A program made the position numbers and the translations under genes. A stretch of 64,000 nucleotides of DNA from Streptomyces sp. ISL-66 (lineage in GTDB: Bacteria; Actinomycetota; Actinomycetes; Streptomycetales; Streptomycetaceae), in assembly GCF_018614135.1 (NCBI RefSeq), contig NZ_JAGGOW010000120.1, positions 1 through 64,000 of the forward strand. Reading direction: 5' to 3'. Below the pieces are notes generated by a model, which was not told where the DNA came from, did not search any database, and saw nothing but the letters and a program-made list of their open reading frames with translations. This document shows, piece after piece, positions 1-64,000 of the stretch (positions are counted from its first letter, which is position 1; every line of letters begins with the position of its first letter).

Positions 1-62
1 GACGGCGCCCGGTCCGACGGCGGCCGGTCCGGCGGCCGGTCCGACGGCGCCCGGTCCGGCGT
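1..62. repeat. Degenerate GGTCCG(A/G)CGGC tandem repeat
   Basis: About 60 bases are built from variants of an 11-12 base GC-rich unit (ggtccgacggc, ggtccggcggc). In the minus-strand phosphatase frame they encode a repetitive Asp-Arg-Ala/Pro-Pro-Ser tail. This is probably a length-variable, disordered C-terminal extension; the far end lies outside the window. Confidence 0.6.
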
Positions 63-689
63 CCGGCCACGGCCCGGCAACAGCAGGCGCACCGCGGTGA
101 GCAGATCTGCCGCCGACTCGGCCGCGGCCGCGAGCTCCTCCGGACGGGTCGTCTGCGTCGGCACCAGCACACCGCGCGCCCCGGCCGCACGGGCGGCCCG
201 CACGTCGGCACCGATGTCACCTATGACCACCGTGTGCCCGGGCGCCGCGCCGAGCCGCTCGCACGCGGCGAGGACCAGCCCGGGCGCGGGCTTGCGGCAA
301 CCGCAGCCGCTCTCCGGTCCGTGGGGACACACGGCCCACACGTCGAAGGGACCGAACAGGGCGTCCACCCGCCGGCGTACGGACTCCACCTGGTCCTGCG
401 TCAGGAGCCCGCGCGCGACCCCCGACTGGTTGCTCACGACGCCGACCGGTATCCCCAGTCCGCGCAGCACGCTCACCGCGGCACGGGCGAAGGGCATCGG
501 GGCGACCCTGGCCGGGTCGCCGTTGTACGGGACGTCGACGACCAGCGTGCCGTCGCGGTCGAAGAGAACAGCCTCCGGGAGCCCGCCGTTCTTGCCGGAC
601 CGGTAACGGCTCCGCCGTGCCGTACCGGGGGATTCCCACAGCCAGGGGCCGTCCTTCGGCGACGTGCCCGCGACGCGGTGGCTCCTCAT
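1..689 (-). CDS. GmhB-like HAD-IIIA phosphatase (C-terminus off the left edge)
   Basis: Probable sugar-bisphosphate phosphatase of the histidinol-phosphatase/GmhB branch of the HAD superfamily. After a 38-residue non-conserved lead the core begins at about residue 41 with VLFDRDGTLV (nucleophile Asp and Asp+2). It continues with a zinc-finger-like CPHGPESGCGCRKPAPG segment, the hallmark of D,D-heptose 1,7-bisphosphate phosphatases, and VIGDIGADV. The reading frame stays open to base 1, so at least 229 residues are present. The visible tail is low-complexity Arg/Pro/Asp/Ser encoded by degenerate GGTCCGACGGC-type repeats. The ATG overlaps the stop of the upstream glycosyltransferase gene (ATGA), so the two are translationally coupled. 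Family assignment is firm; the heptose substrate is inferred. Confidence 0.85.
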   Translation of the reverse strand, partial: MRSHRVAGTSPKDGPWLWESPGTARRSRYRSGKNGGLPEAVLFDRDGTLVVDVPYNGDPARVAPMPFARAAVSVLRGLGIPVGVVSNQSGVARGLLTQDQVESVRRRVDALFGPFDVWAVCPHGPESGCGCRKPAPGLVLAACERLGAAPGHTVVIGDIGADVRAARAAGARGVLVPTQTTRPEELAAAAESAADLLTAVRLLLPGRGRTPDRAPSDRPPDRPPSDRAP

Positions 690-1762
690 GAGAGCACCTG
701 CTCGCGGGGAGTCCCCTCGCCAGCGGCCGCCCGGGCCGCGGCGGGCGGAGCCGCCGGCCCCCGGCGCCGGGCCCCCCGGTGCAGGGCGTGCCCGCGCATC
801 CAGTGCCAGACCGCCACGGGCGGGATGAGCAGGCTCGTGGCCGCCATGACGGCCACCTCGGCCCGGGTACGGGGCCCCGGTGCGATCCGCGCGGCGGCGA
901 ACTCACCCGTGCCGGCCAGCCAGCCGGCCGCACACGCGGCGGCGGCGGCCCGTCTGCCGAGCAGCGCGCAGCCCACCGCCGCGGTGGCGGCGGCGCTCAC
1001 GGCGAGGTGGCGGGGCAGCCGCCCGCGCGGGGCGGCGGCCCGGCTCCACCAGTCGTGTCCGTGGAGTCGGGCCATCAGGACGTCGTCGGCGTTCCCCGCC
1101 TGGAGACGGACGGAGACCCAGCGGTCGGCGGGCCGGACCGGGTGGGTGGTGCGGCGGGAGCCGGACGCCAGGGTCCAGCCGCCGTCGAGCAGGCGCAGGG
1201 CCAGGTCGGAGTCCTCCCGGAAGGCGCGCCGGAACCGCTCGTCGAAGCCTCCGGCCGCTTCCAGCGCCTCGCGCCGGAAGGCCATGTCGGCGGTGATCCA
1301 GCGGGCGGTGGCCAGGCCCGCCGTATTGCGTTCCCAGTCCGTGGGGCGACGGCCGGCCGGCAGCGGGACCTCGATGCGGGCGGTCACCGCCGCGGTGTCC
1401 CGCGCTGCCGACGTCAGGTCCCGGGCCAGGTCCGCGCCCCAGCCGGGCCCCGGCACCACGTCGTCGTCCAGGAAGACGATCCAGGGCACCGGACCGACGG
1501 CCGCGGCCCCGGTGTTGCGGGCCGCGGCGGGTCCCCGTGCCCCGCCGGCCACGACCGTGGTCACGGGCCGCAGGGCGGGCGGAACGTCCAGCGGAGGTGG
1601 CGTGCCGTCGGCGCCGGGCCGGTCGTGGACGAGGACCACGCGCACCGGTCCGTACCCGTCGGCCGCGGCCGCCGCGAGAGCCTGCAGACATGCCCCGAGA
1701 CTGGGCCGGCCGATCGTGGGCACGACGACGGCGTACGGCGGTGACGTCAGCACCGATGTCAT
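686..1762 (-). CDS. Family 2 glycosyltransferase, membrane-associated
   Basis: GT-A fold inverting glycosyltransferase of about 358 residues. The N-terminus YAVVVPTIGRPSL is the usual GT2 first strand. The nucleotide/metal-binding DXD region appears as FLDDDVVPGPGW at about residue 100, and an acceptor-site acidic motif lies near FREDSDLALRL. The last ~110 residues contain Ala/Val/Leu-rich stretches suggesting one or two membrane helices, which fits transfer of a sugar to a lipid-linked or surface acceptor. The ATG chosen has AAGGAG seven bases upstream; a GTG seven codons earlier is possible but lies inside the previous gene. It follows the carbamoyltransferase stop by one base and overlaps the phosphatase start, so the three form one operon. 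Confidence 0.88.
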   Translation of the reverse strand: MTSVLTSPPYAVVVPTIGRPSLGACLQALAAAAADGYGPVRVVLVHDRPGADGTPPPLDVPPALRPVTTVVAGGARGPAAARNTGAAAVGPVPWIVFLDDDVVPGPGWGADLARDLTSAARDTAAVTARIEVPLPAGRRPTDWERNTAGLATARWITADMAFRREALEAAGGFDERFRRAFREDSDLALRLLDGGWTLASGSRRTTHPVRPADRWVSVRLQAGNADDVLMARLHGHDWWSRAAAPRGRLPRHLAVSAAATAAVGCALLGRRAAAAACAAGWLAGTGEFAAARIAPGPRTRAEVAVMAATSLLIPPVAVWHWMRGHALHRGARRRGPAAPPAAARAAAGEGTPREQVLS

Positions 1763-1763
1763 C

Positions 1764-3419
1764 TCAATCTCCTTGTCCGGCACGGAACAGACCGTCGCGC
1801 CAGACGGCGTACGGCCCGATGGCGAGCAGGTCCACGGGTGACGAGCCGAAGCACTCCAAGGCGTCCCGGGGATCGTCGACCATCGGCCGGCCGGCCGTGT
1901 TCAGACTGGTGTTGACGACCACGGGCAGTCCGGTGCGCCGCTCGAACTCGGCGAGCATGCGCGCCACCAGCGGCTCGCGCGCCGGGTCCACCGTCTGGAT
2001 GCGGGCCGTGCCGTCGACGTGGACCACGGCCGGGATGCGTTCGCGCCAGTCGGGGTGCACGTCGTGGACGAAGAGCATGTACGGGCTGGGCAGCGGGCCG
2101 TCGAAGATCTCGGACGCCCGTTCCGCCAGCACCATCGGAGCCACCGGGCGGAACTGCTCACGGCCCTTGACGTCGTTGAGGCGCTCCAGGTTTCCCGCGT
2201 GCCCCGGATGGGCCAGCAGCGAGCGGTGCCCGAGGGCCCGCGGACCGAACTCCGCCCGGCCCTGGAACCAGGCGACGATCGCGTTGTCGGCGAGCGCCTC
2301 GGCGACGGTCGCCGCGATGTCCGGGGGCCGTTCGAAAGGCACCCCCGCGGTCTTGAGCCATGCTCCGAGCTCCGCGTCGGACCAGTCGCGTCCCAGGTCC
2401 GCACCGGCCATCGGCTCGGGTTCCTCGCCCGTACCGGCGGCGAGGAGCAGCGCGGAGCCCAGCGCCGTACCGGCGTCGCCGGCCGCGGGCTGCACCCACA
2501 CCCGGGAGAAGGGCCCCTCGCGGGCGATGCGGGAGTTGGCCACGCAGTTGAGGGCGACGCCCCCGGCCAGGGTGAGCACGTCGTCGTGGGTGCGCCCGTG
2601 CAGCCAGCGGACCAGGTCGAGCAGCGTCTCCTCCAGGACGGCCTGGGCGCTCGCCGCGACATCCGCATGGGCGGCGGTCCACGGTTCGTCGGGGCCACGG
2701 GCCGGACAGAACTCCGCCCAGGGAACGCCGGTCGCGTGGAAGCCGCCGTCGCCCGTCGAGTACACGTACCGCCGCAGCTCGCAGAGCATGCGCGGGGTCC
2801 CGTGCGAGGCGAGGGCCATCACCTTGAACTCGTCCGAGGACCGCAAGAAGCCGAGGTGACCGGTGAGTTCCTCGTACACGAGCCCCAGCGAGTGGGGGAG
2901 GTCCTGGGCGTGCAGCGGTTCGAGCCGGGTGCCGGTCCGGCGGGCCGCCAGATGGGAAGCACGTTCGCCGCGCCCGTCGAGGACCAGTACGGAACTGCTC
3001 TGCGCGTCCTCGGCGGCGAAGGCGCCGGAAGCGGCGTGTGCCATGTGGTGGGGTACGAAGTGCACGAGGGAGGGATCGAGTCCCGGCAGCGCCGTCGCCA
3101 GGAACTGCGGGGCCTGCTGTGCGTACGTCTGGCGCAGATGGTCCCAGGGGTCGTGCAGGCCCATGGACTCCGCGGGCCTGGCCAGAGCCGGATCGTAGGA
3201 GTACGCGACGGCGTCCAGGTCCTGCGGGCGCAGCCCGGCCCGCCGAAGACACCAGGCGGCTGCCTGTTCCGGCAGTTCCCAAGCGGAGAACGGCACCGGT
3301 CGCTTGCCGTGCTTTCGACGGGAGAACCTCTCCTCTTCCGCGGCGGCCACCGTTCGGCCGTCGATGACGAGCGCGGCGGCGGGGTCGTGGAAGAGCGCGT
3401 TGATTCCGAGAATGCGCAT
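1764..3419 (-). CDS. Carbamoyltransferase, NodU/CmcH/TobZ family
   Basis: A 551-residue O-carbamoyltransferase. Family members make carbamoyl-AMP from carbamoyl phosphate and ATP in an N-terminal Kae1/YrdC-like half and pass the carbamoyl group to a hydroxyl. Visible hallmarks are MRILGINALFHDPAA at the N-terminus, the metal-binding HHMAHAASG near residue 125, GGVALNCVANSRI near 300, and the conserved C-terminal EFGPRALGHRSLLA near 395. Length is normal for the family and no key block is missing. Its place between sugar-nucleotide and glycosyltransferase genes suggests that the acceptor is a surface sugar rather than an antibiotic; this is inference. A weak GAAAGG lies upstream of the ATG. 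Confidence 0.93.
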   Translation of the reverse strand: MRILGINALFHDPAAALVIDGRTVAAAEEERFSRRKHGKRPVPFSAWELPEQAAAWCLRRAGLRPQDLDAVAYSYDPALARPAESMGLHDPWDHLRQTYAQQAPQFLATALPGLDPSLVHFVPHHMAHAASGAFAAEDAQSSSVLVLDGRGERASHLAARRTGTRLEPLHAQDLPHSLGLVYEELTGHLGFLRSSDEFKVMALASHGTPRMLCELRRYVYSTGDGGFHATGVPWAEFCPARGPDEPWTAAHADVAASAQAVLEETLLDLVRWLHGRTHDDVLTLAGGVALNCVANSRIAREGPFSRVWVQPAAGDAGTALGSALLLAAGTGEEPEPMAGADLGRDWSDAELGAWLKTAGVPFERPPDIAATVAEALADNAIVAWFQGRAEFGPRALGHRSLLAHPGHAGNLERLNDVKGREQFRPVAPMVLAERASEIFDGPLPSPYMLFVHDVHPDWRERIPAVVHVDGTARIQTVDPAREPLVARMLAEFERRTGLPVVVNTSLNTAGRPMVDDPRDALECFGSSPVDLLAIGPYAVWRDGLFRAGQGD

Positions 3420-3495
3420 GGTGACGGAGGCCTTTCGGCTGTGCGGAGATCGGTCGGGCGACGTGCGGCACCGGCTGTCGTCAGCTGCGGCGGGC

Positions 3496-3541
3496 GGGGG
3501 CCGGCGTCGGCATGGGCGTCGGCGTCGGCATCGGCGTCGGT
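3496..3541. repeat. GGCGTC/GGCATC hexamer tandem repeat
   Basis: About seven copies of a 6-base unit (ggcgtc with ggcatc and ggcatg variants) lie in the 132-base gap between the epimerase stop and the carbamoyltransferase start. On the minus strand, one reading frame shifted from the epimerase would append a Pro-Thr-Met repeat. A -1/+1 slip in this gene could therefore extend the protein, but no frameshift is evident. Confidence 0.6.
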
Positions 3542-3551
3542 GAGCCGGGTC

Positions 3552-4514
3552 TCAACTGTCCGTGTGAGCCCGGAACCAAGCGATGGTGCGGCGCAGCCCG
3601 TCCTCTGCCGTGACCCGCGGCTCCCATTGCAGCTTGTCCCGGGCCAGCGTGATGTCGGGGCAGCGCACGGTGGGGTCGTCCGTCGGCCGTTCGATGAAGC
3701 TGATGTCCGAGGGCGAGCCGGTGAGTTCGACGATCCACCGGGCCAGTTCCAGCATGGTCAGCTCGGCGGGGTTGCCGATGTTCACCGGGCCGCGCATGCC
3801 GTGGTCGGCCGCGGCGAGGATCCCGGCGACGGTGTCCTCGACGTAACACAGCGAGCGGGTCTGGAGGCCGTCACCGGTCACCGTCAGCGCGGCTCCTGCC
3901 AGCGCCTGACGGATGAAGGTGGGAACGGCGCGGCCGTCGTACCCCCGCATGCGCGGGCCGTAGGTGTTGAACAGCCGCACGATGCAGGCGTCCGTTCCCC
4001 GGTCCGACGCGTGCGCCACGGTCAGCGCCTCGCCGAAGCGCTTGGCCTCGTCGTAAACGCTCCGGGGACCGACGGGATTGACGTGGCCCCAGTACCGTTC
4101 GTTCTGCGGGTGCTCCTGCGGATCGCCGTACACCTCGGAGGTGGACGCCAGGAGGAACCGCGCCCCGCTGCGGTGCGCCAGCTCCAGAGCATTGCGCGTA
4201 CCGAGGCTGCCCGCTTCCAGCGTGTGCACCGGGAGCCGGAGGTAGTCGGCGGGAGAGGCGGGCGACGCCAGGTGCAGGACGAGGTCGGGGTCGCGGTCCA
4301 CGGTGAAGGGACGCGACACGTTCGCCTCGACCAGGGTGAATCCGGGGCGGCCGATCAGCTCGGAGATGTTTTCCGGACGTCCCGTACTGAAGTCGTCCAC
4401 GCAGGTGACGGCGCTCCCTGCGGCCAGCAGGGCGGAGCAGAGGTGCGATCCGACGAAGCCCGCACCTCCCGTGACGACTGCGTGCTGCCAGCGCGGAGCC
4501 TGAGATGTGCCCAC
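3552..4514 (-). CDS. NAD-dependent UDP-sugar epimerase/decarboxylase-like SDR
   Basis: Extended short-chain dehydrogenase of 320 residues. It has the nucleotide-binding VTGGAGFVGSHL near residue 15, VDDFSTGRPENI after the second strand, and catalytic Tyr-Lys in SVYDEAKR (YxxxK) with upstream STSEVYG. The overall pattern (EANVSRPF, YGPRMRGYDGRAVPTF) is closest to UDP-glucuronate decarboxylase (UDP-xylose synthase) and related 4,6-modifying epimerases. It probably supplies the activated sugar for the downstream glycosyltransferase and carbamoyltransferase. The start is GTG preceded by GAGGGG. It is separated from the next gene by a hexamer repeat, so the operon may continue or be attenuated there. 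Confidence 0.88.
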   Translation of the reverse strand: MGTSQAPRWQHAVVTGGAGFVGSHLCSALLAAGSAVTCVDDFSTGRPENISELIGRPGFTLVEANVSRPFTVDRDPDLVLHLASPASPADYLRLPVHTLEAGSLGTRNALELAHRSGARFLLASTSEVYGDPQEHPQNERYWGHVNPVGPRSVYDEAKRFGEALTVAHASDRGTDACIVRLFNTYGPRMRGYDGRAVPTFIRQALAGAALTVTGDGLQTRSLCYVEDTVAGILAAADHGMRGPVNIGNPAELTMLELARWIVELTGSPSDISFIERPTDDPTVRCPDITLARDKLQWEPRVTAEDGLRRTIAWFRAHTDS

Positions 4515-4699
4515 AGGGATCCCCTCGTGAACGAAAGGCGCGGGACGCAGGAGTTGGAGGGGCGGCTCGTGCGCCCGCTCATTGCCCGGGACGAGCCCGC
4601 AGGGACGGCATCAGCCTGCCCCAGCCCATGAGGGACGGCATCGAGAGAGGGCCATCGGGGTGATGACGCGGCGTGGCCGCGCTCACCCCCTGGCCCTTC

Positions 4700-5509
4700 C
4701 TAGAGGTGACTGGGGCTTCCGTGCGGGCGCGCCCACCGGGAGTGCAGAGCGGCCCTGGTCCCGAGGGGAAGGGCCCGGGTGGCGAGCTCCTGGGCCCTGG
4801 TGCGCACGGAACCGGCCACCTGCGAGGAGCGGCCGGCCATGAGCGCGCGGAACGCCTGTCGGGCGACGAGCGCGGGATCGTCCTTCTTCGAACGCCCCAG
4901 ACGGGTGTCGAGCAGGCCCGCCTGGACGAAGAACGGGGTGTCGGTGGTACCCGGCAGCAGGGAGGTGACCGTCACCCCGGTGCCCCGGAGCTCTTCGTGC
5001 AGGGCGAGGGCGAAGGACTGCAGGAAGGACTTGGAAGCGTTGTAGACGGCGTTGTACGGCCCGGGCACCTCGGCGGCGACCGAAGAGGTGATCAGCAGTC
5101 GGCCCGCGCCGCGCGCGGTCATGCCCTCCAGGAGCCGCCGCGCCAAGTGCACGGTGGAGGAGACGTTGACGTCGATCACCCGGGCCAGGTCGGCGAGATC
5201 GGTTTCGAGGAACGCGCCCGCCCTGGCGATGCCCGCGTTCAGAAAGGCCGCATTGACGGGACGGTCGAGGGTGCGCAACTGCCCCATGAGGACCTCGACG
5301 CCGTCGTAGGTGGCCAGATCCGTACGCACCGCGTGCACGGCGGTGCCGTACACGCGCAGGCGGGCCGCCGACTCATCGAGGAGCTCGTCCTCGGCGGCCA
5401 CCACGAGGTCGTATCCGTGGAGCGCGCACGTACGGGCCAGCTCGAACCCGATTCCGCTGGAGGCGCCGGTGACGACGGCCAAGGGGCGGGCCGGGCCTGA
5501 TGTGTCCAT
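4700..5509 (-). CDS. Classical short-chain dehydrogenase/reductase
   Basis: A 269-residue Rossmann oxidoreductase of unknown substrate. The cofactor motif VTGASSGIGFEL is at residues 13-24, NAG is present as FLNAGIA, and the catalytic Ser-Tyr-Lys set is ITSS plus YNASK near residue 155. The shape (PGPYNAVYNASKSFLQSF, then LLPGTTDTPFF) is that of the DltE/SadH-like short-chain dehydrogenases common in actinomycetes. It starts only five bases after the stop of a truncated CBS-domain reading frame and has no good ribosome-binding site of its own, so translation is probably coupled to that remnant. The last 30 residues are basic and poorly conserved. Confidence 0.88.
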   Translation of the reverse strand: MDTSGPARPLAVVTGASSGIGFELARTCALHGYDLVVAAEDELLDESAARLRVYGTAVHAVRTDLATYDGVEVLMGQLRTLDRPVNAAFLNAGIARAGAFLETDLADLARVIDVNVSSTVHLARRLLEGMTARGAGRLLITSSVAAEVPGPYNAVYNASKSFLQSFALALHEELRGTGVTVTSLLPGTTDTPFFVQAGLLDTRLGRSKKDDPALVARQAFRALMAGRSSQVAGSVRTRAQELATRALPLGTRAALHSRWARPHGSPSHL

Positions 5510-5514
5510 GGGGA

Positions 5515-5661
5515 TCAGCCCGAGGAGGTGGCCTGCAGGCTCCCACAGATGGGCAGCGCTCCGACATCGAGACGAGCCATCTTCTCGGCCGCCTCCAGGA
5601 CGGTTGAGTCAGCATCGATGCACTCGGCGCCGGGCGTCATGATGTCGCGTGCTGTAGTCAT
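5515..5661 (-). pseudogene. Truncated CBS-domain protein (first half-domain only)
   Basis: A 48-codon frame beginning MTTARDIMTPGAEC and running through EKMARLDVGALPICG matches the first strand-helix-strand of actinobacterial CBS-domain proteins, which normally run 130-150 residues. It then ends in an unrelated short tail (SLQATSSG) and a stop. The second half of the first CBS motif (the LTDRD region) and the whole second motif are absent from the flanking sequence. I read it as the leftover of a deletion that joined a CBS gene start to the dehydrogenase gene; it may now serve only as a translational leader for that gene. Confidence 0.7.
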
Positions 5662-5777
5662 GGCTTTTCCTTCCGCATCCAGAAGCGTCTCTCACGGCGC
5701 GCCTGCCCCGACGGAACCGGATGTAACAAGGCAGGGGCGCCCGTGAACCACATGCCGCGCGTTCCCGCGGGCCACAT

Positions 5778-5816
5778 GGGGAAGGGGCCCACCCCACGGG
5801 GTGCGGCCCCTTCCCC
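5778..5816. terminator. Hairpin terminator downstream of the GlsB/YeaQ gene
   Basis: A near-perfect palindrome with 12-base arms GGGGAAGGGGCC / GGCCCCTTCCCC and an inner CACCCC/GGGGTG pair lies 11 bases past the minus-strand GlsB-like stop. It has no T-tract, as is usual for Streptomyces. Confidence 0.75.
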
Positions 5817-5827
5817 CGGCCACAGCA

Positions 5828-6106
5828 CTAGGCGTGACGGTGCGAGCGGCGGCCTCCCGTGACGAGGCGGTAGACGGCGAGCAGGATCACGGAACCGATG
5901 ATGGCGGCGATCCAGGTGGAGAGGTCGAAGAAGCCATCGATGGAGTCGACGCCGAAGATGACCTTGCCGAGCCAGCCGCCGAGCAGACCGCCCGCGATGC
6001 CGATGAGCATCGTGATGATGATGCCGCCCGGGTCGCGCCCCGGCATCAGAGCCTTGGCGATGGCGCCGGCGAGCAGGCCGATGAGGATCCAGGCGATGAT
6101 GCCCAT
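5828..6106 (-). CDS. GlsB/YeaQ/YmgE family small membrane stress protein
   Basis: A 92-residue transglycosylase-associated (GlsB/YeaQ/YmgE) protein with three hydrophobic helices: MGIIAWILIGLLAGAIAKAL at the N-terminus, IIITMLIGIAGGLLGGWLG in the middle, and a C-terminal STWIAAIIGSVILLAVYRL. The conserved MPGRDPGGII loop between the first two helices is intact. Members are induced by general stress in many bacteria, but their molecular role is unknown. The ATG has GGGAG about seven bases upstream; a longer frame in the same phase adds an unlikely N-terminal extension. It stands alone and is followed by a strong hairpin. Confidence 0.88.
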   Translation of the reverse strand: MGIIAWILIGLLAGAIAKALMPGRDPGGIIITMLIGIAGGLLGGWLGKVIFGVDSIDGFFDLSTWIAAIIGSVILLAVYRLVTGGRRSHRHA

Positions 6107-6316
6107 GGTGTGTCTCCCGTCGAGTCGAAGGCTGTCAGTTCTCGTCTGCACCCGCCCGGCCGCGATAAACGTCAGACCCGCGAAGTGGCTCCGATCCGGC
6201 ACTCCTGCCTGCACCATCAGAGTGGTTCCGCCGCACGCCGTCCCCGCCGTCCCCGCCGTCCGCCGGCTCCGTGGCAGCGTCGTACGCCCCAGATCCGTAC
6301 CGAAGGAGGACGCGCC

Positions 6317-6520
6317 GTGTCCGAGGACCTCGTGAGCGACACCATCCGCCGCCTGGAAGACGCGGCGGCGTCGACCGGCCTGCCCGAGCACACCAGGGAA
6401 CTGTTGGACGTGGCTCTTCGCCAGGCCAAGGCGGCCAAGAGCGCCGGGCAGGACCAAGAAGCGCTGACCATCGCCGGTCAGGCCCTGCAGACCGCGGAGA
6501 ACGCCTCCGGGGACCGCTGA
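6317..6520 (+). CDS. Small acidic/helical protein of unknown function (67 aa)
   Basis: Not recognised. The GTG start is supported by a full AAGGAGGA six bases upstream, the best ribosome-binding site in this part of the window. The product begins MSEDLVSDTIRRLED and is almost entirely amphipathic helix, with Ala/Gln-rich heptad-like spacing (LRQAKAAKSAGQDQEAL, then IAGQALQTAEN). There are no cysteines, no membrane segment and no signal peptide. It resembles one or two TPR-like helical hairpins but is too short to assign. It lies between two minus-strand genes and is presumably monocistronic. Confidence 0.7.
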   Translation: MSEDLVSDTIRRLEDAAASTGLPEHTRELLDVALRQAKAAKSAGQDQEALTIAGQALQTAENASGDR

Positions 6521-6626
6521 GGCGGCCGCCGCCCTCGCCACCAGCCGGGCCGGCGCCGTGCGTAACGCCACGGCACCTGACGAAGGTCCGGCAGGGAGGC
6601 GGGCGACGGCGCCCTCGCCTCGGGAG

Positions 6627-7031
6627 TCAGACGGCCCGGGCCACGAGGTGGCGGTATTCCAGCTCGGAGAGTTCGGTGGCCGGAATGCGGACGTGGATCT
6701 CGTCGAGCGTGCCGCGCAGGGCGGTCGATGCCGCCGCGTAGGCGGCCCGGGCCCGGGGAACGGCGGCTCCGGGCATCCACTCGATCAGGACGATCTCCTT
6801 GCGGCGGGCTCCGTCGGCCGCGGCGAACGTCAGGTCGTAGACGATCAGCCGCGGCTCGTCGGCGGGCAGAGCCTGTTGGAGCTCGTCCAGTGTCAGATTC
6901 CCGTGGAGCCCGGGGACGACCGCGTCGGAAGTGTCGTCGATGAGGTAGATCACCGTGTTGACCTCCCGCCTGCTCTTCAGCTCCAGAAAGGCCCTGACAG
7001 AACTGCTGTCCACGTCGATACCACTGCTCAC
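6627..7031 (-). CDS. Probable ADF/cofilin-homology (ADF-H) domain protein
   Basis: A 134-residue single-domain protein that aligns by eye along its whole length with eukaryotic actin-depolymerising factor/cofilin. The N-terminal [18 protein letters not shown] matches the cofilin start SGVxVxDxxxxxFNDLK. VIYLIDD, then [15 protein letters not shown] match FILF and [37 protein letters not shown] matches the actin-binding strand and helix [33 protein letters not shown] matches the C-terminal helix. The family severs or caps actin in eukaryotes; what a bacterial copy binds is unknown (MreB, ParM-like filaments or nothing). The GTG chosen has GGAAGGA at seven bases and gives a cofilin-length product. 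Confidence 0.75.
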   Translation of the reverse strand: [134 protein letters not shown]

Positions 7032-7430
7032 GAGAGGTCCTTCCGGCCGGGCTGCGCGGGGTCGCGTGGCCCAACGAACCGACACGCGCCAGGTTCCGGG
7101 CGGGCCCGACGAAGGCTTAAGCCCGACTGTCGGGGCGGGCCCGGGGCGGGCCCCGGGCGGGGGCGGTCAGAGCGGGCGCCAGCGGAGCGCACGATCTCCC
7201 TGACTCCCTCCGATTCGCTCAGATTCTCTCCGATTTCCTCCGATTTCGCGGCGGGAGCCGTGACCGGGCCGCGGCGGCGCCGGCGCGTGGGCCGGGCGGG
7301 TGGTGTGGCGGGGCAGAGGCGGATGTGGCGGCAGGGGCGGGGCATAGGTAGGAGATGCGGTTCCGGTTTGGCCTCGTACAGGGAGAAGTCGCGTGGACGT
7401 GATCGTGCCGCCCGGAGTTGGGCGCCACCG
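7032..7430. promoter_or_regulatory. 399-base divergent intergenic region with 10-bp phased repeats
   Basis: This gap separates the leftward ADF-like gene from the rightward lipoprotein gene and must carry both promoters. It holds a GGCTTAAGCC palindrome (7114-7123), a GC-rich stem GCCCGGGG/CCCCGGGC (7139-7158) and four head-to-tail 10-base units ctc(c/a)gatt(c/t)(c/g/t) at 7208-7247. A 10-base period puts each copy on the same helix face, as in cooperative binding sites. I see no convincing sigma-70-type hexamers. Confidence 0.5.
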
Positions 7431-7841
7431 GTGAGGCGGACGAGGGTGGGCGCCGTCCTCTGGGTATGCGTCACGGGTGCGCTCGTGACCGCCTGCGGGG
7501 CGTCCGCCGCCCGCGTGGAAGGGGCGCAGTCGGCCGGCGAGGCCTTCGTACGGGCCCTTTCGGCCGGAGAAAACGAAAAGGCCTGCCGGCTCCTGGCACC
7601 GGAAACCCTGCGGCAGCTCCAGGACGACGAGCAGAAACCGTGCGCACAGGCGCTGACGGGGGAGGAGCTGCCGAGGTCGGGAGCGGTGCTCGCCACTGAG
7701 GTGTACGGGCGCCAGGCCATGCTGCGGCTCGACGGCGACACGGTGTTCCTGTCCCGGTTCAGCGGCGGGTGGAAGGTTGTGGCGGCCGGCTGCACCCCCC
7801 AGGGGGAACAGCCCTACCAGTGCACGCTGAAGGGCGGCTGA
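7431..7841 (+). CDS. Small lipoprotein of unknown function
   Basis: A 136-residue predicted secreted lipoprotein. The first 17 residues (positively charged MRRTR then VGAVLWVCVTGAL) form a signal peptide ending in the lipobox VTAC-G, so Cys23 or thereabouts should be lipidated. The mature part is helical then strand-rich (SAGEAFVRALSAGENEKACRLL, then GDTVFLSRFSGGWKVVAAGC), resembling the NTF2-like/DUF4878 layout of many actinobacterial lipoproteins. Four further cysteines could form two disulphides. The start codon is GTG with only a weak upstream purine stretch. Two bases after its stop comes a tiny membrane peptide gene, then DUF6766, so the three are probably one transcript. Confidence 0.75.
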   Translation: MRRTRVGAVLWVCVTGALVTACGASAARVEGAQSAGEAFVRALSAGENEKACRLLAPETLRQLQDDEQKPCAQALTGEELPRSGAVLATEVYGRQAMLRLDGDTVFLSRFSGGWKVVAAGCTPQGEQPYQCTLKGG

Positions 7842-7843
7842 CG

Positions 7844-7927
7844 ATGCGCTTCCTGTTTGTGACCTGCCTCGTCGTGGTGGTCGGCGGACTGGGGTACTTC
7901 ATCGCGATCGGAGCGATGCACCGATGA
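7844..7927 (+). CDS. 27-residue single-pass membrane peptide
   Basis: MRFLFVTCLVVVVGGLGYFIAIG followed by AMHR and stop: one transmembrane helix and almost nothing else. It starts two bases after the lipoprotein stop and its TGA overlaps the ATG of the DUF6766 gene (ATGA). It is therefore very likely translated, or at least serves to couple translation of DUF6766. It is too short for standard gene callers. Function is unknown; a subunit of the DUF6766 membrane protein is a reasonable guess. Confidence 0.65.
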   Translation: MRFLFVTCLVVVVGGLGYFIAIGAMHR

Positions 7928-8628
7928 GCGACGACCGGCAGCAGGAGCGGCAGACCCGCGGTTTCTGGCGGGACAACAGCCTCACCCTCACCTTCGGGAC
8001 GGCGTTCCTGCTGGTCCTGGTCGGGCAGGCGATCGCCGGACACGCCGAGTTCAACGACCAGCTCACCGTCGACGGGCTCCAGCGCATCAGCCTGGGCGAG
8101 TACGTGACCACCTCGGATTTCGCCGTGGACGTCACCGAGAACTGGCAGTCGGAGTTCCTCCAGTTCTTCCTCTTCATCTTCGGCACCGTCTGGCTCGTCC
8201 AGCGGGGTTCCCCCGAGTCCAAGGAGCTCCACAAGACCGGAACCGAGTCGGACCGGGAACAGCGGCTGGGCGACCACGCGCAGGCGGACTCGCCCCGTTG
8301 GGCCGGCACGAAGGACTGGCGGCAGCGGCTGTACGCGCGCTCCCTCGGGCTGGTCATGGGCTGCCTGTTCGTGGCCTCGTGGTTCGCGCAGTCGATCACG
8401 GGCATGGCGGCGTACGACGAACAGCGGCTCCGGCAGCTGCAAGACCCCGTCGGATGGGGTGCCTACCTCGCTCAGCCGGACTTCTGGAGCCGCACCCTGC
8501 AGAACTGGCAGTCCGAGCTCCTGGCCGTCGCCGCGATGGTCATCCTGTCCGTCTACCTGCGCCAGCGCGGCTCACCCGAGTCCAAGCCCGTCGGCGCCCC
8601 CCACACGTCCACCGGCGTCGAGGGCTGA
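7924..8628 (+). CDS. DUF6766 family membrane protein with internal duplication
   Basis: A 234-residue integral membrane protein of unknown function that matches the actinobacterial DUF6766 pattern. It consists of two similar halves, each made of an N-terminal hydrophobic helix (TFGTAFLLVLVGQAIAGHAE; LVMGCLFVASWFAQSITGMAAYDEQ), a soluble stretch, and the signature NWQSE(F/L)L...(W/Y)L(V/R)QRGSPESK ending the half. The linker between halves (about residues 100-130) is charged and probably cytosolic. The duplicated RGSPESK sits just after the last helix of each half. Start overlaps the 27-residue peptide gene. Confidence 0.85.
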   Translation: MSDDRQQERQTRGFWRDNSLTLTFGTAFLLVLVGQAIAGHAEFNDQLTVDGLQRISLGEYVTTSDFAVDVTENWQSEFLQFFLFIFGTVWLVQRGSPESKELHKTGTESDREQRLGDHAQADSPRWAGTKDWRQRLYARSLGLVMGCLFVASWFAQSITGMAAYDEQRLRQLQDPVGWGAYLAQPDFWSRTLQNWQSELLAVAAMVILSVYLRQRGSPESKPVGAPHTSTGVEG

Positions 8629-8713
8629 CGGTCCTGGGCGCGCGGCGCGTGGGGAAAACGACGGGACGACGGACGGGGGAGTGGTACGGGGAGCGGGCGG
8701 GTAGCCGCCCCGC

Positions 8714-9169
8714 ATGTACGAGGCCCACGACACAACGGAAATGGCCGTCATCGGGTCGCTGGACGAGCTGGGCGGCCTGCTGGCGGACCGGCGCGGGCTG
8801 TACGTGCGCTGGTCCATGGGCCCCCAGGCCGATCTTCCCGAGCCGTCGAGCCGGGACGAGCTCACCGGTGTGGAGCTGCCGGGTCTGTCGGCGAACCCCA
8901 TGGACATCGAGGACTGGTGGGGCGAGCGGCCCCTCCGCACGTGGGCCGCGCGGCGCCTGTACGACTACTCCCACCTGCCGGTCGTCAAGGACCGCCGGGT
9001 GAGGCCGTGGCTGCTGTACGGCGCGGAGGTCGGCCGCGGGCCCGACAACGAACCCCTCGTTCGGGACGTGGAGCCGCTGGGCTGGATCGACCGGAAGGTC
9101 ATCGCCGAGGCGCAAGAGGAGATCGAGCGGCAGCAAGGGGCATGGGGCCCGCTCGACCGCCACGGCTGA
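8714..9169 (+). CDS. DUF6098 family protein
   Basis: A 151-residue soluble protein. The conserved features I recognise are LYVRWSMGP near residue 30, SRDELTGVELPGLSANPMD near 48-65 and EDWWGERPLRTWAARRLYDY near 66, typical of a small streptomycete-restricted family (DUF6098) of unknown function. A long C-terminal helix (KVIAEAQEEIERQQGAW) closes the protein. No catalytic motif is visible. The ATG is preceded by a short GGGCGG/CCGCCC stem that would cover the ribosome-binding region rather than by a clear Shine-Dalgarno, so initiation may be structure-controlled. Confidence 0.7.
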   Translation: MYEAHDTTEMAVIGSLDELGGLLADRRGLYVRWSMGPQADLPEPSSRDELTGVELPGLSANPMDIEDWWGERPLRTWAARRLYDYSHLPVVKDRRVRPWLLYGAEVGRGPDNEPLVRDVEPLGWIDRKVIAEAQEEIERQQGAWGPLDRHG

Positions 9170-9305
9170 TGGGCGCCGCCGGCCCCGTACCGGTTGGACT
9201 CGAAATCGGGGGCGTCCGGGGATGGATGCCCGTCCGGTTGCTGGGTAGCCGCGCCGTGACGACAGGCTGCACACGTCCAAGAGGAGGCAGGCAGGTGATC
9301 ACGTC

Positions 9306-9719
9306 ATGAGCACGATAGAGCGGCGGGCTCACACCACCGAAGAACCCGTGGGAGTACTGGTCTCGCGCGCTTCCCAGCAGATTTCGGAGCTGATTCGCGA
9401 GGAGATGCAGCTGGCCCGCGCGGAAATGGCGCAGAAGGGGAGGCGCTTCGGCAAGGGCGGTGGTCTTTTCGGCGCGGCAGGGCTCATCGGCATCCTGGCG
9501 GCGCAGGCCTTCACCGCGACGTGCGTCGCCGCCCTGGCCCTGGTACTCCCGCTGTGGGCTTCGGCCCTCCTCGTCGGGGCGGCGCTGGCCGCACTGGCGG
9601 CCGTCGTGGCCCTGTTCGGGAAGCAGCAGGTGGCCAAGGCCGGAACGCCCGCTCCGCAACAGGCCATCAAGAGCTTCAAAGCCGACCTGGCCGAGATCAA
9701 GGAGAAGGCACACCGATGA
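9306..9719 (+). CDS. Phage-holin-like (DUF1469) membrane protein
   Basis: A 137-residue member of the putative actinobacteriophage holin III/DUF1469 superfamily, which in streptomycetes is chromosomal and unrelated to phage lysis. The N-terminal amphipathic segment VGVLVSRASQQISELIREEMQLARAEM is the family signature. Two transmembrane helices follow (GLFGAAGLIGILAAQAFTAT and the Ala/Leu-rich stretch to about residue 105), then a Lys-rich soluble helix. Its ATG is followed downstream by an ATGA overlap with the DUF3618 gene, the standard pairing for these families. The pair is commonly associated with cell-envelope stress; the mechanism is unknown. Confidence 0.9.
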   Translation: MSTIERRAHTTEEPVGVLVSRASQQISELIREEMQLARAEMAQKGRRFGKGGGLFGAAGLIGILAAQAFTATCVAALALVLPLWASALLVGAALAALAAVVALFGKQQVAKAGTPAPQQAIKSFKADLAEIKEKAHR

Positions 9720-10183
9720 CCAACGAACGTCGAACCGACATCGGCACGCCCGCCCCCCATGAGTTGCGCGAGCAGGTGGAACACACCCGCGAAGAGCTCG
9801 GGCGGACCATCGAGGCGCTGGCGGGCAAGGCGGACGTCAAAGCGCAGGCGAGGGGCAAGGCCGAGGCCGTCAAGGAGCGGGCGGTCGAGAAGGCCGCCCA
9901 GGTCAGCGACCAGATCCGGGCCAAGGCGGAGCAGGCCGCGCACCTGGTGGCGGACAAGGCGCCCGCTCCCGTCGCGGACAGGGCGGCCCAGGCATCCAGC
10001 GTGGTCGCCCATGCGACGCTCCGCGCCGGTCAGCTCGCTGCGGAGAAGACTCCCGAGCCCGTCCGGCAGAAGGCCGGCCAGGCGGCGGGGGCGGCGCGCG
10101 CCAACCGCACGCCGCTGCTCGTGGCCGGGACGGCCCTGCTCGTCTTCCTGCTGGTGAGGCGCAGCCGACGGCTTTGCCGATGA
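9716..10183 (+). CDS. DUF3618 domain-containing, apolipoprotein-like helical protein
   Basis: A 155-residue protein with the DUF3618 motif HELREQVEHTREELGRTIEALAGKADVKA at residues 15-43. It is followed by a long, Ala/Lys/Glu-rich series of amphipathic repeats (KAEAVKERAVEKAAQVSDQIRAKAEQAAH) and one C-terminal hydrophobic helix (TPLLVAGTALLVFLLV) with a basic tail. It is therefore tail-anchored, with the helical rod on the cytoplasmic side. It is translationally coupled to the holin-like gene by ATGA. The two probably act together at the membrane. Confidence 0.9.
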   Translation: MTNERRTDIGTPAPHELREQVEHTREELGRTIEALAGKADVKAQARGKAEAVKERAVEKAAQVSDQIRAKAEQAAHLVADKAPAPVADRAAQASSVVAHATLRAGQLAAEKTPEPVRQKAGQAAGAARANRTPLLVAGTALLVFLLVRRSRRLCR

Positions 10184-10431
10184 CCAAGGCCGCCCATGCG
10201 CGCGGGCGCCCGTAGGCCCGGGTCCGACCGCTGCCGCGCGTCGCCCCGCCGCGCCCCGCGGCGAGCGGTCGGGCACCCGCTCCGCTCGCGGTTCCATGTC
10301 TGGCGATTCCGACCGACTCCTCCGACGCGGCACATGGATCAAGCCGATGAGGGCAGCCGCAGAGCAGGACGAACGAGCGGTTGACCGACGCGGGGGAAGC
10401 GCGGCACCGCCGCTCGAAGGAGTGTTGAGCC

Positions 10432-10521
10432 ATGAACACGCTTGAGGCTGGTGAAGGCGGCGAAGCCGCAGGGTCACACCTTCGGCACCCGGCAGCAGGG
10501 GGTGCCCCATGTGTGGCCTGA
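10432..10521 (+). CDS. 29-codon leader peptide upstream of the amidotransferase gene
   Basis: A short frame beginning MNTLEAGEGGEAAGS has AAGGAG nine bases before its ATG and ends 13 bases inside the amidotransferase gene, whose own ribosome-binding site is poor. Translation of the leader would therefore deliver ribosomes to the amidotransferase start. The peptide is Gly/Ala/Glu-rich without runs of a single regulatory amino acid, so coupling is more likely than classical attenuation. Confidence 0.5.
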   Translation: MNTLEAGEGGEAAGSHLRHPAAGGAPCVA

Positions 10522-12290
10522 GCGGTGAGGTGAGGTTCGACGGCAGACATCCGGACCTGGCTGCAATCGAACGGATGACCGACAATCTGGAGGCGCGCGG
10601 GCCCGACGGGCGCGGCGCCTGGTCGCAGGGGCCGGCGGCCCTCGGGCACCGGCGCCTGAAGATCATCGACCTTACGGAGAACGGCGCCCAGCCCATGACG
10701 GATACCCGAGCGGGCATCACCGGTGTCTTCAACGGGTGCATCTACAACTACAAGGACCTCCGGAGGCGCCTCGAAGGGCTCGGACACCGGTTCTTCTCCG
10801 ACTCGGACACCGAGGTCCTCCTCAAGGCCTACGCCGAGTGGCGGACCGGATGCGTCGAGTTCCTGTACGGGATGTTCGCCTTCGCCGTGGTCGAGCACCA
10901 CACCGGGCGCACGGTCCTGGGCCGGGACCGCCTGGGCGTGAAACCCCTGTACGTGAACCAGACCGCGGAGCGCCTGCGCTTCGCCTCCTCGCTGCCGGCG
11001 CTCCTTGCGGGCGGCGGCGTGAACACGGATCTCGACCCCGTCGCGCTGCACCAGTACCTCAGCTGGCACGGCACCGTCGTCGCGCCCCGGACCGTACTCG
11101 CCGGCGTTCGCAAGCTGGCCCCCGCGACCGTACGTGTCATCGAGCGCGACGGCACCTACCGCGACCACTGCTACTGGCAGCCCTCCTACACCCGGCGGGC
11201 CGACTTCGGCGCGGACCCGGCCGCGTGGCAGGACGCGGTGCTCGATGCGCTGCGCACCGCGGTGCGGCGCCGCATGGTCGCGGACGTGCCGGTGGGCGTC
11301 CTGCTCTCCGGGGGGCTCGACTCCAGTCTGATCGTGGCACTGCTGGCAGAGGCGGGGCAGCAGGACCTGACGACCTTCGCCATGGGCTTCGAGGCGGAGA
11401 ACGGCGAGGAGGGCGACGAATTCGCCTACTCCGACCTGGTGGCCCGACAGTTCTCGACCGACCACCGCCAGTTCATGATTCCCTCCGACCGGCTGCCGAC
11501 GGCCCTGGACGCGGCGATCGCCGCGATGAGCGAACCGATGGTGAGTCACGACTCCGTCGCGTTCTACTTGCTGGCGGAACAGGTCACCAAGGATGCCAAG
11601 GTGGTCCTGTGCGGGCAGGGCGCGGACGAGGTGTTCGCCGGATACCACTGGTACCCGCGCATCGCGTCCGCCGATCGGGCCGACGCGAGTGACTCCTACA
11701 GCGACGTGTACTTCGACCGTTCGCACGCCGACCTCCTGCGGATGGTGCGGCCGGGGGTCCTCACCGGCCCCGACCCGTCCCGCGGCTTCGTCCGGGCACA
11801 CATGGCGGCCCCGGGCGCCGAGAGCGCACTGGACGCGGCGCTGCGCCTGGACGTGCACGCGATGATGATCGACGACCCCGTCAAACGGGTCGACAACATG
11901 ACCATGGCATGGGGCCTGGAGGCGCGCGTACCGTTCCTCGACCACGAACTCGTGGAGCTGGCCGCGGCCTGCCCGCCCGAACTCAAGCTCGCCGACGGCG
12001 GCAAGGGAGTGCTCAAGGGCATCGGACGCCGGATCCTCCCGAGACAGGTCGTGGACCGGCCCAAGGGATACTTTCCGGTCCCCGCCGTACGGCACATGGC
12101 CGCTCCCGTCCTGGCGCGGGTGCGTGCGGCCCTGTCCGCCCCGGAGGCCCGTAGACGGGGCATCTTCGAGCAGGACTTCCTGGACGCGCTCCTGGCGGCG
12201 CCCGACCTCCATCGCACCAAGCGCGGCGCGAACACGCTCTGGCAGGTGGCGTCGCTGGAGATGTGGCTGCAGGCGCACGGAGTCGACTGA
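10509..12290 (+). CDS. N-acetylglutaminylglutamine amidotransferase (AsnB-type)
   Basis: A 593-residue asparagine-synthetase-like enzyme. The class II glutaminase domain starts with the catalytic Cys2 (MCGLSGEVRFDGR) and has RGPDGRGAW and FNGCIYNYKDL. The C-terminal synthetase domain has the PP-loop LLSGGLDSSLI at about residue 263 and GQGADEVFAGYHWYP near 370. The last motif, plus EPMVSHDSVAFYLL and RRILPRQVVDRPKGYFPVP, distinguishes the branch that amidates N-acetylglutaminylglutamine to the osmoprotectant NAGGN from ordinary asparagine synthetase. The usual partner (a fused acetyltransferase/ligase) is not adjacent here. The surrounding stress genes fit an osmolyte role. Confidence 0.85.
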   Translation: MCGLSGEVRFDGRHPDLAAIERMTDNLEARGPDGRGAWSQGPAALGHRRLKIIDLTENGAQPMTDTRAGITGVFNGCIYNYKDLRRRLEGLGHRFFSDSDTEVLLKAYAEWRTGCVEFLYGMFAFAVVEHHTGRTVLGRDRLGVKPLYVNQTAERLRFASSLPALLAGGGVNTDLDPVALHQYLSWHGTVVAPRTVLAGVRKLAPATVRVIERDGTYRDHCYWQPSYTRRADFGADPAAWQDAVLDALRTAVRRRMVADVPVGVLLSGGLDSSLIVALLAEAGQQDLTTFAMGFEAENGEEGDEFAYSDLVARQFSTDHRQFMIPSDRLPTALDAAIAAMSEPMVSHDSVAFYLLAEQVTKDAKVVLCGQGADEVFAGYHWYPRIASADRADASDSYSDVYFDRSHADLLRMVRPGVLTGPDPSRGFVRAHMAAPGAESALDAALRLDVHAMMIDDPVKRVDNMTMAWGLEARVPFLDHELVELAAACPPELKLADGGKGVLKGIGRRILPRQVVDRPKGYFPVPAVRHMAAPVLARVRAALSAPEARRRGIFEQDFLDALLAAPDLHRTKRGANTLWQVASLEMWLQAHGVD

Positions 12291-12436
12291 CGTGTGAACG
12301 AGCCGGCCGCGGTGGGGCGGCCTGCCGTTCGGTGCGCGTCCGGCGTGTCGCCGTGCATGCCCGCCGCGAGGGAGGGTACGACCCTTCCCGTACGAGCTGC
12401 GTCGCGGAAGCGGCCGGAGGGCGAGGAGTGTCGGAA

Positions 12437-12811
12437 GTGATTCGAAAGTTGCAGGCGGTGGCGCTGGACTGCGCCGATGCGGTACGGCTCGCCGAGTTCT
12501 ACGCGGATCTGCTCGGCGGCCGGGTGGTCGCGGACCCCGACGATGCCGACTGGGTCGAGGTGCACGGGTTCGAGGGGACACCGCTGGCCTGCCAGCGGGT
12601 GGACGGCTACCGGCCGCCCGAATGGCCCGGCCAGGAGCGCCCGCAACAGCTCCACCTGGACTTCGACGTGGACGACCTCGACGGAGAGGAGAAGCGCGCG
12701 CTCGCTCTCGGCGCGACCGTGCTGGAGCGGACGGACCAGCTCCACCCCGAGGCCAACTGGCGGGTCTACGCGGACCCGGCCGGCCATCCGTTCTGCCTCT
12801 GCCTGCACTGA
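12437..12811 (+). CDS. VOC/glyoxalase-like protein
   Basis: A 124-residue vicinal-oxygen-chelate fold protein of the Glyoxalase_6 type. It has a first beta-alpha-beta unit LQAVALDCADAVRLAEFYADLLGG, the mid-protein QQLHLDFDVDDLDGEEKRAL, and the C-terminal VYADPAGHPFCLCLH with the usual metal-site His/Glu positions. Many members in streptomycetes are uncharacterised or act in self-resistance and small-molecule binding. I chose the GTG with GAGGAG eight bases upstream; another GTG nine bases earlier is possible. It is followed by a strong hairpin and not obviously in operon with the amidotransferase 146 bases away. Confidence 0.82.
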   Translation: MIRKLQAVALDCADAVRLAEFYADLLGGRVVADPDDADWVEVHGFEGTPLACQRVDGYRPPEWPGQERPQQLHLDFDVDDLDGEEKRALALGATVLERTDQLHPEANWRVYADPAGHPFCLCLH

Positions 12812-12852
12812 GGCCGTCTGCGTCGGCGGACCACCGGTCCGCCGACGGCCTC
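12812..12852. terminator. Hairpin terminator after the VOC gene
   Basis: A perfect 11-base stem GTCGGCGGACC/GGTCCGCCGAC (12822-12832 and 12836-12846) with a three-base loop is extended by GAGGCC/GGCCTC. It begins immediately after the VOC stop codon. Confidence 0.8.
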
Positions 12853-12896
12853 CAATTCATTTGCCGCAGGCCGGCCGGGTCGGATAAGAAGCCTGC

Positions 12897-13439
12897 ATGC
12901 TAAAGGGCAGCACGGTCGGGCTGAGAGCCCGGCACGAGGAAGACATCCCGGTCCTGCGGGCCGAACTCTACGACGACGTGGTCAACTCCGCGCGGGCCGA
13001 GGGCCGGCCGTGGCGGCCGATCGCGCCGGGTTCGAAGGACTCCCGGCTCGTGGTGGACGAGGAGGAGCAGGGGCACGTCCCCTTCTCCGTGGTGGAGCTG
13101 GGCGGCGGCGCGCTGATCGGCACAGCGACGCTCTGGGGCATCGACACCCACAACCGGTCCGCACGCATCGGGCTGGGCCTGCTGCCGTCCGCACGCGGCA
13201 AGGGCTACGGCACCGACGTGGTCGCGACGCTGTGCCACTACGGCTTCGTCGTGCGGAGCCTCCAGCGGCTGCAGATCGAGACGTTGTCGGACAACGCCGC
13301 AATGCTGCGCTCCGCCGAACGCAACGGCTTCGTCCGCGAGGGCGTGCTGCGCTCCTCGGCCTGGGTGATGGGCGAGTTCCTGGACGAGGTGCTCCTCGGG
13401 CTCCTCGTCCAGGACTGGAAGCCCGGCACGAAAGGCTAG
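12897..13439 (+). CDS. GNAT family N-acetyltransferase
   Basis: A 180-residue acetyltransferase of the RimJ/RimL-like GNAT group. It has the N-terminal GLRARHEEDIPVLRAELYDD, the acetyl-CoA pyrophosphate loop LLPSARGKGYGTDVVATLCHYGF near residue 97 (R-x-x-G-x-G/A), and the C-terminal ETLSDNAAMLRSAERNGFVREGVLR typical of RimJ-type enzymes. Substrate unknown. The ATG is preceded by GGATAAGAAG. The gene is single, between the VOC terminator and the hydrophilic repeat protein. Confidence 0.88.
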   Translation: MLKGSTVGLRARHEEDIPVLRAELYDDVVNSARAEGRPWRPIAPGSKDSRLVVDEEEQGHVPFSVVELGGGALIGTATLWGIDTHNRSARIGLGLLPSARGKGYGTDVVATLCHYGFVVRSLQRLQIETLSDNAAMLRSAERNGFVREGVLRSSAWVMGEFLDEVLLGLLVQDWKPGTKG

Positions 13440-13591
13440 ATGTGTGGTCCCGGTGCTCGGTCAGCTGCGTACCGGGGCGGCGGACGTCACCCGTGTGCCT
13501 CGCTTCGTAGCCGACATGATGCGGACCGTCATGGTGCGTGTCAGCGTGGTCCGGGGGGAATCCGTATCCCACGCACAAAGGAGTCGCCGTC

Positions 13592-13873
13592 ATGGGCGGT
13601 AGGCAGGACAGGCTGGACGACCGTCAGGAGCCGGGCAAGGGCCGCGAGGCGCAGGAGCACCATCGCGCCGGAGACCCGGCACAGCCTCAGCCGGGCAGGC
13701 CGTCCCGTGAGCAGGGACAGTCCCAGGGCCAGAAGCAGGGCCAGAAGCAGGGACAGCCCCAAGGCCAGAAGCAGGGACAGACACAGGGCCCGAAGCAGGG
13801 CCAGGAGGAGACCTCGCGCCGCCGCGAGGAAGACCTGCTGCGCGAAGAAGACCTGAACGACGAGGTGTTCTGA
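13592..13873 (+). CDS. Hydrophilic Gln/Gly/Lys-repeat protein (93 aa)
   Basis: Not a recognised family. The AAAGGAG ribosome-binding site lies nine bases before the ATG. The sequence is RLDDRQEPGKGREAQEHHRAGDP, then about five copies of a six-residue unit GQ(K/S/P/T)QGQ/P between residues 41 and 70, then a charged ETSRRREEDLLREEDLNDEVF tail. There are no hydrophobic core residues, so it should be intrinsically disordered and heat-soluble, like hydrophilins. Its first 24 residues are closely similar to the product at 20334-20519, making the two paralogues. The neighbourhood of stress proteins supports, but does not prove, a desiccation or osmotic role. Confidence 0.7.
   Translation: MGGRQDRLDDRQEPGKGREAQEHHRAGDPAQPQPGRPSREQGQSQGQKQGQKQGQPQGQKQGQTQGPKQGQEETSRRREEDLLREEDLNDEVF
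13713..13808. repeat. 18-bp-type tandem repeat coding Gly-Gln-Lys-Gln
   Basis: Repeated cagggccagaag / caggga(c)ag units run through the middle of the hydrophilic protein gene. The copies differ by single bases at third positions, so the repeat has been kept under coding constraint. The copy number is likely to vary among strains. Confidence 0.7.
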
Positions 13874-13899
13874 CCCTAGGAACACTCTCCCGCACGCGA

Positions 13900-13937
13900 A
13901 GAGCCCGGCCGGCCCGCAGTCACCCCGGCCGGGCTCT
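13900..13937. terminator. Bidirectional hairpin terminator
   Basis: Perfect 13-base arms AGAGCCCGGCCGG / CCGGCCGGGCTCT with a 12-base loop lie between the convergent hydrophilic-protein gene (plus) and the receptor gene (minus). Confidence 0.85.
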
Positions 13938-13955
13938 GTCGCGTCCTCCCCGGCG

Positions 13956-15434
13956 TCACTGTTCCTGGGGCGGTTTGCCCTCCGCCGCGGACACCTCGAC
14001 GAACTCGACCTGGCCCTTGCCGTTGAGGCGCAGGATGGGGACGGCCTTGTTGCGGGGATTGCCGTTGTTCTGGAAGGAGATGAACCCGCTGGCCCCGGCC
14101 ACCTGTTGGGTGCCGTCCATCTGGTGGAACATCCGGGCCACCGCGTCGCCCGCGACCTGCCCCTGCCAGCGGGCGGCCATCTGGATGCCGTGGGCCGCGG
14201 CGAGGACCGCGTCGTGGCCCATCAGGGCCCCGCCGTCCTCGCGGGGGTCGTGCGGGAACCACTGGTCCAGTAGCCCGCCCGGCTGGAAGTTCTTCGCGGA
14301 CGGCGCGGACACCGCCTGCGGCGCCGAGCGGTACATGTCGGGGTGGGAGAGGCCGGTGTAGAGCACCTCGATGCCCGTCCCGGCGGCCCGGGCGAGCTGC
14401 TCGGCGTTCAGGTTGGTCGTGTCGTCCCCGGTGAACACGGTGAACTGCTGGTCGGTGCAGCTGCGGTTGGAGAGCGCGTCCAGGAAGTGGGTGAGGTGCT
14501 GGCCGCGGCCCGCGAAGTAGACGAGCTGCGGGCGCTGCTGGCACAACTGCCCCGGCATGTAGCGCAGTTCGTTCTGCCAGGCGCTGCTGACGGAGGAGTC
14601 GTAGGTCATGCGCTCCGCGACGAGCCTGTGCTGGTCGCCGTCCTGGAAGGCCTTGGTGAAGGCGGTGCCGAGGGTGGAGGCGTAGAGGTCCCCCTTCGCC
14701 ACGTCCTGGATGACGACGGCGGTGGCGACGCCGCGCCGTTTGAGGTACCCGGCGCCCGCGTACGCCTCGTCCTCGTTGGTGGGGGCGATCCGGACGAAGC
14801 CGTTGATGCCCTGGATGTTCGTGGCGGTCAGCGTCGCTCCGACCATGGCGAGTCCGTGCTCGGAGAGGCGGCTTATGGCCGCGAGGTTCTCGTCCGTGCT
14901 GGGTCCGAGGCCGGCCACCGCGACGAGCCGGTCGGGGGAGTCCTTGCGGGCGATCAGCTCGTCGACGGTGTGTTTCCACTGGGTCGACTTGCTGCCCGGA
15001 TTGGCTATCAGCAGACGGATCTTGGGGCTGGCCGCGAGGTCGCCCTGGTTGTGCCGGTACTGGGCGAGGTAGGCGCCCTGGAGTTCGTGGCGGACGCCTT
15101 CGGCGGAGTTGCTGTCCCCGGCCGTGGTCGTGAAGGAGGTGAAGTAGGCGACGCTGACGTACGGTTCCTTGTCCGCGTTGGCGAGGACCCGGCGGTTCTC
15201 CTCTTCGATCTTCCTGCTGACGGCGTCGAGGTGCGGTGCGAAGACGTAGGAGCCGTCACTCACTCCCACGCACTCGTTGTCCGCGCCCAGTTCGACGACC
15301 CCGTCGGCGCATCTGGCCTGGCGTTCCTGCAGCCAGCCGACCCCCAGCCAGAGCGTCGCGACCAGGACGACGGCCGCGGCGGTGGCGAGGGCGACGCGGC
15401 GTACCACGTGCAGGGGCCATTCGAGTCTGGGCAC
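13956..15434 (-). CDS. Membrane-anchored periplasmic-binding-type receptor (Leu/Ile/Val-BP fold)
   Basis: A 492-residue protein with one N-terminal transmembrane anchor (ALATAAAVVLVATLWLGVGWL, residues 15-35) and no lipobox. An extracytoplasmic domain follows with the type I periplasmic-binding fold seen in branched-chain amino-acid receptors: VSVAYFTSF, LQGAYLAQY, VAVAGLGPSTDENLAAISRLSEHGL and the domain-2 switch NGFVRIAPTNEDEAYAGAGYL. No ABC permease or ATPase genes are near. Instead it follows, by four bases, a large cytosolic STAND-like protein, so it looks like the sensor half of a two-gene receptor system. Ligand unknown. Confidence 0.8.
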   Translation of the reverse strand: MPRLEWPLHVVRRVALATAAAVVLVATLWLGVGWLQERQARCADGVVELGADNECVGVSDGSYVFAPHLDAVSRKIEEENRRVLANADKEPYVSVAYFTSFTTTAGDSNSAEGVRHELQGAYLAQYRHNQGDLAASPKIRLLIANPGSKSTQWKHTVDELIARKDSPDRLVAVAGLGPSTDENLAAISRLSEHGLAMVGATLTATNIQGINGFVRIAPTNEDEAYAGAGYLKRRGVATAVVIQDVAKGDLYASTLGTAFTKAFQDGDQHRLVAERMTYDSSVSSAWQNELRYMPGQLCQQRPQLVYFAGRGQHLTHFLDALSNRSCTDQQFTVFTGDDTTNLNAEQLARAAGTGIEVLYTGLSHPDMYRSAPQAVSAPSAKNFQPGGLLDQWFPHDPREDGGALMGHDAVLAAAHGIQMAARWQGQVAGDAVARMFHQMDGTQQVAGASGFISFQNNGNPRNKAVPILRLNGKGQVEFVEVSAAEGKPPQEQ

Positions 15435-15438
15435 GTGT

Positions 15439-17439
15439 TCAGCCCTCCCCGCCGGCGGTCTGGGGATCGCGCCAATGACGGTGCCGCTCCGCCTCGTTGA
15501 ACAGGGCCACGATGTCGTTCCTCCGCAGTTGTGACAGCTGGGTGTAGCCGTCGGCGATCATGTCGTTGAGGCGCATGGCGGGATCGGCGAGCGGATCGCT
15601 CCACACCCAGCGGGTGGTCACCAGTGTGTGGATCACGGACTCGGTGTCCATCACGCGCCCGGGCCGGCGCGGGACGAGCCCGGCGAGGAGCTCCAGCGGT
15701 CCGCTGTCGGCGGGGAGGCGGTTCGGCGCGGCGGTGATCGTGTCGAACTCGGAGATCCACTGCGCGGCCGGTACGGCGGTGAAGCGCCGCGTCAGGTGCG
15801 CGGTGACCTCCTCGGTCCGCCCGCGGGCGAGCTGGTGGTACATCTCCTGCACCGGCTTGCCCTCGTCGCGGTAGTACTCCGCGAGGAGTTCGTGCACGGC
15901 GTCCCACCCCTCGGGACGTGCGGCCAGCCGCCACAGGAGCAGCCGGCGCAGCCACGGGTGGAGCACCGGCACGACGGCGACGGGTCCGGTCAGCAGCCAG
16001 CGGGCGCGGATGTCGCCGAACAGCGAGTCGTCGGGGCTGAGCAGCCGCGTGGCCACCGAGAAGTCCCGGGCCGCGGCACATTCGGCGAGGGCGGCGCGCT
16101 GGGTTCCGTCGAAGTCGCGCAGGAGGTGGCCGAGGGCGGTGTCGGCCAGGGTGGCTGAGTCCTCGCCGGTGCGCAGCGGCCGGTCGGGCAGGGTGCACAG
16201 CCAACGGTCCTGCTGCGGGCCCGAGTCCGGGGGCGGCCCGGCCTGTCGCAGTACGTCGAGCACCTGGTGGACGGCGCGCGGCAGGCCGCCGGTGAGCCGG
16301 TGGACGAAGGGGGTGAGACGGGTCAGCGGGGCTAGGTCGCTGTGCCCGCCGAGCTGGAGCTCGATGCGGATCCGCACTTCGTCCAGGTTGAGGTCGCGCA
16401 GGCGTAACGGGTACCACCAGGTGTCCTCGCTGTCGCGGGTCGGCCGGTGGGCGTCCCAGTCGGCCAGGGAGGCCCGGTCGGGGCCGCGCAGCTGCCAGGG
16501 CCAGGAGTCGCCGGTGGCCGGGCCCCAGCGGGGCAGCCAGCGGTTGGAGCTGGCGACGACGGTCAGCGGATCGCTGGCGTGGCCGGCCACGACCGTCTCG
16601 TCGTGCCGGGAGCGCAGCAGCAGGTCGAGGAAGCGGCGGCCGTACTCGGTGTGGGAGTTGTCGAGGAGCAGCAGGTAGGAGCGGGGCATGAAGTTGCGGA
16701 CGGTATTGCGCCTGAGGTCCTCCAGGAAGGCCGAGAAGAGGACGAGGTCGAGCCGCTCCTGTTCGTTCTCGTCCCCCTCGTGGCGCCAGAGGTTGAGCTC
16801 CACGAGGGCTTCCATGGGGTCCGCGCTGCGGGTCATGGGGTGGCGTCCGTACCAGTGGGCCCCGGCCGTGAGCCGGTTGCCCAGCCTGCCGCCGAGGAGA
16901 CCGGGCATGGTGCGGCGGCCGCGCCGCAGGGCGTCCTGGAAGAGGGCGAGCGCGGCGGTGGAGGCGCCTTCGGGCATGCCGACCGCGCCCATGCCCACTT
17001 CGAAGAAGGCGGCCAGGTAGTCGCCGTGCCGGGCCTCGTTCTCCTCCTGGAACCGATCGAGCTGGCGCTGTACCGCGCGCCGGCCCTCGGCGAGGCTGCG
17101 CATGCGCAGCTCCTGGTCGGAGGCGAGCAGGCCGAGGCTGAGCAGCGGGAAGTGGGAGCGGCCGTAGCGGGGGAGCTTGCGTTCCAGCTGGCGGGCCAGG
17201 AGTCCGAGGGCGTAGCGCGGCAGCAGGGACTGGGACCCGCCGAAGTTGACGAAGGCGAAGGGGTACTCGGGCCCGAAGCGCTCCATCAGTGCGCTGTGCG
17301 CCTCGCTGGCTCCGCTGCCGGCCGGGCCGAGGAGCATGGTCAGGGGCCGCTCGGCCGCCGGGTCCTGCTTCAGGCACGCCTCGACGAGCGACACGATGCC
17401 GCCGCGGCCCCGCAGGCCGATGCCCGTACCCGGCTCCAT
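15439..17439 (-). CDS. STAND/AAA-like protein with degenerate Walker A
   Basis: A 666-residue cytosolic protein. Residues ~30-50 read LTMLLGPAGSGASEAHSAL, a P-loop in which the nucleotide-binding Lys is Ala. A Walker B-like SYLLLLDNSH lies near residue 245. The middle (VHRLTGGLPRAVHQVLDVL) is the helical lid pattern of STAND NTPases. The C-terminal third is helical, ending ADGYTQLSQLRRNDIVALFNEAERHRHW. Leu345 is encoded by TTA, a rare bldA-dependent codon in streptomycetes. It is four bases from the downstream receptor gene, so the two are co-translated. The start was placed at the ATG after a GGGGGG tract; upstream in-frame starts exist. Function unknown. Confidence 0.65.
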   Translation of the reverse strand: MEPGTGIGLRGRGGIVSLVEACLKQDPAAERPLTMLLGPAGSGASEAHSALMERFGPEYPFAFVNFGGSQSLLPRYALGLLARQLERKLPRYGRSHFPLLSLGLLASDQELRMRSLAEGRRAVQRQLDRFQEENEARHGDYLAAFFEVGMGAVGMPEGASTAALALFQDALRRGRRTMPGLLGGRLGNRLTAGAHWYGRHPMTRSADPMEALVELNLWRHEGDENEQERLDLVLFSAFLEDLRRNTVRNFMPRSYLLLLDNSHTEYGRRFLDLLLRSRHDETVVAGHASDPLTVVASSNRWLPRWGPATGDSWPWQLRGPDRASLADWDAHRPTRDSEDTWWYPLRLRDLNLDEVRIRIELQLGGHSDLAPLTRLTPFVHRLTGGLPRAVHQVLDVLRQAGPPPDSGPQQDRWLCTLPDRPLRTGEDSATLADTALGHLLRDFDGTQRAALAECAAARDFSVATRLLSPDDSLFGDIRARWLLTGPVAVVPVLHPWLRRLLLWRLAARPEGWDAVHELLAEYYRDEGKPVQEMYHQLARGRTEEVTAHLTRRFTAVPAAQWISEFDTITAAPNRLPADSGPLELLAGLVPRRPGRVMDTESVIHTLVTTRWVWSDPLADPAMRLNDMIADGYTQLSQLRRNDIVALFNEAERHRHWRDPQTAGGEG

Positions 17440-17593
17440 CACGCGTGACCCCCCCAGGACAACGGTTCCGAGGACTAGAGACTGCCATCCGGAGCCGGAG
17501 TCAGACAGGGGTTTCCGCTCCTTGATTCGTTTCGGTCCGTTCCGCCCGCCGGACGGCCTTGGCCCGGCGGGGCACGCGCCGCGGAGACCAAAG

Positions 17594-17632
17594 GGGGCGG
17601 GGCCGAACCGTCGTACGGTTCGGCCCCGCCCC
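17594..17632. terminator. 18-bp perfect hairpin terminator
   Basis: Arms 17594-17611 and 17615-17632 (GGGGCGGGGCCGAACCGT and its complement) enclose a 3-base loop. It lies downstream of the minus-strand CsbD gene and upstream of the STAND gene, insulating the two. Confidence 0.88.
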
Positions 17633-17644
17633 ATCGGCGTGAAC

Positions 17645-17679
17645 GGTCAGCGCGCGAGCGGTTGGCGCGCGAGCGGTCA
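17645..17679. repeat. 15-bp direct repeat at the 3' end of csbD-like gene
   Basis: ggtcagcgcgcgagc / ggttggcgcgcgagc / ggtcagcgc: two full units and a partial one. The last unit contains the CsbD stop codon, so the repeat may mark a replication-slippage duplication of the gene end. Confidence 0.6.
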
Positions 17680-17850
17680 GCGCTTGAAGACGTCCTTGGC
17701 CTTCTCCTTCGCCTGGCGCGCGTCACCCTTCATCTGCTCCCCACGGCCTTCGGCTTCCATCCGCTCGTTCCCGACCGTGCGGCCCGCGACTTCCTTGATC
17801 TTGCCCTTGGCCTGCTCGACCTTGGCCTTGTTCTTCTGCTCACCCGACAC
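17677..17850 (-). CDS. CsbD family stress protein
   Basis: A 57-residue CsbD-like protein: MSGEQKNKAKVEQAKGKIKEVAGR, then VGNERMEAEGRGEQMKGDARQAKEKAKDVFKR. The family signature (KGKxKExxG...NxxxxxxG...QxxG) is complete. Members are abundant, Lys/Glu-rich, induced by the general stress sigma factor in Bacillus and others; their biochemical role is unknown. Start is GTG. Upstream on the minus strand, GTTT and GGGTCA separated by 14 bases (17899-17922) resemble a SigB-type promoter, but the last hexamer departs from the usual GGGTA(T/C). Confidence 0.88.
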   Translation of the reverse strand: MSGEQKNKAKVEQAKGKIKEVAGRTVGNERMEAEGRGEQMKGDARQAKEKAKDVFKR

Positions 17851-17995
17851 GCTTGATCACTCCCTGTGCGGTAGGAAACGTGTTCCATCACCTCTTCTGA
17901 CCCGTCTGTCCGACGGCAAACAGCCGCGCCCCGCGCATTTCGTGGGTGTGGGACCGCAATGGCGGGGCACACGCCTGTTCGGAGGTTGATAAACA

Positions 17996-18157
17996 ATGGT
18001 TCCCCTCATTCTGGTTCTTCTGCTCATCCTGATCCTCTTCGGCGCGGGCTTCGCCCTGAAGATCCTGTGGTGGGTCGCGATCGCCGTACTGGTGCTCTGG
18101 CTCATCGGTTTCGTCGCCCGCCCCAAGAGCGGCAGCGGACGCTGGTACCGCTGGTAG
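17996..18157 (+). CDS. Hydrophobic two-helix membrane peptide (53 aa)
   Basis: MVPLILVLLLILILFGAGFA and LKILWWVAIAVLVLWLIGFV form two near-continuous transmembrane helices, followed by a basic RPKSGSGRWYRW tail. This is the widespread streptomycete 'hydrophobic protein' resembling the lmo0937/DUF5670 type. GGAGG lies 10 bases before the ATG. It is divergent from csbD and followed by a hairpin. Function unknown; small hydrophobic stress peptides of this kind are often induced by osmotic or envelope stress. Confidence 0.85.
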   Translation: MVPLILVLLLILILFGAGFALKILWWVAIAVLVLWLIGFVARPKSGSGRWYRW

Positions 18158-18190
18158 GGAGAGGGAGACGGTACTGGCCTTGACCAGCGG

Positions 18191-18223
18191 AGGGGGCCCG
18201 GACTCGATGAGTTCGGGCCCCCT
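18191..18223. terminator. Hairpin terminator after the hydrophobic peptide gene
   Basis: Arms AGGGGGCCCGGACTC / GAGTTCGGGCCCCCT pair with a single mismatch around a three-base loop. Its position supports starting the next gene at 18252 rather than at the longer upstream ATG. Confidence 0.8.
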
Positions 18224-18251
18224 CACGCGTCTGAACGGTGGAGAGAAGAAG

Positions 18252-18530
18252 GTGAACGACAACGTGAAGACATCCAAGATCGCCTACAAGCCGGTCGGAC
18301 TGGTTCTCGGTGCCGTCGGCGGCATGATCGCCGGAATGGCGTTCAAGCAGGTCTGGAAGTGGGTCGAGGGGGAGGGTGACGCTCCCGGTGCCACCGACGA
18401 GGACCGCTCCTGGAAGGAGATCCTCATCGCCGCCGGGCTCCAGGGTGCGATCTTTGCCGTCGTGAAGGCTGCTGTCGACCGCTCCGGGGCCGTCGCGACC
18501 CGGCGGGTGACGGGCACCTGGCCGGCGTGA
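18252..18530 (+). CDS. DUF4235 membrane protein
   Basis: A 92-residue DUF4235 protein with two hydrophobic helices: YKPVGLVLGAVGGMIAGMAF (residues ~9-28) and ILIAAGLQGAIFAVVKAAV (~57-76). They are separated by the conserved FKQVWKWVEGEGDAPGATDEDRSWKE loop. The C-terminal GAVATRRVTGTWPA is typical of the family. The GTG start has GGAGAG seven bases upstream and avoids the upstream hairpin. Function unknown; usually found with other small stress membrane proteins. Confidence 0.88.
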   Translation: MNDNVKTSKIAYKPVGLVLGAVGGMIAGMAFKQVWKWVEGEGDAPGATDEDRSWKEILIAAGLQGAIFAVVKAAVDRSGAVATRRVTGTWPA

Positions 18531-18587
18531 ACCCGCCGCCCGTGCTTGCTGTGACCGCCGGTCGCACACATGGAAGCCACGTACGTC

Positions 18588-18628
18588 GATGCGGGCAGGC
18601 GCGGACCCCGTCCGCACCGGCCCGCATC
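18588..18628. terminator. Imperfect 19-bp hairpin between convergent genes
   Basis: Arms 18588-18606 and 18610-18628 pair with two mismatches over a three-base loop, between the rightward DUF4235 gene and the leftward DUF6381-like gene. Confidence 0.7.
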
Positions 18629-18652
18629 CGCGTGCCGACCACGCGCCCGCAC

Positions 18653-18841
18653 TTACATGGGGTCCATGGTTCCGCTGCCCCTGCCGTTCTCCTGCTCGCT
18701 CTTCTGCCGGATGTGCAGGGCCTTCGCCGTCAGGCGCTGTCGCTCCGCGGGGTCGGTGGCGTGCTGCGCCGCCTGCTCCAGTTCTTGGGCTTTGTCACGC
18801 ATCTGCCGGGCTCGCTCGCTCGGCTGGTTCTCGCCGCTCAT
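18653..18841 (-). CDS. Small helical DUF6381-like protein
   Basis: A 62-residue soluble protein MSGENQPSERARQMRDKAQELEQAAQHATDPAERQRLTAKALHIR... ending GTMDPM. It is a helix-turn-helix-like pair of charged amphipathic helices split by DPAER. It resembles a family of short streptomycete proteins (I believe DUF6381) of unknown role. A GAGGA motif precedes the ATG; a TTG two codons earlier would also fit. Monocistronic, ending in the shared hairpin. Confidence 0.6.
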   Translation of the reverse strand: MSGENQPSERARQMRDKAQELEQAAQHATDPAERQRLTAKALHIRQKSEQENGRGSGTMDPM

Positions 18842-18907
18842 GATCAATCCTCGGTTCGGGGAATGCGGGCCCCTCCAGCCAAGCAGCGGGGGCGGGCGCC
18901 CGCCACC

Positions 18908-20125
18908 TCACTCCGGCAGCCCGCGTAGCCGCCCCCACAGCCGTCCCGGTAGCCGTCCCCGCAGGCCGCCCGTGCGCCGGGTGCGGGCGTGGTGGTCGAG
19001 TTCCTCCAGCAGGCGCTGGGAACGCGTCTCGACGTCCAGCTCGTCGAGGACCCGGTCGATCTCGGTGAGCAGCGCGCCGCGCAGCTGCCAGTGCGCCGGA
19101 TCCTCGCGGGCGGAGGCCCGCAGCAGCTCAGCGAGCCGGTCGCGGTGGCCCCGGGCCACGGACAGCTCCCCGGTCAGGCGGGCCTCGGCCTCTTCCGCGT
19201 TGGCGCTGACCTGAGCGGTGATCAGCTGGGCGAAGCTCTCCACGGCGATCGCGGTGTGGCGCAGTACCTGCTGGAGGGCGGCCGTGGTCCCGGCGTCGAA
19301 GAGCGGACCGTCGGGGCGGGCCTTGGCCAGGTCGGTCAGCGTGCGGCAGGCCACGCGGAGCACGACGGCGCAGATCTCCAGGGTGTCGAGCCCGGTGCGC
19401 AGCACCAGCCTGAAGAGCAGGCCCTCCTTGACGCGAGGATTGAGCCGGAGGCTGTCCTCGGCCTGCCGGAGGGCGGCGTCGACCTGCGCGATGTCGTTGT
19501 CGAGCCGCCGGGCCTCATGCAGCCGGGCCGCGGCTTGTGCGGCGTTGGCAGGCCCGAGGTTCTCCTCGCCGAGGTGGTCGAGCAGCCGGCTCATGCGCAG
19601 CGCGAGGTCGGTGATCGCGGTACCCGCCGGACCGACCCAGAGGGGTGGTGCCAGCAGCAGGTTGACCAGCAGTCCGACCACCGCGCCGATGACCGTTTCC
19701 AGGACCCGGTCCCAGGCGGTGTCCGTGACCTGGGTGACGCCGAGGACGAGCATGGCGCTGATCGCGACCTCGGGGACGAATTCGTCGACCCGCACCAGAC
19801 GGCCCACCACCAGGGAGGCCAGGATGAGCAGGCCGAGGCTCCACCAGGTGAGGCCCACCAGCACGCTGAAACCGATCGCGATCAGGACGCCGACGACCAC
19901 GGAGTTCACCCTGCGGATGCTGGTGGTCAGCGTGGAGTACAGGGTGACCTGGACGACGAGCAGGGCGGTCAGCGGCGCGGTCAGCGGGTTCGGCTCGCTG
20001 CTCAGGCGGAGCGCGACGACGTAGCTGATGACGGCCGCCGCGGTGGACCGCAGGGCCTGGACGGCGACCGGCTCGCGACGGTGGCGTGCGACACGGGTGA
20101 CGAGCTTGTTGATCGTTTCCGGCAT
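18908..20125 (-). CDS. FUSC/aromatic-acid-exporter family membrane protein
   Basis: About 405 residues. The N-terminal ~175 residues hold five to six transmembrane helices with the family features RSTAAAVISYVVAL, NPLTAPLTALLVVQVT and WDRVLETVIGAVVGLLVNLLLAPP. The C-terminal 220 residues are a long cytoplasmic helical domain (RLLDHLGEENLGPAN..., RLDNDIAQVDAALRQAEDSL). This is the ArAE_1/FUSC architecture. Members are proposed efflux proteins for aromatic acids, though few are tested. The C-terminus ends in Arg/Gly-rich repeats. The ATG chosen starts MPETINKLV; a GTG seven codons upstream is the alternative. Confidence 0.82.
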   Translation of the reverse strand: MPETINKLVTRVARHRREPVAVQALRSTAAAVISYVVALRLSSEPNPLTAPLTALLVVQVTLYSTLTTSIRRVNSVVVGVLIAIGFSVLVGLTWWSLGLLILASLVVGRLVRVDEFVPEVAISAMLVLGVTQVTDTAWDRVLETVIGAVVGLLVNLLLAPPLWVGPAGTAITDLALRMSRLLDHLGEENLGPANAAQAAARLHEARRLDNDIAQVDAALRQAEDSLRLNPRVKEGLLFRLVLRTGLDTLEICAVVLRVACRTLTDLAKARPDGPLFDAGTTAALQQVLRHTAIAVESFAQLITAQVSANAEEAEARLTGELSVARGHRDRLAELLRASAREDPAHWQLRGALLTEIDRVLDELDVETRSQRLLEELDHHARTRRTGGLRGRLPGRLWGRLRGLPE

Positions 20126-20333
20126 ACCCGGGCACCTGCCCTCCACGGGGCCGGATGACGCATGGCGTGCGGTCCTTTCTCCGTTCCGTCGCCGTCTCCC
20201 TCCCGCCCCGTCTCCGTCCCGTCCCCGCGGGACCGACTGGCCCGCCGTACTCGTCTACGGTTCCGCGGCGCGGGTAGGTGCGCGGTATGGAGTCATCGGA
20301 CCCGACCGGGCCCGGTGGGGAGAGGAGGACGCC

Positions 20334-20519
20334 GTGCAAGGCATGGAGAGCAAGCGCCAGGAGCCGGGTAAGGGCCGCGAGGAGCAGGCGCAGGAGCACC
20401 CCGGACCGGACCCGGTGCACCCGGAGGCCAGCAAGCCGGTCGCGGGCAAGAGCCCGGAGGAACTGAGGAGGATGCAGGAGCGGAAGATGGCCCGCGATGA
20501 GGACGCCGACACGAGCTGA
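20334..20519 (+). CDS. Small hydrophilic protein, paralogue of 13592-13873
   Basis: A 61-residue, highly charged, hydrophobic-poor protein. MESKRQEPGKGREEQAQEHPGPDP is nearly the same as the start of the Gln-rich protein at 13592, but here the repeat region is replaced by a short PVAGKSPEELRRMQERKMARDEDADTS tail. The GTG is preceded by GGAGAGGAGG at five bases; an internal ATG three codons later is also possible. Likely disordered. The shared N-terminus defines a small family I cannot name. Confidence 0.65.
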   Translation: MQGMESKRQEPGKGREEQAQEHPGPDPVHPEASKPVAGKSPEELRRMQERKMARDEDADTS

Positions 20520-20562
20520 CGCCACGGGCTGATGACACGAGTCGACGACGAGCGCTGACGGT

Positions 20563-20608
20563 GGGCGGGCCCCGAGGCGGACCCCGAAGGGGAGCCCAGG
20601 GCCCGCCC
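20563..20608. terminator. Hairpin between convergent small genes
   Basis: Arms GGGCGGGCCC (20563-20572) and GGGCCCGCCC (20599-20608) enclose a GC-rich loop that itself can fold (ccccgaagggg). It lies between the rightward hydrophilic-protein gene and the leftward gene ending at 20625. Confidence 0.7.
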
Positions 20609-20624
20609 GCCGCGCCCCGTTTTC

Positions 20625-21032
20625 CTACGGGCCCTGGTCGTAGACCCCTGCTTCGACCTCGAGGGCGAGTTCCTGGAGGACCTCGATCGCGGAGACGTCC
20701 GTCCGGCCGCTGTCGTGCGCGATCGCGAGGCTCGTGAACGCCAGGCTGAATCCGGAGACCATGGTGTGCAGGGCCGGGCCGAGGGCCTGGGCAACCAGCG
20801 CCGCCACCTGCTGCGGAGACGCGTCGGCCGGCACACTGATCGACGGCAGCATCTCGTTCAGGAGCATCGTGGCCACCCCGGCCGCCTCCTGCGGGTCGTC
20901 CCCGGTCCTGCCCTCGCGGCCGTTTCCGTCACCGCCGCCGGTGTCCTCCTGCACGGTCTCGGCGGCCCGGCGGATGTCCTGGGCTTCGGTCAGGATGCCG
21001 ATCACTCGCTTGAGTACCTCTGCGCGTTCCAC
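20625..21032 (-). CDS. Hypothetical protein with a short linker and helical C-domain
   Basis: Not recognised. About 135 residues if started at the GTG giving MERAEVLKRVIGILTEAQDIRRAAETV. A Gly/Asp-rich linker (residues ~29-45) joins this helix to a second domain MLLNEMLPSISVPADASPQQVAALVAQALGPALHTMVSGFSLAFTSLAIAHDSG, then IEVLQELALEVEAG. It is mildly hydrophobic in the middle but without a clear transmembrane segment. A longer frame to 21182 adds a low-complexity N-terminus that I consider untranslated. No ribosome-binding site is convincing, which lowers confidence in the start. Confidence 0.5.
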   Translation of the reverse strand: MERAEVLKRVIGILTEAQDIRRAAETVQEDTGGGDGNGREGRTGDDPQEAAGVATMLLNEMLPSISVPADASPQQVAALVAQALGPALHTMVSGFSLAFTSLAIAHDSGRTDVSAIEVLQELALEVEAGVYDQGP

Positions 21033-21334
21033 CTTGCCGAGGGTAGTCCCGCCCCGGGCACGCGGGGGCTCGCCTTCGGACTTCACGGCTACCGGTAGGT
21101 CGTCAGGCCGTCCTCGCCGCGCGCCCGGCGCCCTCTCCTTGGTGGACGGTGAGGACGAGCCGTCGACCACCGGACCCCCCACCGCGCGTGCCTCGCCGCA
21201 CGACCACGGGGGCGGCGCCCGCCCTGGAGGTCTGCCCCCACCGCCGCCACGGCCCGGCGCACGGGATAGGGGCGGGGGGCCGGGTTAGGCTCGGAGCAGG
21301 CCGCGAAGGACGAGGCGGAAAGGAGATGACGCGC
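21033..21334. other. 302-base intergenic region without a gene
   Basis: Divergent upstream region shared by the hypothetical gene at 20625-21032 and the amidotransferase-like gene at 21335. It is GC-rich with no hairpin, repeat or convincing small frame. Both promoters presumably lie here but I cannot identify hexamers with confidence. Confidence 0.4.
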
Positions 21335-22177
21335 ATGTGCCGCTGGCTCGCCTACTCGGGGTCGCCGATGCTGCTCGACGCCGTGTTGTACCGCCCGGAG
21401 CACTCGCTGATCAATCAGAGTCTCCACGCCCGGATGGGCGTCGAATCGACCAACGGCGACGGCTTCGGCATCGGCTGGTACAGCGCCGACGGAGACGGCA
21501 CGCCCGCGGTCTTCCGGGACATCGCCCCGGCCTGGAACAACCGCAACCTGCGCGAGCTCGCCGCGCACGTCCGTTCCACCCTGTTCTTCGCGCACGTCCG
21601 CGCCTCGACGGGCTCCGCCGTCCAGCAGACCAACTGCCACCCGTTCCGCCACGGCCGCTGGCTGTGGATGCACAACGGGGCCATCGCGGAGTTCCCAAGG
21701 CTCCAGCGGGACCTCTGCATGGCCGTGGACCCGGCCCTCTTCCCGTCCATCGAGGGGTCCACCGACTCCGAAGTGATGTTCTACCTGGCGGTCACCTTCG
21801 GCCTCGACCAGGACGTCCCGGGTGCGGTGGCCAGGATGGCGGGGTTCGTGGAACGGCTCGGCAAGGAGCACGGCGTACCGGAACCGCTCCAGATGACGGT
21901 GGCGGTCAGTGACGGGGAGCGGGTCTGGGCCTTCCGGTATTCCAGCCGGGGCGAGTCCCGGTCGCTCTTCTACAGCAGCCGCGCCGAGACCGTACGCCAC
22001 CTGGAACTGGACTACCTCAGCGAGGTTTCCGACGCCACCCGCATCGTGGTCTCCGAGCCGCTCGGAGGCCTGCCGGGCGTCTGGAACGAGGTTCCTGAGG
22101 CCAGCTACGTGGTGGTCCCACCCGGCCAGGAGCCGGACTACATGCCCTTCGTACCGGAGCTGCCCCCGCTGTCCTGA
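21335..22177 (+). CDS. Class II glutamine amidotransferase (YafJ/GATase_4 type)
   Basis: A 280-residue Ntn-hydrolase with N-terminal nucleophile Cys2 in MCRWLAYSG, followed by the class II landmarks GVESTNGDGFGIGWY, FFAHVRASTGSAVQQTNCHPF and WLWMHNGAIAEF. This is the stand-alone GATase_4 group that includes YafJ and EgtC. EgtC-like function (ergothioneine pathway) is unlikely because no egt genes are adjacent. The ATG giving an exposed Cys2 was chosen over the one three codons upstream; AAAGGAG is nine bases before it. Substrate unknown. Confidence 0.86.
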   Translation: MCRWLAYSGSPMLLDAVLYRPEHSLINQSLHARMGVESTNGDGFGIGWYSADGDGTPAVFRDIAPAWNNRNLRELAAHVRSTLFFAHVRASTGSAVQQTNCHPFRHGRWLWMHNGAIAEFPRLQRDLCMAVDPALFPSIEGSTDSEVMFYLAVTFGLDQDVPGAVARMAGFVERLGKEHGVPEPLQMTVAVSDGERVWAFRYSSRGESRSLFYSSRAETVRHLELDYLSEVSDATRIVVSEPLGGLPGVWNEVPEASYVVVPPGQEPDYMPFVPELPPLS

Positions 22178-22210
22178 TTCCCGTCGTTCCCTTCCCCTCC
22201 CTGCCCTCGG

Positions 22211-22741
22211 CTACGGCCGGGTCGGCTGCCGGGCGTCAGGCGCCGGTTCGGCGAGGAGGGCTTCTGCCGCCAGCACCGCACCGTGTGCGGTGGGACGGCC
22301 CATGAGGACGCACAGCGTGTAGGCCGCGTCGTCCATGGCGCGCAGGGCGCCGGGGTCCGCGGGTGTGGCCAGCAGACGGGCCTGGCAGCCGCGAAGACGC
22401 GAGAGGACCTCTTCGGCCCGCTCGCGGTTAGGTCGGATCCCGGTCTGCGGCGTCCTCGCCCGGGTCGGGGTGCGTGCGGCCTTGACGGCGTGCCGAAGGG
22501 CTCGTTCCAGGCGCACCGGTAGGGTCCCGGCGGCGGAACCGGCGGCGGAACCGGCGGTCATCGCCGCCGCCAGGTCCAGCACGTTCACGTCGGCGAGGTC
22601 GGCGGCCGCCGCCAGGATCTGCTCCGCGTCGCGGACCGAGCACGGGGTGGTGGCCATCAGCATCCCCACGGCCGATGCGGCCGTCGGCCGGGCGAGGAGC
22701 GGTCTGCCCGGAGCGACCTGAGCATCGGCTGTCTGCGACAT
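22211..22741 (-). CDS. ANTAR-like and DUF5133-like two-domain regulator
   Basis: A 176-residue protein. Residues ~18-65 (RPTAASAVGMLMATTPCSVRDAEQILAAAADLADVNVLDLAAAM) match the three-helix ANTAR RNA-antitermination fold. The C-terminal part (EVLSRLRGCQARLL, then RAMDDAAYTLCVLMGR and AVLAAEALL) resembles DUF5133, which in streptomycetes is normally N-terminal to an ANTAR-like segment. Here the order appears reversed. A GSAAGSAAG linker is encoded by a short 9-base tandem repeat. Probably an RNA-binding transcription antiterminator. No strong ribosome-binding site precedes the ATG. Confidence 0.6.
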   Translation of the reverse strand: MSQTADAQVAPGRPLLARPTAASAVGMLMATTPCSVRDAEQILAAAADLADVNVLDLAAAMTAGSAAGSAAGTLPVRLERALRHAVKAARTPTRARTPQTGIRPNRERAEEVLSRLRGCQARLLATPADPGALRAMDDAAYTLCVLMGRPTAHGAVLAAEALLAEPAPDARQPTRP

Positions 22742-22873
22742 GGGGGAAGCCCTTCGAATCAAGACGACAAAGAGCGATCGGGTGAATACGCAAGATATGC
22801 CCCCTTTCAGTCCTCCGGCACACCAAACGGCCCATCCGGGTGAACCGCCCCGACGGTCGCACCGGGGCCCCGG

Positions 22874-23278
22874 TCAGGCGGGAGCGGCCTCGTGGTCGAG
22901 GGCGCGGGCGCGTTCGGCGCGGCCTTCGATCAGGTGACGGAAGCCGGCCAGGGCGTACCGCTCGCCGGTGGCGGAACCGGGCCCCCGGATCCCGGCGACG
23001 GTGGCCATGAGCTGCTGGGGCTGCGGTTGCCAGCCGACGGCCAGGACGCGCAGTCCGAGGCATTCGGCCCGCCGGTGCAGGTCCAGGAGGAGCAGCAGGC
23101 CCGCGGTGTCCATGTACCGCAGGTGGTGGAGGTCGAGCATCAGAGCGGTGGTGTCGGTGGTGATGTCGCGCAGGGCCTGGTGCAGCGCGGGCGCGGCCGT
23201 CGCGTCCAGGTCCCCGATGACACTGATCAGTACGGTAGAGCCGCGGCGCTCGGTCTCGGTGGTCAACGAAGCAGTCAC
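22874..23278 (-). CDS. STAS-domain anti-sigma factor antagonist
   Basis: A 134-residue SpoIIAA-like protein: STVLISVIGDLDATAAPALHQALRDI, then LMLDLHHLRYMDTAGLLLLLDLHRRAECLG. The phosphorylatable Ser of the DSSG motif is replaced by Thr (MDTAG), which could still accept phosphate from an RsbW-type kinase. The last 35 residues (GPGSATGERYALAGFRHLIEG) are an added tail. The GTG start has AAAGGGG seven bases upstream. No cognate kinase gene is adjacent; those at 29-31 kb are candidates. Confidence 0.85.
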   Translation of the reverse strand: MTASLTTETERRGSTVLISVIGDLDATAAPALHQALRDITTDTTALMLDLHHLRYMDTAGLLLLLDLHRRAECLGLRVLAVGWQPQPQQLMATVAGIRGPGSATGERYALAGFRHLIEGRAERARALDHEAAPA

Positions 23279-23557
23279 GGTGCCCCTTTCTTTCACGGCC
23301 CGGCAGCGAGCTCGGGCCCGAGGCTCCTTATCCTCGCGCCGCCGACCGCCGGGCGGCGGCGCGGCACGCCCTACTGCCGTGGCCGGAAAGGGTTCACCGG
23401 GTCGCGACGCCCGGTACGGCACCTCGCGGCGTTGTCGGATCGCGCGAGCACGTCCCGTACGAGCCGCGGTGCCGCGCCTTGCGGTGGCCGGGTGCGGGCC
23501 CCCGCTGGCACCCATCGGATGCCGTCTGATCCCGTCGAAGCCGGGTAGGGGCCTCCT

Positions 23558-24568
23558 ATGAGCTACGTGACGGAAGGCAAGGAGTACTCCCGTGACGGCC
23601 GGTACCTCGCCGACCGGATCACGGCGGACGGACGCGACGGCTTCCCCGTCGAGCCGGGCCGCTACCGGCTCGTGGTCAGCCGTGCCTGCCCCTGGGCGAG
23701 CCGGGCGGTGATCGTACGCAGGCTCCTGGGGCTGGAGACGGTCCTCGGGATGGCGATCGCGGGCCCCGTGCACGACGAGCGCAGCTGGTCCTTCGACCTC
23801 GATCCGGGCGGCCGGGATCCGGTGCTGGGGATCGAGCGCCTGCAGGAGGCGTACCTCGCCCGCGACCCCGGTTACGACCGGGGCATCACGGTTCCGGCGG
23901 TCGTGGACGTCCCGACCGGCGAAGTGGTCACCAACGACTTCCCGCAGATCACGATCGACATGTCGACGCAGTGGACCCCTTACCACCGCGAGGGCGCGCC
24001 CGACCTCTACCCGCCGGCCCTGCGTCCGCAGATCGACGCGGTGAACGAGACCGTCTACGAGGACGTGAACAACGGCGTCTACCGGGCCGGATTCGCCGGC
24101 TCGCAGGCAGCGTACGAAAGGGCCCACGAGCGGCTCTTCGCACGGCTCGACCGGCTGTCACAACGGCTCGAACGGTTCCGCTACCTCGTCGGTGACACGC
24201 TCACCGAGGCCGACGTCCGCCTGTTCACCACGCTCGTGCGCTTCGACGCCGTCTATCACGGCCACTTCAAGTGCAACCGCCGCAAACTCACCGAGATGCC
24301 GGTGCTGTGGGCTTACGCCCGGGACCTGTTCCAGACGCCCGGCTTCGGGGACACCGTCGACTTCGACCACATCAAACGGCACTACTACACCGTGCATCGC
24401 GACATCAACCCCACCGGGATCGTGCCGGCCGGCCCGGACCTGTCGGGCTGGCTCGAACCGCACGGCCGTACGCCGCTCGGCGGCGAGCCCTTCGGCGACG
24501 GAACCCCGCCCGGGCCCGTGGCCCCCGGCGAGGCGGTGCCGCCCGGGCACACGCCCCTGGCCGCGTGA
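23558..24568 (+). CDS. Glutathionyl-hydroquinone reductase-type (Xi-class) GST
   Basis: A 336-residue enzyme of the ECM4/YqjG family. The catalytic Cys is in RACPWASRAVIVRRLLGLE near residue 46. TVPAVVDVPTGEVVTNDFPQI and the C-domain EADVRLFTTLVRFDAVYHGHFKCNRR are family signatures. These enzymes reduce glutathionyl- (or, in actinomycetes, mycothiolyl-like) hydroquinones. The 40-residue Pro/Gly-rich C-terminal tail is unusual. It may matter that a quinone-type biosynthetic cluster lies 16 kb away, but the gene is in the stress region and need not be linked. A GGGTAG just upstream could be part of a SigB-type promoter. Confidence 0.9.
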   Translation: MSYVTEGKEYSRDGRYLADRITADGRDGFPVEPGRYRLVVSRACPWASRAVIVRRLLGLETVLGMAIAGPVHDERSWSFDLDPGGRDPVLGIERLQEAYLARDPGYDRGITVPAVVDVPTGEVVTNDFPQITIDMSTQWTPYHREGAPDLYPPALRPQIDAVNETVYEDVNNGVYRAGFAGSQAAYERAHERLFARLDRLSQRLERFRYLVGDTLTEADVRLFTTLVRFDAVYHGHFKCNRRKLTEMPVLWAYARDLFQTPGFGDTVDFDHIKRHYYTVHRDINPTGIVPAGPDLSGWLEPHGRTPLGGEPFGDGTPPGPVAPGEAVPPGHTPLAA

Positions 24569-24704
24569 GCGCGCCGAGCGCTGGAGGAGGGGGCAAGGGG
24601 CCGCATCCGAGGTGAGCAAGTTTCAAGTGCCTCCGGCGGGTCAGACGGGAGGAATCGCGCGTCCGAGCGCGCTCGCGCACCCTGTGTCCGTTGGAGGTTC
24701 CGAG

Positions 24705-25046
24705 GTGGGAAACGTGTCGCGGCCGTCGGCCCTTGCCGAGTACGACGAGCGGTGGCGGGAAGACGCAGCCTGCCGCGAGCTGGGCGCACGCCTGTTCTTC
24801 CGTCCCGCCGCAGGCCGGGCCCTCGACCGCGAGCGAACTGACGCGGCGGCCGAGGAGGTGTGCGCGCTGTGCCCCGTGCAGCGGGACTGCCTGCGGCACG
24901 CGCTGGAGGCGGGAGAGCCGGCAGGGATCCGGGGCGGGCTCACCGCACGGGAGCGGCGCCGTCTGCGGACCGCCGAAGAAGCGCTGTCGGCGTCTGCGGA
25001 CCGCGGGAGAAGCGCTGTCCGGGCGACGACCGTCCGCCCCGCTTGA
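24705..25046 (+). CDS. WhiB-like iron-sulfur regulator with altered turn motif
   Basis: A 113-residue Wbl protein. The four cluster-ligating cysteines are Cys23, Cys53, Cys56 and Cys62 (AACRE, VCALCPVQRDC). The usual beta-turn G(V/I)WGG is GIRGG here, with Trp replaced by Arg. The DNA-contacting tail is RERRRLRTAEEAL. The C-terminus contains a second copy of LRTAEEALS in diverged form, from a direct DNA repeat. GTG start with TTGGAGG at seven bases. Wbl proteins bind sigma factors or DNA in response to redox signals; which Wbl class this is cannot be told. Confidence 0.85.
   Translation: MGNVSRPSALAEYDERWREDAACRELGARLFFRPAAGRALDRERTDAAAEEVCALCPVQRDCLRHALEAGEPAGIRGGLTARERRRLRTAEEALSASADRGRSAVRATTVRPA
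24957..25018. repeat. 29-31 bp direct repeat at the 3' end of the wbl gene
   Basis: cgtctgcggaccgc...gaagcgctgtc occurs twice in tandem (about 24958-24988 and 24990-25018). The duplication is in frame for the first copy and adds about ten residues to the WhiB-like protein. Confidence 0.7.
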
Positions 25047-25198
25047 GACCCGGCCTTCGTGAATGTAACCCGGAGGGTGGGGCAGTCGAATGCGGGCGGG
25101 GCGGGAATACCGCCGCGTACGACATCGAAAAGGGAGCGAGGGGCGGTGGGGAATCCCAGCCGTTCCCTTTCCCCGTTATCCGGAGGAGCTGTTTTCGC

Positions 25199-25573
25199 GT
25201 GACTGAACACACGTGGAGTTACCACTCGGCCTCGGGCCACCTGGCCGGCGCCGATCTGACCGGCTACGAGGTCGAGGCGACCGACGGCGGGATCGGCAAG
25301 GTCGACAAGCACTCCTACGAGGTGGGTGACGCCTACCTGGTCGTCGACACCGGGATCTGGATCTTCGGCAAGGAGGTCCTCCTCCCGGCGAGCACCGTGA
25401 TCCGGATCGACGCGGACGAGGAGAAGGTCTACGTGGACGCCACCAAGGAGCAGATCAAGAACGCCCCCGAGTTCCACCGCCAGAAGCACCTCGATGACAC
25501 CGAATATCGCGCGGAGCTCGGCACGTACTACTCCACCGGAGGCCGCGGACCCTATGGCGGCCGCATCGTCTGA
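25199..25573 (+). CDS. PRC-barrel domain protein
   Basis: A 124-residue protein with one PRC-barrel: LTGYEVEATDGGIGKVDKHSYEVGDAYLVVDTGIWIFGKEVLLPASTVIRID (residues ~20-72), followed by KVYVDATKEQIKNAPEF, a common continuation in streptomycetes. The C-terminus is Gly/Tyr-rich. PRC-barrels bind RNA or other proteins; members of this type appear in stress regulons, but the partner is unknown. GTG start with GGAGGAG about ten bases upstream. Confidence 0.88.
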   Translation: MTEHTWSYHSASGHLAGADLTGYEVEATDGGIGKVDKHSYEVGDAYLVVDTGIWIFGKEVLLPASTVIRIDADEEKVYVDATKEQIKNAPEFHRQKHLDDTEYRAELGTYYSTGGRGPYGGRIV

Positions 25574-25741
25574 CCGATGCACCGAGCGGCCGACCGGGAA
25601 TTCTGTCTGTTCCTCTGAAGATCGACGCAATTCCGGGTGGGGCGCATGTGGCGGGGCAGTCGCACCGTGTCATCCATGGTCGCGGCCCCCGCCAGAGGGC
25701 CGGGGCCGCATTCGATCCGCATTCGATTCCGGAGGTGTGCG

Positions 25742-26428
25742 GTGTCCCATTCGGTTCTGACCTCAGGCGCTCTGCCCGGCGGCCTGATCGTGCTACCGGG
25801 TGTCTATCAGCCCCAGGCCGATACCCATTTCCTGGCCGAGGCGCTCGCCCAGGAGGACATCGGGGCCGGGACGGACGCGCTGGAGATCGGTACGGGCGCC
25901 GGTGCCCTGGCCCTCCAGGCCGCGGGCCGCGGAGCCCGGGTCACGGCGGTCGACGTCTCCTGGCCCGCCGTGGCCACGGCGCGCCTGAACGCCCGGCGCC
26001 GGCGGCTCCCCGTACGCGTCCTGCACGGCGACTTCGCCGAACGCACCGCCGGACGCCGCTTCGACCTCATCGTCGCCAACCCGCCGTACGTCCCGGCCTC
26101 GGCGGCCCGGCCGCCCTCGCGCGGGCCGGAGCGGGCCTGGGACGCGGGGCCCGACGGGCGCTGGATCATCGACCGGATCTGCGCACGGGCCCGGACCCTG
26201 CTGCGTCCCGGCGGGGCCCTGCTCATGGTCCATTCGGCGATGTGCGGGCCCGAGGAGACCGTCGACCGGCTGACCGGGGCCGGGCTGGCCGCAGGGATCA
26301 CGGCGAGGACCTCGGTGCCGTGGGGCCCGGTCCTGCGTTCGCGACGGGCCTGGCTGGAGGGGCAGGGCCTGGCGGCCGAAGCCGAGGAGTGGGAAGAGCT
26401 GGTGATCATCCGTGCCCAGTCGCTCTGA
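25742..26428 (+). CDS. HemK/PrmC-like Rossmann methyltransferase
   Basis: A 228-residue SAM-dependent methyltransferase with motif I LEIGTGAGALALQAA near residue 46, the acidic post-I AVDVS, and the N-methylase signature VANPPYVPAS near residue 115. This is the NPPY tetrad of HemK/PrmC-type and related amide or amine methylases. It lacks the N-terminal helical domain of PrmC, so it resembles HemK2/N6AMT1-like stand-alone enzymes. GTG start with GGAGG at six bases. Overlaps the CDGSH gene by 17 bases, and the three genes to 27769 are one operon. Confidence 0.88.
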   Translation: MSHSVLTSGALPGGLIVLPGVYQPQADTHFLAEALAQEDIGAGTDALEIGTGAGALALQAAGRGARVTAVDVSWPAVATARLNARRRRLPVRVLHGDFAERTAGRRFDLIVANPPYVPASAARPPSRGPERAWDAGPDGRWIIDRICARARTLLRPGGALLMVHSAMCGPEETVDRLTGAGLAAGITARTSVPWGPVLRSRRAWLEGQGLAAEAEEWEELVIIRAQSL

Positions 26429-26672
26429 CAGCGCCCCGGACCCGGCCCGCGGACCGGCGGACGCCCGCCGGGTGTCCGTGGACCCGCAGGGCCCGGTCCT
26501 GGTCGAGGGCCCGGTCGAGATCGTCCTCGACGACGGGACGGTCGCCCGGTCCGACCGCTTCGTGGCCGCGGTGTGCACCTGCCGCCGCAGCCGTACGTAC
26601 CCCTGGTGCGACACCAGCCACCGCCGCCGTGAGCGGGCCGACCCGCCACCCGAGGACAGGAACGCGCGATGA
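26412..26672 (+). CDS. CDGSH-type iron-sulfur protein
   Basis: An 86-residue protein with the 2Fe-2S CDGSH core VCTCRRSRTYPWCDTSHRR near residues 53-71 (Cys-x-Cys-x2-Ser-x3-Pro-x-Cys-Asp-x-Ser-His, three Cys and one His ligand). It is preceded by GPVLVEGPVEIVLDDG, the strand seen in MitoNEET-related bacterial domains. Probably an electron-transfer partner for the diiron-type enzyme encoded next, with which it overlaps by ATGA. The GTG start lies inside the methyltransferase gene. Confidence 0.88.
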   Translation: MPSRSDSAPDPARGPADARRVSVDPQGPVLVEGPVEIVLDDGTVARSDRFVAAVCTCRRSRTYPWCDTSHRRRERADPPPEDRNAR

Positions 26673-27769
26673 CCCGTCCGAGCCCGAGCTCGACCCTGAC
26701 GCCGACCCCGACCCCGACCCCGACTACGGTGGCGCCGGCCGCCGGCCCCTGCTTGGTCGAGGGGCGGGGCGAGCTGTCCGGCGCCGTGACCCGGGCCCTG
26801 CGGTCCGGCGGCCCGCCGGCGTACGACGCGGCCGCCGTGCTGAAGGCGGATCCGTGGGGCGAGGACCTCCAGCTCGCGCTGTACCTGCTGTACGAGCTGC
26901 ACTACCGCGGCTTCGACGGCGTGGACGACGAACGGGAATGGGACCCGGACCTGCTGCGGCTGCGCCAAGCCATGGAAACCCGCCTCCTGCACGCCTTGCG
27001 CACCGAACTGACCGACGCTCCCCGATCGGTCGAGGAGGCCTTCGCCCCGCTCCTCGTCGAGCCCGTGGACCTCTCGGGCAGCCTCAGCCACCACCTCGAA
27101 ACCGAGGGCGAGCTCTGGCAGTTGCGCGAGTACGCGGCCCTCCGCTCCCTCTACCACCTCAAGGAGGCGGACCCGCACGTCTGGGTCGTCCCCCGGCTCG
27201 CCGGACGGGCCAAGGCCGCGATGGTCGCCATCGAGTACGACGAGTTCGGCGCCGGCCGTGCCGACCGCGTCCACGCACGGCTCTTCGCGGACCTCATGGT
27301 TGACCTGGACCTGGACCCCGCGTACGGCCGCTACCTGGACCGCGCCCCGGCGCCGTTGCTCGCGACCGTCAACCTCATGTCGCTCTTCGGGCTCCACCGC
27401 GCCCTGCGCGGCGCCCTCGTCGGCCATTTCGCGTGCGTCGAGGTCACCTCCTCGCCCGGGTCCCGCCGTCTGGCCAAAGCGCTGCGGCGCTGCGGAGCGG
27501 GGCCCGCCGCCGAGCACTTCTACGCCGAGCACGTCGAAGCCGACGCCGTCCACGAACAGGTCGTCCGCCGTGAGGTCATCGGCGGCCTCCTGGCCGACGA
27601 GCCCGCCCTGGAGGCGGACATCGCCTTCGGATGCGCGGCGACCGTCCTGCTGGAGGACCGCCTCGCGATCCACCTCCGCGAGGCCTGGGACCAGGGGCGC
27701 AGTGCGTTGCGCTCGCCCCTGTCGCAGGCGCGGGTACCGGCTGCCGAGGAGGAAGGCGTCAGGGGGTAG
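26669..27769 (+). CDS. Haem-oxygenase-like iron-containing redox enzyme
   Basis: A 366-residue protein of the 'iron-containing redox enzyme' family (haem-oxygenase-like diiron oxidase, HDO fold). Candidate ligand segments are AAMVAIEYDEFGAGRADRVHARLF near residue 195 (Glu-x-x-x-Glu...His) and EHFYAEHVEADAVHEQVV near 286 (Glu/His-rich helix). The first ~20 residues are a Thr-Pro repeat. HDO enzymes catalyse oxidative cleavages and N-oxygenations of small molecules or peptides. Together with the CDGSH protein and the methyltransferase it forms a conserved-looking trio whose substrate is unknown. Confidence 0.82.
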   Translation: MTRPSPSSTLTPTPTPTPTTVAPAAGPCLVEGRGELSGAVTRALRSGGPPAYDAAAVLKADPWGEDLQLALYLLYELHYRGFDGVDDEREWDPDLLRLRQAMETRLLHALRTELTDAPRSVEEAFAPLLVEPVDLSGSLSHHLETEGELWQLREYAALRSLYHLKEADPHVWVVPRLAGRAKAAMVAIEYDEFGAGRADRVHARLFADLMVDLDLDPAYGRYLDRAPAPLLATVNLMSLFGLHRALRGALVGHFACVEVTSSPGSRRLAKALRRCGAGPAAEHFYAEHVEADAVHEQVVRREVIGGLLADEPALEADIAFGCAATVLLEDRLAIHLREAWDQGRSALRSPLSQARVPAAEEEGVRG

Positions 27770-27790
27770 ACAGCAGCCGACAGCAAGAGC

Positions 27791-27829
27791 AGGTGCGGGC
27801 GGGCCCGGAATCCGGGCCCGCCCGCACCT
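27791..27829. terminator. Very strong 19-bp bidirectional terminator
   Basis: Arms 27791-27809 and 27811-27829 are perfectly complementary. The plus strand continues with CTTTTCC, giving a short T-tract. It separates the convergent redox-enzyme operon and the DUF1206 gene. Confidence 0.92.
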
Positions 27830-27849
27830 GCTTTTCCTGTCGGCCTAGA

Positions 27850-28671
27850 TCAGACCTCGCGCCACCGGGCCATCGCCCAGCAGAACACCCCGAAGAGCAC
27901 CAGCCCGACGGCGACGGCGACCAGCAGCCAGGGTCCGGCCGGCGTGTGGGTGAACGACCTCAGGGTGTCGTCGATCCCCTTCGCCCGCGCCGGGTCGTAG
28001 CGCAGCGCCGCGTACACGAGGAAGCCGCCGGCCGCGGCGAACACCGCGCCCCGGGCCACGCCGCCGGTCACCCCGAGGAAGTCCACGGCCCGGCGCCACC
28101 CTGCCGAGGCCCCGCCCATGGCGAGATCCTCGCGGAAGCTGCACCGCGCCGCCTGCACCGCGATGACCAGCCCCGCGATGCCGATCCCGAGCCCGACGGC
28201 ACCCACCAGCCACTGGCCGGCGGGCAGGTCCAGAGCCTTCGCCGTCACGTCGCGCGACTGCTCGTCCCCGGACCGCCCGCCGCCCGTCGAGAAGGTGAGC
28301 ACGGAGAAGGCCGCCACGCCGTAGAAGACGCACCGGCCGGCCGCGGCCAGCCGTTTCACGGGCTTGCCGCCCTCGGGCCCGGCCGCGCCGAACACCGCCT
28401 CCGACAGACGCCACAGCATCATGCAGACGAGTCCGATGCCCACGGCCCAGATGAGGACGACGCCGAAGGGCTTTGCCGCGAGCTCCTGGAGGGCGCCCCG
28501 GCGGTCAGCCTCCCTGCTGCCGCCGACGCCGAAGGCGATGCGTACGGCCAGCACTCCGATCAGTACGAACAGCACCCCGCGCGCGACCAGCCCGCAGCGC
28601 GCCGTGACCTCGCGTAGCCGGCCGCCCCGGGACGCGGCCCGTGCACCCTTGCTCGCGGCGCCGAATCTCAT
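27850..28671 (-). CDS. DUF1206 membrane protein
   Basis: A 273-residue protein made of three repeats, each with two transmembrane helices. The repeats start near CGLVARGVLFVLIGVLAVRIAFG, GRCVFYGVAAFSVLTF and GGVARGAVFAAAGGFLVYAALRYDPARAKGIDDTLR. The last repeat keeps the family signature GxxARGxVF and ARGxDxxLR-like loop. Function unknown. It starts five bases after the stop of the SRPBCC gene and is co-transcribed with it. Confidence 0.9.
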   Translation of the reverse strand: MRFGAASKGARAASRGGRLREVTARCGLVARGVLFVLIGVLAVRIAFGVGGSREADRRGALQELAAKPFGVVLIWAVGIGLVCMMLWRLSEAVFGAAGPEGGKPVKRLAAAGRCVFYGVAAFSVLTFSTGGGRSGDEQSRDVTAKALDLPAGQWLVGAVGLGIGIAGLVIAVQAARCSFREDLAMGGASAGWRRAVDFLGVTGGVARGAVFAAAGGFLVYAALRYDPARAKGIDDTLRSFTHTPAGPWLLVAVAVGLVLFGVFCWAMARWREV

Positions 28672-28676
28672 CGCGG

Positions 28677-29126
28677 TCAGACCTCGCCCCGCCAGGCACC
28701 CGTCTCGAAGCCGCGGGATTCGATGAAGAGCTTGAACCGCTTCAGATCACCCGCGACCTGCCGCTTGATGAAGCCGAGCTTGTCGGCGGCGTTCTCGGCC
28801 AGACCGTCGGGCGCCCAGTTCATGTGCAGGACGACCTTGGTGGTGGTCGCGTCGATGGGCTGGAAGGTGACGAGCCCGGACTGGCGGGCCTCCCCGCCGA
28901 CCGTCGTCCATGCGACGCGCTGGTCCGGGAGCTGCTCGGTGATCTGCGCGTCGAACTCGCGCCCCACACCGTTCACGTTCGTCACCCAGTGGGTCAGTGT
29001 GTCCGTGCGCTGGTCGATGCGTTCGACCCCCTCCATGAAGGCGGGGAACTCCTCGAACTGTGTCCACTGGTTGTAGGCCGTGCGTACGGGGACGTTGACC
29101 TCGACGTACTCCTCGACGTGCGACAT
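28677..29126 (-). CDS. SRPBCC (polyketide cyclase/START-like) protein
   Basis: A 149-residue helix-grip fold protein: MSHVEEYVEVNVPVRTAYNQWTQFEEFPAFMEGVERID at the N-terminus, the mid-strand GREFDAQITEQLPDQRVAWTTVGG, and the long C-terminal helix ADKLGFIKRQVAGDLKRFKLFIE. It is the cyclase_2/YndB-like group found in most streptomycetes with stress genes, probably binding a hydrophobic ligand. AAGGGG lies nine bases before the ATG. It is followed directly by DUF1206. Confidence 0.9.
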   Translation of the reverse strand: MSHVEEYVEVNVPVRTAYNQWTQFEEFPAFMEGVERIDQRTDTLTHWVTNVNGVGREFDAQITEQLPDQRVAWTTVGGEARQSGLVTFQPIDATTTKVVLHMNWAPDGLAENAADKLGFIKRQVAGDLKRFKLFIESRGFETGAWRGEV

Positions 29127-29322
29127 GTGCACCCCTTCCCTGTCGTCGGCAGCCCGCACCCTGTGGTGCGGTTCGTCCGCCAAGACGTCTCGGGGCGCGG
29201 ATACCCGCCGCGGCGCAGGCCATGCGGGTGGCCGCGTGACACCCCGTGGACGAGGCTCAGCCGCCGGAATCCCGCACCGGGCCCGCGGACGTGAGGGCCG
29301 CCGTCGGCCCGCACCGGAGGGG

Positions 29323-29787
29323 TCATCGCCCCTTGGGCATGCCGGAAACCAGCCGGGCGGCCTCGATCTCGGCCCAGACGGACTTCCCGTGCCCGTGTGC
29401 GGCGGCGCCCCAGCGATCGGACAGCCGCTCCACGATGTACAGGCCGTGGCCGCCCGGGATGCCGCGTTGCGGGGCCGGGTGGCGGGAAGGCAGGGTCGTC
29501 GTGCCGTCGCACACCTCGATGCGCAGGGTTTCCCCGGCCGTGAGCACCAGCTCGTGACAACCGCCCGCGTGCAGCGCGGCGTTGGTCAGCAGCTCGGACA
29601 CGAGGAGCAGGGTGTCCTCGGAGGTGTCGGTCCCGTCCCAGCCCCAGTCCCGCAGGGCCTGGCGCGTGAACTCGCGCCCCTTGGCCACGGGGCCGCGGAC
29701 ACCCGTCAGGGCGAGCCGACGGCGCTGCCCTCCGGCGGGAAGCCCGGCAGTCACTGGATCGCCCGTTTCGGGTCCGATGATCCCCAC
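29323..29787 (-). CDS. RsbW-like anti-sigma/ATP-binding protein
   Basis: A 154-residue GHKL ATPase of the serine-kinase anti-sigma type. The N-box is LLLVSELLTNAALHAGG, the G1 box IEVCDGTTTLPSRHPAPQRGIPGGHGLYIVERLSDRWG, closing with GKSVWAEIEA. The domain is complete and nothing else is attached, as in RsbW/SpoIIAB and the many streptomycete paralogues. It is probably a partner of one of the nearby STAS proteins. GTG start after a GGGGGAG. The 146-base gap to the next minus-strand gene allows its own promoter. Confidence 0.85.
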   Translation of the reverse strand: MGIIGPETGDPVTAGLPAGGQRRRLALTGVRGPVAKGREFTRQALRDWGWDGTDTSEDTLLLVSELLTNAALHAGGCHELVLTAGETLRIEVCDGTTTLPSRHPAPQRGIPGGHGLYIVERLSDRWGAAAHGHGKSVWAEIEAARLVSGMPKGR

Positions 29788-29933
29788 AGCGGTCGTTCTC
29801 CCCCACGTTGGCACTGGTCTTCGCCCGCGGGACGTGCCCGGCGCGGGCCCGGTCGATGTCCCGGACTTTCGTACGCCCCCAAGGGTCCGAGACCGCTCGA
29901 GCTTGCCCTCGACAGTGTATGGGACCGCCGCTT

Positions 29934-30893
29934 TCAGGGCGTTTCCATGTGGAGTCGCAGGGTGAAGCCACTGTCCGCGGCACGGATCTCGACCAGGTCG
30001 CAGAGCTGGTGGATCATCCACAGACCGCGGCCGCCGTGGGCCGAGGCGAGGGAAGGGCGGCGGCGCCCCGCCAGGGGATTGGCCAGACGGCCGCCGTCGC
30101 GGATCTCGGCGACGACTTCCCGCGCCCCCTCGCCGGCGGTGGTCCACAGGCGCAGGGCGCCCTTCCCGCCCCCGTGGGCGAGGGAGTTGGCCGCCGCCTC
30201 GCTGATGGCCAGGACGAGATCACCGCGCCGCGCCGGGGTCAGGGCCGTTCCGCGGGCCCACCTCTCGGCGTACTCGCGCACCTCGGAGAGACCTCCGTGG
30301 GTGTACTCGAGCCGGGGCACCCCGCCGTGGTGTTCGGGCAGCGGGCGGTCACAGTCCGCGGAGACCTTCGAGGCATCGGTGTACGCCGGGCTCGGCAGGT
30401 CCCGTCCCCGCTCGATGAGCGAGGGGTGCGTGCGCCGGGCGTCGGCGATCACCGCGGGCGCGAGGCCCGGTACGTCGTACGGGCACAGGATGGTGGCCGG
30501 CCGGCCGGCGAAGGCCGTGTTGATGAGGGCCTCGTGCCGGGTGGCCTCCAGCACCTCGGCGCTGGAGCGGCCGGGCCAGATCGGCTCGCCGACGATCCGG
30601 GCCGCGCGGCCCGCGTGCCGGTCGGCGAAGTCCTGCAGGGCGGCCAGGATGCGGCCGGGATTGCGTCCCAGCTCCGTCATGTCCGTCCAGGTGACCTCCG
30701 CCGCGTTCTCGCCGAGGGTCTCGCGCAGTGCGTCCAGGTGCGGGCCCGGCACGGCGACGAGGACCGGTTCGTCGGCCGACAGGGCGTCGCGTACGAAGCC
30801 GCCCACGCCGGTCAGGTACTCGGCGAGGTCTTCGTAGAAGAGGGCGGGGTGGACGAAGGCCCCGGGCCCGGCGGGCGCAGGAACAGTGATCAT
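29934..30893 (-). CDS. MEDS domain-GHKL ATPase fusion (anti-sigma-type sensor)
   Basis: A 319-residue two-domain protein. Residues ~10-175 are a MEDS (DcmR-like) sensory domain (FVHPALFYEDLAEYLTGVGGFVRDAL, then EVLEATRHEALINTAFAGRPATILCPYD). The rest is an RsbW-like ATPase with ARRGDLVLAISEAAANSLAHGGGKGALRLW and the G2 segment LASAHGGRGLWMIHQLCDLVEI. The N-box is intact, so it should phosphorylate a STAS protein in response to a ligand at MEDS. Its ATG overlaps the STAS gene stop (ATGA), giving the direct partner. Confidence 0.9.
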   Translation of the reverse strand: MITVPAPAGPGAFVHPALFYEDLAEYLTGVGGFVRDALSADEPVLVAVPGPHLDALRETLGENAAEVTWTDMTELGRNPGRILAALQDFADRHAGRAARIVGEPIWPGRSSAEVLEATRHEALINTAFAGRPATILCPYDVPGLAPAVIADARRTHPSLIERGRDLPSPAYTDASKVSADCDRPLPEHHGGVPRLEYTHGGLSEVREYAERWARGTALTPARRGDLVLAISEAAANSLAHGGGKGALRLWTTAGEGAREVVAEIRDGGRLANPLAGRRRPSLASAHGGRGLWMIHQLCDLVEIRAADSGFTLRLHMETP

Positions 30894-31324
30894 GCTGCGA
30901 CCTCCAGCGCGGCGCATTCGTCCGGGAACATCTCCACTACCTTGCGGAGCGAGTATGGCGGGTCGTGGAGCAGTAGGCGGCGCCCCTGCCCGTTGAGGGC
31001 GGCCGACGCCTGTACGAGTGCGGCGACCGCGGCCGGGTCGAGGAAGGCCACGGCGGAAAGATCGAGATGGACGACGGCGCCCGGGATGCCGGTCACCACG
31101 CTGAGCGCGATGGACAGGGCCTGGCGGGTGTCGAGGTCGCAGCTGCCGCTCAGGCGTGCGCCGGCACGGTCCTGCAGGGGCAGGGCGGTCAGCGGCGTCG
31201 ACGCACCCTTTCCCGTACGCCCCTGCGCACGCCGTTCGAGCGCGTCCGCCCCCGCCGCGTCGTCCTGGCGCGCCTGCGCGCCCGCGGAGGAGGTGGAGCG
31301 GTCGTGCTCGTGGAAGGACGTCAT
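30890..31324 (-). CDS. STAS-domain protein lacking the phosphorylatable serine
   Basis: A 144-residue protein: a 50-residue charged lead, then a STAS domain GARLSGSCDLDTRQALSIALSVV, VVHLDLSAVAFLDPAAVAALVQAS. Canonical antagonists have DSS at the LDPA position, so it cannot be switched by phosphorylation at the normal residue and may be constitutively active or have lost anti-sigma binding. The ATG lies eight bases after the sigma-factor stop and the TGA overlaps the MEDS-ATPase start, so sigma, STAS and sensor are co-translated. Confidence 0.85.
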   Translation of the reverse strand: MTSFHEHDRSTSSAGAQARQDDAAGADALERRAQGRTGKGASTPLTALPLQDRAGARLSGSCDLDTRQALSIALSVVTGIPGAVVHLDLSAVAFLDPAAVAALVQASAALNGQGRRLLLHDPPYSLRKVVEMFPDECAALEVAA

Positions 31325-31332
31325 GGCCCGGC

Positions 31333-32259
31333 CTACACCGAGAGCATGCCGGCGCGCAGCCGGGCCAGGGTCCGGGACAGGATGCGGGAGACCTGCATCT
31401 GGGAAACGCCCAGTTCGGCGCCGATCTCGGCCTGTGTCTTCTCCTGGCCGAACCGCATCCGCAGGATGTGCCGCTCGCGTTCGTCCAGCTGCTCCAGCAG
31501 GGGCGCGAGGGTGTGGAAGTCCTCGAAGAGCTCCATGCCCGGGTCGACGGTGCCCAGACGCTCCGCCAGCGGCCGCGTCGTGCGGCTCGTCGAGGACGGC
31601 GCGTCGCCTTCCGCGGCGGCGGTGTCGAGGGAGCCGCTCGTGTAGCCGTTCGCGGCCACGAGCCCGTCGATGACCTCGTCCTCGGGCAGCTCCAGGTGCT
31701 GGGCGAGCTCCTTGACCGTCGGCGCCCTGCCCAGGACGTCCGTCAGGGCCTCCTGCCCCTTGGCGAGCTCCGAGCGCAGTTCCTGCAGGCGGCGCGGGAC
31801 GTGTACGGCCCACGTGCTGTCGCGGAAGTAGCGCTTGATCTCACCGATGATGTAGGGGAGCGCGAGGGTGGAGAACTCGACCTCGCGTGCGAGGTCGTAG
31901 CGGTCGATGGCCTTGATGAGGCCGATGGTTCCCACCTGGACGATGTCGTCCATGTCGAGACCGCCGCCGACCACGCGGGCACGGAACCGTCGCGCGGCGA
32001 ACTGCACGAGGGACAGGTTCATCTCGATCAGGGTGTTGCGCATGTACTGGTACTCGCGCGTTCCCTCATCCAGCGTGCGCAGCTTCGCGAAGAAGAGCCG
32101 TGACAGCTCGCGGGCGTCGGCGGGCGCCATTTCACGGGCGTTGTCCACATGGAACGGGTCCACGTCCGGCGTTGGCGCTGGGGTACTGCCTCGGTCACAA
32201 GCGGGGACTGGCGTGTCCGTTGCACGAATGGGTCCTACGGCGGTGGCCGAGCGAGACAT
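31333..32259 (-). CDS. SigB/SigF-type alternative sigma factor
   Basis: A 308-residue group 3 sigma-70 factor. Region 2 is NLSLVQFAARRFRARVVGGGLDMDDIVQVGTIGLIKAIDRYDLAREVEFSTLALPYIIGEIKRYFRD. Region 3 is RRLQELRSELAKGQEALTDVLGRAPTVKELAQHLEL, and region 4 is LLEQLDERERHILRMRFGQEKTQAEIGAELGVSQMQVSRILSRTL. This matches the streptomycete SigB/F/G family controlling osmotic stress and sporulation genes. GGGAGGGAG precedes the ATG. The downstream STAS and MEDS genes supply its partner-switch control. The ~50-residue N-terminal extension is Thr/Pro-rich. Confidence 0.93.
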   Translation of the reverse strand: MSRSATAVGPIRATDTPVPACDRGSTPAPTPDVDPFHVDNAREMAPADARELSRLFFAKLRTLDEGTREYQYMRNTLIEMNLSLVQFAARRFRARVVGGGLDMDDIVQVGTIGLIKAIDRYDLAREVEFSTLALPYIIGEIKRYFRDSTWAVHVPRRLQELRSELAKGQEALTDVLGRAPTVKELAQHLELPEDEVIDGLVAANGYTSGSLDTAAAEGDAPSSTSRTTRPLAERLGTVDPGMELFEDFHTLAPLLEQLDERERHILRMRFGQEKTQAEIGAELGVSQMQVSRILSRTLARLRAGMLSV

Positions 32260-32477
32260 GGCGGCCGCTCCCTCCCGATTGACTGACGACTCGGGCGCTT
32301 CTGCCCCGGCTCCGCCGGTCTACACACCTTGGGGCACATCTTCTTTTCCGATCCCGCCGGACGGCCGAACGGGGCGCCGTCCCGACCCGGGGCGGCCAGG
32401 GCCGGGACGGGTCGGTGCGACGGACAGGCATACTCCATGACGAGGACGTACAGGAGCGGCGATCCGGAGAGGCGGAC

Positions 32478-32834
32478 ATGACCGGAGCAGGGGACGCACA
32501 CCAGCGAGGTGTGGTCGCGGATGGCTACCCGGCGGGGTCCGGGTGGGTGGTCGTGGCCCGTGGCGAGCTCGACCAGGACACGCTGGCCCCGTTGGCGCAG
32601 GCCCTCGCCGCCGCCGCGGACGGGCACCCGATGGTGATCCTGGACGCCGGCGCCGTCACGTTCGGGGACTCCTCCTTCCTGAACCTGCTCCTGCGGATGC
32701 ACCGCCTCACAGCCCTGCGCATCGCCGCCCCGGGCGAGCAGATGCGTCGGCTCTTCGCCGTGACCGGAGCCGATACCGTCCTCTCCGTGCACGAGAGCGT
32801 CGAAGACGCCCTCGGGGCGCTGCCCCCGGTGTGA
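32478..32834 (+). CDS. STAS-domain anti-sigma antagonist with intact DSS motif
   Basis: A 118-residue protein: GWVVVARGELDQDTLAPLAQALAAA, MVILDAGAVTFGDSSFLNLLLRMHRLTALRI, then a short C-helix. The phosphorylation-site serine pair is intact. It is divergent from the sigma-factor operon and upstream of the hybrid kinase gene, so it is a good candidate for the switchable antagonist of the module. GGAG lies nine bases before the ATG. The 218-base gap to the sigma gene contains both promoters. Confidence 0.87.
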   Translation: MTGAGDAHQRGVVADGYPAGSGWVVVARGELDQDTLAPLAQALAAAADGHPMVILDAGAVTFGDSSFLNLLLRMHRLTALRIAAPGEQMRRLFAVTGADTVLSVHESVEDALGALPPV

Positions 32835-32981
32835 TCGACGCGTGCCCACGCCCTCTCGGCAGCATTAGCCTTCATCGGACCGGTGCCGCGGCGGGACCGG
32901 GCACTTCGGCACGCCCTGATGCCGGGTCCCTGTCATGTCCCGCGCATCGGAGTGGTTGGTATCGAGAGTGAGGTGGGCGGG

Positions 32982-36448
<3,467 letters not shown>

Positions 36449-36452
<4 letters not shown>

Positions 36453-38956
36453 CCGGGGACACGCGCCGCTACGACGAGGCCCGGCGCAACGACGACGCCC
36501 AGCGCTACGACGACGCGCGACGGCGTGACGGAGCACGCGCGTACGTCGATGACCGCGACCGCCCCCGGGCAACGTCCGCCGGCGACCAGGCCGCGAGCGC
36601 CGTCCCGCACCAGTCCCCGACCCCGCTGGGGCGCCTCGTCGCCACCGTCGAACGGCTGCGCCGGGAGGTGCTGGAGGCCCAGGCGGCCGCCGACGGCCGG
36701 GCCCTGGTCGAACTGGCCAAGGGCATCCTGATCGGGCAGCTGCGCTGCACCCCGGCCGCGGCCGCCCGGCAGCTCGACGTACTGTGCCGCGAGAGCGGGC
36801 TGTCGCCGCTCGAGCTCGCCGCCGACATCGTCAACCAGGCGTCCCGCGATCACGTCAGCGAGCTCGCCGCCGAATGCGCCGAGCCCGCCGGCCCGGCCGA
36901 CGACCGGGTCAGGCCCTCCACCACGGTTTCGGTACGGCTGCGCACCGCCGAGAGCGGCGTGCTGGCGGCCGCGGCCGACACCCAGGCGGTGGCCGAATCC
37001 CTCCTGACGAACGCCCTGGAACCCCTGGGAGCGGTCGCCGTCGCCGTATGGACCGCGGCGCCCGACGGCTCGCTCGCGCTCGCCGGCCACGCCGGGTTCC
37101 CGCCCGGGGAGGCCGCGCGCTGGCGCCACGTACCCCCCGGCGTGTCCACCGTCGCCCACCTCGCCCTGCGGCAGCGCCGGCTGATCACCCTCGCCCGCCC
37201 CACCCGCGAAGGACTGCCCTCGATCGGCCAACTCCAGTGGCCCGACGGCGGACGGATGGCCGTACCGACCGGGACGGGCGGACGGATCCACGGCGTCCTG
37301 GAAATCTGCTGGCCCCAGCCCCTGGCGCCGCAGCCGCCGCAGATCGAGCGCCAGGTCGAGGCCCTCGCCGAGCTCTGCGCCCACACCATGGACGCCGCGC
37401 CCCCGCGTGACCTCCCCGCCTCCGAGGCGGTGCTCCCGGACGTCGCGGAGCTCATCGACCTCGCCGAGGGACTCCAGGATCCCGCCGTGGTGCTCACGCC
37501 GGTCCTCGACCCCGAGGGCCGGCTCGGCGACTTCCGGATCCGCCACGCCGGCAGTCGGTTCGTCGACCCGGTGGGACGGCCGCGCGGCGATGTCAACGGC
37601 GCGCTGCTGCTGGAGGCCTATCCGACGGCCGCCGGCGAGGGCGGGCTGTTCGGCATCATCGAGCGCGTGCACGCGACGGGCGAGCCGTTCAGGGCCGAGC
37701 GCATGAGCTTGACCGCGCTCGTCGACCAGATCCCGCTCACCTCGGTCGCCGACATCAGCGTCAGCCGTCACGGCGCCGCCGTCCTGCTGATCTGGCGGAT
37801 CGAAGACGAGAGGGCCCGGCTGGCCAACCTCCTCCAGCACGCCCAACGCCTGGGCCGGATCGGCGGTTTCGAAGAGAACCTCGCCACCGGGGAGACCACC
37901 TGGAACGCGCAGCTCTACGCGCTCCACGGGCTCCCGACCACCGCGCCCCCCGTCCGGCTGCGCGAACTGCCCGGCCACGCCCATCCGGACGACTCCGCCG
38001 CACTCGCCAGGTTCCTGCGGGCCGTGCTCCACCACCGCCGGCCCGCCTCCGTCCACTTCCGCCTCCAGCGGCTCGACGGCATCACCCGGCACATCCGGGT
38101 CATCGCCGAGCCCGTGCTCGACGCGGACCAGCGGCTGCACGCCGTGCGCGGCGCCTACCAGGACATCTCCGCCCAGCACTGGACCGAGGTCGCGCTGGCC
38201 GCGACCAGGGACCAACTCGCCCACAGCGAAGCCGAGTCCGCCGAGCGCAACCGGCTGGCCCTCCAGCTCCAGCACGCCATCATGCCCCCCACGCCGCCGG
38301 CCATCGAGGCCCCGGGCCTGCGGGTCGCCGTGCGCTACCGGCCGGCGGAGACCGAGTCGCTCGTCGGCGGAGACTGGTACGACACCGTGGTCCTGCCCTC
38401 GGGACTGATCATGCTCTCGGTGGGCGACGTCGCCGGTCACGGCATCGAGGCGGCCACCGGCATGGTCGTGCTGCGCAACGCCCTGCGCGGGCTCGCCGTC
38501 ACGGGCGCGGGCCCCGCCCAGCTGCTGTCCTGGCTCAACACGGTCACCCATCACCTGGCGAAGAACGTGACGGCCACCGCCGTCTGCGGCCTCTTCGACC
38601 CGAGCACCAGGGTGATGCGCTGGGCGCGCGCGGGCCACCTGCCGCCCGTACTCGTCCGCGACGGCGAGGCCGACGCCTTCCCGCTCATCGAGGGCCTCCT
38701 CCTGGGCGCCCTGCCCGATGTCGCCTACGTCGAGCGGGAGGTGCGCCTCGAACCGAACGACACCCTGCTGATGTTCACGGACGGGCTGGTGGAACGGCGC
38801 GACTGCTCGGTCCAGGAATCCCTCGGACACCTGATGACCGCGGCGGCCGCCGGTGCCGGCGTCGGCGACCTGGACGTCCAGCTGGACCGGCTCCTCGCCG
38901 CGAGCCGCTCCGACACGGACGACGACACCTGCGTGATCGGCATCAAGGTCGGCTGA
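36449..38956 (+). CDS. ANTAR-GAF-PAS-SpoIIE phosphatase
   Basis: An 835-residue PP2C-type phosphatase for partner switching. After a charged, repeat-like lead (RRYDEARRNDDAQRYDDARRR) come an ANTAR-like helix bundle at ~70-135 (ALVELAKGILIGQLRCTPAAAARQLDVL), a GAF domain ~165-310, two PAS-like segments ~330-450 and ~460-580, a coiled coil, and the SpoIIE domain with VGGDWYDTVV, SVGDVAGHGIEAA, FTDGLVERR and DDDTCVIGI. All metal-binding Asp residues are present. It would dephosphorylate a STAS antagonist, such as the product at 32478. ATGA-coupled to the hybrid kinase. Confidence 0.92.
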
Positions 38957-39011
38957 GGCCGTGGTGTCCGACCGCGTCGTCGTCCCTGTCCGGCCCGCCG
39001 AGGTCTGCCGG

Positions 39012-39050
39012 CGTACGGACCGCACGTACGGACCGCACGTACGGACCGGG
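39012..39050. repeat. Three tandem 13-bp CGTACGGACCGCA repeats
   Basis: Perfect copies at 39012-39024 and 39025-39037 and a third with the last three bases changed (39038-39050), each with a CGTACG palindrome. They lie between the converging phosphatase and P450 genes, at the junction of the stress region and the biosynthetic cluster. No terminator hairpin is seen here otherwise. Confidence 0.8.
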
Positions 39051-39063
39051 GCGGGCCGGTGGC

Positions 39064-40458
39064 TCAGAGGGCCACCTGATCCGGTCGGTCCGCGCGCGGG
39101 GCACGGCGGCCACGGGTGGTGATGGTGGCCACCATCCTGCCCGGGTTCAGGGTCAGTTGGGGCAGGCGGGGGAGCGTGAGGCTGCCGGGGTGCAGGTCGA
39201 CGTGCCAGTGGCTGAGGAGGGAGGCGAGCAACAGGACGCCCTCGATCAGTGAGAACTCGTCTCCGACGCACTTGCGGGCGCCGCCGCCGAACACGGTGAC
39301 GGGCACTTGCGGTTGCCGGCCGCGCTGGATCCAGCGGTCGGGATCGAACCGCTCCGGATCGGGGTACAGGGCCGGCAGGTGGCTGATGAGGTACGGGCTG
39401 TAGGCCATCGTGGTGCCCTCGGCGAGGGAGTACGGGCCCAGCCGGGTGTCCGCCATCACCTGGCGGGTCAGGAACCAGCCGGGCGGGTACATCCGCAGGG
39501 CCTCGCTCAAGACCTGCCGGGTGTAGGTCAGCCGGGGCAGATCGTCCCAGCCCGCGGTCCGTCCACCGAGGACCTCCTCGACCTCGGCGGTCAGGCGGCC
39601 GAGCACCTCGGGGTGTACGGCGGCCAGGTACAGCGCCCAGCCCACCGAGCCCGCCGTCGTCTCCGTACCGGCGGAGTACATGGTCACGGCCTGGTCGACC
39701 AGTTCCTCGTCCGTCAGAGCGGGCGAATCGCTCTCCGGGTCGCGGGCCGAGATGAGCATGGACAGCAGGTTCGTCTCATCGCCGGCGCCGTGTGTGCGGT
39801 ACTCGGCGACGAGCCCGGTCATGGTACGGCGCACACGCTTGGTGGCCCGGTCGTAGCGGACGTTGCCGGGCGTGGGCACCTTGCGCAGCGGCTTCGGCAG
39901 GAGGCTGTGCCGGGTGAAGCCGGACAGCAGGGTGTCGAAATCGGTGGCCAGGCGGGTGTGGATGCCGTTCTCCAGGCTGGTGCCGAAGACGGCGGAGATG
40001 ACCACGTCGGCCGCGATCTTGCGGATCTCCACGCTGAGGTCGAGGGTCTGGCCGTCGTGCCAGCTCCCGAGGATGGCGTCCATGCGCTCGGTCATGATGC
40101 CGGCGTAGCCGGGAAAGCGCCCCTGGTGGAACGCCGGCTGTATCAGGCGGCGTTGACGGCGGTGCTCCCCGCTCGGGCAGGTGGCCAGACCCTGCCCGCC
40201 CGCTTCGCGCAGCCGCTCGAAGAGGGGGCCGCCCTTGTCGAAGACGCGGTCCTGCACCAGAACCGAGCGGGTCAGCGCGGGATCGCACACCACGACGATG
40301 GGCTTGCGGCCGAGCCGGATCTCCACCAGCGGACCGTGGGCCGGCAGGCCGCGCAGGAAGGCCAGCGGCGCCCGCAGGAACGAGGGCAGGTGCCCCAGGA
40401 GAGCCGTCGCGCCAGGTGCCCGGGGTACCGAGGAAACGCTTTCCATGTCGCCATCCAT
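39064..40458 (-). CDS. Cytochrome P450, terpene-oxygenase type
   Basis: A 464-residue P450. The I-helix is MYSAGTETTAGSV near residue 265, the ExxR motif is EALRM, and the haem-thiolate loop is FGGGARKCVGDEFSLIEG with Cys at about residue 397. Features such as RAPGATALLGHLPSFLRAPLAFLRGLPAHG and HRRQRRLIQPAFHQGRF resemble pentalenene-oxygenase-like enzymes that act on cyclised terpenes. It is divergent from the meroterpenoid operon across a 145-base promoter region and is taken as a tailoring enzyme. The ATG has no strong ribosome-binding site; an internal ATG four codons on is possible. Confidence 0.9.
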   Translation of the reverse strand: MDGDMESVSSVPRAPGATALLGHLPSFLRAPLAFLRGLPAHGPLVEIRLGRKPIVVVCDPALTRSVLVQDRVFDKGGPLFERLREAGGQGLATCPSGEHRRQRRLIQPAFHQGRFPGYAGIMTERMDAILGSWHDGQTLDLSVEIRKIAADVVISAVFGTSLENGIHTRLATDFDTLLSGFTRHSLLPKPLRKVPTPGNVRYDRATKRVRRTMTGLVAEYRTHGAGDETNLLSMLISARDPESDSPALTDEELVDQAVTMYSAGTETTAGSVGWALYLAAVHPEVLGRLTAEVEEVLGGRTAGWDDLPRLTYTRQVLSEALRMYPPGWFLTRQVMADTRLGPYSLAEGTTMAYSPYLISHLPALYPDPERFDPDRWIQRGRQPQVPVTVFGGGARKCVGDEFSLIEGVLLLASLLSHWHVDLHPGSLTLPRLPQLTLNPGRMVATITTRGRRAPRADRPDQVAL

Positions 40459-40499
40459 TCTCTACTCGTTCTCAATCCTTCCTCCTAATGTCCCATGCA

Positions 40500-40525
40500 A
40501 GGTTGCACCGCACTTGAGGCAACCT
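40500..40525. promoter_or_regulatory. Inverted repeat in the divergent P450/prenyl-synthase promoter region
   Basis: AGGTTGC (40500-40506) and GCAACCT (40519-40525) form a 7-base dyad. A TTGCAC...TAGACC pair with 16-base spacing overlaps it and could be the plus-strand promoter. This is the only symmetric element in the 145-base gap, so it is the best candidate operator for the cluster. Confidence 0.45.
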
Positions 40526-40603
40526 AGACCCTTCGTGAGACTTTGCCGGTCCTCCTCGCCAGCCGAATGGCTGAACGGAGGTCTCGGGGGAAGGAAAACG
40601 TCA

Positions 40604-41668
40604 ATGAAGGAGACCTCGACTCTGCTCGGAAGCACCTTTCCGACCGACGGCGAACTCGTTCAAATTCAAGAACGACTCAAAGACGACTTGGAGCGAGTCA
40701 GAGAAAGCCTCTACTCGCTGGCGGTGCCGCCGCACCCGGGGATCCACGAACCGATCATGTACGCCGTGGAGCAGACGGGCCGGCTGCTGCGGCCCACGCT
40801 CGTGCTCCTGTCCTCCTACCTCCTGGAGGACGAACCGGGCGGCGCCGCCCGAGTCACCCCCCAGCGCGTCATCGACGGCGCCGCCATCGTGGAGATCCTG
40901 CACATCGCCACCCTCTTCCACGACGACCTGATCGACGAGGCGCAGGTCAGGCGGGGTCGACCCACGTCGAACGCCAAGTACGGCGATGCCATCGCACTGC
41001 TCACCGGGGACTACCTCCTCGCGCGCTGCATGCAGGCCGCGGCCACCCTCGGCGCCTCCCGCATGATGACCATGGCGGAGACCCTGATCGACCTGTGCGT
41101 GGGCCAGATGCTGGAGACGAGCCAGCTCTTCGATCCGCTCCGAACCGAAGAGGAATATCTGACTTCGATTTCGGGCAAGACCGCACGCCTCATACGGACG
41201 GCTTCCCTGATGGGGGCCTCGCAATCCGGTGCGGACATCGCGGCCCAAACGGCCCTGGAGACCTTCGGGCAGAATCTCGGCATGGCGTTCCAGATTTGGG
41301 ACGACATTCTCGACATCTGTAGCCGGGACACGGGAAAGCGGCCCGCTAAGGACGTACTCAACGGCGTGTACACCCTCCCCGTGATCTATGCCGTGCGGGA
41401 TTATCCGGACCGCATTCTTCCGGTATTGCGCGAGCAGCCGATTTCCCCGCCGCAGTGCCAGGCGATCATCGACGCCATGCACGAGTCCGGTTCGATCGCC
41501 CGGGCCGCCGACGTGGCGCGGCGCTACATGGCGGACGCCCTCGACGCGGTCGAATCCCATCCGTCGTTCGTGCACAGGGCTCCCGTCGTACGGCGGTGTC
41601 TGCGCGATCTGGTGGACGGACTCGCCTCCCAGCACCCCGCCCAGGAAGCGCTGTGCGACACCGCGTGA
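40604..41668 (+). CDS. Long-chain polyprenyl diphosphate synthase
   Basis: A 354-residue trans-isoprenyl synthase. The first Asp-rich motif is Asp107-Asp108-Leu-Ile-Asp111 (FHDDLIDEAQ). The second is WDDILDI near residue 235. Residues five and four positions before the first motif are Ala and Thr, not the bulky aromatics of FPP or GGPP synthases, which predicts a longer product (C30 or more). A Lys/Arg pair for IPP binding is in RLLRPTLVL and QVRRGR. First gene of the operon, with GGAAGG nine bases before the ATG. It would give the side chain of the predicted meroterpenoid. Confidence 0.92.
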   Translation: MKETSTLLGSTFPTDGELVQIQERLKDDLERVRESLYSLAVPPHPGIHEPIMYAVEQTGRLLRPTLVLLSSYLLEDEPGGAARVTPQRVIDGAAIVEILHIATLFHDDLIDEAQVRRGRPTSNAKYGDAIALLTGDYLLARCMQAAATLGASRMMTMAETLIDLCVGQMLETSQLFDPLRTEEEYLTSISGKTARLIRTASLMGASQSGADIAAQTALETFGQNLGMAFQIWDDILDICSRDTGKRPAKDVLNGVYTLPVIYAVRDYPDRILPVLREQPISPPQCQAIIDAMHESGSIARAADVARRYMADALDAVESHPSFVHRAPVVRRCLRDLVDGLASQHPAQEALCDTA

Positions 41669-41735
41669 GCCGTGCTCGCCGCAGGTAGTGCCAAGGCCCA
41701 GGCGGGCCAGGTCGGTTCGATTCAGGAGGGTGGTT

Positions 41736-42446
41736 GTGTCAGGGCTCCGAAGTGATTTCATCAGCGACTACGATGGTCTCGCCGGCCAGTGGTGGGACCC
41801 TCGCGGCCCGCTGGCGCCGCTCGGATGGATCGCGCGCGCCCGCGCGGAATTCATCCCTGCCGCCGGGCGCGAGCAGGCGCGACTGCTCGATGTCGGCTGC
41901 GGGGGCGGCCTGTTCGGTCCGCACCTGGCCGGCAAGGGCTACCGCCTGTTCGGCGTGGACCTGTCGGCCAAGTCCCTCCGCGAGGCCCGCCGACACGGGT
42001 TCGACGTCGTCCTCCGTGCCGACATCGCCCGACTCCCCTTCACCGACGGCTCGTTCGACGTCGTCACGGCGGGACAGTGCCTCGAACACGTGCCGGACCC
42101 CTACGGGGTGGTGGCGGAGCTGTGCCGGGTCCTGCGCCCCGGCGGCACACTGGTCGTCGACACCATCGCCGACACCCGGCTGGCCCGGCTGGTCGCCATC
42201 ACCCTGGCCGAGAACGTCCCCCTGCCCGGCCGGCCGACGCGCGGCACCCACGACCACCGCCTCTTCGTCAACCGGGAACGGCTCACCGCCGTCGCGCGCT
42301 CGCACGGGGTGGAGCTGGCACTGCACGGTCTGCGCCCGAGCCTGCGCGACGGACTCGGCTACCTGGTCGGCCGCCGCGAAGCGGTCCGCATGGTGCGCGT
42401 CAAACCCACCGGAGTGCTCTACCTCGGAGTGGGGACCAAATGGTGA
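41736..42446 (+). CDS. UbiG/UbiE-like SAM-dependent methyltransferase
   Basis: A 236-residue class I methyltransferase: motif I LLDVGCGGGLFGPHLAGKGYRLFGVDLS near residue 50, motif II FTDGSFDVVTAGQCLEHVPD and motif III LRPGGTLVVDTIA. The start LRSDFISDYDGLAGQWWDPRGPLAPLGWIARARAEFI closely follows the UbiG (3-O-methyl quinone) pattern. It would methylate an oxygen or carbon of the prenylated hydroquinone. GTG start with CAGGAGG six bases upstream. Overlaps the prenyltransferase start by seven bases. Confidence 0.9.
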   Translation: MSGLRSDFISDYDGLAGQWWDPRGPLAPLGWIARARAEFIPAAGREQARLLDVGCGGGLFGPHLAGKGYRLFGVDLSAKSLREARRHGFDVVLRADIARLPFTDGSFDVVTAGQCLEHVPDPYGVVAELCRVLRPGGTLVVDTIADTRLARLVAITLAENVPLPGRPTRGTHDHRLFVNRERLTAVARSHGVELALHGLRPSLRDGLGYLVGRREAVRMVRVKPTGVLYLGVGTKW

Positions 42447-43360
42447 CGACCCATCAGCATCATGCCCGCGGCGGCGCCCACCCGGACACCGTCCGCGGCA
42501 CCGTACGGAACTGGGTGATCGGCGCCCGGCTGAAGACCCTGCCCGTGACCTTGGCGCCGATCGTCGTGGGATGGGCGATCGCCCGGTCGCTCGGCCACTT
42601 CAGCTGGTGGCGCGCGGCCCTGACCCTGCTGTTCGCCCTGGGCTTCGTCCTCGGCACGAACTTCTTCAACGACTACAGCGACGGGGTCCGGGGAGCCGAT
42701 GACGAACGGGTGGGCCCCGTCCGCCTGGTGGGCTCGGGGCAGGCATCGCCCCGGCAGGTCCTGCGCATGGGGGCCGCCCTGTACTCCCTCTCCGTCCTGG
42801 CCGGCGTGGTCATGGCCCTCACGATCTCGTGGTGGCTGCTCGCACTGGCGGTGGTCTGCGCGCTCGGTGGATGGTTCTACACCGGCGGTTCCCGCCCCTA
42901 CGGCTACGTGGGACTCGGCGACATCAGCATCTTCCTCTTCCACGGGGTCATCGCCGTATGTGCCACGGCCTACATCCAGCTCGGCCGGGTGCCCCTGCTC
43001 GCACTCGGAGCCTCCGTGCCCATCGGACTGCTCGCCTGCGCGCTGCTGACCACGAACAACCTCCGCGACATACCGACCGACACCGCCGCCGGCAAGATCA
43101 CGCTCGCGGTGCGGCTCGGCGACCGGCGCACCCGCGCCTACTACGTGCTCTGCCTCGGGGCCGCCTTCGCGTCCGGACTGCTCCTGGTGCCCGCCAGACC
43201 CGGGGTGCTGCTCGTGCTCGCCGCGGGCCCGTTCGCCGTCCTCCCGCTGCGCCGGGTGCTCGGCGGGGCCCGCGGGAGCGAGCTGATAGCGGCGCTGGAG
43301 CACACCTGCGTGCTGCTGCTCGCGTACGGGTCCCTGCTCGCGATCGGCCTGGTCCTGTGA
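42440..43360 (+). CDS. MenA-like (UbiA superfamily) aromatic prenyltransferase
   Basis: A 306-residue membrane prenyltransferase with eight to nine helices. The first Asp motif is LGTNFFNDYSDGVRGADDERVGP (NDxxD) and the second is NNLRDIPTDTAAGKITLAVRLG. The start VRNWVIGARLKTLPVTLAPIVVGWAIA and the whole pattern are those of 1,4-dihydroxy-2-naphthoate polyprenyltransferase, which replaces a ring carboxylate with a polyprenyl chain. The clustering with PhzE/PhzD and not with men genes makes a specialised paralogue likely. Preceded by GGAGTGGGG and overlapping the methyltransferase. Confidence 0.92.
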   Translation: MVTTHQHHARGGAHPDTVRGTVRNWVIGARLKTLPVTLAPIVVGWAIARSLGHFSWWRAALTLLFALGFVLGTNFFNDYSDGVRGADDERVGPVRLVGSGQASPRQVLRMGAALYSLSVLAGVVMALTISWWLLALAVVCALGGWFYTGGSRPYGYVGLGDISIFLFHGVIAVCATAYIQLGRVPLLALGASVPIGLLACALLTTNNLRDIPTDTAAGKITLAVRLGDRRTRAYYVLCLGAAFASGLLLVPARPGVLLVLAAGPFAVLPLRRVLGGARGSELIAALEHTCVLLLAYGSLLAIGLVL

Positions 43361-43383
43361 CCGGCCGGAAGGAGCGAGCGACG

Positions 43384-44961
43384 GTGACACCGGACCACGA
43401 AGTACTGGTGATCGGCGCCGGGTTCTCCGGGATCGGCACGGCGATCGGCCTGCGCCGGGCCGGCATCGAGGACTTCGCGGTCCTCGACGAGCAGGACGGC
43501 ATCGGCGGCGGCTGGCACGCCAACCAGTACCCCGGCGTCGCCGTGGACATCACCGCCTTCTCCTACTCCTTCGCCTTCGAACCCATCCCGTCGCTGACCC
43601 GGGCCTTCCCGCCCGGCGCGGAACTGAAGGCGTACGCCGAGCACTGCGTCCGCAAGTACGGCCTCCAGAGCCACCTGCGGCTGAACGCGCGCGTGGTGCG
43701 GGCCGAGTACGACGAGTCGGAGCACCTGTGGACGGTGTTCCTCGCGGACGGCACCTCCACCACCGGACGGTTCGTCATCTGCGCCACCGGCTGGCTCACC
43801 AAGCCCAAGGCCCCCGACATCGAGGGCCTGGACTCCTTCAAGGGCGAGGTCGTGCACACGGCGCGATGGGACCCGTCACTGGACCTGACCGGCCGCAGCG
43901 TGGGCGTCATCGGCACCGGCGCCTCGGCCGTGCAGATCGTTCCGGAGATCGCCCCCGCCGTCGAGCGGCTCCACGTCTACCAGCGCACCCCCATCTGGGT
44001 CTTCCCGAAACCGGACTTCGCGCTGCCCCGCGCCGCCCGCCGGCTGTTCCGGGCGGCGCCGTGGACGCAGCGCCTGGTCAGGCTGCTCACGGACACCGTG
44101 ACGGAGCTCAGCTTCGTGATCGCCATGATCTACCACCGGCAGTTCCCCTTCCTGGTGCAGGCCGGGGAAGCCCTGTCACGGCGCCACCTGCGCCGCGAGG
44201 TCGGCGGGGACCCGGAGCTGATGAGGAAGCTCACGCCCTCGTACAAACTGGGCTGCAAGCGGCCGTCGTTCGGAGCCGGTTACTGGCGCTCCTTCACCCG
44301 CGAGAACGTCGAGCTCGTCACCGAACGCATCGAGCGGATCACCGAGACCGGCATCCACACGGCGGACGGCGGGGAGCAGCTGCTCGACGTACTGGTCCTC
44401 GCCACCGGCTTCCACGTCCTGGAGAACCTGCCCCCCTTCCCGATGCACGGCCCCGGGAACCGGGAGCTCAAGGAGTTCTGGCGGACCGAGCGCTTCCAGA
44501 CGTACGAAGGCAGTTCGGTCAAGGGGTTCCCGAACCTGTGGTTCATCGTCGGGCCGTACTCGTTCACCGGCGGGTCCTGGTTCGGAATGATCGACTACCA
44601 GGTCACCCACGCACTGCGCGTGATCTCGGAGACCCGGCGGCGGCGTGCCACGGAAGCCTCCGTCCGGCCGGAGAAGCACGACGAGTCCTTCCACCGGACG
44701 CTGCGCAGGCAGCCGAACACCGTGTTCCTCGACGAGAGCTGCCGGAGCGCGAACACCTACTACCTCGACGAGCGCGGGGACGCGCCGGCCGTCCGGCCGG
44801 CCACGCGGTACGAGGCCGCCTGGCGGGCCGGTCACTTCGACCTGGACGACTACCGGTACGACCGTGCACCTCACGCGCACACCCACGACGACGGACACGA
44901 CCACACCCGCGACCACACCCGCGACCACGGCTCGGGAGGCCGACGTGCTGAGACTCGGTGA
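43384..44961 (+). CDS. Baeyer-Villiger-type flavin monooxygenase with His-rich tail
   Basis: A 525-residue class B flavoprotein monooxygenase. The FAD site is VLVIGAGFSGIGTAIGLRR, the Baeyer-Villiger fingerprint FKGEVVHTARW starts at Phe152, the NADPH site is VGVIGTGASAVQIVPEIA, and a later ATGF is VLATGFHV. This is the CHMO/phenylacetone-type group converting ketones to esters or lactones. The final ~25 residues are HAHTHDDGHDHTRDHTRDHGSGG, a repetitive His/Asp tail that may bind metal. AAGGAG is nine bases before the GTG. Overlaps the next gene by 17 bases. Confidence 0.9.
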   Translation: MTPDHEVLVIGAGFSGIGTAIGLRRAGIEDFAVLDEQDGIGGGWHANQYPGVAVDITAFSYSFAFEPIPSLTRAFPPGAELKAYAEHCVRKYGLQSHLRLNARVVRAEYDESEHLWTVFLADGTSTTGRFVICATGWLTKPKAPDIEGLDSFKGEVVHTARWDPSLDLTGRSVGVIGTGASAVQIVPEIAPAVERLHVYQRTPIWVFPKPDFALPRAARRLFRAAPWTQRLVRLLTDTVTELSFVIAMIYHRQFPFLVQAGEALSRRHLRREVGGDPELMRKLTPSYKLGCKRPSFGAGYWRSFTRENVELVTERIERITETGIHTADGGEQLLDVLVLATGFHVLENLPPFPMHGPGNRELKEFWRTERFQTYEGSSVKGFPNLWFIVGPYSFTGGSWFGMIDYQVTHALRVISETRRRRATEASVRPEKHDESFHRTLRRQPNTVFLDESCRSANTYYLDERGDAPAVRPATRYEAAWRAGHFDLDDYRYDRAPHAHTHDDGHDHTRDHTRDHGSGGRRAETR

Positions 44962-45373
44962 GGTGCACGGAAGGGACCGTGCCCTGTGCCTGTTCTACGG
45001 ACTCTTCTCCGCCGCCGGCTCCTGCGCCATGGGGGCCCTGGCCATCGACTTCGTCGTGGACAACATCCACGACGGCCCCTTCGGCGTCGTCCGCACCTTC
45101 TTGCGCGACGCACTGACGAACCCGGCGGCCCGGTTCATCTACGCCGACCTGTTCCTGATCTGGGCGGCCCTGGCGGGCTTCATGGTCGTCGAGGCCCGCC
45201 GGCACGGCATCCGCCACGTGTGGGCGTACATCATCGGCGCCCCGGCGCTGGCGCTGTGCGCGAGCTTCACCGCCTTCATGTACGTCCGCCAGCTGAAGAT
45301 CGCGGCCGCCGGTGCCGGGGCACCGAGCCCCGACTCCGCGGCCTCCTACGAACTGACGAGAGGGATGCAGTGA
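44945..45373 (+). CDS. DUF2834-like four-helix membrane protein
   Basis: A 142-residue membrane protein with about four helices: ALCLFYGLFSAAGSCAMGALAI, FIYADLFLIWAALAGFMVVEA and YIIGAPALALCASFTAFMYVRQ are clear. The spacing resembles DUF2834 proteins, often near terpenoid genes but without known function. It could be a membrane scaffold or a small cyclase-like membrane protein; the fact that some small membrane proteins act as terpene cyclases (CarR/CrtY type) makes the latter worth keeping. GGGAGG lies five bases before the GTG. Confidence 0.7.
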   Translation: MLRLGEVHGRDRALCLFYGLFSAAGSCAMGALAIDFVVDNIHDGPFGVVRTFLRDALTNPAARFIYADLFLIWAALAGFMVVEARRHGIRHVWAYIIGAPALALCASFTAFMYVRQLKIAAAGAGAPSPDSAASYELTRGMQ

Positions 45374-47259
45374 TGAGCACCGAGGCCATCGCGTTGACCG
45401 CGAGCGTCGACCGCTGCCTGGCCCTGGCCGCCGGCATGCTCCGAGAGCGCCAAGACCCGGCCGGCCACTGGAAGGGTGACTTCGAGACCAGCCTCATCGG
45501 CGAATCCGGCGAAGTCATCCTGCGCCACTTCCTGCGACTGCCGGACGACGGATCGGTCGCCGCCGCGGCGAAGACCATCCTCAGCGAACAATCGGCCTCG
45601 GGCGGCTGGGCGTCCTACTACAAGGGGCCCGACGAGCTCCTGCTCTCCGTCTTCTGCTACGTGGCCCTGCGCCTCGCCGGCCACGACCCGCGGGAGCCGC
45701 AGATGCGCGCGGCGGCCGGGTCGATCCGCGGCAACGGCGGCATCGAGAGCGTCGACAACCTCATCATGCTCGCCTGGCTCGCCGTGATCGGGCTGTGGCC
45801 GTGGCGCGACATCCCGCTCATCCCGGCCGAGATCGTCCTGCTGCCCAGCAGGTTCCCCGGCAATATCTACCAGATCGGCGCCGCCGCCCGCGGCATCGTC
45901 GTCGCCAACAGCCTGTTCATGGCCGAGCGCCCGGTCGTCCCCGCCGGATTCGGCATCGGTGAACTGTTCGCCCGGCCCAGCACCCGCCGCCGCCCCCCGA
46001 GGCCCGCCGCGCTGCGGATCGGCACCACCCTCAGCCACTGGTACGCCCGCCACCCGATCGGTTTCCTGCGCCGCCGGGCGGTCCGCAAGGCGGCCGACTG
46101 GCTCGTCCGCACCCAGGAACAGGACGGCAGCTGGGGCGGCAACTGGCCGCAGACCGCGAACGTCGTCATGGGACTGGACGCGGTCGGCTTCGGACAGGAC
46201 CGCCCGGTCGTCAAGGCCGCGATGGAGGGACTCGACCGCTACGTCGTGGAGAAGGACGGCCACCGGAGGGTGGAGATGTGGACCTCGGTGGTCATGGACA
46301 CCGCCCTCGCCCTGAACGCGACCGCCGCCGCCGGCGGCCCCGACGCGAAGTCCGCGGCCGGCCCGGCGGTGCGCTGGCTGCTCGCCAACCAGGTCACCGA
46401 ACTGGGCGACTGGGCCGTCCTGACCAAGGACCCGGTCGCCGGCGGATGGCCGTACGAGTTCACCAACAACGCCAACCCCGACGCCGACGACACCGCCTTC
46501 GCGGTGGCCGCGCTGCGCCGGTACCACCCGCGCGGCAGCGACGCCGCCGTCGACGAGGCCTGCGAGCGGGCCGTCCGGTGGATGGAGTCCCAACAGTGCG
46601 ATGACGGCGGCTGGGCGGCCTTCGAGCCGCTCCGCTGGCGACTGCCCGGACGCGACAAACTGGCCGCCATCGGATTCCTCGAAGCCCCGTCCGCCGACGT
46701 CACCGGGCACGTCCTGGAAGCCCTCGGCGCCGACGGCCGGGCCCGCACACCGGCCGCCCTGCGCGGCATCGAGTGGCTGCGCCGCAACCAGCACGCCGAC
46801 GGTTCGTGGCCCGGCTGGTGGGCCTGCTACCACCTGCACGGCACGAGCGCGGCCGTCACCGGACTCACCGCCTGCGGGATCCCGGGAACCGACCCGGCCG
46901 TGGCCCGCGCGTGCGAGTGGATCGTCGCGCACCAGCAGGAGGACGGCGGATGGGGCGAGGACATCCGCGCGCTGCACGACCCGGCCTGGATCGGCACCGG
47001 CGACAGCACCCCCTCGCAGACGGGCTGGGCCCTGCTCGCGCTCGTCGCCGCCGGCCACGCCGACAGCGAACCGGTGAGCGCCGGCCTGGAGTTCCTGGTC
47101 CGGACCCAGCAGGACGACGGCGACTGGGCCGAACCGTGGCACACCTGGGTGGTGCACCACGATGGCCTGTACTGGCGCGACAGCCTGCTGCGCCTGATCT
47201 ATCCCACGATGGCCATGTCGGCGTACCTGGCCGCCACCCGGGGAACGGAGCAGCGATGA
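45373..47259 (+). CDS. Squalene-hopene-cyclase-family terpene cyclase
   Basis: A 628-residue class II triterpene-type cyclase. The protonating motif is Asp370-Ala-Asp372-Asp373 (NPDADDTAF). Several QW motifs are visible (QDGSWGGNW, QCDDGGWAAF, QHADGSWPGWW, QEDGGWGED, QDDGDWAEPW), and TSVVMDTALAL precedes the active-site helix. It fits the SHC fold but differs from hopanoid SHC in the neighbourhood and in lacking hpn genes, so its probable substrate is the polyprenyl chain of a meroterpenoid. It overlaps the upstream stop by one base (TGATG) and the downstream ATG by four. Confidence 0.93.
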   Translation: MSTEAIALTASVDRCLALAAGMLRERQDPAGHWKGDFETSLIGESGEVILRHFLRLPDDGSVAAAAKTILSEQSASGGWASYYKGPDELLLSVFCYVALRLAGHDPREPQMRAAAGSIRGNGGIESVDNLIMLAWLAVIGLWPWRDIPLIPAEIVLLPSRFPGNIYQIGAAARGIVVANSLFMAERPVVPAGFGIGELFARPSTRRRPPRPAALRIGTTLSHWYARHPIGFLRRRAVRKAADWLVRTQEQDGSWGGNWPQTANVVMGLDAVGFGQDRPVVKAAMEGLDRYVVEKDGHRRVEMWTSVVMDTALALNATAAAGGPDAKSAAGPAVRWLLANQVTELGDWAVLTKDPVAGGWPYEFTNNANPDADDTAFAVAALRRYHPRGSDAAVDEACERAVRWMESQQCDDGGWAAFEPLRWRLPGRDKLAAIGFLEAPSADVTGHVLEALGADGRARTPAALRGIEWLRRNQHADGSWPGWWACYHLHGTSAAVTGLTACGIPGTDPAVARACEWIVAHQQEDGGWGEDIRALHDPAWIGTGDSTPSQTGWALLALVAAGHADSEPVSAGLEFLVRTQQDDGDWAEPWHTWVVHHDGLYWRDSLLRLIYPTMAMSAYLAATRGTEQR

Positions 47260-48722
47260 GCGGCGTGACGGTGGTCGGCGGCGGCCTCGCCGGGATGACG
47301 GCGGCCTGGGCCATCCGCAAGTACGGGATCCCCGTACGGCTGTTGGAAGCGAGTCCGGAGCTGGGCGGGATGGCCGGGTCGCGGGTGATCGACGGCCGGG
47401 TCGAGGACCACGGGGTGCACATCTTCCCCGCCTGGTACCTGAACACGCTGGGGCTCGTCGCGGAGCTCGGCATCGAAGGGAACCTGCGCGAGACCGGGAG
47501 CCTGAACCAGCTGCTGCCGGGGGAGTTTCCCACGTTCCGGGCCGTGGTCACCCCGGTCGCCGACCAACTGCTCTTCCTCTACGGGGTGATCGACCTGCTC
47601 GCCCAGAAGTACGGCGGCGCCGGCGCCCGCGACGAGTCCCTCCACGCCTTCCTCCACAGCCGCTGGTACCTGACCGACACGGCGATAGCCGACGTGGAGC
47701 ACCTCTTCGTCGCCTCCAGCGCCGCGGAGAGCCACGCCGTGTCGGCCGCCGGCTTCCGGGGCAGCATCGCCGCCTTCGCCCGCCACCCCGGCAAGGTGAG
47801 GATGCCCAGGGGTGACCTCCAGCAATGGTTCATCGGCCCGTTCCGGCAACGGCTGGAGGCGGCCGGCGTCGAGGTCCGCACCGGCGCGGAACTGCTGGAG
47901 GTCTCCGTGGACGGCGGGCGGCTGAACGCCCTCACCCTGCGCGACGCGGGCGGTGACGGCGCCGCCGTGACCGAGGCCGTCGACGGGCACGTGGTGCTGG
48001 CGGTCCCGCACGGGCGGCTGGCCGTGTTCGGCGGCGCGGTCACCGGCGCGCTCCAACCGGCCTACGGAGTCGAGAAGTTGACCTCCCGACCGCTGGGAGC
48101 ACTGCACATCTACCTGCGTCGGCGACTGCCGGGCATGCCCGCCGACCACGTCCGACTGGTCGAATCTCCGCACGCGATCACCCTCATCGACGTCGGCCAG
48201 GTCTGGGAGGGGCACGACACCAGCCTCCTCAACTGCGTGGTCGGCCGCGTCTCGCACCTCGCCCACCTGTCCGAGGACGAGGCGGTCAAGGTCCTCGTGG
48301 AGGAACTCATGAGCTACATACCCGTCCTCACCTGGGACGACATCGAGCACGTCTGCTACCAACCCCACGACAGGGCGCCGTTCTTCGCCCCCGGGCCCGG
48401 CTCCGACCGGCACCGCCCGGCGAACACGACCGCACTCGCCAACGTGCACCTGGCCGGCGACTTCTGCGCGGGCCCGCCCGGCGTGGCCGGCATGGAGGGC
48501 GCCGTGCGCTCGGGCCTCGCGGCCGCCGAGTCGGTACGGCGGGCCCTGCGGCCCGACGCGGCGCCGGTACGGATCGAGCGGATCGGCGGGGTCAGTCCGT
48601 CGCTCGCCCGCGGCCTGCGGGTGGCGCTCGCGCCGTTCGCGGCGGGCGTCCGGCGGCTGGCCGACAGACAACGCGGACGCGCGCCGGCCACGGCGGACCA
48701 CGGCCCGGGCGTTCGGCCGTGA
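47256..48722 (+). CDS. Phytoene-desaturase/HpnE-like FAD oxidoreductase
   Basis: A 488-residue flavoprotein: [54 protein letters not shown] at the N-terminus is the amine-oxidase/phytoene-desaturase FAD domain. The C-terminal [30 protein letters not shown] is the matching FAD-binding end. In hopanoid clusters a relative (HpnE) works on squalene precursors; here it could desaturate or isomerise the polyprenyl chain or a cyclised intermediate. ATGA-coupled to the cyclase. Confidence 0.85.
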
Positions 48723-49489
48723 TCGCCGTCGTGACCGGCGCGGCCGGAGGCATCGGCGCCGCCGTGGTGCGCCTGCTCGCCGAACAAGGTGTCACCGTCG
48801 CCGCCGTGGACCTGGACCCCGGCCGGCTGTCCGCCGCGGTCGACGCGCTCACCGCCGAAGGGCTGCCCGTACGGGCCCACCCGGCCGACGTCACGTCGAG
48901 CGCCGAGGCCGACGCCCTGGTGCACGAGGTGGAGCGGGACACCGGGCCGATCGACTACCTCGTGAACGCGGCCGGAGTCCTGCGGCTGGCAGAGGCCCGC
49001 GCGCTGAGCGACCAGGACTGGCACACCACCTTCGCGGTCAACACGAACGGCGTCTTCTTCATGTCCCGGGCGGTCGTCGACCGCATGATCCCGCGCCGCC
49101 GGGGCGCCATCGTCACCATCGGATCGAACGCGGCGAGCACCGCCCGGGCGGAGATGGCCGCCTACGCCGCCTCCAAGGCGGCGGCGAGCGCCTTCACCAA
49201 GTGCCTGGGCCTGGAAGTCGCCCGCTACGGCATCCGATGCAACCTCGTGGCCCCCGGCTCGACGGACACCCCGATGCTGCACGGCATGCACTCCGCCGGG
49301 GACGCGGCCGCCGCGTCCGTCGCCGGGGACCCGGCCGCGTACCGGGTGGGCATTCCGCTGGGCAAGGTGGCCAGCCCCCAGGACGTCGCGAACGCCGTCC
49401 GCTTCCTGCTGTCGCAAGAGGCGGGACACATCACGATGCACGACCTCACCGTCGACGGAGGGGCGACCCTCGGAGCCCAGGTGTACTGA
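48719..49489 (+). CDS. EntA-like dihydrodiol dehydrogenase (SDR)
   Basis: A 256-residue [19 protein letters not shown], then catalytic [28 protein letters not shown] (Tyr-x3-Lys), and the 2,3-dihydro-2,3-dihydroxybenzoate dehydrogenase hallmarks [15 protein letters not shown] and [17 protein letters not shown]. With the PhzD and PhzE genes directly downstream, the substrate is probably trans-2,3-dihydro-3-hydroxyanthranilate, giving 3-hydroxyanthranilate. GTGA overlap with the previous gene. Confidence 0.88.
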
Positions 49490-50151
49490 TGGCCGGCATA
49501 CCTTCCATCGCCCCCTACCCGCTGCCCCTGCCCGGCGAGCTTCCCCCGGCCGTCGTGGACTGGCAGGCCGACCCGCGCCGGGCCGTGCTGCTCGTCCACG
49601 ACATGCAGGAGTACTTCCTCGACGCCTTCCCCCGGGACTCCTCGCCCGGGGCCCCCCTCGTCCGCAACGCGGCGCTGCTGCGCCGGCGCTGCGCCGCACT
49701 CGGCGTCCCCGTCGCCTACACCGCACAGCCCGGCGGGATGACCCCGCAACAGCGCGGCCTCCTAGTGGACTTCTGGGGGCCCGGCATGCGGACGGCGCCC
49801 GAACACCGCCGGGTCGTCGAGGCCCTCGAACCGGCCGCCGACGACTGGGTGTTCACCAAATGGCGCTACAGCGCGTTCTTCCGGACGGAGCTCCTGGAAC
49901 GGATGCGCGCCGACGGCCGGGACCAGCTCATCCTCTGCGGCGTCTACGCGCACGTCGGCGTCCTGATGACCGCCGTGGACGCCTTCACCCACGACATCCA
50001 GCCGTTCCTGGTGGCCGACGCCGTCGCCGACTTCTCCGAGGCCCATCACCGGCTCGCCCTGGAGTACGCGGCCCAGCGGTGCGCCGCGGTCGTCACCACC
50101 GCGTCCCTGTGCGCGTCCCTGGAGGCGGTACCGGCGGAGGGACCGCGGTGA
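49489..50151 (+). CDS. phzD: PhzD-like isochorismatase (ADIC -> DHHA)
   Basis: A 220-residue isochorismatase-family hydrolase. [36 protein letters not shown] holds the catalytic Asp. [27 protein letters not shown] and [36 protein letters not shown] supply the Lys and the usual Tyr where cysteine hydrolases of the superfamily have Cys. This is the PhzD/DhbB type, hydrolysing the vinyl ether of 2-amino-2-deoxyisochorismate. Overlaps its neighbours by one and four bases, so it is firmly in the operon. Confidence 0.92.
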
Positions 50152-52130
50152 CCGGGGCGAACCGGCCCATCGTGGCCGGGCCGGACCTCACCCGGGATGC
50201 CGTCCGGAACGTCACCGGGGCCGCCGTCCCGGACGGAGCCCGGGGCGACGCCCGGGACCTGCTGGCCCGCGTCCTGGACGGCACCGTGACCGCCTACGCC
50301 CTCCTGCACCGACCGGAGACCACCGGCCCGGACACGCTGGAGGTGCTGCTCGGCGACGCGGCCCCCTGCCCCGCCCTCGCCGACCTGCCGCTTCCCGAAG
50401 CCGCCTCCGCGGCGCCCGGAGGCGCTCACGAACTGCTCGCGCTGGTCCCGTACCGGCAGATCACCGAGCGCGGATTCGCCGCCCACGACGACGGAGAACC
50501 GCTCATCGCGATGACGATCACCGACCAGGAGGCGCTCCCGCTCGCCGCGGCCCTGAGCCGGCTGCCGAACGAGCCGGTCAAAGTCGACCAGGACGCCTTC
50601 GACATCGAGGACGCCGAGTACGCGGACATCGTGCGCCGGGTCATCGCGGAGGAGATCGGCACCGGCCAGGGGGCGAACTTCGTGATCAAACGGACGTTCA
50701 CGGCCTGGCTGCCGGGCTTCTCCACCATCGGCGCCCTGTCCTTCTTCCGCCGGCTCCTGGAACGCGAGAGCGGCGCCTACTGGACCTTCCTCATCCACAC
50801 CGGGGACCGCGTACTCGTCGGCGCGACACCCGAGCGGCACATCAGCGTGCAGGGCGGCACGGCCGTCATGAACCCCATCAGCGGCACTTACTGCTATCCC
50901 AAGACCGGCCCCACGCTCGACGGGGTGATGTCCTTCCTCACGGACCGGAAGGAAACCGACGAGCTGTACATGGTCGTCGACGAGGAGCTGAAGATGATGC
51001 TCCGCGTCTGCCCCTCCGGCGCACGGCTCGTCGGCCCCTACCTCAAGGAAATGGCTCGACTGGCGCACACCGAGTACCTCATCAAGGGCCGCACCGACCG
51101 GGACGTCCGCGAGGTACTGCGCGAGACCCTCTTCGCCCCGACGGTGACCGGCTCGCCGCTCGAGAACGCCGCCAAGGTGATCAGCCGCCACGAACCGAAC
51201 GGACGCGGCTACTACAGCGGCGTGGCGGCGCTCGTCGGGCGCGACGCCTCCGGCGCCCGGACCCTCGACTCCTCCATCCTCATCCGGACCGCCGACATCT
51301 CGGCGGACGGCCGGCTGCGGATCGGCGTCGGGGCCACGCTCGTACGCCACTCCGATCCGCAGTCCGAGGCCCGGGAGACACGGGCCAAGGTGTCGGGGCT
51401 GCTCGCCGCTCTCACCGAGCCCGCGCCCAGCCGCTTCGCGAGCCATCCCGACGTCCGCGCCGCGCTGGCCGCCCGCAACGGGGCCGTCGCCGCGTTCTGG
51501 CTGGACGAGCCGGACGGCGCGATCCCCGAGACGGGCGCGCTGGAAGGCCGCCGCATGCTCGTGATCGACGCCGAGGACACCTTCACGATGATGCTCGCCC
51601 ACCAGATCCGGTCCCTGGGCGTCGAGGTGACCGTACGGCGCTTCGACGAGGAGTACGACACGGGGGCGTACGACCTCGTGGTACTGGGACCGGGACCGGG
51701 CGACCCCCGCCAGGTGCTGCACCCGAAGATCGCCCACCTCTGGTCGGCGGTGTCCCGGCTGCTGGCGGCGGGCCGCCCCTTCCTGAGCGTGTGCCTGAGC
51801 CACCAGGTGCTGAGCGCGCGGCTCGGGCTGAGCCTGGAACGGCGCCCGGTCCCGAACCAGGGCGTGCAGCGCGAGATCGACCTCTTCGGCCGCAGCGAAC
51901 GGGTCGGCTTCTACAACACCTTCGCCGCCCGCGCCGAGGACGACGTGATCGAACACCCCGCCTTCGGCCGGATCGAGGTCAGCCGGGACCGGGACACCGG
52001 CGAGGTGCACGCCCTGCTCGGCCCGCACTTCGCCTCGATGCAGTTCCACGCGGAATCCGTGCTCACCCGGGAGGGGCCGCGGATCATCGGATCCCTGCTC
52101 ACGGAGGCGCTGCGGTCATGCCCGCGGTAG
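50148..52130 (+). CDS. phzE: PhzE-like 2-amino-2-deoxyisochorismate synthase
   Basis: A 660-residue fusion of an anthranilate-synthase component I-like domain and a glutamine amidotransferase. Chorismate-site features are [74 protein letters not shown] and [26 protein letters not shown]. The class I glutaminase has Cys549 in SVCLSHQ and a closing QFHAESVLT His-Glu. Layout and gene context match PhzE rather than TrpEG. No PhzF isomerase is present anywhere in the window, so phenazine is not the product. Confidence 0.93.
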
Positions 52131-52138
52131 TCGCGATG

Positions 52139-52219
52139 CACCAAGTACACCAAATACACCAAGTACACCAAGTACGTCAGGCACGCCGAATGCGCCGAAT
52201 GCGCCGAATCCACCGAAGG
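52139..52219 (+). repeat. Nine tandem 9-bp units between phzE and the hydroxylase gene
   Basis: Four (c)accaagta-type units, one diverged unit, three cgccgaat(g/c) units and a last caccgaagg, all in strict 9-base register. In the +1 frame an ATG at 52118 (with GGAGG 11 bases upstream) would read Met-His-Gln-Val, then His-Gln-(Val/Ile) and Arg-Arg-Met repeats for 54 residues to 52282, overlapping both neighbours. Coding is doubtful; the repeat may instead be a binding or spacing element. Confidence 0.6.
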
Positions 52220-52248
52220 CTCGGAAGAGAAGGGACACGGGGAACGAC

Positions 52249-53517
52249 ATGGCTCACGCACTGGTCGCCGGCGGCGGCATAGGCGGGCTCGCCACCGCAC
52301 TCTCCCTCGCCCGGCGGGGACACCGCGTCACCGTCGTCGAGCGCGGGGAGGCCCTCGCCGAGAGCGGCGCGGGCATCCAGCTCGGTCCGAACGCCTTCCA
52401 CGCCCTGGACCTCCTGGGCGTCGGCCGGGCCGTGCGCCACCGGGCGGTGTTCATCGAAGAGCTCCGCTTCATGGACGGCACGACGGACGAGAAGGTGGCC
52501 GTCATGCCGCTCAAGGGGTGCTACCGCCGGCGGTTCGGCAACTCCTACGCCGTGGTGCAGCGCGGCGACCTCTACCAGTCGCTGCTCGCGGCCTGCCGGG
52601 CGGCCGAAGGCGTCGGCCTGGTGACGGGGGCCGCCGTACGGCGCTACGCGCAGGACAGGGCGGGAGTCACCGTACGCACGGGGGACGGCCGGACGTTCAC
52701 GGGGGACCTCCTCGTCGGGGCCGACGGCATCCGGTCCGCCGTCCGCGCTCAACTCGTGGGCGACGGCCCGCCCCGGGTCTGCGGGCACACCATCTTCCGA
52801 TCGGTGATACCGATCGGAAGGGTGCCGGAGGACCTGCGGTGGAACGCGGTGACCCTGTGGGCGGGCCCCCGCTGGCACTTCGTCCACTACGACATCGGCG
52901 GCGGCGAGTACCTCAATCTCGCCGCGACCGTGGACGACGGCGCCCGCGAGCCCGTGGCGGGACGTCCCACGGACCGTGCGGCGGTGCTGGACCGCTTCCC
53001 GGAACTCGGCCCGACCGGACGGCGCCTGCTGGAACTGGGCGAGGGCTGGCGGCAATGGGTGCTCTGCGACCGCGACCCGGTCGACGTCTGGACGGACGGC
53101 CGGGTGGCCCTGATGGGCGACGCCGCCCACCCGATGCTCCAGTACGCGGCCCAAGGCGCGTGCCAGGCCCTGGAGGACGCGGTGGTCCTGGGCGAGGTGC
53201 TCGGCGACGCCACCGAGGCCGACGTCGCGCAGCGCCTGGAGAAGTACAACGCGGAACGGCGCGAGCGGACCGCACGCGTCCAGCTGCTGGCCAGGGAGAT
53301 GGGCACGCGGCTCTACCACCCCGCCGGCGGGGCCGCGCTGGAGCGCAACGCGATGCTGCGCTCCCTGAGCGAGGAGGACCTGTACGAGAAGGTCTCCTGG
53401 CTGCACGGCCACAGGCTCTCGGAGCGCCCGGAACCGGCCCCCGCGAGGGGGGCCGGCCGGGCGGTCAGACTTCGAGTGCCCGGTGCAGTCCGAGCCGGTC
53501 GGTCCCCAGTTTGGTGA
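52249..53517 (+). CDS. 3-Hydroxybenzoate 6-hydroxylase-like flavin monooxygenase
   Basis: A 422-residue class A flavoprotein hydroxylase. GGGIGGLATALSLARRGHRVTVVERG binds FAD, DLLVGADGIRSAVR is the DG motif, and WTDGRVALMGDAAHPMLQYAAQGACQALEDAV is the GD motif with the aromatic-ring hydroxylase His-Pro-Met-x-Gln-Tyr. AVVQRGDLYQSLL and ALWAGPRWHFVHYDI-type blocks match 3-hydroxybenzoate 6-hydroxylase. On 3-hydroxyanthranilate this reaction would give 2-amino-3,6-dihydroxybenzoate. The last ~25 residues are Arg/Ala-rich and overlap the 3' end of the convergent regulator gene by 53 bases. Confidence 0.88.
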   Translation: MAHALVAGGGIGGLATALSLARRGHRVTVVERGEALAESGAGIQLGPNAFHALDLLGVGRAVRHRAVFIEELRFMDGTTDEKVAVMPLKGCYRRRFGNSYAVVQRGDLYQSLLAACRAAEGVGLVTGAAVRRYAQDRAGVTVRTGDGRTFTGDLLVGADGIRSAVRAQLVGDGPPRVCGHTIFRSVIPIGRVPEDLRWNAVTLWAGPRWHFVHYDIGGGEYLNLAATVDDGAREPVAGRPTDRAAVLDRFPELGPTGRRLLELGEGWRQWVLCDRDPVDVWTDGRVALMGDAAHPMLQYAAQGACQALEDAVVLGEVLGDATEADVAQRLEKYNAERRERTARVQLLAREMGTRLYHPAGGAALERNAMLRSLSEEDLYEKVSWLHGHRLSERPEPAPARGAGRAVRLRVPGAVRAGRSPVW

Positions 53518-56365
53518 AGACCGCGGACAGCAGCTCGGAGACCGCCTGGGGGTCGGTGTGCATCGCCGTGGCGATCGCCCGGTTGTCGAGGCCGAGCGCG
53601 GCGTGCCCGGCCGCCGTGTGCTCCGCCACGGTCAGGGTGTCCTGCTCCGAGGCGTGCAGACGGCGCGGGCGCAGACCGGCCGACGCGAGCAGGGCGCGGG
53701 CCCGGCTCGCGAGTCCGTCCGCCCCGCAGGCGGCGGCGAGTTCCATGCCCCGGTAGACCTGCTGGGCCGCCAGGTGCGGGTCGCCGATGGTGTGCAGGGC
53801 CGTGCCGTGGTCGATCAGCGCGTGGGCGAGTTCACAGGCGGCCGGTGACTGCTCGAGGTGGTCCACCGCCTCCTGCAGCAGACCGCTCGCCTGGGCGGCG
53901 TCCGTGGCCGCCGCCGCGACGCGCAGCGCATGACCGATCACGCTGGACGTTCCGAACGCGCGGGCCCGGGACACCGCTTCGGCCGCCGTGGCGCGTGCCA
54001 GCTCGGGTGCGTGCGTCGCCTGGGCGAGCACCAGGTCGAGCTGCCAGGGACTCCACGAGGGGTTGCGCGTACCGCGCAGGTCCAGGCGCCTGCCCGCCGC
54101 GGTCAGGTGGTGCTCCGCCTCCTCGATCCTGCCCTGGGCGAGGAGGAGCTTGCCCCACACGGCCTGCGGGTCGGGGTAGACCACCGCGTTGGGGAAGCCG
54201 TCCGCGAGCTTGTAGGTGTGGGCCACCCGCTGGGCCTCCGCGGTGTTCCCGCGGGCGAGCAGCGTCTCGATGAGGGTTCCGACCGCGTACCACTGTGCCG
54301 GGATCCCGTGTCCGACGCGATCGGCGATCGCGAGGCCGTTGCGTACGAAGTCCTCGGCCTCGGCGAGCCGCCCGCGCCGGTAGCGGACGTAGCCGAGCAA
54401 GGTGTAGACGAACGACAGGTGCGCGCCGCGCCAGCCCTTCGCCTCGAACTCCAGGATCGCCGTGTTGAAGAGGTCCTCGGCCCGGCCCGGCTGGTCGCAG
54501 TACATGAGCGTGACCGCGACGACGGCCGGCACCTCGAAGCCGAAGTCCTGGTCGGTCCAGCTCATGCCCCCGTCCAGCGCCTGCTGCGCGTACTCCAGGG
54601 CGGTGGAGGCGTGTTCGCCGCGCATGGCGGCGTCCCAGGCCCGCAGGCCCAGGATGTGCCGCTCGGGCAGACCGCGGCCGGTGAGCCGCTTGGCGAACTG
54701 GGAGAGGAGCCGGGAGCGGCCGGGTGAATTCTCCTCGTCGACCCGGACGGAGTTCCACTTGAACTGCTCGGCCTGCATGCGCAGCCGCGTCCGGGAGCTC
54801 GTGGCGCGCCGGGCCTCCTCCGCGAGGAGTCCGGCCGCCTCCGCCAGCTGGCCCGTGTGGGCGAGTGCCTGGGCGAGCCGGTAGGTGATCGCCTCCCGCA
54901 GGCCCTGGTCGGTCTTGGGCTCTTCCAGGGCGGCCCTGAGCTGGTTGATCGTGGTCGCGGGATCGTGCAGGAGGTTGGCGGATCCGAGTTCGAAGAGGAC
55001 CTCGGCCCTGTCCTCGACGTCCGGGGGTTCGCGCAGCGCGCGGGCCAGATAGCGGCGCGCGGCGTCGGGGGCGCCGGCGGAGAAGCTCTCGCGCGCGGCC
55101 TGGCGCAGCTGCTGCACCACCCACGGGTCGCCGTCCGGATGCATCTCCAGCAGGTGGCGGGCGGCGACCGCGGAGCCCTGGCCGTCGTCGACGAGGGCTT
55201 GGGCGGCCATTCCGTGCATGGCGACGCGCACACCGGGCGGAATCGACCGGTACACGGCCGTGGCGATGAGGGGGTGGAAGAACTCCACGACCTCCTTGCG
55301 CCGCACGCTGGTGAGGACGGTCAGGATGCGCGCGCCCCGCAGCTGGTCGATGGCCTCGGCGGCCTGCGCCTCACCGAGGGCGGCGACGCCTCCGACGATG
55401 CCGATCGGGACCGCGGTGCCGAGCACGGCGGCGGCCCACGCGAAGCGGACGGTGGACGGTCCCAGCTGTTCGAGCCGGTCGATCAGGCCGCTGCCCTTGA
55501 CGGCGGAGGCCAGGTCGCGGAGCTGGGGGATGTTCTCCTGGTGCGGCTTCAGCTCGCGATCGCGGCCCTTCATGGCCAACTCGACGACCTCGAAGGGGTT
55601 TCCGCCGGTGATCGCCCAGCACTCCCGGCAGAACACGTCGTCGGCGCTCTCCCCGAGGGCGTCGCGCACGATGCGCGCCACCGCGCTCGTCGTCAGGGGA
55701 GCGAGCTCGTGCGGACGGCTCCCCTGGCGCCCCATCAGGGCGCGCAGCGAGCCGGCGTCGGCCGGGATCTCGTCGGGACGGCAGGCCACCATGATCAGCA
55801 TGGCCAGTTCCTCCGCCCGCGCGGCGAAGGAGGTCAGCCAGGTCAGGGACTCGGAGTCCGCCCAGTGCGCGTCGTCGACGATGAGGACGACGGGGGCGTT
55901 GCGTACCGCTAAGTGCGTGACCACCCAGTCGAGGCCGTCGCGCACGCCCTGCGGATCGGGTCCCGTCGGGCCCTTCGGCGCGGCGGTCAGCCCGAGGGCG
56001 GGGGCGACGATGCTGTACCAGTTGCCGAGGGCGTCACGCCGTTCGTCCTCGTTCATGGCGGCGAGGGCCGGTTGGATGAGCTGGCGCATCACGTGGAACG
56101 GCACCTGCCGCTCCTGCTCGCCGCCGCGTGCGAAGAGCACGGTGCAGGAGCGTTCGCCGGCATGCCGGCGGGCCTCGTTCAGCAGGGTGGTCTTGCCTAT
56201 GCCGGCCGATCCGGCGAAGGTCAGCACGCCTCCGAGCCGGGTGGCCGGACCTCTGGCCGAGATGCCGCAGAGGAGGTCCACCGCGCGTTGGATCGCGAGG
56301 ACTTCGGACTCTCGTTCCAGCAGTGGCTGGGAATCCCAGCCTCTGGGTTCCGTGACGTATGACAT
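53465..56365 (-). CDS. LAL-type transcriptional regulator (ATPase, TPR-like, degenerate LuxR HTH)
   Basis: A 966-residue large ATP-binding LuxR-family regulator. Walker A is GSAGIGKT at residues 52-59 and Walker B is VVLIVDDAHWADSESL. Long helical repeats follow (~350-850). The C-terminal ~60 residues (SEQDTLTVAEHTAAGHAALGLDNRAIATAMHTDPQAVSELLSAVFTKLG) align with the LuxR HTH but with several consensus positions lost. Leu152 is a TTA codon, making translation bldA-dependent. The ATG has GAGGGGG six bases upstream. It is the only regulator inside the cluster and converges on the hydroxylase gene. Confidence 0.9.
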   Translation of the reverse strand: MSYVTEPRGWDSQPLLERESEVLAIQRAVDLLCGISARGPATRLGGVLTFAGSAGIGKTTLLNEARRHAGERSCTVLFARGGEQERQVPFHVMRQLIQPALAAMNEDERRDALGNWYSIVAPALGLTAAPKGPTGPDPQGVRDGLDWVVTHLAVRNAPVVLIVDDAHWADSESLTWLTSFAARAEELAMLIMVACRPDEIPADAGSLRALMGRQGSRPHELAPLTTSAVARIVRDALGESADDVFCRECWAITGGNPFEVVELAMKGRDRELKPHQENIPQLRDLASAVKGSGLIDRLEQLGPSTVRFAWAAAVLGTAVPIGIVGGVAALGEAQAAEAIDQLRGARILTVLTSVRRKEVVEFFHPLIATAVYRSIPPGVRVAMHGMAAQALVDDGQGSAVAARHLLEMHPDGDPWVVQQLRQAARESFSAGAPDAARRYLARALREPPDVEDRAEVLFELGSANLLHDPATTINQLRAALEEPKTDQGLREAITYRLAQALAHTGQLAEAAGLLAEEARRATSSRTRLRMQAEQFKWNSVRVDEENSPGRSRLLSQFAKRLTGRGLPERHILGLRAWDAAMRGEHASTALEYAQQALDGGMSWTDQDFGFEVPAVVAVTLMYCDQPGRAEDLFNTAILEFEAKGWRGAHLSFVYTLLGYVRYRRGRLAEAEDFVRNGLAIADRVGHGIPAQWYAVGTLIETLLARGNTAEAQRVAHTYKLADGFPNAVVYPDPQAVWGKLLLAQGRIEEAEHHLTAAGRRLDLRGTRNPSWSPWQLDLVLAQATHAPELARATAAEAVSRARAFGTSSVIGHALRVAAAATDAAQASGLLQEAVDHLEQSPAACELAHALIDHGTALHTIGDPHLAAQQVYRGMELAAACGADGLASRARALLASAGLRPRRLHASEQDTLTVAEHTAAGHAALGLDNRAIATAMHTDPQAVSELLSAVFTKLGTDRLGLHRALEV

Positions 56366-56434
56366 CTGTAGCCCCCTCCAGCGCGTGCGGCCGAGTGTAC
56401 GGGCCCGAGGGGGAGTTGCGGGTGTTTCAGCACA

Positions 56435-57838
56435 CTATTGCGGCATCTCATCACCCGTACGGGAAGAGCCCTGTACCCTGCGCGGCACGGGAATCATGGG
56501 CAGCTCACTGGGCTGCGGGATGCCCGCGGGGAGTTCGCGGACGGTGACCCCGGGCGCGGGGGCCAGGTGCCACCGCGAGGCCACCGTCGCCACCGCGGTC
56601 AAGATCTCCGCCACGGCGAACGAGTCGCCGATGCACTTGTGCTGGCCGGCCCCGAACGGGACGTAGCTGTGCGTACGGGCCCGCTCGCTCGCGCCCTGCT
56701 GCCAGCGGTCCGGGTCGAAGACGGTGGGGTCCGGGAAGAGTACGGGATCCCGGTGCAACGCGTAGGGGCTGTAGGCCAGTTCGGCGCCGGCCGGGATCGA
56801 TACGCCGCCGAGTGTGAGGGGTGCCAGGGCACGCCGGGTGAAGAGCAGCGGCGAGTGCAGGCGCAGTGCTTCCTGGAAGACGTTGTTCGTATAGGTCAGC
56901 GCGGGTATGTCCTCGGGCCGGACCGGGCGCGCCCCCACGACCGCGTCGACCTCGGCGTGGAGGCGCTTCTCCACCTCGGGGTGTCGGCCGATCTCGTGGA
57001 AGATCCAGGAGAGCGTGGTCGCCGAGGTCTCCGTGCCGGCGAACATGATGGCGATGACCTCGTCCCGGACCTGCTCGGGGCCCATCGACGAACCCGTCTC
57101 GGCGTCCACGCTGGACAGCAGCAGGGAGAGGAGGTCGTGACGGTCCTCGCCCCCGCCCTTCTCCTCGGCTCGGTACCGCGCGATCACCTCGTCGATGATC
57201 AGGCGCAGGCGGGCGGCGGCCGCGTCGAACCGCCGGTTGTACGGGATGGGCAGCCGGTCCAGGGACTTGGGCATGACAGCCCGTACGAGCATGCCCTCCA
57301 GGACGATGGGCAGCGAGCGGTGCACCTCCTCCACGGCGGAGCGGCTCAGATCGCCCGAGAAGATCATTTCGGCGACCGAGGACATCGCGTACCCGCGCGC
57401 CTCCGTGACCATGGAGATCTCGCGGCCGGCCGTCCACGACGCGGACATCGCCTCCGCCTGCCGGCACATCACCTCGGCGTACTCGGCGATGTGGTTCCGG
57501 TGGAAGGCGGGCTGCATCATCCGGCGCTGTTTGCGGTGGAAGTCGCCGTCGGTCGTCACGATGCCGTTGCCGAACACGGGGCGGAGCCGGTCGAAGATCC
57601 GTCCACGGCCGAACCGGTGGGCCTGCTGGACCAGCACGGCGTGCACGTGCTCCGGGCTCGTCAGGACGTGGACGGGCCAGGTGCCGATGTCGAGCCGGAC
57701 GATGTCGCCGTGCTCCCGCAAGGACTCCAGGAAGGCGATGGGTTGGCGCCACAGCTGCAGGGCGTGCCCCAGGAGCGGTAACCGTCCCGGGGCCACCGGA
57801 GCTTGGACCGCGGGGCCGGACTGCTCCGCATGTGCCAT
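56435..57838 (-). CDS. Cytochrome P450 paired with terpene synthase
   Basis: A 467-residue P450: PVAPGRLPLLGHALQLWRQPIAFLESLREHGDIV, HRKQRRMMQPAFHRNHIAEY, the I-helix IMFAGTETSATTLSW, ExxR in EALRL and haem loop FGAGQHKCIGDSFAVAE. It resembles terpene-oxidising P450s such as pentalenene oxygenase. The chosen ATG has AGGGAG seven bases upstream. An ATG six codons earlier overlaps the terpene synthase stop (ATGA), so the two are translationally coupled. Leu20 is a TTA codon. Likely role: oxidation of the hydrocarbon made by the neighbouring synthase. Confidence 0.9.
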   Translation of the reverse strand: MAHAEQSGPAVQAPVAPGRLPLLGHALQLWRQPIAFLESLREHGDIVRLDIGTWPVHVLTSPEHVHAVLVQQAHRFGRGRIFDRLRPVFGNGIVTTDGDFHRKQRRMMQPAFHRNHIAEYAEVMCRQAEAMSASWTAGREISMVTEARGYAMSSVAEMIFSGDLSRSAVEEVHRSLPIVLEGMLVRAVMPKSLDRLPIPYNRRFDAAAARLRLIIDEVIARYRAEEKGGGEDRHDLLSLLLSSVDAETGSSMGPEQVRDEVIAIMFAGTETSATTLSWIFHEIGRHPEVEKRLHAEVDAVVGARPVRPEDIPALTYTNNVFQEALRLHSPLLFTRRALAPLTLGGVSIPAGAELAYSPYALHRDPVLFPDPTVFDPDRWQQGASERARTHSYVPFGAGQHKCIGDSFAVAEILTAVATVASRWHLAPAPGVTVRELPAGIPQPSELPMIPVPRRVQGSSRTGDEMPQ

Positions 57839-57852
57839 GGATGGACTCCCTG

Positions 57853-58890
57853 TCATGCCACGGATACGAGATCCGGGCGGGTGTACGCAGACTCCAGCCC
57901 GGCCGCGAACCGTTCGTCGCTGTACCGCGTGCACTCGTAACGCTGCCACAGATCGGCGCCGATGATCCAGTCCTCGTAGCTGCGCACGCACCGGGTGACC
58001 GCGTCGCGCAGGGCCGCGTCCGTCCCGGGGAGAGCGTCCATGGCCTGGAACAGGCTGCGTTCTTCGGCCAGATACTGCTCGATGCGGATCTGGATGCGGC
58101 CCTCGACCGCCCGGACGGCTTCGGGCAGGGAGCAGTTCTCCCAGGAGGAGATGAGGGAGACGAGGTTGTTGGTGTCCCCGCAGGCGTGCTCCTTCGGCAG
58201 GGAGAACACGTCGTTGCCCCACGAGATGATGTCCACCGCGCTGGCGACGACCGCCCGGTACTCGGGGAGGTCGTGGACGTGCTGCGGGAGGTCGATCCCG
58301 AGTCCGGCCTCCACCATGTCCATCATCGGCAGCAGTTGGGAGCTGTGCCGGCGCATGAGCACGTACTCCTGGACCGTCTGGCGTCCGCCGCTTCCGCGGT
58401 TACCCGCTTCCTGGTCGAGGGAGTGGAGCATGAGCGGCACATGCGCGCGGTAACGGGCCGCGGTCCCCTCGGACATGCCGGCCAGTATCCGGTCGCACAG
58501 GTCGACGAATCCCGTCACCAGCGGGTTTCGGCCGGGTGCGTGGTCCCCGGTCCGTCCCGTCTCCAGGTAGCTGGTGATCGCGTCGGTGATGGGCCGCCAG
58601 GCCGCCAGGTCGCCCGCCCTGATGAGGTGGTCGTGCTGGTCGTCCAGGACGAACGACCAGGCCATCCACTCGGCGAGCAGGACGATGCGCTCGTAGGGCA
58701 CCTCGCCGCTCACCCGGCCGGCGAGGTGTCCCACGCCGATGCCCGAGAACTCCTCGGCGGCGGCGGTGACGAGCTCGTGACCCAGCACCCAGGAGGTGGC
58801 TTCGGCGTTGGCGCGGGCGGCTTGCGGATGCTTGGAGTTCCCGAAGGGAAGGTGGAAATCGGGAACGGAGAAAGAACTGAGTCGGGCCAT
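57853..58890 (-). CDS. Class I terpene synthase
   Basis: A 345-residue bacterial terpene cyclase. The metal-binding Asp-rich motif is Asp83-Asp84-Gln-His-Asp87 (FVLDDQHDH). The NSE triad is WGNDVFSLPKEHA near residue 228. The effector Arg-Tyr pair near the C-terminus is visible as WQRYECTRYSDERFA. Length and motifs suit a sesquiterpene or diterpene synthase; I cannot predict the product. GGGGGA is five bases before the ATG. Operon partner of the P450. The upstream region has two inverted repeats. Confidence 0.93.
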   Translation of the reverse strand: MARLSSFSVPDFHLPFGNSKHPQAARANAEATSWVLGHELVTAAAEEFSGIGVGHLAGRVSGEVPYERIVLLAEWMAWSFVLDDQHDHLIRAGDLAAWRPITDAITSYLETGRTGDHAPGRNPLVTGFVDLCDRILAGMSEGTAARYRAHVPLMLHSLDQEAGNRGSGGRQTVQEYVLMRRHSSQLLPMMDMVEAGLGIDLPQHVHDLPEYRAVVASAVDIISWGNDVFSLPKEHACGDTNNLVSLISSWENCSLPEAVRAVEGRIQIRIEQYLAEERSLFQAMDALPGTDAALRDAVTRCVRSYEDWIIGADLWQRYECTRYSDERFAAGLESAYTRPDLVSVA

Positions 58891-59338
58891 TGATCCCCCA
58901 CGGAAGAGTCGGATTGGTCAATACCCGCTCAATACACGGTCGCGCATTCCACCCGCGACCCCGAACGCCCCTCTGCTGCGGTGTCGCCTCGGAGGCACCT
59001 GGTGGCGATCGGAATAAACCGGTCGCCGAGTGGCCTGATCCTGCCCATGCGTGACCACATCAGGCCACGCGTGAACTAATTTACCCTCAGGGTGCAGCGG
59101 ACTGTCAATGTAGGGCGGCCCAACCCGGGGAATCCATCCCGGAATTGCCGAAAATGCCATTCATTCGGAATGTGCAATCGGCATAGTCGCTTCCGTCTGG
59201 GGTGCCCGGGGGGTGCCCGGGGCGCCCGGGGCGCCGTGGGTTCACGGAAGGGCCGCCGGGTGGCCGAAGACCGCCGTCGAGGGGGCGGCCACTGCCTACA
59301 CTGCGAAGGGCCGCGGCCGTTGGGGAAGGGATGGGAGC
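58891..59338. promoter_or_regulatory. 448-base divergent region with two dyads
   Basis: This gap separates the leftward terpene-synthase operon from the rightward hypothetical gene. It contains GGCGATCGG/CCGGTCGCC (59004-59012 and 59019-59027, one mismatch) and a perfect 10-base dyad GTGGCCTGAT/ATCAGGCCAC (59030-59039 and 59059-59068), followed by an AT-richer stretch around 59075-59110. The dyads are typical TetR/LuxR-size operators. No coding frame is convincing; a GGGCGCCC-rich tract near 59205-59235 is simple sequence. Confidence 0.5.
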
Positions 59339-59794
59339 ATGATCGAGCACCATCCGGCGGACCCGGCGGATCCCGGAGACGGCCGGGAGCCCGATGTCCT
59401 GGGCTCCTACCTGGAGTTCCTGCGCACGCGCCTGGGCGGGGAGCGGTTCGAGGCGCTCGTCAGGGCGGTCCAGACCGCCTGCGCGCTGCTCGCCGAGGAG
59501 CACCAGGTCCTGCTCGAAGTGCCGGGAGAGGGCGAGCTCACCCCCGACCTGCGGGGCGAGTACCTGTCCCTCATGGCCGTGATGATCACGGGCCACCTGG
59601 ACCACCACCTGGTCGAACTCGAGACCCCCGGCGGCGGCAAGGGCTGGGCGGTCGTGGAGAACGGCCGCGTGCGTCAACAACCGCCCCCCGCACCGCAGTC
59701 CACGTCCCCGCTCGGCTGGGACGCCGAGGGACGGGCCTGGATCGACGGCCAGCTCGACGGCATCGTCCGCGCGACCGACTCCACGGCCCCCTGA
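59339..59794 (+). CDS. Hypothetical soluble protein (151 aa)
   Basis: Not recognised. The N-terminal half is a helical domain, LGSYLEFLRTRLGGERFEALVRAVQTACALLAEEHQVLLEVPG, followed by EYLSLMAVMITGHLDHHLVELE. The C-terminal half is Pro/Gln-rich (RQQPPPAPQST) and ends with WDAEGRAWIDGQLDGIVRA. No motif for an enzyme is visible. Purine-rich GGAAGGGATGGGAG precedes the ATG. It lies between the terpene locus and the MscS gene and belongs to neither by spacing. Confidence 0.65.
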   Translation: MIEHHPADPADPGDGREPDVLGSYLEFLRTRLGGERFEALVRAVQTACALLAEEHQVLLEVPGEGELTPDLRGEYLSLMAVMITGHLDHHLVELETPGGGKGWAVVENGRVRQQPPPAPQSTSPLGWDAEGRAWIDGQLDGIVRATDSTAP

Positions 59795-60023
59795 AGGCCC
59801 CGGCGCGCCGCCGGCGGCCGCGAGGGACCGTACGCACCGGCCCACCTGCGCCGCCGTCGTGGTCATGAGGCAGGATGGCAGCCCGTTCCGGATGCGTACA
59901 CACGGCCGAACGCGGTTCCACGCACGACGATCTGACAGGTGACAAGGTGACCACACCCCTCATACGACGGCCGGCAGGGCCCGTCGAAGCAACCCCGGTC
60001 CGGCACGGGGCGGAGGGCGTCCG

Positions 60024-61139
60024 TTGACCCGGGACCTCGTCCTGCACGACTGGCTGGTCGCCGGCATCGCGCTGGCCGCCGGCGCCCTGGCCGGACTGCT
60101 CCTGCGGGCCCTCGTGCGGTGGCTGGCCAAGCACGCCCTCAAGACCCGGTGGAGCGGGGACGACATCTTCGTCGACGGGCTGCGCACCCTCGCACCGTGG
60201 GCGGCCGTCATCGCGGGCGCCGCGGTGTCCGCGTCGACCCTGCCGCTGAGCACCCGGGTCTCCGGATACGTGAACCAGTCCCTGACCGCCCTGCTGGTCC
60301 TCCTCGCGACGGTCAGCGCGGCCCGGGTCGTGGCCGGTTTCGTCCAGTCCGTGGCCCAGTCGAGGACGGGAGTGGCCGGATCGGCCACCATCTTCGTCAA
60401 CATCACGCGGGTCGTGGTGCTCGCGATGGGTCTGCTCGTCGCACTCGAAACCGTGGGCGTGTCCATCGCGCCCCTGCTGACCGCGCTGGGCGTGGGCGGT
60501 CTGGCGGTCGCCCTCGCGCTGCAGGACACCCTCGCCAACCTCTTCGCCGGAGTTCACATCCTCGCCTCGAAGACGGTGCAGCCCGGCGACTACATCCGTC
60601 TGACGAGCGGTGAGGAGGGGTACGTCGTCGACATCAACTGGCGCAACACCGTGGTCCGCAACCTGTCCAACAACCTCGTGATCATCCCCAACGGCCGCCT
60701 CGCGCGGACGAACATGACCAACTTCACCCAGCCCGAACAGCAGTTGTCGATCCTGGTCCAGGTGGGAGTGGGCTACGAGAGCGACCTGGAGCACGTCGAG
60801 CGGGTGACCCTCGATGTGGTCGACAGCGTGATGGCCGACATCAACGGAGCGCTCCCCGACCACGAAGGCGCCGTCCGCTTCCACACGTTCGCGGACTCCA
60901 GGATCAACTTCACGGTCATCCTGGGCGTCGGCGAGTTCAGCGACCAGTACCGGATCAAGCACGAGTTCATCAAGCGCCTGCACCGCCGCTTCCGCGCGGA
61001 GGGCATCTCGATCCCGGCCCCCGCGCGGACGGTCGCGCTCCGTCAGGACGATCTCCAGACGTCCTTCGCCGCGTCGCCCCCACCCGTCCCGCACCAGCGC
61101 GAGACCCCTCCCGCGGTGCTCGCGGACAGCGGGCGGTAG
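60024..61139 (+). CDS. MscS-family mechanosensitive channel
   Basis: A 371-residue small-conductance mechanosensitive channel. It has four transmembrane helices, the last being the Gly/Ala-rich pore helix PLLTALGVGGLAVALALQDTLANLFAGVHIL. The beta domain VQPGDYIRLTSGEEGYVVDINWRNTVVRNLSNNLVIIPNGRLARTNMTNF and the C-terminal alpha-beta domain follow. Start is TTG, preceded by GGAGGG at six bases. It would relieve hypo-osmotic stress. Its last 25 residues are Pro/Ser-rich and non-conserved. Confidence 0.92.
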   Translation: MTRDLVLHDWLVAGIALAAGALAGLLLRALVRWLAKHALKTRWSGDDIFVDGLRTLAPWAAVIAGAAVSASTLPLSTRVSGYVNQSLTALLVLLATVSAARVVAGFVQSVAQSRTGVAGSATIFVNITRVVVLAMGLLVALETVGVSIAPLLTALGVGGLAVALALQDTLANLFAGVHILASKTVQPGDYIRLTSGEEGYVVDINWRNTVVRNLSNNLVIIPNGRLARTNMTNFTQPEQQLSILVQVGVGYESDLEHVERVTLDVVDSVMADINGALPDHEGAVRFHTFADSRINFTVILGVGEFSDQYRIKHEFIKRLHRRFRAEGISIPAPARTVALRQDDLQTSFAASPPPVPHQRETPPAVLADSGR

Positions 61140-61258
61140 GTGCGCCGTCCCCCGCGGGCAGGTCTCGGGAGGCGTGCCCGCGGGGCGGACCACGGGGGTC
61201 GTAGGCTGTCGTACCGGCGGAACCGCACCCCGCCCCCTCCTGCCGAAAGGACCACGTC

Positions 61259-61510
61259 ATGAGCGCGAAGGCACGCAAGCTCTTCGACGCACTCGATCTG
61301 AACGGCGACGGCGTCCTGACCCGCGCCGAGGTGATCTCGGCCTTGCGCTCGAAGGGACCCACCCTCGCCGCCACCGGCGACCTGCCCTTCTGGGGCGTGA
61401 GCGACGCGGACACCTCCTCGGCCCTCTTCGACCGGGCCAACCTGGACGGCGACGGCGTGCTCACCTTCGAGGAGTTCGAGCGCGAGGTCGACCGCCGCTT
61501 CGGCTGGTAG
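61259..61510 (+). CDS. Two-EF-hand calcium-binding protein
   Basis: An 83-residue calmodulin-like protein with two canonical EF loops: DLNGDGVLTRAE near residue 13 and NLDGDGVLTFEE near residue 62. Each has Asp/Asn at positions 1, 3 and 5 and Glu at 12. Small EF-hand proteins are common in Streptomyces and may buffer Ca2+ or regulate enzymes. The ATG is preceded by GAAAGGA. Convergent to the prenyl synthase gene, separated by a hairpin. Confidence 0.93.
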   Translation: MSAKARKLFDALDLNGDGVLTRAEVISALRSKGPTLAATGDLPFWGVSDADTSSALFDRANLDGDGVLTFEEFEREVDRRFGW

Positions 61511-61530
61511 CCGGCCGCCGGGCCGGCTCG

Positions 61531-61551
61531 CCCGGCGCGAGCCGCGCCGGG
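61531..61551. terminator. Hairpin between EF-hand and prenyl synthase genes
   Basis: Perfect 9-base arms CCCGGCGCG/CGCGCCGGG with a three-base loop, 21 bases after the EF-hand stop and 69 bases before the convergent gene's stop. Confidence 0.7.
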
Positions 61552-61619
61552 GGAGCACCGAAGCTGCCGTGCGGCGTGGGTGGTCCGCAGCCGCCGGCCC
61601 CGTGCGGGTCCCGCCGCCC

Positions 61620-62822
61620 TCAGGCCGTCGCGCCGGGCCCGTCCGACCCGTTCATCGCGTCCGTGGTCCCGTGGGTCGCTACGTCGGTCCTCGTCGCGGT
61701 CCTCGTCTCGGTCCTCTTGTCCGTCGTCTCGTCCGTCCCGTCCGGCTGATCGATGCTCCACAGCGGCAGGGTCCGGAAGAAGTCCACGGCCTCCGCCCGC
61801 CAGTACGGGGCCCAGGACGCGGCCTCGGCGGACGCCGCCTGCGCGTAGCGGCGGAACTCGGCGCGCAGCCGCCGGTCCGCGCCGCCCGCGCGGGCGATCT
61901 CCCGGATCCGGCCGATGGTGGCGTCGGAGCAGCCGGGGTCGCCGAGCGCGGCTTCCACCAGGGCCGCGTCGGACCCGCTCGCGCAAGCCAGGACCGCGTT
62001 GACGGCGTACGTGCGGCGCCCGGAACGGATGTCGGCCCCCGTCGACTTGCCGATCCGGGAGCTCTCGCCGAACAGGTCCGTGAAGTCGTCCCGCATCTGT
62101 TCGCCGATCCCCACCAGGCGTGCGTACCGGTGCAGCCGCTCGCGGTGCGGCGCGGGATCCTCGCCCGCGGCGAGCAGGCCCATGGTCAGCGGCGCCAGGA
62201 CGGAGTACCGCGCGCTCTTGAAATCGGTGACGGCGTGCAGGAACCCCTCGTCGGGGCTCCCGAGGGTGTCCCGCTCCAAGTCCGCTATCTGCCCGGCCAC
62301 GGTTTCCGCCGCCGTCCGGATCTGGACGGCCAGCAGGGCCTGGCGGAGCTCGACGGACACCTCCGCCTCCAGCAGCACCTGCATCGAGAGGAAGGCCGCG
62401 AGATCGCCGGCCAGCACCGCCAGACCGAGGGCGGCCGGAAGGTCGTCGGGCAGCTCCTGGCGGTAGGCGTAGTACGTGGACGGCCCGCCGCGCCGCAGGG
62501 GCGCGTCGTCGATGATGTCGTCGTGGACCAGCCCGTGGGTCTGCAGGAGCTCGAGGCTCAGCCCGGCCTCCGCCAGCCCCGGCAGCTCCTCCGTGGTCAC
62601 CAGCCGGGCCGCCTCGTACAGCAGGACGACCCGCAGGCGCTTGCCGCCGCGCGTCGACAGTTCTCGCAGGAGCTCCAGGCAGCGCGGCGCGAACCGGCTC
62701 GGCAGCGGGAGGTCGAGCCGCTGCCCGAGGGTGTCGAAGTACCGCTCGAAGCGCGCGTCGAAGCGGCTGCGGTGTCCGGAGATCCGTTCCAGGGTGCGGG
62801 CGACGCCGGCCGTGTCGTTCAT
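61620..62822 (-). CDS. Isoprenyl diphosphate synthase with repetitive tail
   Basis: A 400-residue trans-prenyl synthase. The IPP-binding STRGGKRLRVVLLYEA, first Asp motif VHDDIIDDAPLRRGG and second motif EQMRDDFTDLFGE are intact. Positions before the first motif (Gly at -4, His at -5) do not allow a firm chain-length call; GGPP or shorter is likely. The last ~40 residues are Asp/Thr/Arg repeats (DETTDKRTETRTATRTD). It could feed the terpene synthase 3 kb away. No ribosome-binding site precedes the ATG, and starts up to 18 bases earlier are possible; a near-leaderless message would fit. Confidence 0.88.
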   Translation of the reverse strand: MNDTAGVARTLERISGHRSRFDARFERYFDTLGQRLDLPLPSRFAPRCLELLRELSTRGGKRLRVVLLYEAARLVTTEELPGLAEAGLSLELLQTHGLVHDDIIDDAPLRRGGPSTYYAYRQELPDDLPAALGLAVLAGDLAAFLSMQVLLEAEVSVELRQALLAVQIRTAAETVAGQIADLERDTLGSPDEGFLHAVTDFKSARYSVLAPLTMGLLAAGEDPAPHRERLHRYARLVGIGEQMRDDFTDLFGESSRIGKSTGADIRSGRRTYAVNAVLACASGSDAALVEAALGDPGCSDATIGRIREIARAGGADRRLRAEFRRYAQAASAEAASWAPYWRAEAVDFFRTLPLWSIDQPDGTDETTDKRTETRTATRTDVATHGTTDAMNGSDGPGATA

Positions 62823-62864
62823 GAAGATCATTATCCGCACGGTCAGCCCGCGCGGCTCGGGAGA

Positions 62865-62928
62865 TGTAAGAAATGATTGACACGAGGTATGGATAGTTTT
62901 ACATTCCTCATGTCAAAGTTCTTTTACA
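62865..62928. promoter_or_regulatory. 64-bp divergent promoter-operator with long inverted repeat
   Basis: Two 23-base half-sites, TGTAA(g/a)A...TTGACA(c/t)GAGG, face each other across 18 bases (17 of 23 positions match). Each contains a TTGACA -35 hexamer. The plus-strand one has TACATT 17 bases on, 35 bases before the membrane-protein start, a good vegetative promoter. It is one of the few AT-rich stretches in the window. The Xre-family regulator encoded at 63368 is the natural candidate to bind it. Confidence 0.75.
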
Positions 62929-62939
62929 TAGGAGCGAGT

Positions 62940-63371
62940 GTGGCCTTCCAGGAGAAGCGCGCGTGGATCATGGGGGTGGTCGCGGTCGCCGGATACGCGG
63001 TCTACCTGGCCCTCGTGCTGGGCCGGGCCGGCGACGGCATGCCGCTCGTGCGGGTCCCGTACGTCGCCCCGCTGCTCTGGACGGTCGGCGGCGCCATCGC
63101 GGCCTCGATCCTCCTGAGCGTCGCGGTGGCGGCGGCATCGCCCGGCGAGGCCGATGCCAAGGACCAGCGCGACAAGGAGATCGGCCGCGTCGGGGAGCTC
63201 GCCGGGCAGTCCTTCCTCGTCATCGGTGCCGTGGCCGCGCTGATCCTGTCCATGGCGGGGGCGGACCGGTTCTGGATCTCCAATGCGATCTACCTGGGCT
63301 TCGTCCTCTCGGCGGTGCTCGGATCCGTCGTGAAGCTCGCCGCCTACCGCTGGGGGTTCCAGTCGTGGTGA
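62940..63371 (+). CDS. Four-helix membrane protein, partner of an Xre regulator
   Basis: A 143-residue membrane protein: WIMGVVAVAGYAVYLALVLG, PYVAPLLWTVGGAIAASILLSVAVAA, ELAGQSFLVIGAVAALILSMA and WISNAIYLGFVLSAVLGSVV are the four predicted helices. A short conserved cytosolic loop DQRDKEIGRVGE lies between the second and third. Proteins of this shape are found next to short Xre regulators in many bacteria and may act as their membrane sequestration or signalling partner. GTG start after GGAG. GTGA overlap with the regulator. Confidence 0.85.
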   Translation: MAFQEKRAWIMGVVAVAGYAVYLALVLGRAGDGMPLVRVPYVAPLLWTVGGAIAASILLSVAVAAASPGEADAKDQRDKEIGRVGELAGQSFLVIGAVAALILSMAGADRFWISNAIYLGFVLSAVLGSVVKLAAYRWGFQSW

Positions 63372-63598
63372 AGGCGACCGGCATCACGAACCGGATCAGG
63401 GCCCTGCGCTTCGAGCACGGGGAGATGACCCAGGCGGACCTGGCGGAACGCATCGGAGTGACCCGCCAGACCGTCATCGCCATCGAGAAGGGCCGCTACT
63501 CGCCCTCGCTCGAAACGGCCTTCAGGATCGCCCGCGTCTTCGCGGTGCCGCTCGAACAGGTCTTCCAGTACGCGGACGAGGAAGGGACGACGCCGTGA
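63368..63598 (+). CDS. Small Xre-family HTH regulator
   Basis: A 76-residue DNA-binding protein, essentially one HTH_3 domain: TNRIRALRFEHGEMTQADLAERIGVTRQTVIAIEKGRYSPSLETAFRIARVFAVPLEQVFQY. The recognition helix is VTRQTVIAIEKG. It resembles YozG-type mini-regulators, always paired with a membrane protein as here. Overlaps both neighbours by GTGA. Likely autorepressor at the inverted repeat upstream. Confidence 0.92.
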   Translation: MKATGITNRIRALRFEHGEMTQADLAERIGVTRQTVIAIEKGRYSPSLETAFRIARVFAVPLEQVFQYADEEGTTP

Positions 63599-64000
63599 AG
63601 GCGATCGTGCAGGACACGTACGGCTCCAGTGACGTACTGGAGCTCAGGGACATCGAGAAGCCGGAACCGGGCCCGGGCGAGGTGCTCATAGCCGTCCGGG
63701 CCGCCGCGGTGGACGCCGGCGTCTGGCACCTGATGAGCGGGCGCCCCTACCTGCTGCGGCTCATGGGATTCGGACTGCGCGCCCCCAAGGTTCCCGTACG
63801 CGGCCGCGAGGTGGCCGGACGCGTCGAAGCGGTCGGCGGGGGCGTGACCGCCTTCCACCCGGGGGACGAGGTCTTCGGCATCTGCGAGGGCTCCTTCGCC
63901 GAGTACGCGAGCGCCCGGCAGGACAAGCTCGCGCACAAGCCGACCGGGCTTCCCCTCGAGGAGGCGGCCGCGCTCCCGATCTCGGGCCTCACCGCGCTCC
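63595..64000 (+). CDS. MDR-family NAD(P)-dependent oxidoreductase (C-terminus off the right edge)
   Basis: The first 135 residues of a medium-chain dehydrogenase/quinone-oxidoreductase-like protein: MKAIVQDTYGSSDVLELRDIEKPEPGPGEVLIAVRAAAVDAGVWHLMSGRP, then VPVRGREVAGRVEAVGGGVTAFHPGDEVFG and LAHKPTGLPLEEAAALPISGLTAL. The catalytic-zinc Cys is absent from the usual position (AAAVDAG), so it is of the zinc-free quinone reductase type. Third gene of the operon with the membrane protein and regulator; the cofactor domain is beyond the window. Confidence 0.9.
   Translation, partial: MKAIVQDTYGSSDVLELRDIEKPEPGPGEVLIAVRAAAVDAGVWHLMSGRPYLLRLMGFGLRAPKVPVRGREVAGRVEAVGGGVTAFHPGDEVFGICEGSFAEYASARQDKLAHKPTGLPLEEAAALPISGLTAL

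Follow-up and report, generated by a model that had tools for sequence, protein, structure and literature searches.

A Streptomyces gene pair as a candidate split transmembrane receptor with a STAND-like partner lacking the Walker A lysine

The window analyzed here, a stretch of 64,000 nucleotides from Streptomyces sp. ISL-66 (contig NZ_JAGGOW010000120.1, positions 1 to 64,000), contains two adjacent genes encoding a predicted membrane-anchored ligand-binding protein (P0002) and a STAND-like protein (P0001) whose P-loop carries alanine in place of lysine. Does this pair belong to a nutrient importer, to a defense system, or to a receptor that senses outside the cell and signals within it? We consider it probable, on balance, that the two genes encode a split transmembrane receptor under bldA control with a pseudo-STAND protein as its transducer. 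A search of the open-licence literature found no description of such a receptor-STAND pair.

Gene order and predicted architecture

The pair spans positions 13956-17439, with the ATPase gene first and the receptor gene four bases on (Table 1); both reading frames and the gap between them are as the sequence-only reading had described. A simple gene caller favored a later receptor start at 15407. The start at 15434 is supported because a conserved tail, R(I/L)EWPLH(I/V)V(R/K)R, sits upstream of 15407. Among 16 aligned clade members, W6, P7, L8, H9, V11 and R13 of this tail are present in 88-100%, and the motif is missing in two. Scans of both window proteins against Pfam and NCBIfam gave no family above the curated cut-off, and Pfam revealed neither an effector domain in the two genes nor a caspase family at E ≤ 1.

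Table 1. Features of the receptor-STAND pair in the window
Feature	Positions	Strand	Remark
P0001, STAND-like ATPase-fold protein, 666 aa, first gene	15439..17439	minus	ATG start
P0002, predicted single-pass receptor with PBP-I ectodomain, 492 aa, second gene	13956..15434	minus	GTG start
Intergenic gap, 4 bases	15435..15438	minus	
Predicted cytosolic tail VPRLEWPLHVVRR, candidate docking peptide	15396..15434	minus	
Helix 8-40 with predicted transmembrane segment	15315..15413	minus	AF2 helix; transmembrane segment judged by eye
Predicted juxtamembrane extracellular signature CADGV...ECVGVSD	15255..15311	minus	Cys42, Cys55 invariant
Predicted ligand-binding (Venus-flytrap) domain, residues 90-490	13965..15167	minus	Ser179 invariant, Thr203 nearly so
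TTA codon 345, bldA-dependent Leu codon	16405..16407	minus	sole TTA in P0001 gene
Walker A GPAGSGAS, residues 38-45	17305..17328	minus	Ala44 replaces Lys
Walker B LLLLDN	16657..16674	minus	Asp260-Asn261
TGGLPR, STAND-type GxP-like motif	16276..16293	minus	G385, P387 invariant in 54 sequences

The AF2 model of P0002 (mean pLDDT 92) consists of one N-terminal helix and a PBP-I-type ectodomain, the fold of which matches LivK (3td9; Z 38.9, 2.7 Å over 346), LivJ, AmiC (1qo0; Z 31.0) and mGluR8 (6bsz; Z 29.6). The two cysteines of the juxtamembrane signature, which was also seen by eye in fused relatives, probably form a disulfide loop. A profile of the receptor family matched mGluR5 weakly (E 0.005), and in that alignment Ser179 and Thr203 correspond to the Ser of GPGSS and the Thr of SAT, residues with a role in glutamate binding in mGluR5. 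Judged from sequence, the ligand of P0002 is most likely amino-acid-like. A phmmer search of P0002 against PDB sequences retrieved only choline kinases, which we set aside as chance matches.

For P0001 (AF2 model, mean pLDDT 83), the best rows of a VIA-align comparison were NLR, CED-4 and PabY2304 chains with Z about 12.5. Scores against NLR, CED-4 and Apaf-1 chains were moderate (Z 12.6 to 9.5; 5.0 Å over 317 for CED-4 2a5y), PabY2304 2qen superposed at 4.1 Å over 309, and Cdc6/ORC (AAA+) chains scored nearly as well (Z 11.3). The absence of a family from these structure lists was not counted as evidence. Relatives of the protein weakly match AAA_16, NACHT and nSTAND models (at E ≤ 0.1 in Pfam, AAA_16 in 36/54, AAA_22 in 36/54 and nSTAND_NTPase5 in 11/54), and the family profile retrieved generic P-loop proteins from PDB sequences (best E 0.003). 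Because P0001 itself matched no Pfam family at E ≤ 0.1, its model had no Foldseek match in the PDB at E ≤ 0.001 and Cdc6/ORC chains are near-equal, its likely assignment as STAND-type rests on these relatives and the moderate Z scores. It also carries TGGLPR, which resembles the STAND GxP motif.

Linkage of the two genes and natural fusions

The partnership between ATPase and receptor is near-obligate. In 150 genomes of the same genus the receptor adjoins the ATPase in 33/33 places found, and in 394 genomes of the class it lies beside or is fused to 34 of the 36 ATPase matches at E ≤ 1e-10; weaker matches (1e-10 to 1e-5), most of them short P-loop stretches that lack a receptor, are left out of this count. 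Scoring covered at most 8 or 10 candidates per genome in the genus and three in the class, so these counts are lower bounds. The profiles derive from genes that were detected as neighbors; the searches themselves require no neighbor. A full-length ATPase without an adjoining receptor was seen once (L234 in genome G086), and an ATPase-like piece lies at a contig edge in another genome (G166, C128). Among 80 named loci, three have no upstream ATPase frame (broken in L097, near contig ends in L142 and L146). At the threshold used, no receptor frame was detected in L071, L228, L230 and L231. Homologues are thus rarely found without the receptor, which upholds the pairing that the sequence-only reading had offered for checking. 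A close orthologue is patchily distributed, occurring in 12/150 same-genus genomes, that of the window included. Broken ATPase frames were observed in L089, L097 and the own-genome paralogue, all in draft assemblies.

Conservation of an operon beyond the two genes was rejected for the clade that carries the alanine (the Ala clade) because flanking contexts differ: no third gene is common to all its loci, a single subclade of 9 to 14 loci has a common gene context, and the flanks in the window match only two loci, both outside the clade. Pairs that retain the lysine stand beside a resB/ccsB-like cluster in 41/80 named loci, with gene names assigned by eye.

Natural fusions place both parts in one chain. 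One protein of 1298 aa (L223, with Walker A GPGGSGKT) is matched by both profiles, that of the ATPase at 6e-48 and that of the receptor at 5e-33, E-values computed over small sets of reading frames; it is the sole full-length fusion found, in an 81%-complete genome, and four weaker cases exist (L199-L201 and L222). In other chains matched by the receptor profile, the N-terminal part is by Pfam TIR_2 (L219), TIR_2 and Pkinase (L213), Pkinase (L215), DUF4062 (L203) or EAD1 (L227 and L229), or TIR_2 combined with an NB-ARC-like part below the Pfam cut-off (L233). Because the ectodomain follows TIR, kinase, NB-ARC-like, DUF4062 and EAD1 parts, it is likely to be a sensor rather than part of an importer, and the fusions to TIR, kinase and adaptor domains suggest a bacterial surface-receptor family. 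A PBP-I ectodomain, one transmembrane segment (by eye and AF2 helix) and a signaling module thus occur either in one chain or as a near-obligate pair.

Loss of the Walker A lysine and recurrent TTA codons

Lysine is the standard phosphate contact of the P-loop. P0001, with GPAGSGAS, departs from the consensus GxxxxGK[ST], as the sequence-only reading had noted, and alanine occupies the lysine position in all 33 Ala-clade members scored. The lysine is kept in 76/115 family sequences, and its replacement by alanine maps to one change on the tree (support 100; 31/31 distinct clade members). The STAND Walker B motif is hhhhD followed by D or E, and LLLLDN in P0001 differs from it. We rejected this asparagine as a lesion: among 115 aligned sequences DN occurs in 101, DD in six and DE in one, and 69 of the 101 DN-bearing sequences retain the Walker A lysine. 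Because DN is the family norm, it is no independent sign of a dead ATPase. The earlier suggestion that P0001 may not hydrolyze ATP therefore keeps its Walker A argument and loses its Walker B argument. Because its clade lost the lysine, P0001 is probably a nucleotide-independent or non-hydrolyzing transducer or scaffold; the missing lysine is no proof that nucleotide binding is absent.

The P0001 gene does contain the TTA codon from which a link to bldA had been drawn, exactly one, and the receptor gene has none. The window's TTA column is common to L009 and L010, and other ATPase genes carry TTA in other columns. In total, TTA occurs in 47/107 distinct ATPase genes across 28 alignment columns, compared with 2/155 neighboring genes and 0/80 receptor genes (Fisher, 1.6e-19 and 1.5e-14, respectively, with related genes treated as independent). 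The 107 distinct genes exclude L089, L135, L026, L032 and four identical tails. In a set of 113 sequences, from which L089 and L135 were dropped because their Walker sites were uncovered, the Leu codon table predicts about 1 TTA, and 52 were found. In fused receptors the TTA positions refer to frames taken between stop codons, and several of those close to the start may therefore precede the true start codon. Because TTA recurs in ATPase genes relative to neighbors and receptors, the pattern points to selected bldA control. Within the part of the TTA gene table of PMC4255298 covered here, no entry names the pair.

A proposed mechanism, its alternatives and known systems

In the split receptor that we favor, P0002 would be the sensor, with a short cytosolic tail, one transmembrane helix, the two-cysteine loop outside and a Venus-flytrap (PBP-I) ectodomain, a topology drawn from the model, the sequence and the fusions; P0001 would be its cytosolic partner of STAND/NLR fold. 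Closure of the flytrap would be triggered by a small molecule outside the cell, most likely one resembling an amino acid, and would be relayed to the STAND partner by way of the transmembrane helix and the conserved EWPLH tail; the partner may then present or release a surface for a downstream target encoded outside the pair. The STAND partner would be translated only once the bldA tRNA is available, as probably would the receptor, given the operon order, so the unit may act late in growth or development.

The same parts could instead form a surface immune sensor that detects a molecule of a competitor or one released by phage, with the STAND partner then setting off dormancy or death by way of an unlinked effector, a reading that we find unlikely. 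In its favor, fusions to TIR, EAD1, NB-ARC-like and DUF4062 parts occur among relatives of the receptor, and EAD1 belongs to conflict systems according to a portion of Kaur 2020 (PMC7159879); the structures closest to the ATPase fold are those of NLR and CED-4 proteins. Relatives also gave weak matches in PADLOC (mad8 in 5/54, PtuA in three, PDC-S01 in one) and, singly, in NCBIfam (Avs4, 7e-4; EruA, 0.008). However, the window proteins themselves gave in PADLOC only a weak mad8 match for P0001 (E 0.013) and nothing for P0002, the pair has no Pfam effector, the Ala clade shares no third gene, and bldA control and resB/ccsB-like neighbors fit development or physiology equally well. Of the earlier phrase 'ligand-sensing or defence-type', the ligand-sensing half gains from the natural fusions, and the defense half has indirect support from these weak and scattered matches. 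Still less probable is an orphan substrate-binding protein that serves an ABC importer permease encoded elsewhere and adjoins an unrelated AAA protein. The ectodomain does have the LivK/LivJ fold, and the 12 genomes with the lysine-to-alanine pair each have at least 8 to 17 BPD_transp_2 (PF02653) permease matches. Nevertheless, the same ectodomain occurs in chains that start with a kinase or TIR, the linkage has no exception among the 33 places found in the genus, and among the matches listed for those 12 genomes no permease adjoins a pair: the nearest is about 7 kb away (G053), the other 11 genomes have theirs at least 33 kb off or on another contig, and none lies on the window's contig. The remark that the locus has no transporter genes holds within those matches and extends to the other genomes, and an importer component was rejected on the fusions and on the lack of an adjacent permease among those matches.

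The Ala44 protein might still be switched by nucleotide, with ATP or ADP bound through another residue or through the Asp-Asn Walker B, a minority view to which we give some weight. The 33 Ala-clade members otherwise preserve the P-loop (GPxG[SA]GAS), and they preserve the Walker B aspartate as well, so the nucleotide pocket may be kept. Against this stands the loss of the standard phosphate contact; moreover, sister lineages carry arginine at that position (three changes on the tree) and many fused relatives lack a P-loop by eye, so the nucleotide role seems to have been relaxed repeatedly. It is very improbable that the pair is the decaying relic of a receptor system that was once active. 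A catalytic residue was lost and close orthologues are sparse in the genus, but dN/dS in the Ala clade is low (0.03/0.2), the P-loop remainder is conserved and new TTA codons recur; decay is disfavored by purifying selection.

More broadly, and more tentatively than for the split receptor itself, Actinomycetes may possess an undescribed, modular superfamily of surface receptors, counterparts of Toll/NLR-style receptors. One amino-acid-type Venus-flytrap ectodomain with a two-cysteine juxtamembrane loop would be combined with interchangeable cytosolic outputs (split STAND, pseudo-STAND, TIR, TIR-kinase, TIR-NB-ARC, DUF4062 and EAD1); within Streptomyces, bldA would gate the split STAND arm through selected TTA codons, and in one clade the STAND switch would work without ATP hydrolysis. 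To our knowledge, the triggers of bacterial NLR-like proteins are mostly unknown, and the pair would tie extracellular sensing directly to such proteins. A natural pseudo-STAND offers a chance to ask whether a STAND switch works without ATP hydrolysis, and its recurrent TTA codons connect the receptor class with development in Streptomyces, a role testable with bldA mutants and amino-acid screens.

P0001 shares with STAND NTPases and NLR switches (Apaf-1, CED-4 and plant NLRs) the predicted fold, the P-loop position, the Walker B aspartate and a GxP-like motif. It differs in that its clade lacks the Walker A lysine, asparagine follows the Walker B aspartate, no effector is fused to it and its predicted partner is a membrane receptor. 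P0002 has the ectodomain fold of PBP-I receptors (LivJ/LivK, AmiC-AmiR, mGluR and ANF), with the amino-acid-site Ser and Thr aligned to mGluR5 at the weak E-value given above, but it adds a predicted N-terminal transmembrane anchor, an outward sensor, a family-specific two-cysteine loop and a STAND partner. Part of PMC1262709 describes Ser/Thr kinases that carry a solute-binding or ANF ectodomain, as well as the clustering of PknG with glnH. As far as that part goes, these kinases make the same use of a substrate-binding fold with a cytosolic signaling enzyme, as do L213 and L215 with the P0002-family ectodomain, whereas the window pair has no kinase and its putative transducer is a pseudo-STAND from a separate gene. 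The EACC1 system, as covered in part of Kaur et al. 2020 (PMC7159879), includes instances of transmembrane helices followed by an extracellular PBP domain. Within that coverage the pair resembles EACC1 in being membrane-associated, two-gene and actinobacterial, and L227 and L229 join EAD1 to the P0002-family ectodomain; in contrast, the window pair has no caspase family, and its constant parts are a PBP protein and a STAND protein.

Linkage of the ATPase and the receptor

The gene pair of the window, encoding a STAND-like ATPase and a single-TM receptor, was found where the sequence-only reading had placed it. With the ATPase as query against 150 genomes of the same genus, all 33 places found (in 30 genomes) adjoined a same-strand receptor match, as judged by comparing coordinates by hand; the receptor query matched in 118 of the 150. 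We also searched 394 genomes of the class using profiles built from neighbouring genes, with no neighbour demanded by the searches. At E<=1e-10, the receptor adjoined or was fused to the ATPase at 34 of 36 places, the exceptions being a place in G086 with no receptor and a place in G166 on the edge of a contig. Matches to the ATPase beyond this threshold, as far as 1e-5, were mostly receptor-less short P-loop stretches and were left out of the 36. These counts speak against ATPase homologues regularly lacking a receptor, the case that the sequence-only reading had set against its own proposal. An upstream ATPase frame was present in 77 of the 80 named loci fetched via the receptor. The pair is a real, linked unit.

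The receptor profile matched at E<=1e-5 in 88 of the 394 genomes and 29 of 137 genera, the whole-genome searches for spread being run within the class. The named loci belong to Streptomycetaceae and one Micromonosporaceae (Longispora). In 41 of the 80 (e.g. L121; also L077, L079 and L081), pairs that keep the Walker A lysine adjoin a conserved ccsB/resB-like cluster for cytochrome c biogenesis, with genes named by eye.

Features of the pair, of related loci (L-numbers) and of fused receptors
Feature	Coordinates	Strand	Description	Basis
ATPase (window)	17439 to 15439	minus	666 aa; 4 bases from receptor	
Receptor (window)	15434 to 13956	minus	492 aa; 4 bases from ATPase	
L003	8886-11000	minus	WD40-repeat-like protein near own-genome paralogous pair	by eye
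L234	2986-5271	plus	full-length family ATPase without receptor match; directly adjoins ccsB-like gene	
L213	1668-4712	minus	TIR_2, Pkinase (Ser/Thr kinase), TM, PBP ectodomain; one chain	Pfam
L232	1528-5034	plus	TIR, Ser/Thr kinase, TM, PBP ectodomain; one chain	by eye
L233	878-4540	minus	TIR_2, NB-ARC/AAA_16-like part, TM, PBP ectodomain; 1221 aa	NB-ARC/AAA_16-like part below Pfam cut-offs
L219			TIR_2 (Pfam) at chain start	receptor profile
L215			Pkinase (Pfam) at chain start	receptor profile
L203			DUF4062, TM, PBP ectodomain	DUF4062: Pfam, 1.5e-12
L204, L216, L217, L218			DUF4062, TM, PBP ectodomain	by eye
L227 (one of two adjacent genes), L229			EAD1, TM, PBP ectodomain	Pfam
L226, other L227 gene			EAD1, TM, PBP ectodomain	by eye
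L199-L201, L222, L223			ATPase-like domains at chain start	receptor profile

A single loss of the Walker A lysine

The window ATPase reads GPAGSGAS at Walker A and LLLLDN at Walker B. The genome, which its relatives suggest to be a Streptomyces, also carries a paralogous pair on contig C198, again ordered ATPase then receptor; the ATPase of that pair, in a broken frame in the draft assembly, has the same Walker B and an intact lysine (GGGRRTGKT). Across 115 aligned ATPases, the site carried Lys in 76, Ala in 33 and Arg in 4, and was uncovered in 2. The 31 Ala rows formed one group with support of 100 on a tree of 107 distinct ATPases, made by a quick method and with long-branch warnings in other parts, and the lysine of this clade was lost once. 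Arginine at the site (L019, L022, L033 and L075) needed three separate changes on the same tree.

Decay, as a reading of this loss, is made very unlikely by the remainder of the P-loop, which is preserved in the Ala clade (GPxG[SA]GAS), and by dN/dS of 0.03/0.2 to 0.05/0.28 against 91-94% orthologues; on the same grounds we regard the loss as old and kept. The sequence-only reading had taken the Asn after the Walker B acid as a second sign that hydrolysis may be lost. That argument falls, because DN occurs in 101 of the 115 sequences, 69 of which have the lysine. The Ala-clade ATPase may act independently of ATP.

In structural alignment the ATPase model (mean pLDDT 83) scored highest against NRC4, RPP1, CED-4 and PabY2304, at 4.1 to 6.7 A over roughly 310 residues and a Z of about 12.5; AAA+ Cdc6/ORC chains scored only slightly lower, at Z 11.3. 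Given a mostly helical protein, such Z values are moderate. Foldseek gave no match to it at E<=0.001. At E<=0.1, relatives matched AAA_16 and AAA_22 (36/54 each), nSTAND_NTPase5 (11/54) and NACHT (5/54), and the window ATPase matched none of these four.

TTA codons in the ATPase genes

The sole TTA of the window pair, the Leu codon tied to the bldA tRNA, is ATPase codon 345. TTA is enriched in the ATPase genes: within the named loci, 31 of the 75 ATPases carry it, as against none of the 80 receptors and 2 of the 155 remaining genes that encode at least 400 aa, the comparison genes coming from these loci only, through a simple gene caller, and related genes being non-independent. A set of 113 ATPases held 52 TTA codons, against about one expected from the Leu codon table. 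Of the 107 distinct ATPases, 47 carry TTA, which falls in 28 different columns of the alignment; the Ala clade uses 10 of these. Because its position differs among orthologues (9, 25, 73, 111, 217, 274, 317, 345, 397 and 483), TTA must have been gained repeatedly, which points to selection for it somewhere in the ATPase gene. For S. coelicolor, Chandra and Chater (PMC4255298) give 147 TTA genes, and they describe TTA as frequent in regulators. TTA was also present in the open frame of 13 of 31 fused receptors examined, in some before the likely start codon; some carriers are from outside Streptomyces, where a bldA meaning is doubtful.

Receptor function and fused relatives

The receptor model (mean pLDDT 92) is a single long N-terminal helix with a PBP-I ectodomain. 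Its top structural match was LivK (3td9; Z 38.9, 2.7 A over 346 residues), with other amino-acid binders also among the best rows and AmiC and mGluR8 lower. The receptor-family profile aligned with mGluR5 at E 0.005, so that Ser179, which is invariant, coincides with the latter Ser of GPGSS and Thr203, nearly invariant, with the Thr of SATSMDL; in mGluR5 these two residues bind the backbone of glutamate. This alignment points to a putative amino-acid-like ligand. Just outside the membrane lies the family signature CxxGV...ECVGV, both Cys of which are invariant in alignments of the pairs. Across 16 Ala-clade receptors, conservation of the cytosolic tail, R(I/L)EWPLH(I/V)V(R/K)R, exceeds that of most positions in the TM; the tail motif is absent from two of the 16 (L101 and L103) and is a candidate contact for docking with the ATPase.

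The alternative that this protein is an importer part was rejected. Its ectodomain is fused to signalling domains, the adaptor domain EAD1 among them, in other chains (see table), and among the matches listed to the importer permease family PF02653 in 12 genomes with an Ala pair, none adjoined the pair and the nearest lay about 7 kb away (in G053), which agrees with the earlier observation that no transporter genes lie beside it. A receptor function is well supported, and its output may serve either defence or development.

The fused receptors come from other actinomycetes, and the hydrophobic stretch between front domain and ectodomain was taken as TM by eye. The clearest (L223, 1298 aa, from a genome of 81% completeness) matched the ATPase profile at 6e-48 and the receptor profile at 5e-33, with its P-loop intact. 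In a set of single-chain receptors (L064-L070, L194, L196-L202, L214, L220 and L221), the cytosolic part lacks a P-loop by eye; L199-L201 still matched the ATPase profile, weakly.

None of the papers listed by searches of an open-licence library describes the receptor-STAND pair, the Lys-less (pseudo-STAND) clade or the shared ectodomain. SBP-kinase fusions and a clustering of PknG with glnH have already been published (PMC1262709). Kaur et al. (PMC7159879) note that a TM and an extracellular PBP occur together in a two-gene system built on a caspase. The fused chain L233 has a TNL-like domain order and an extracellular sensor.
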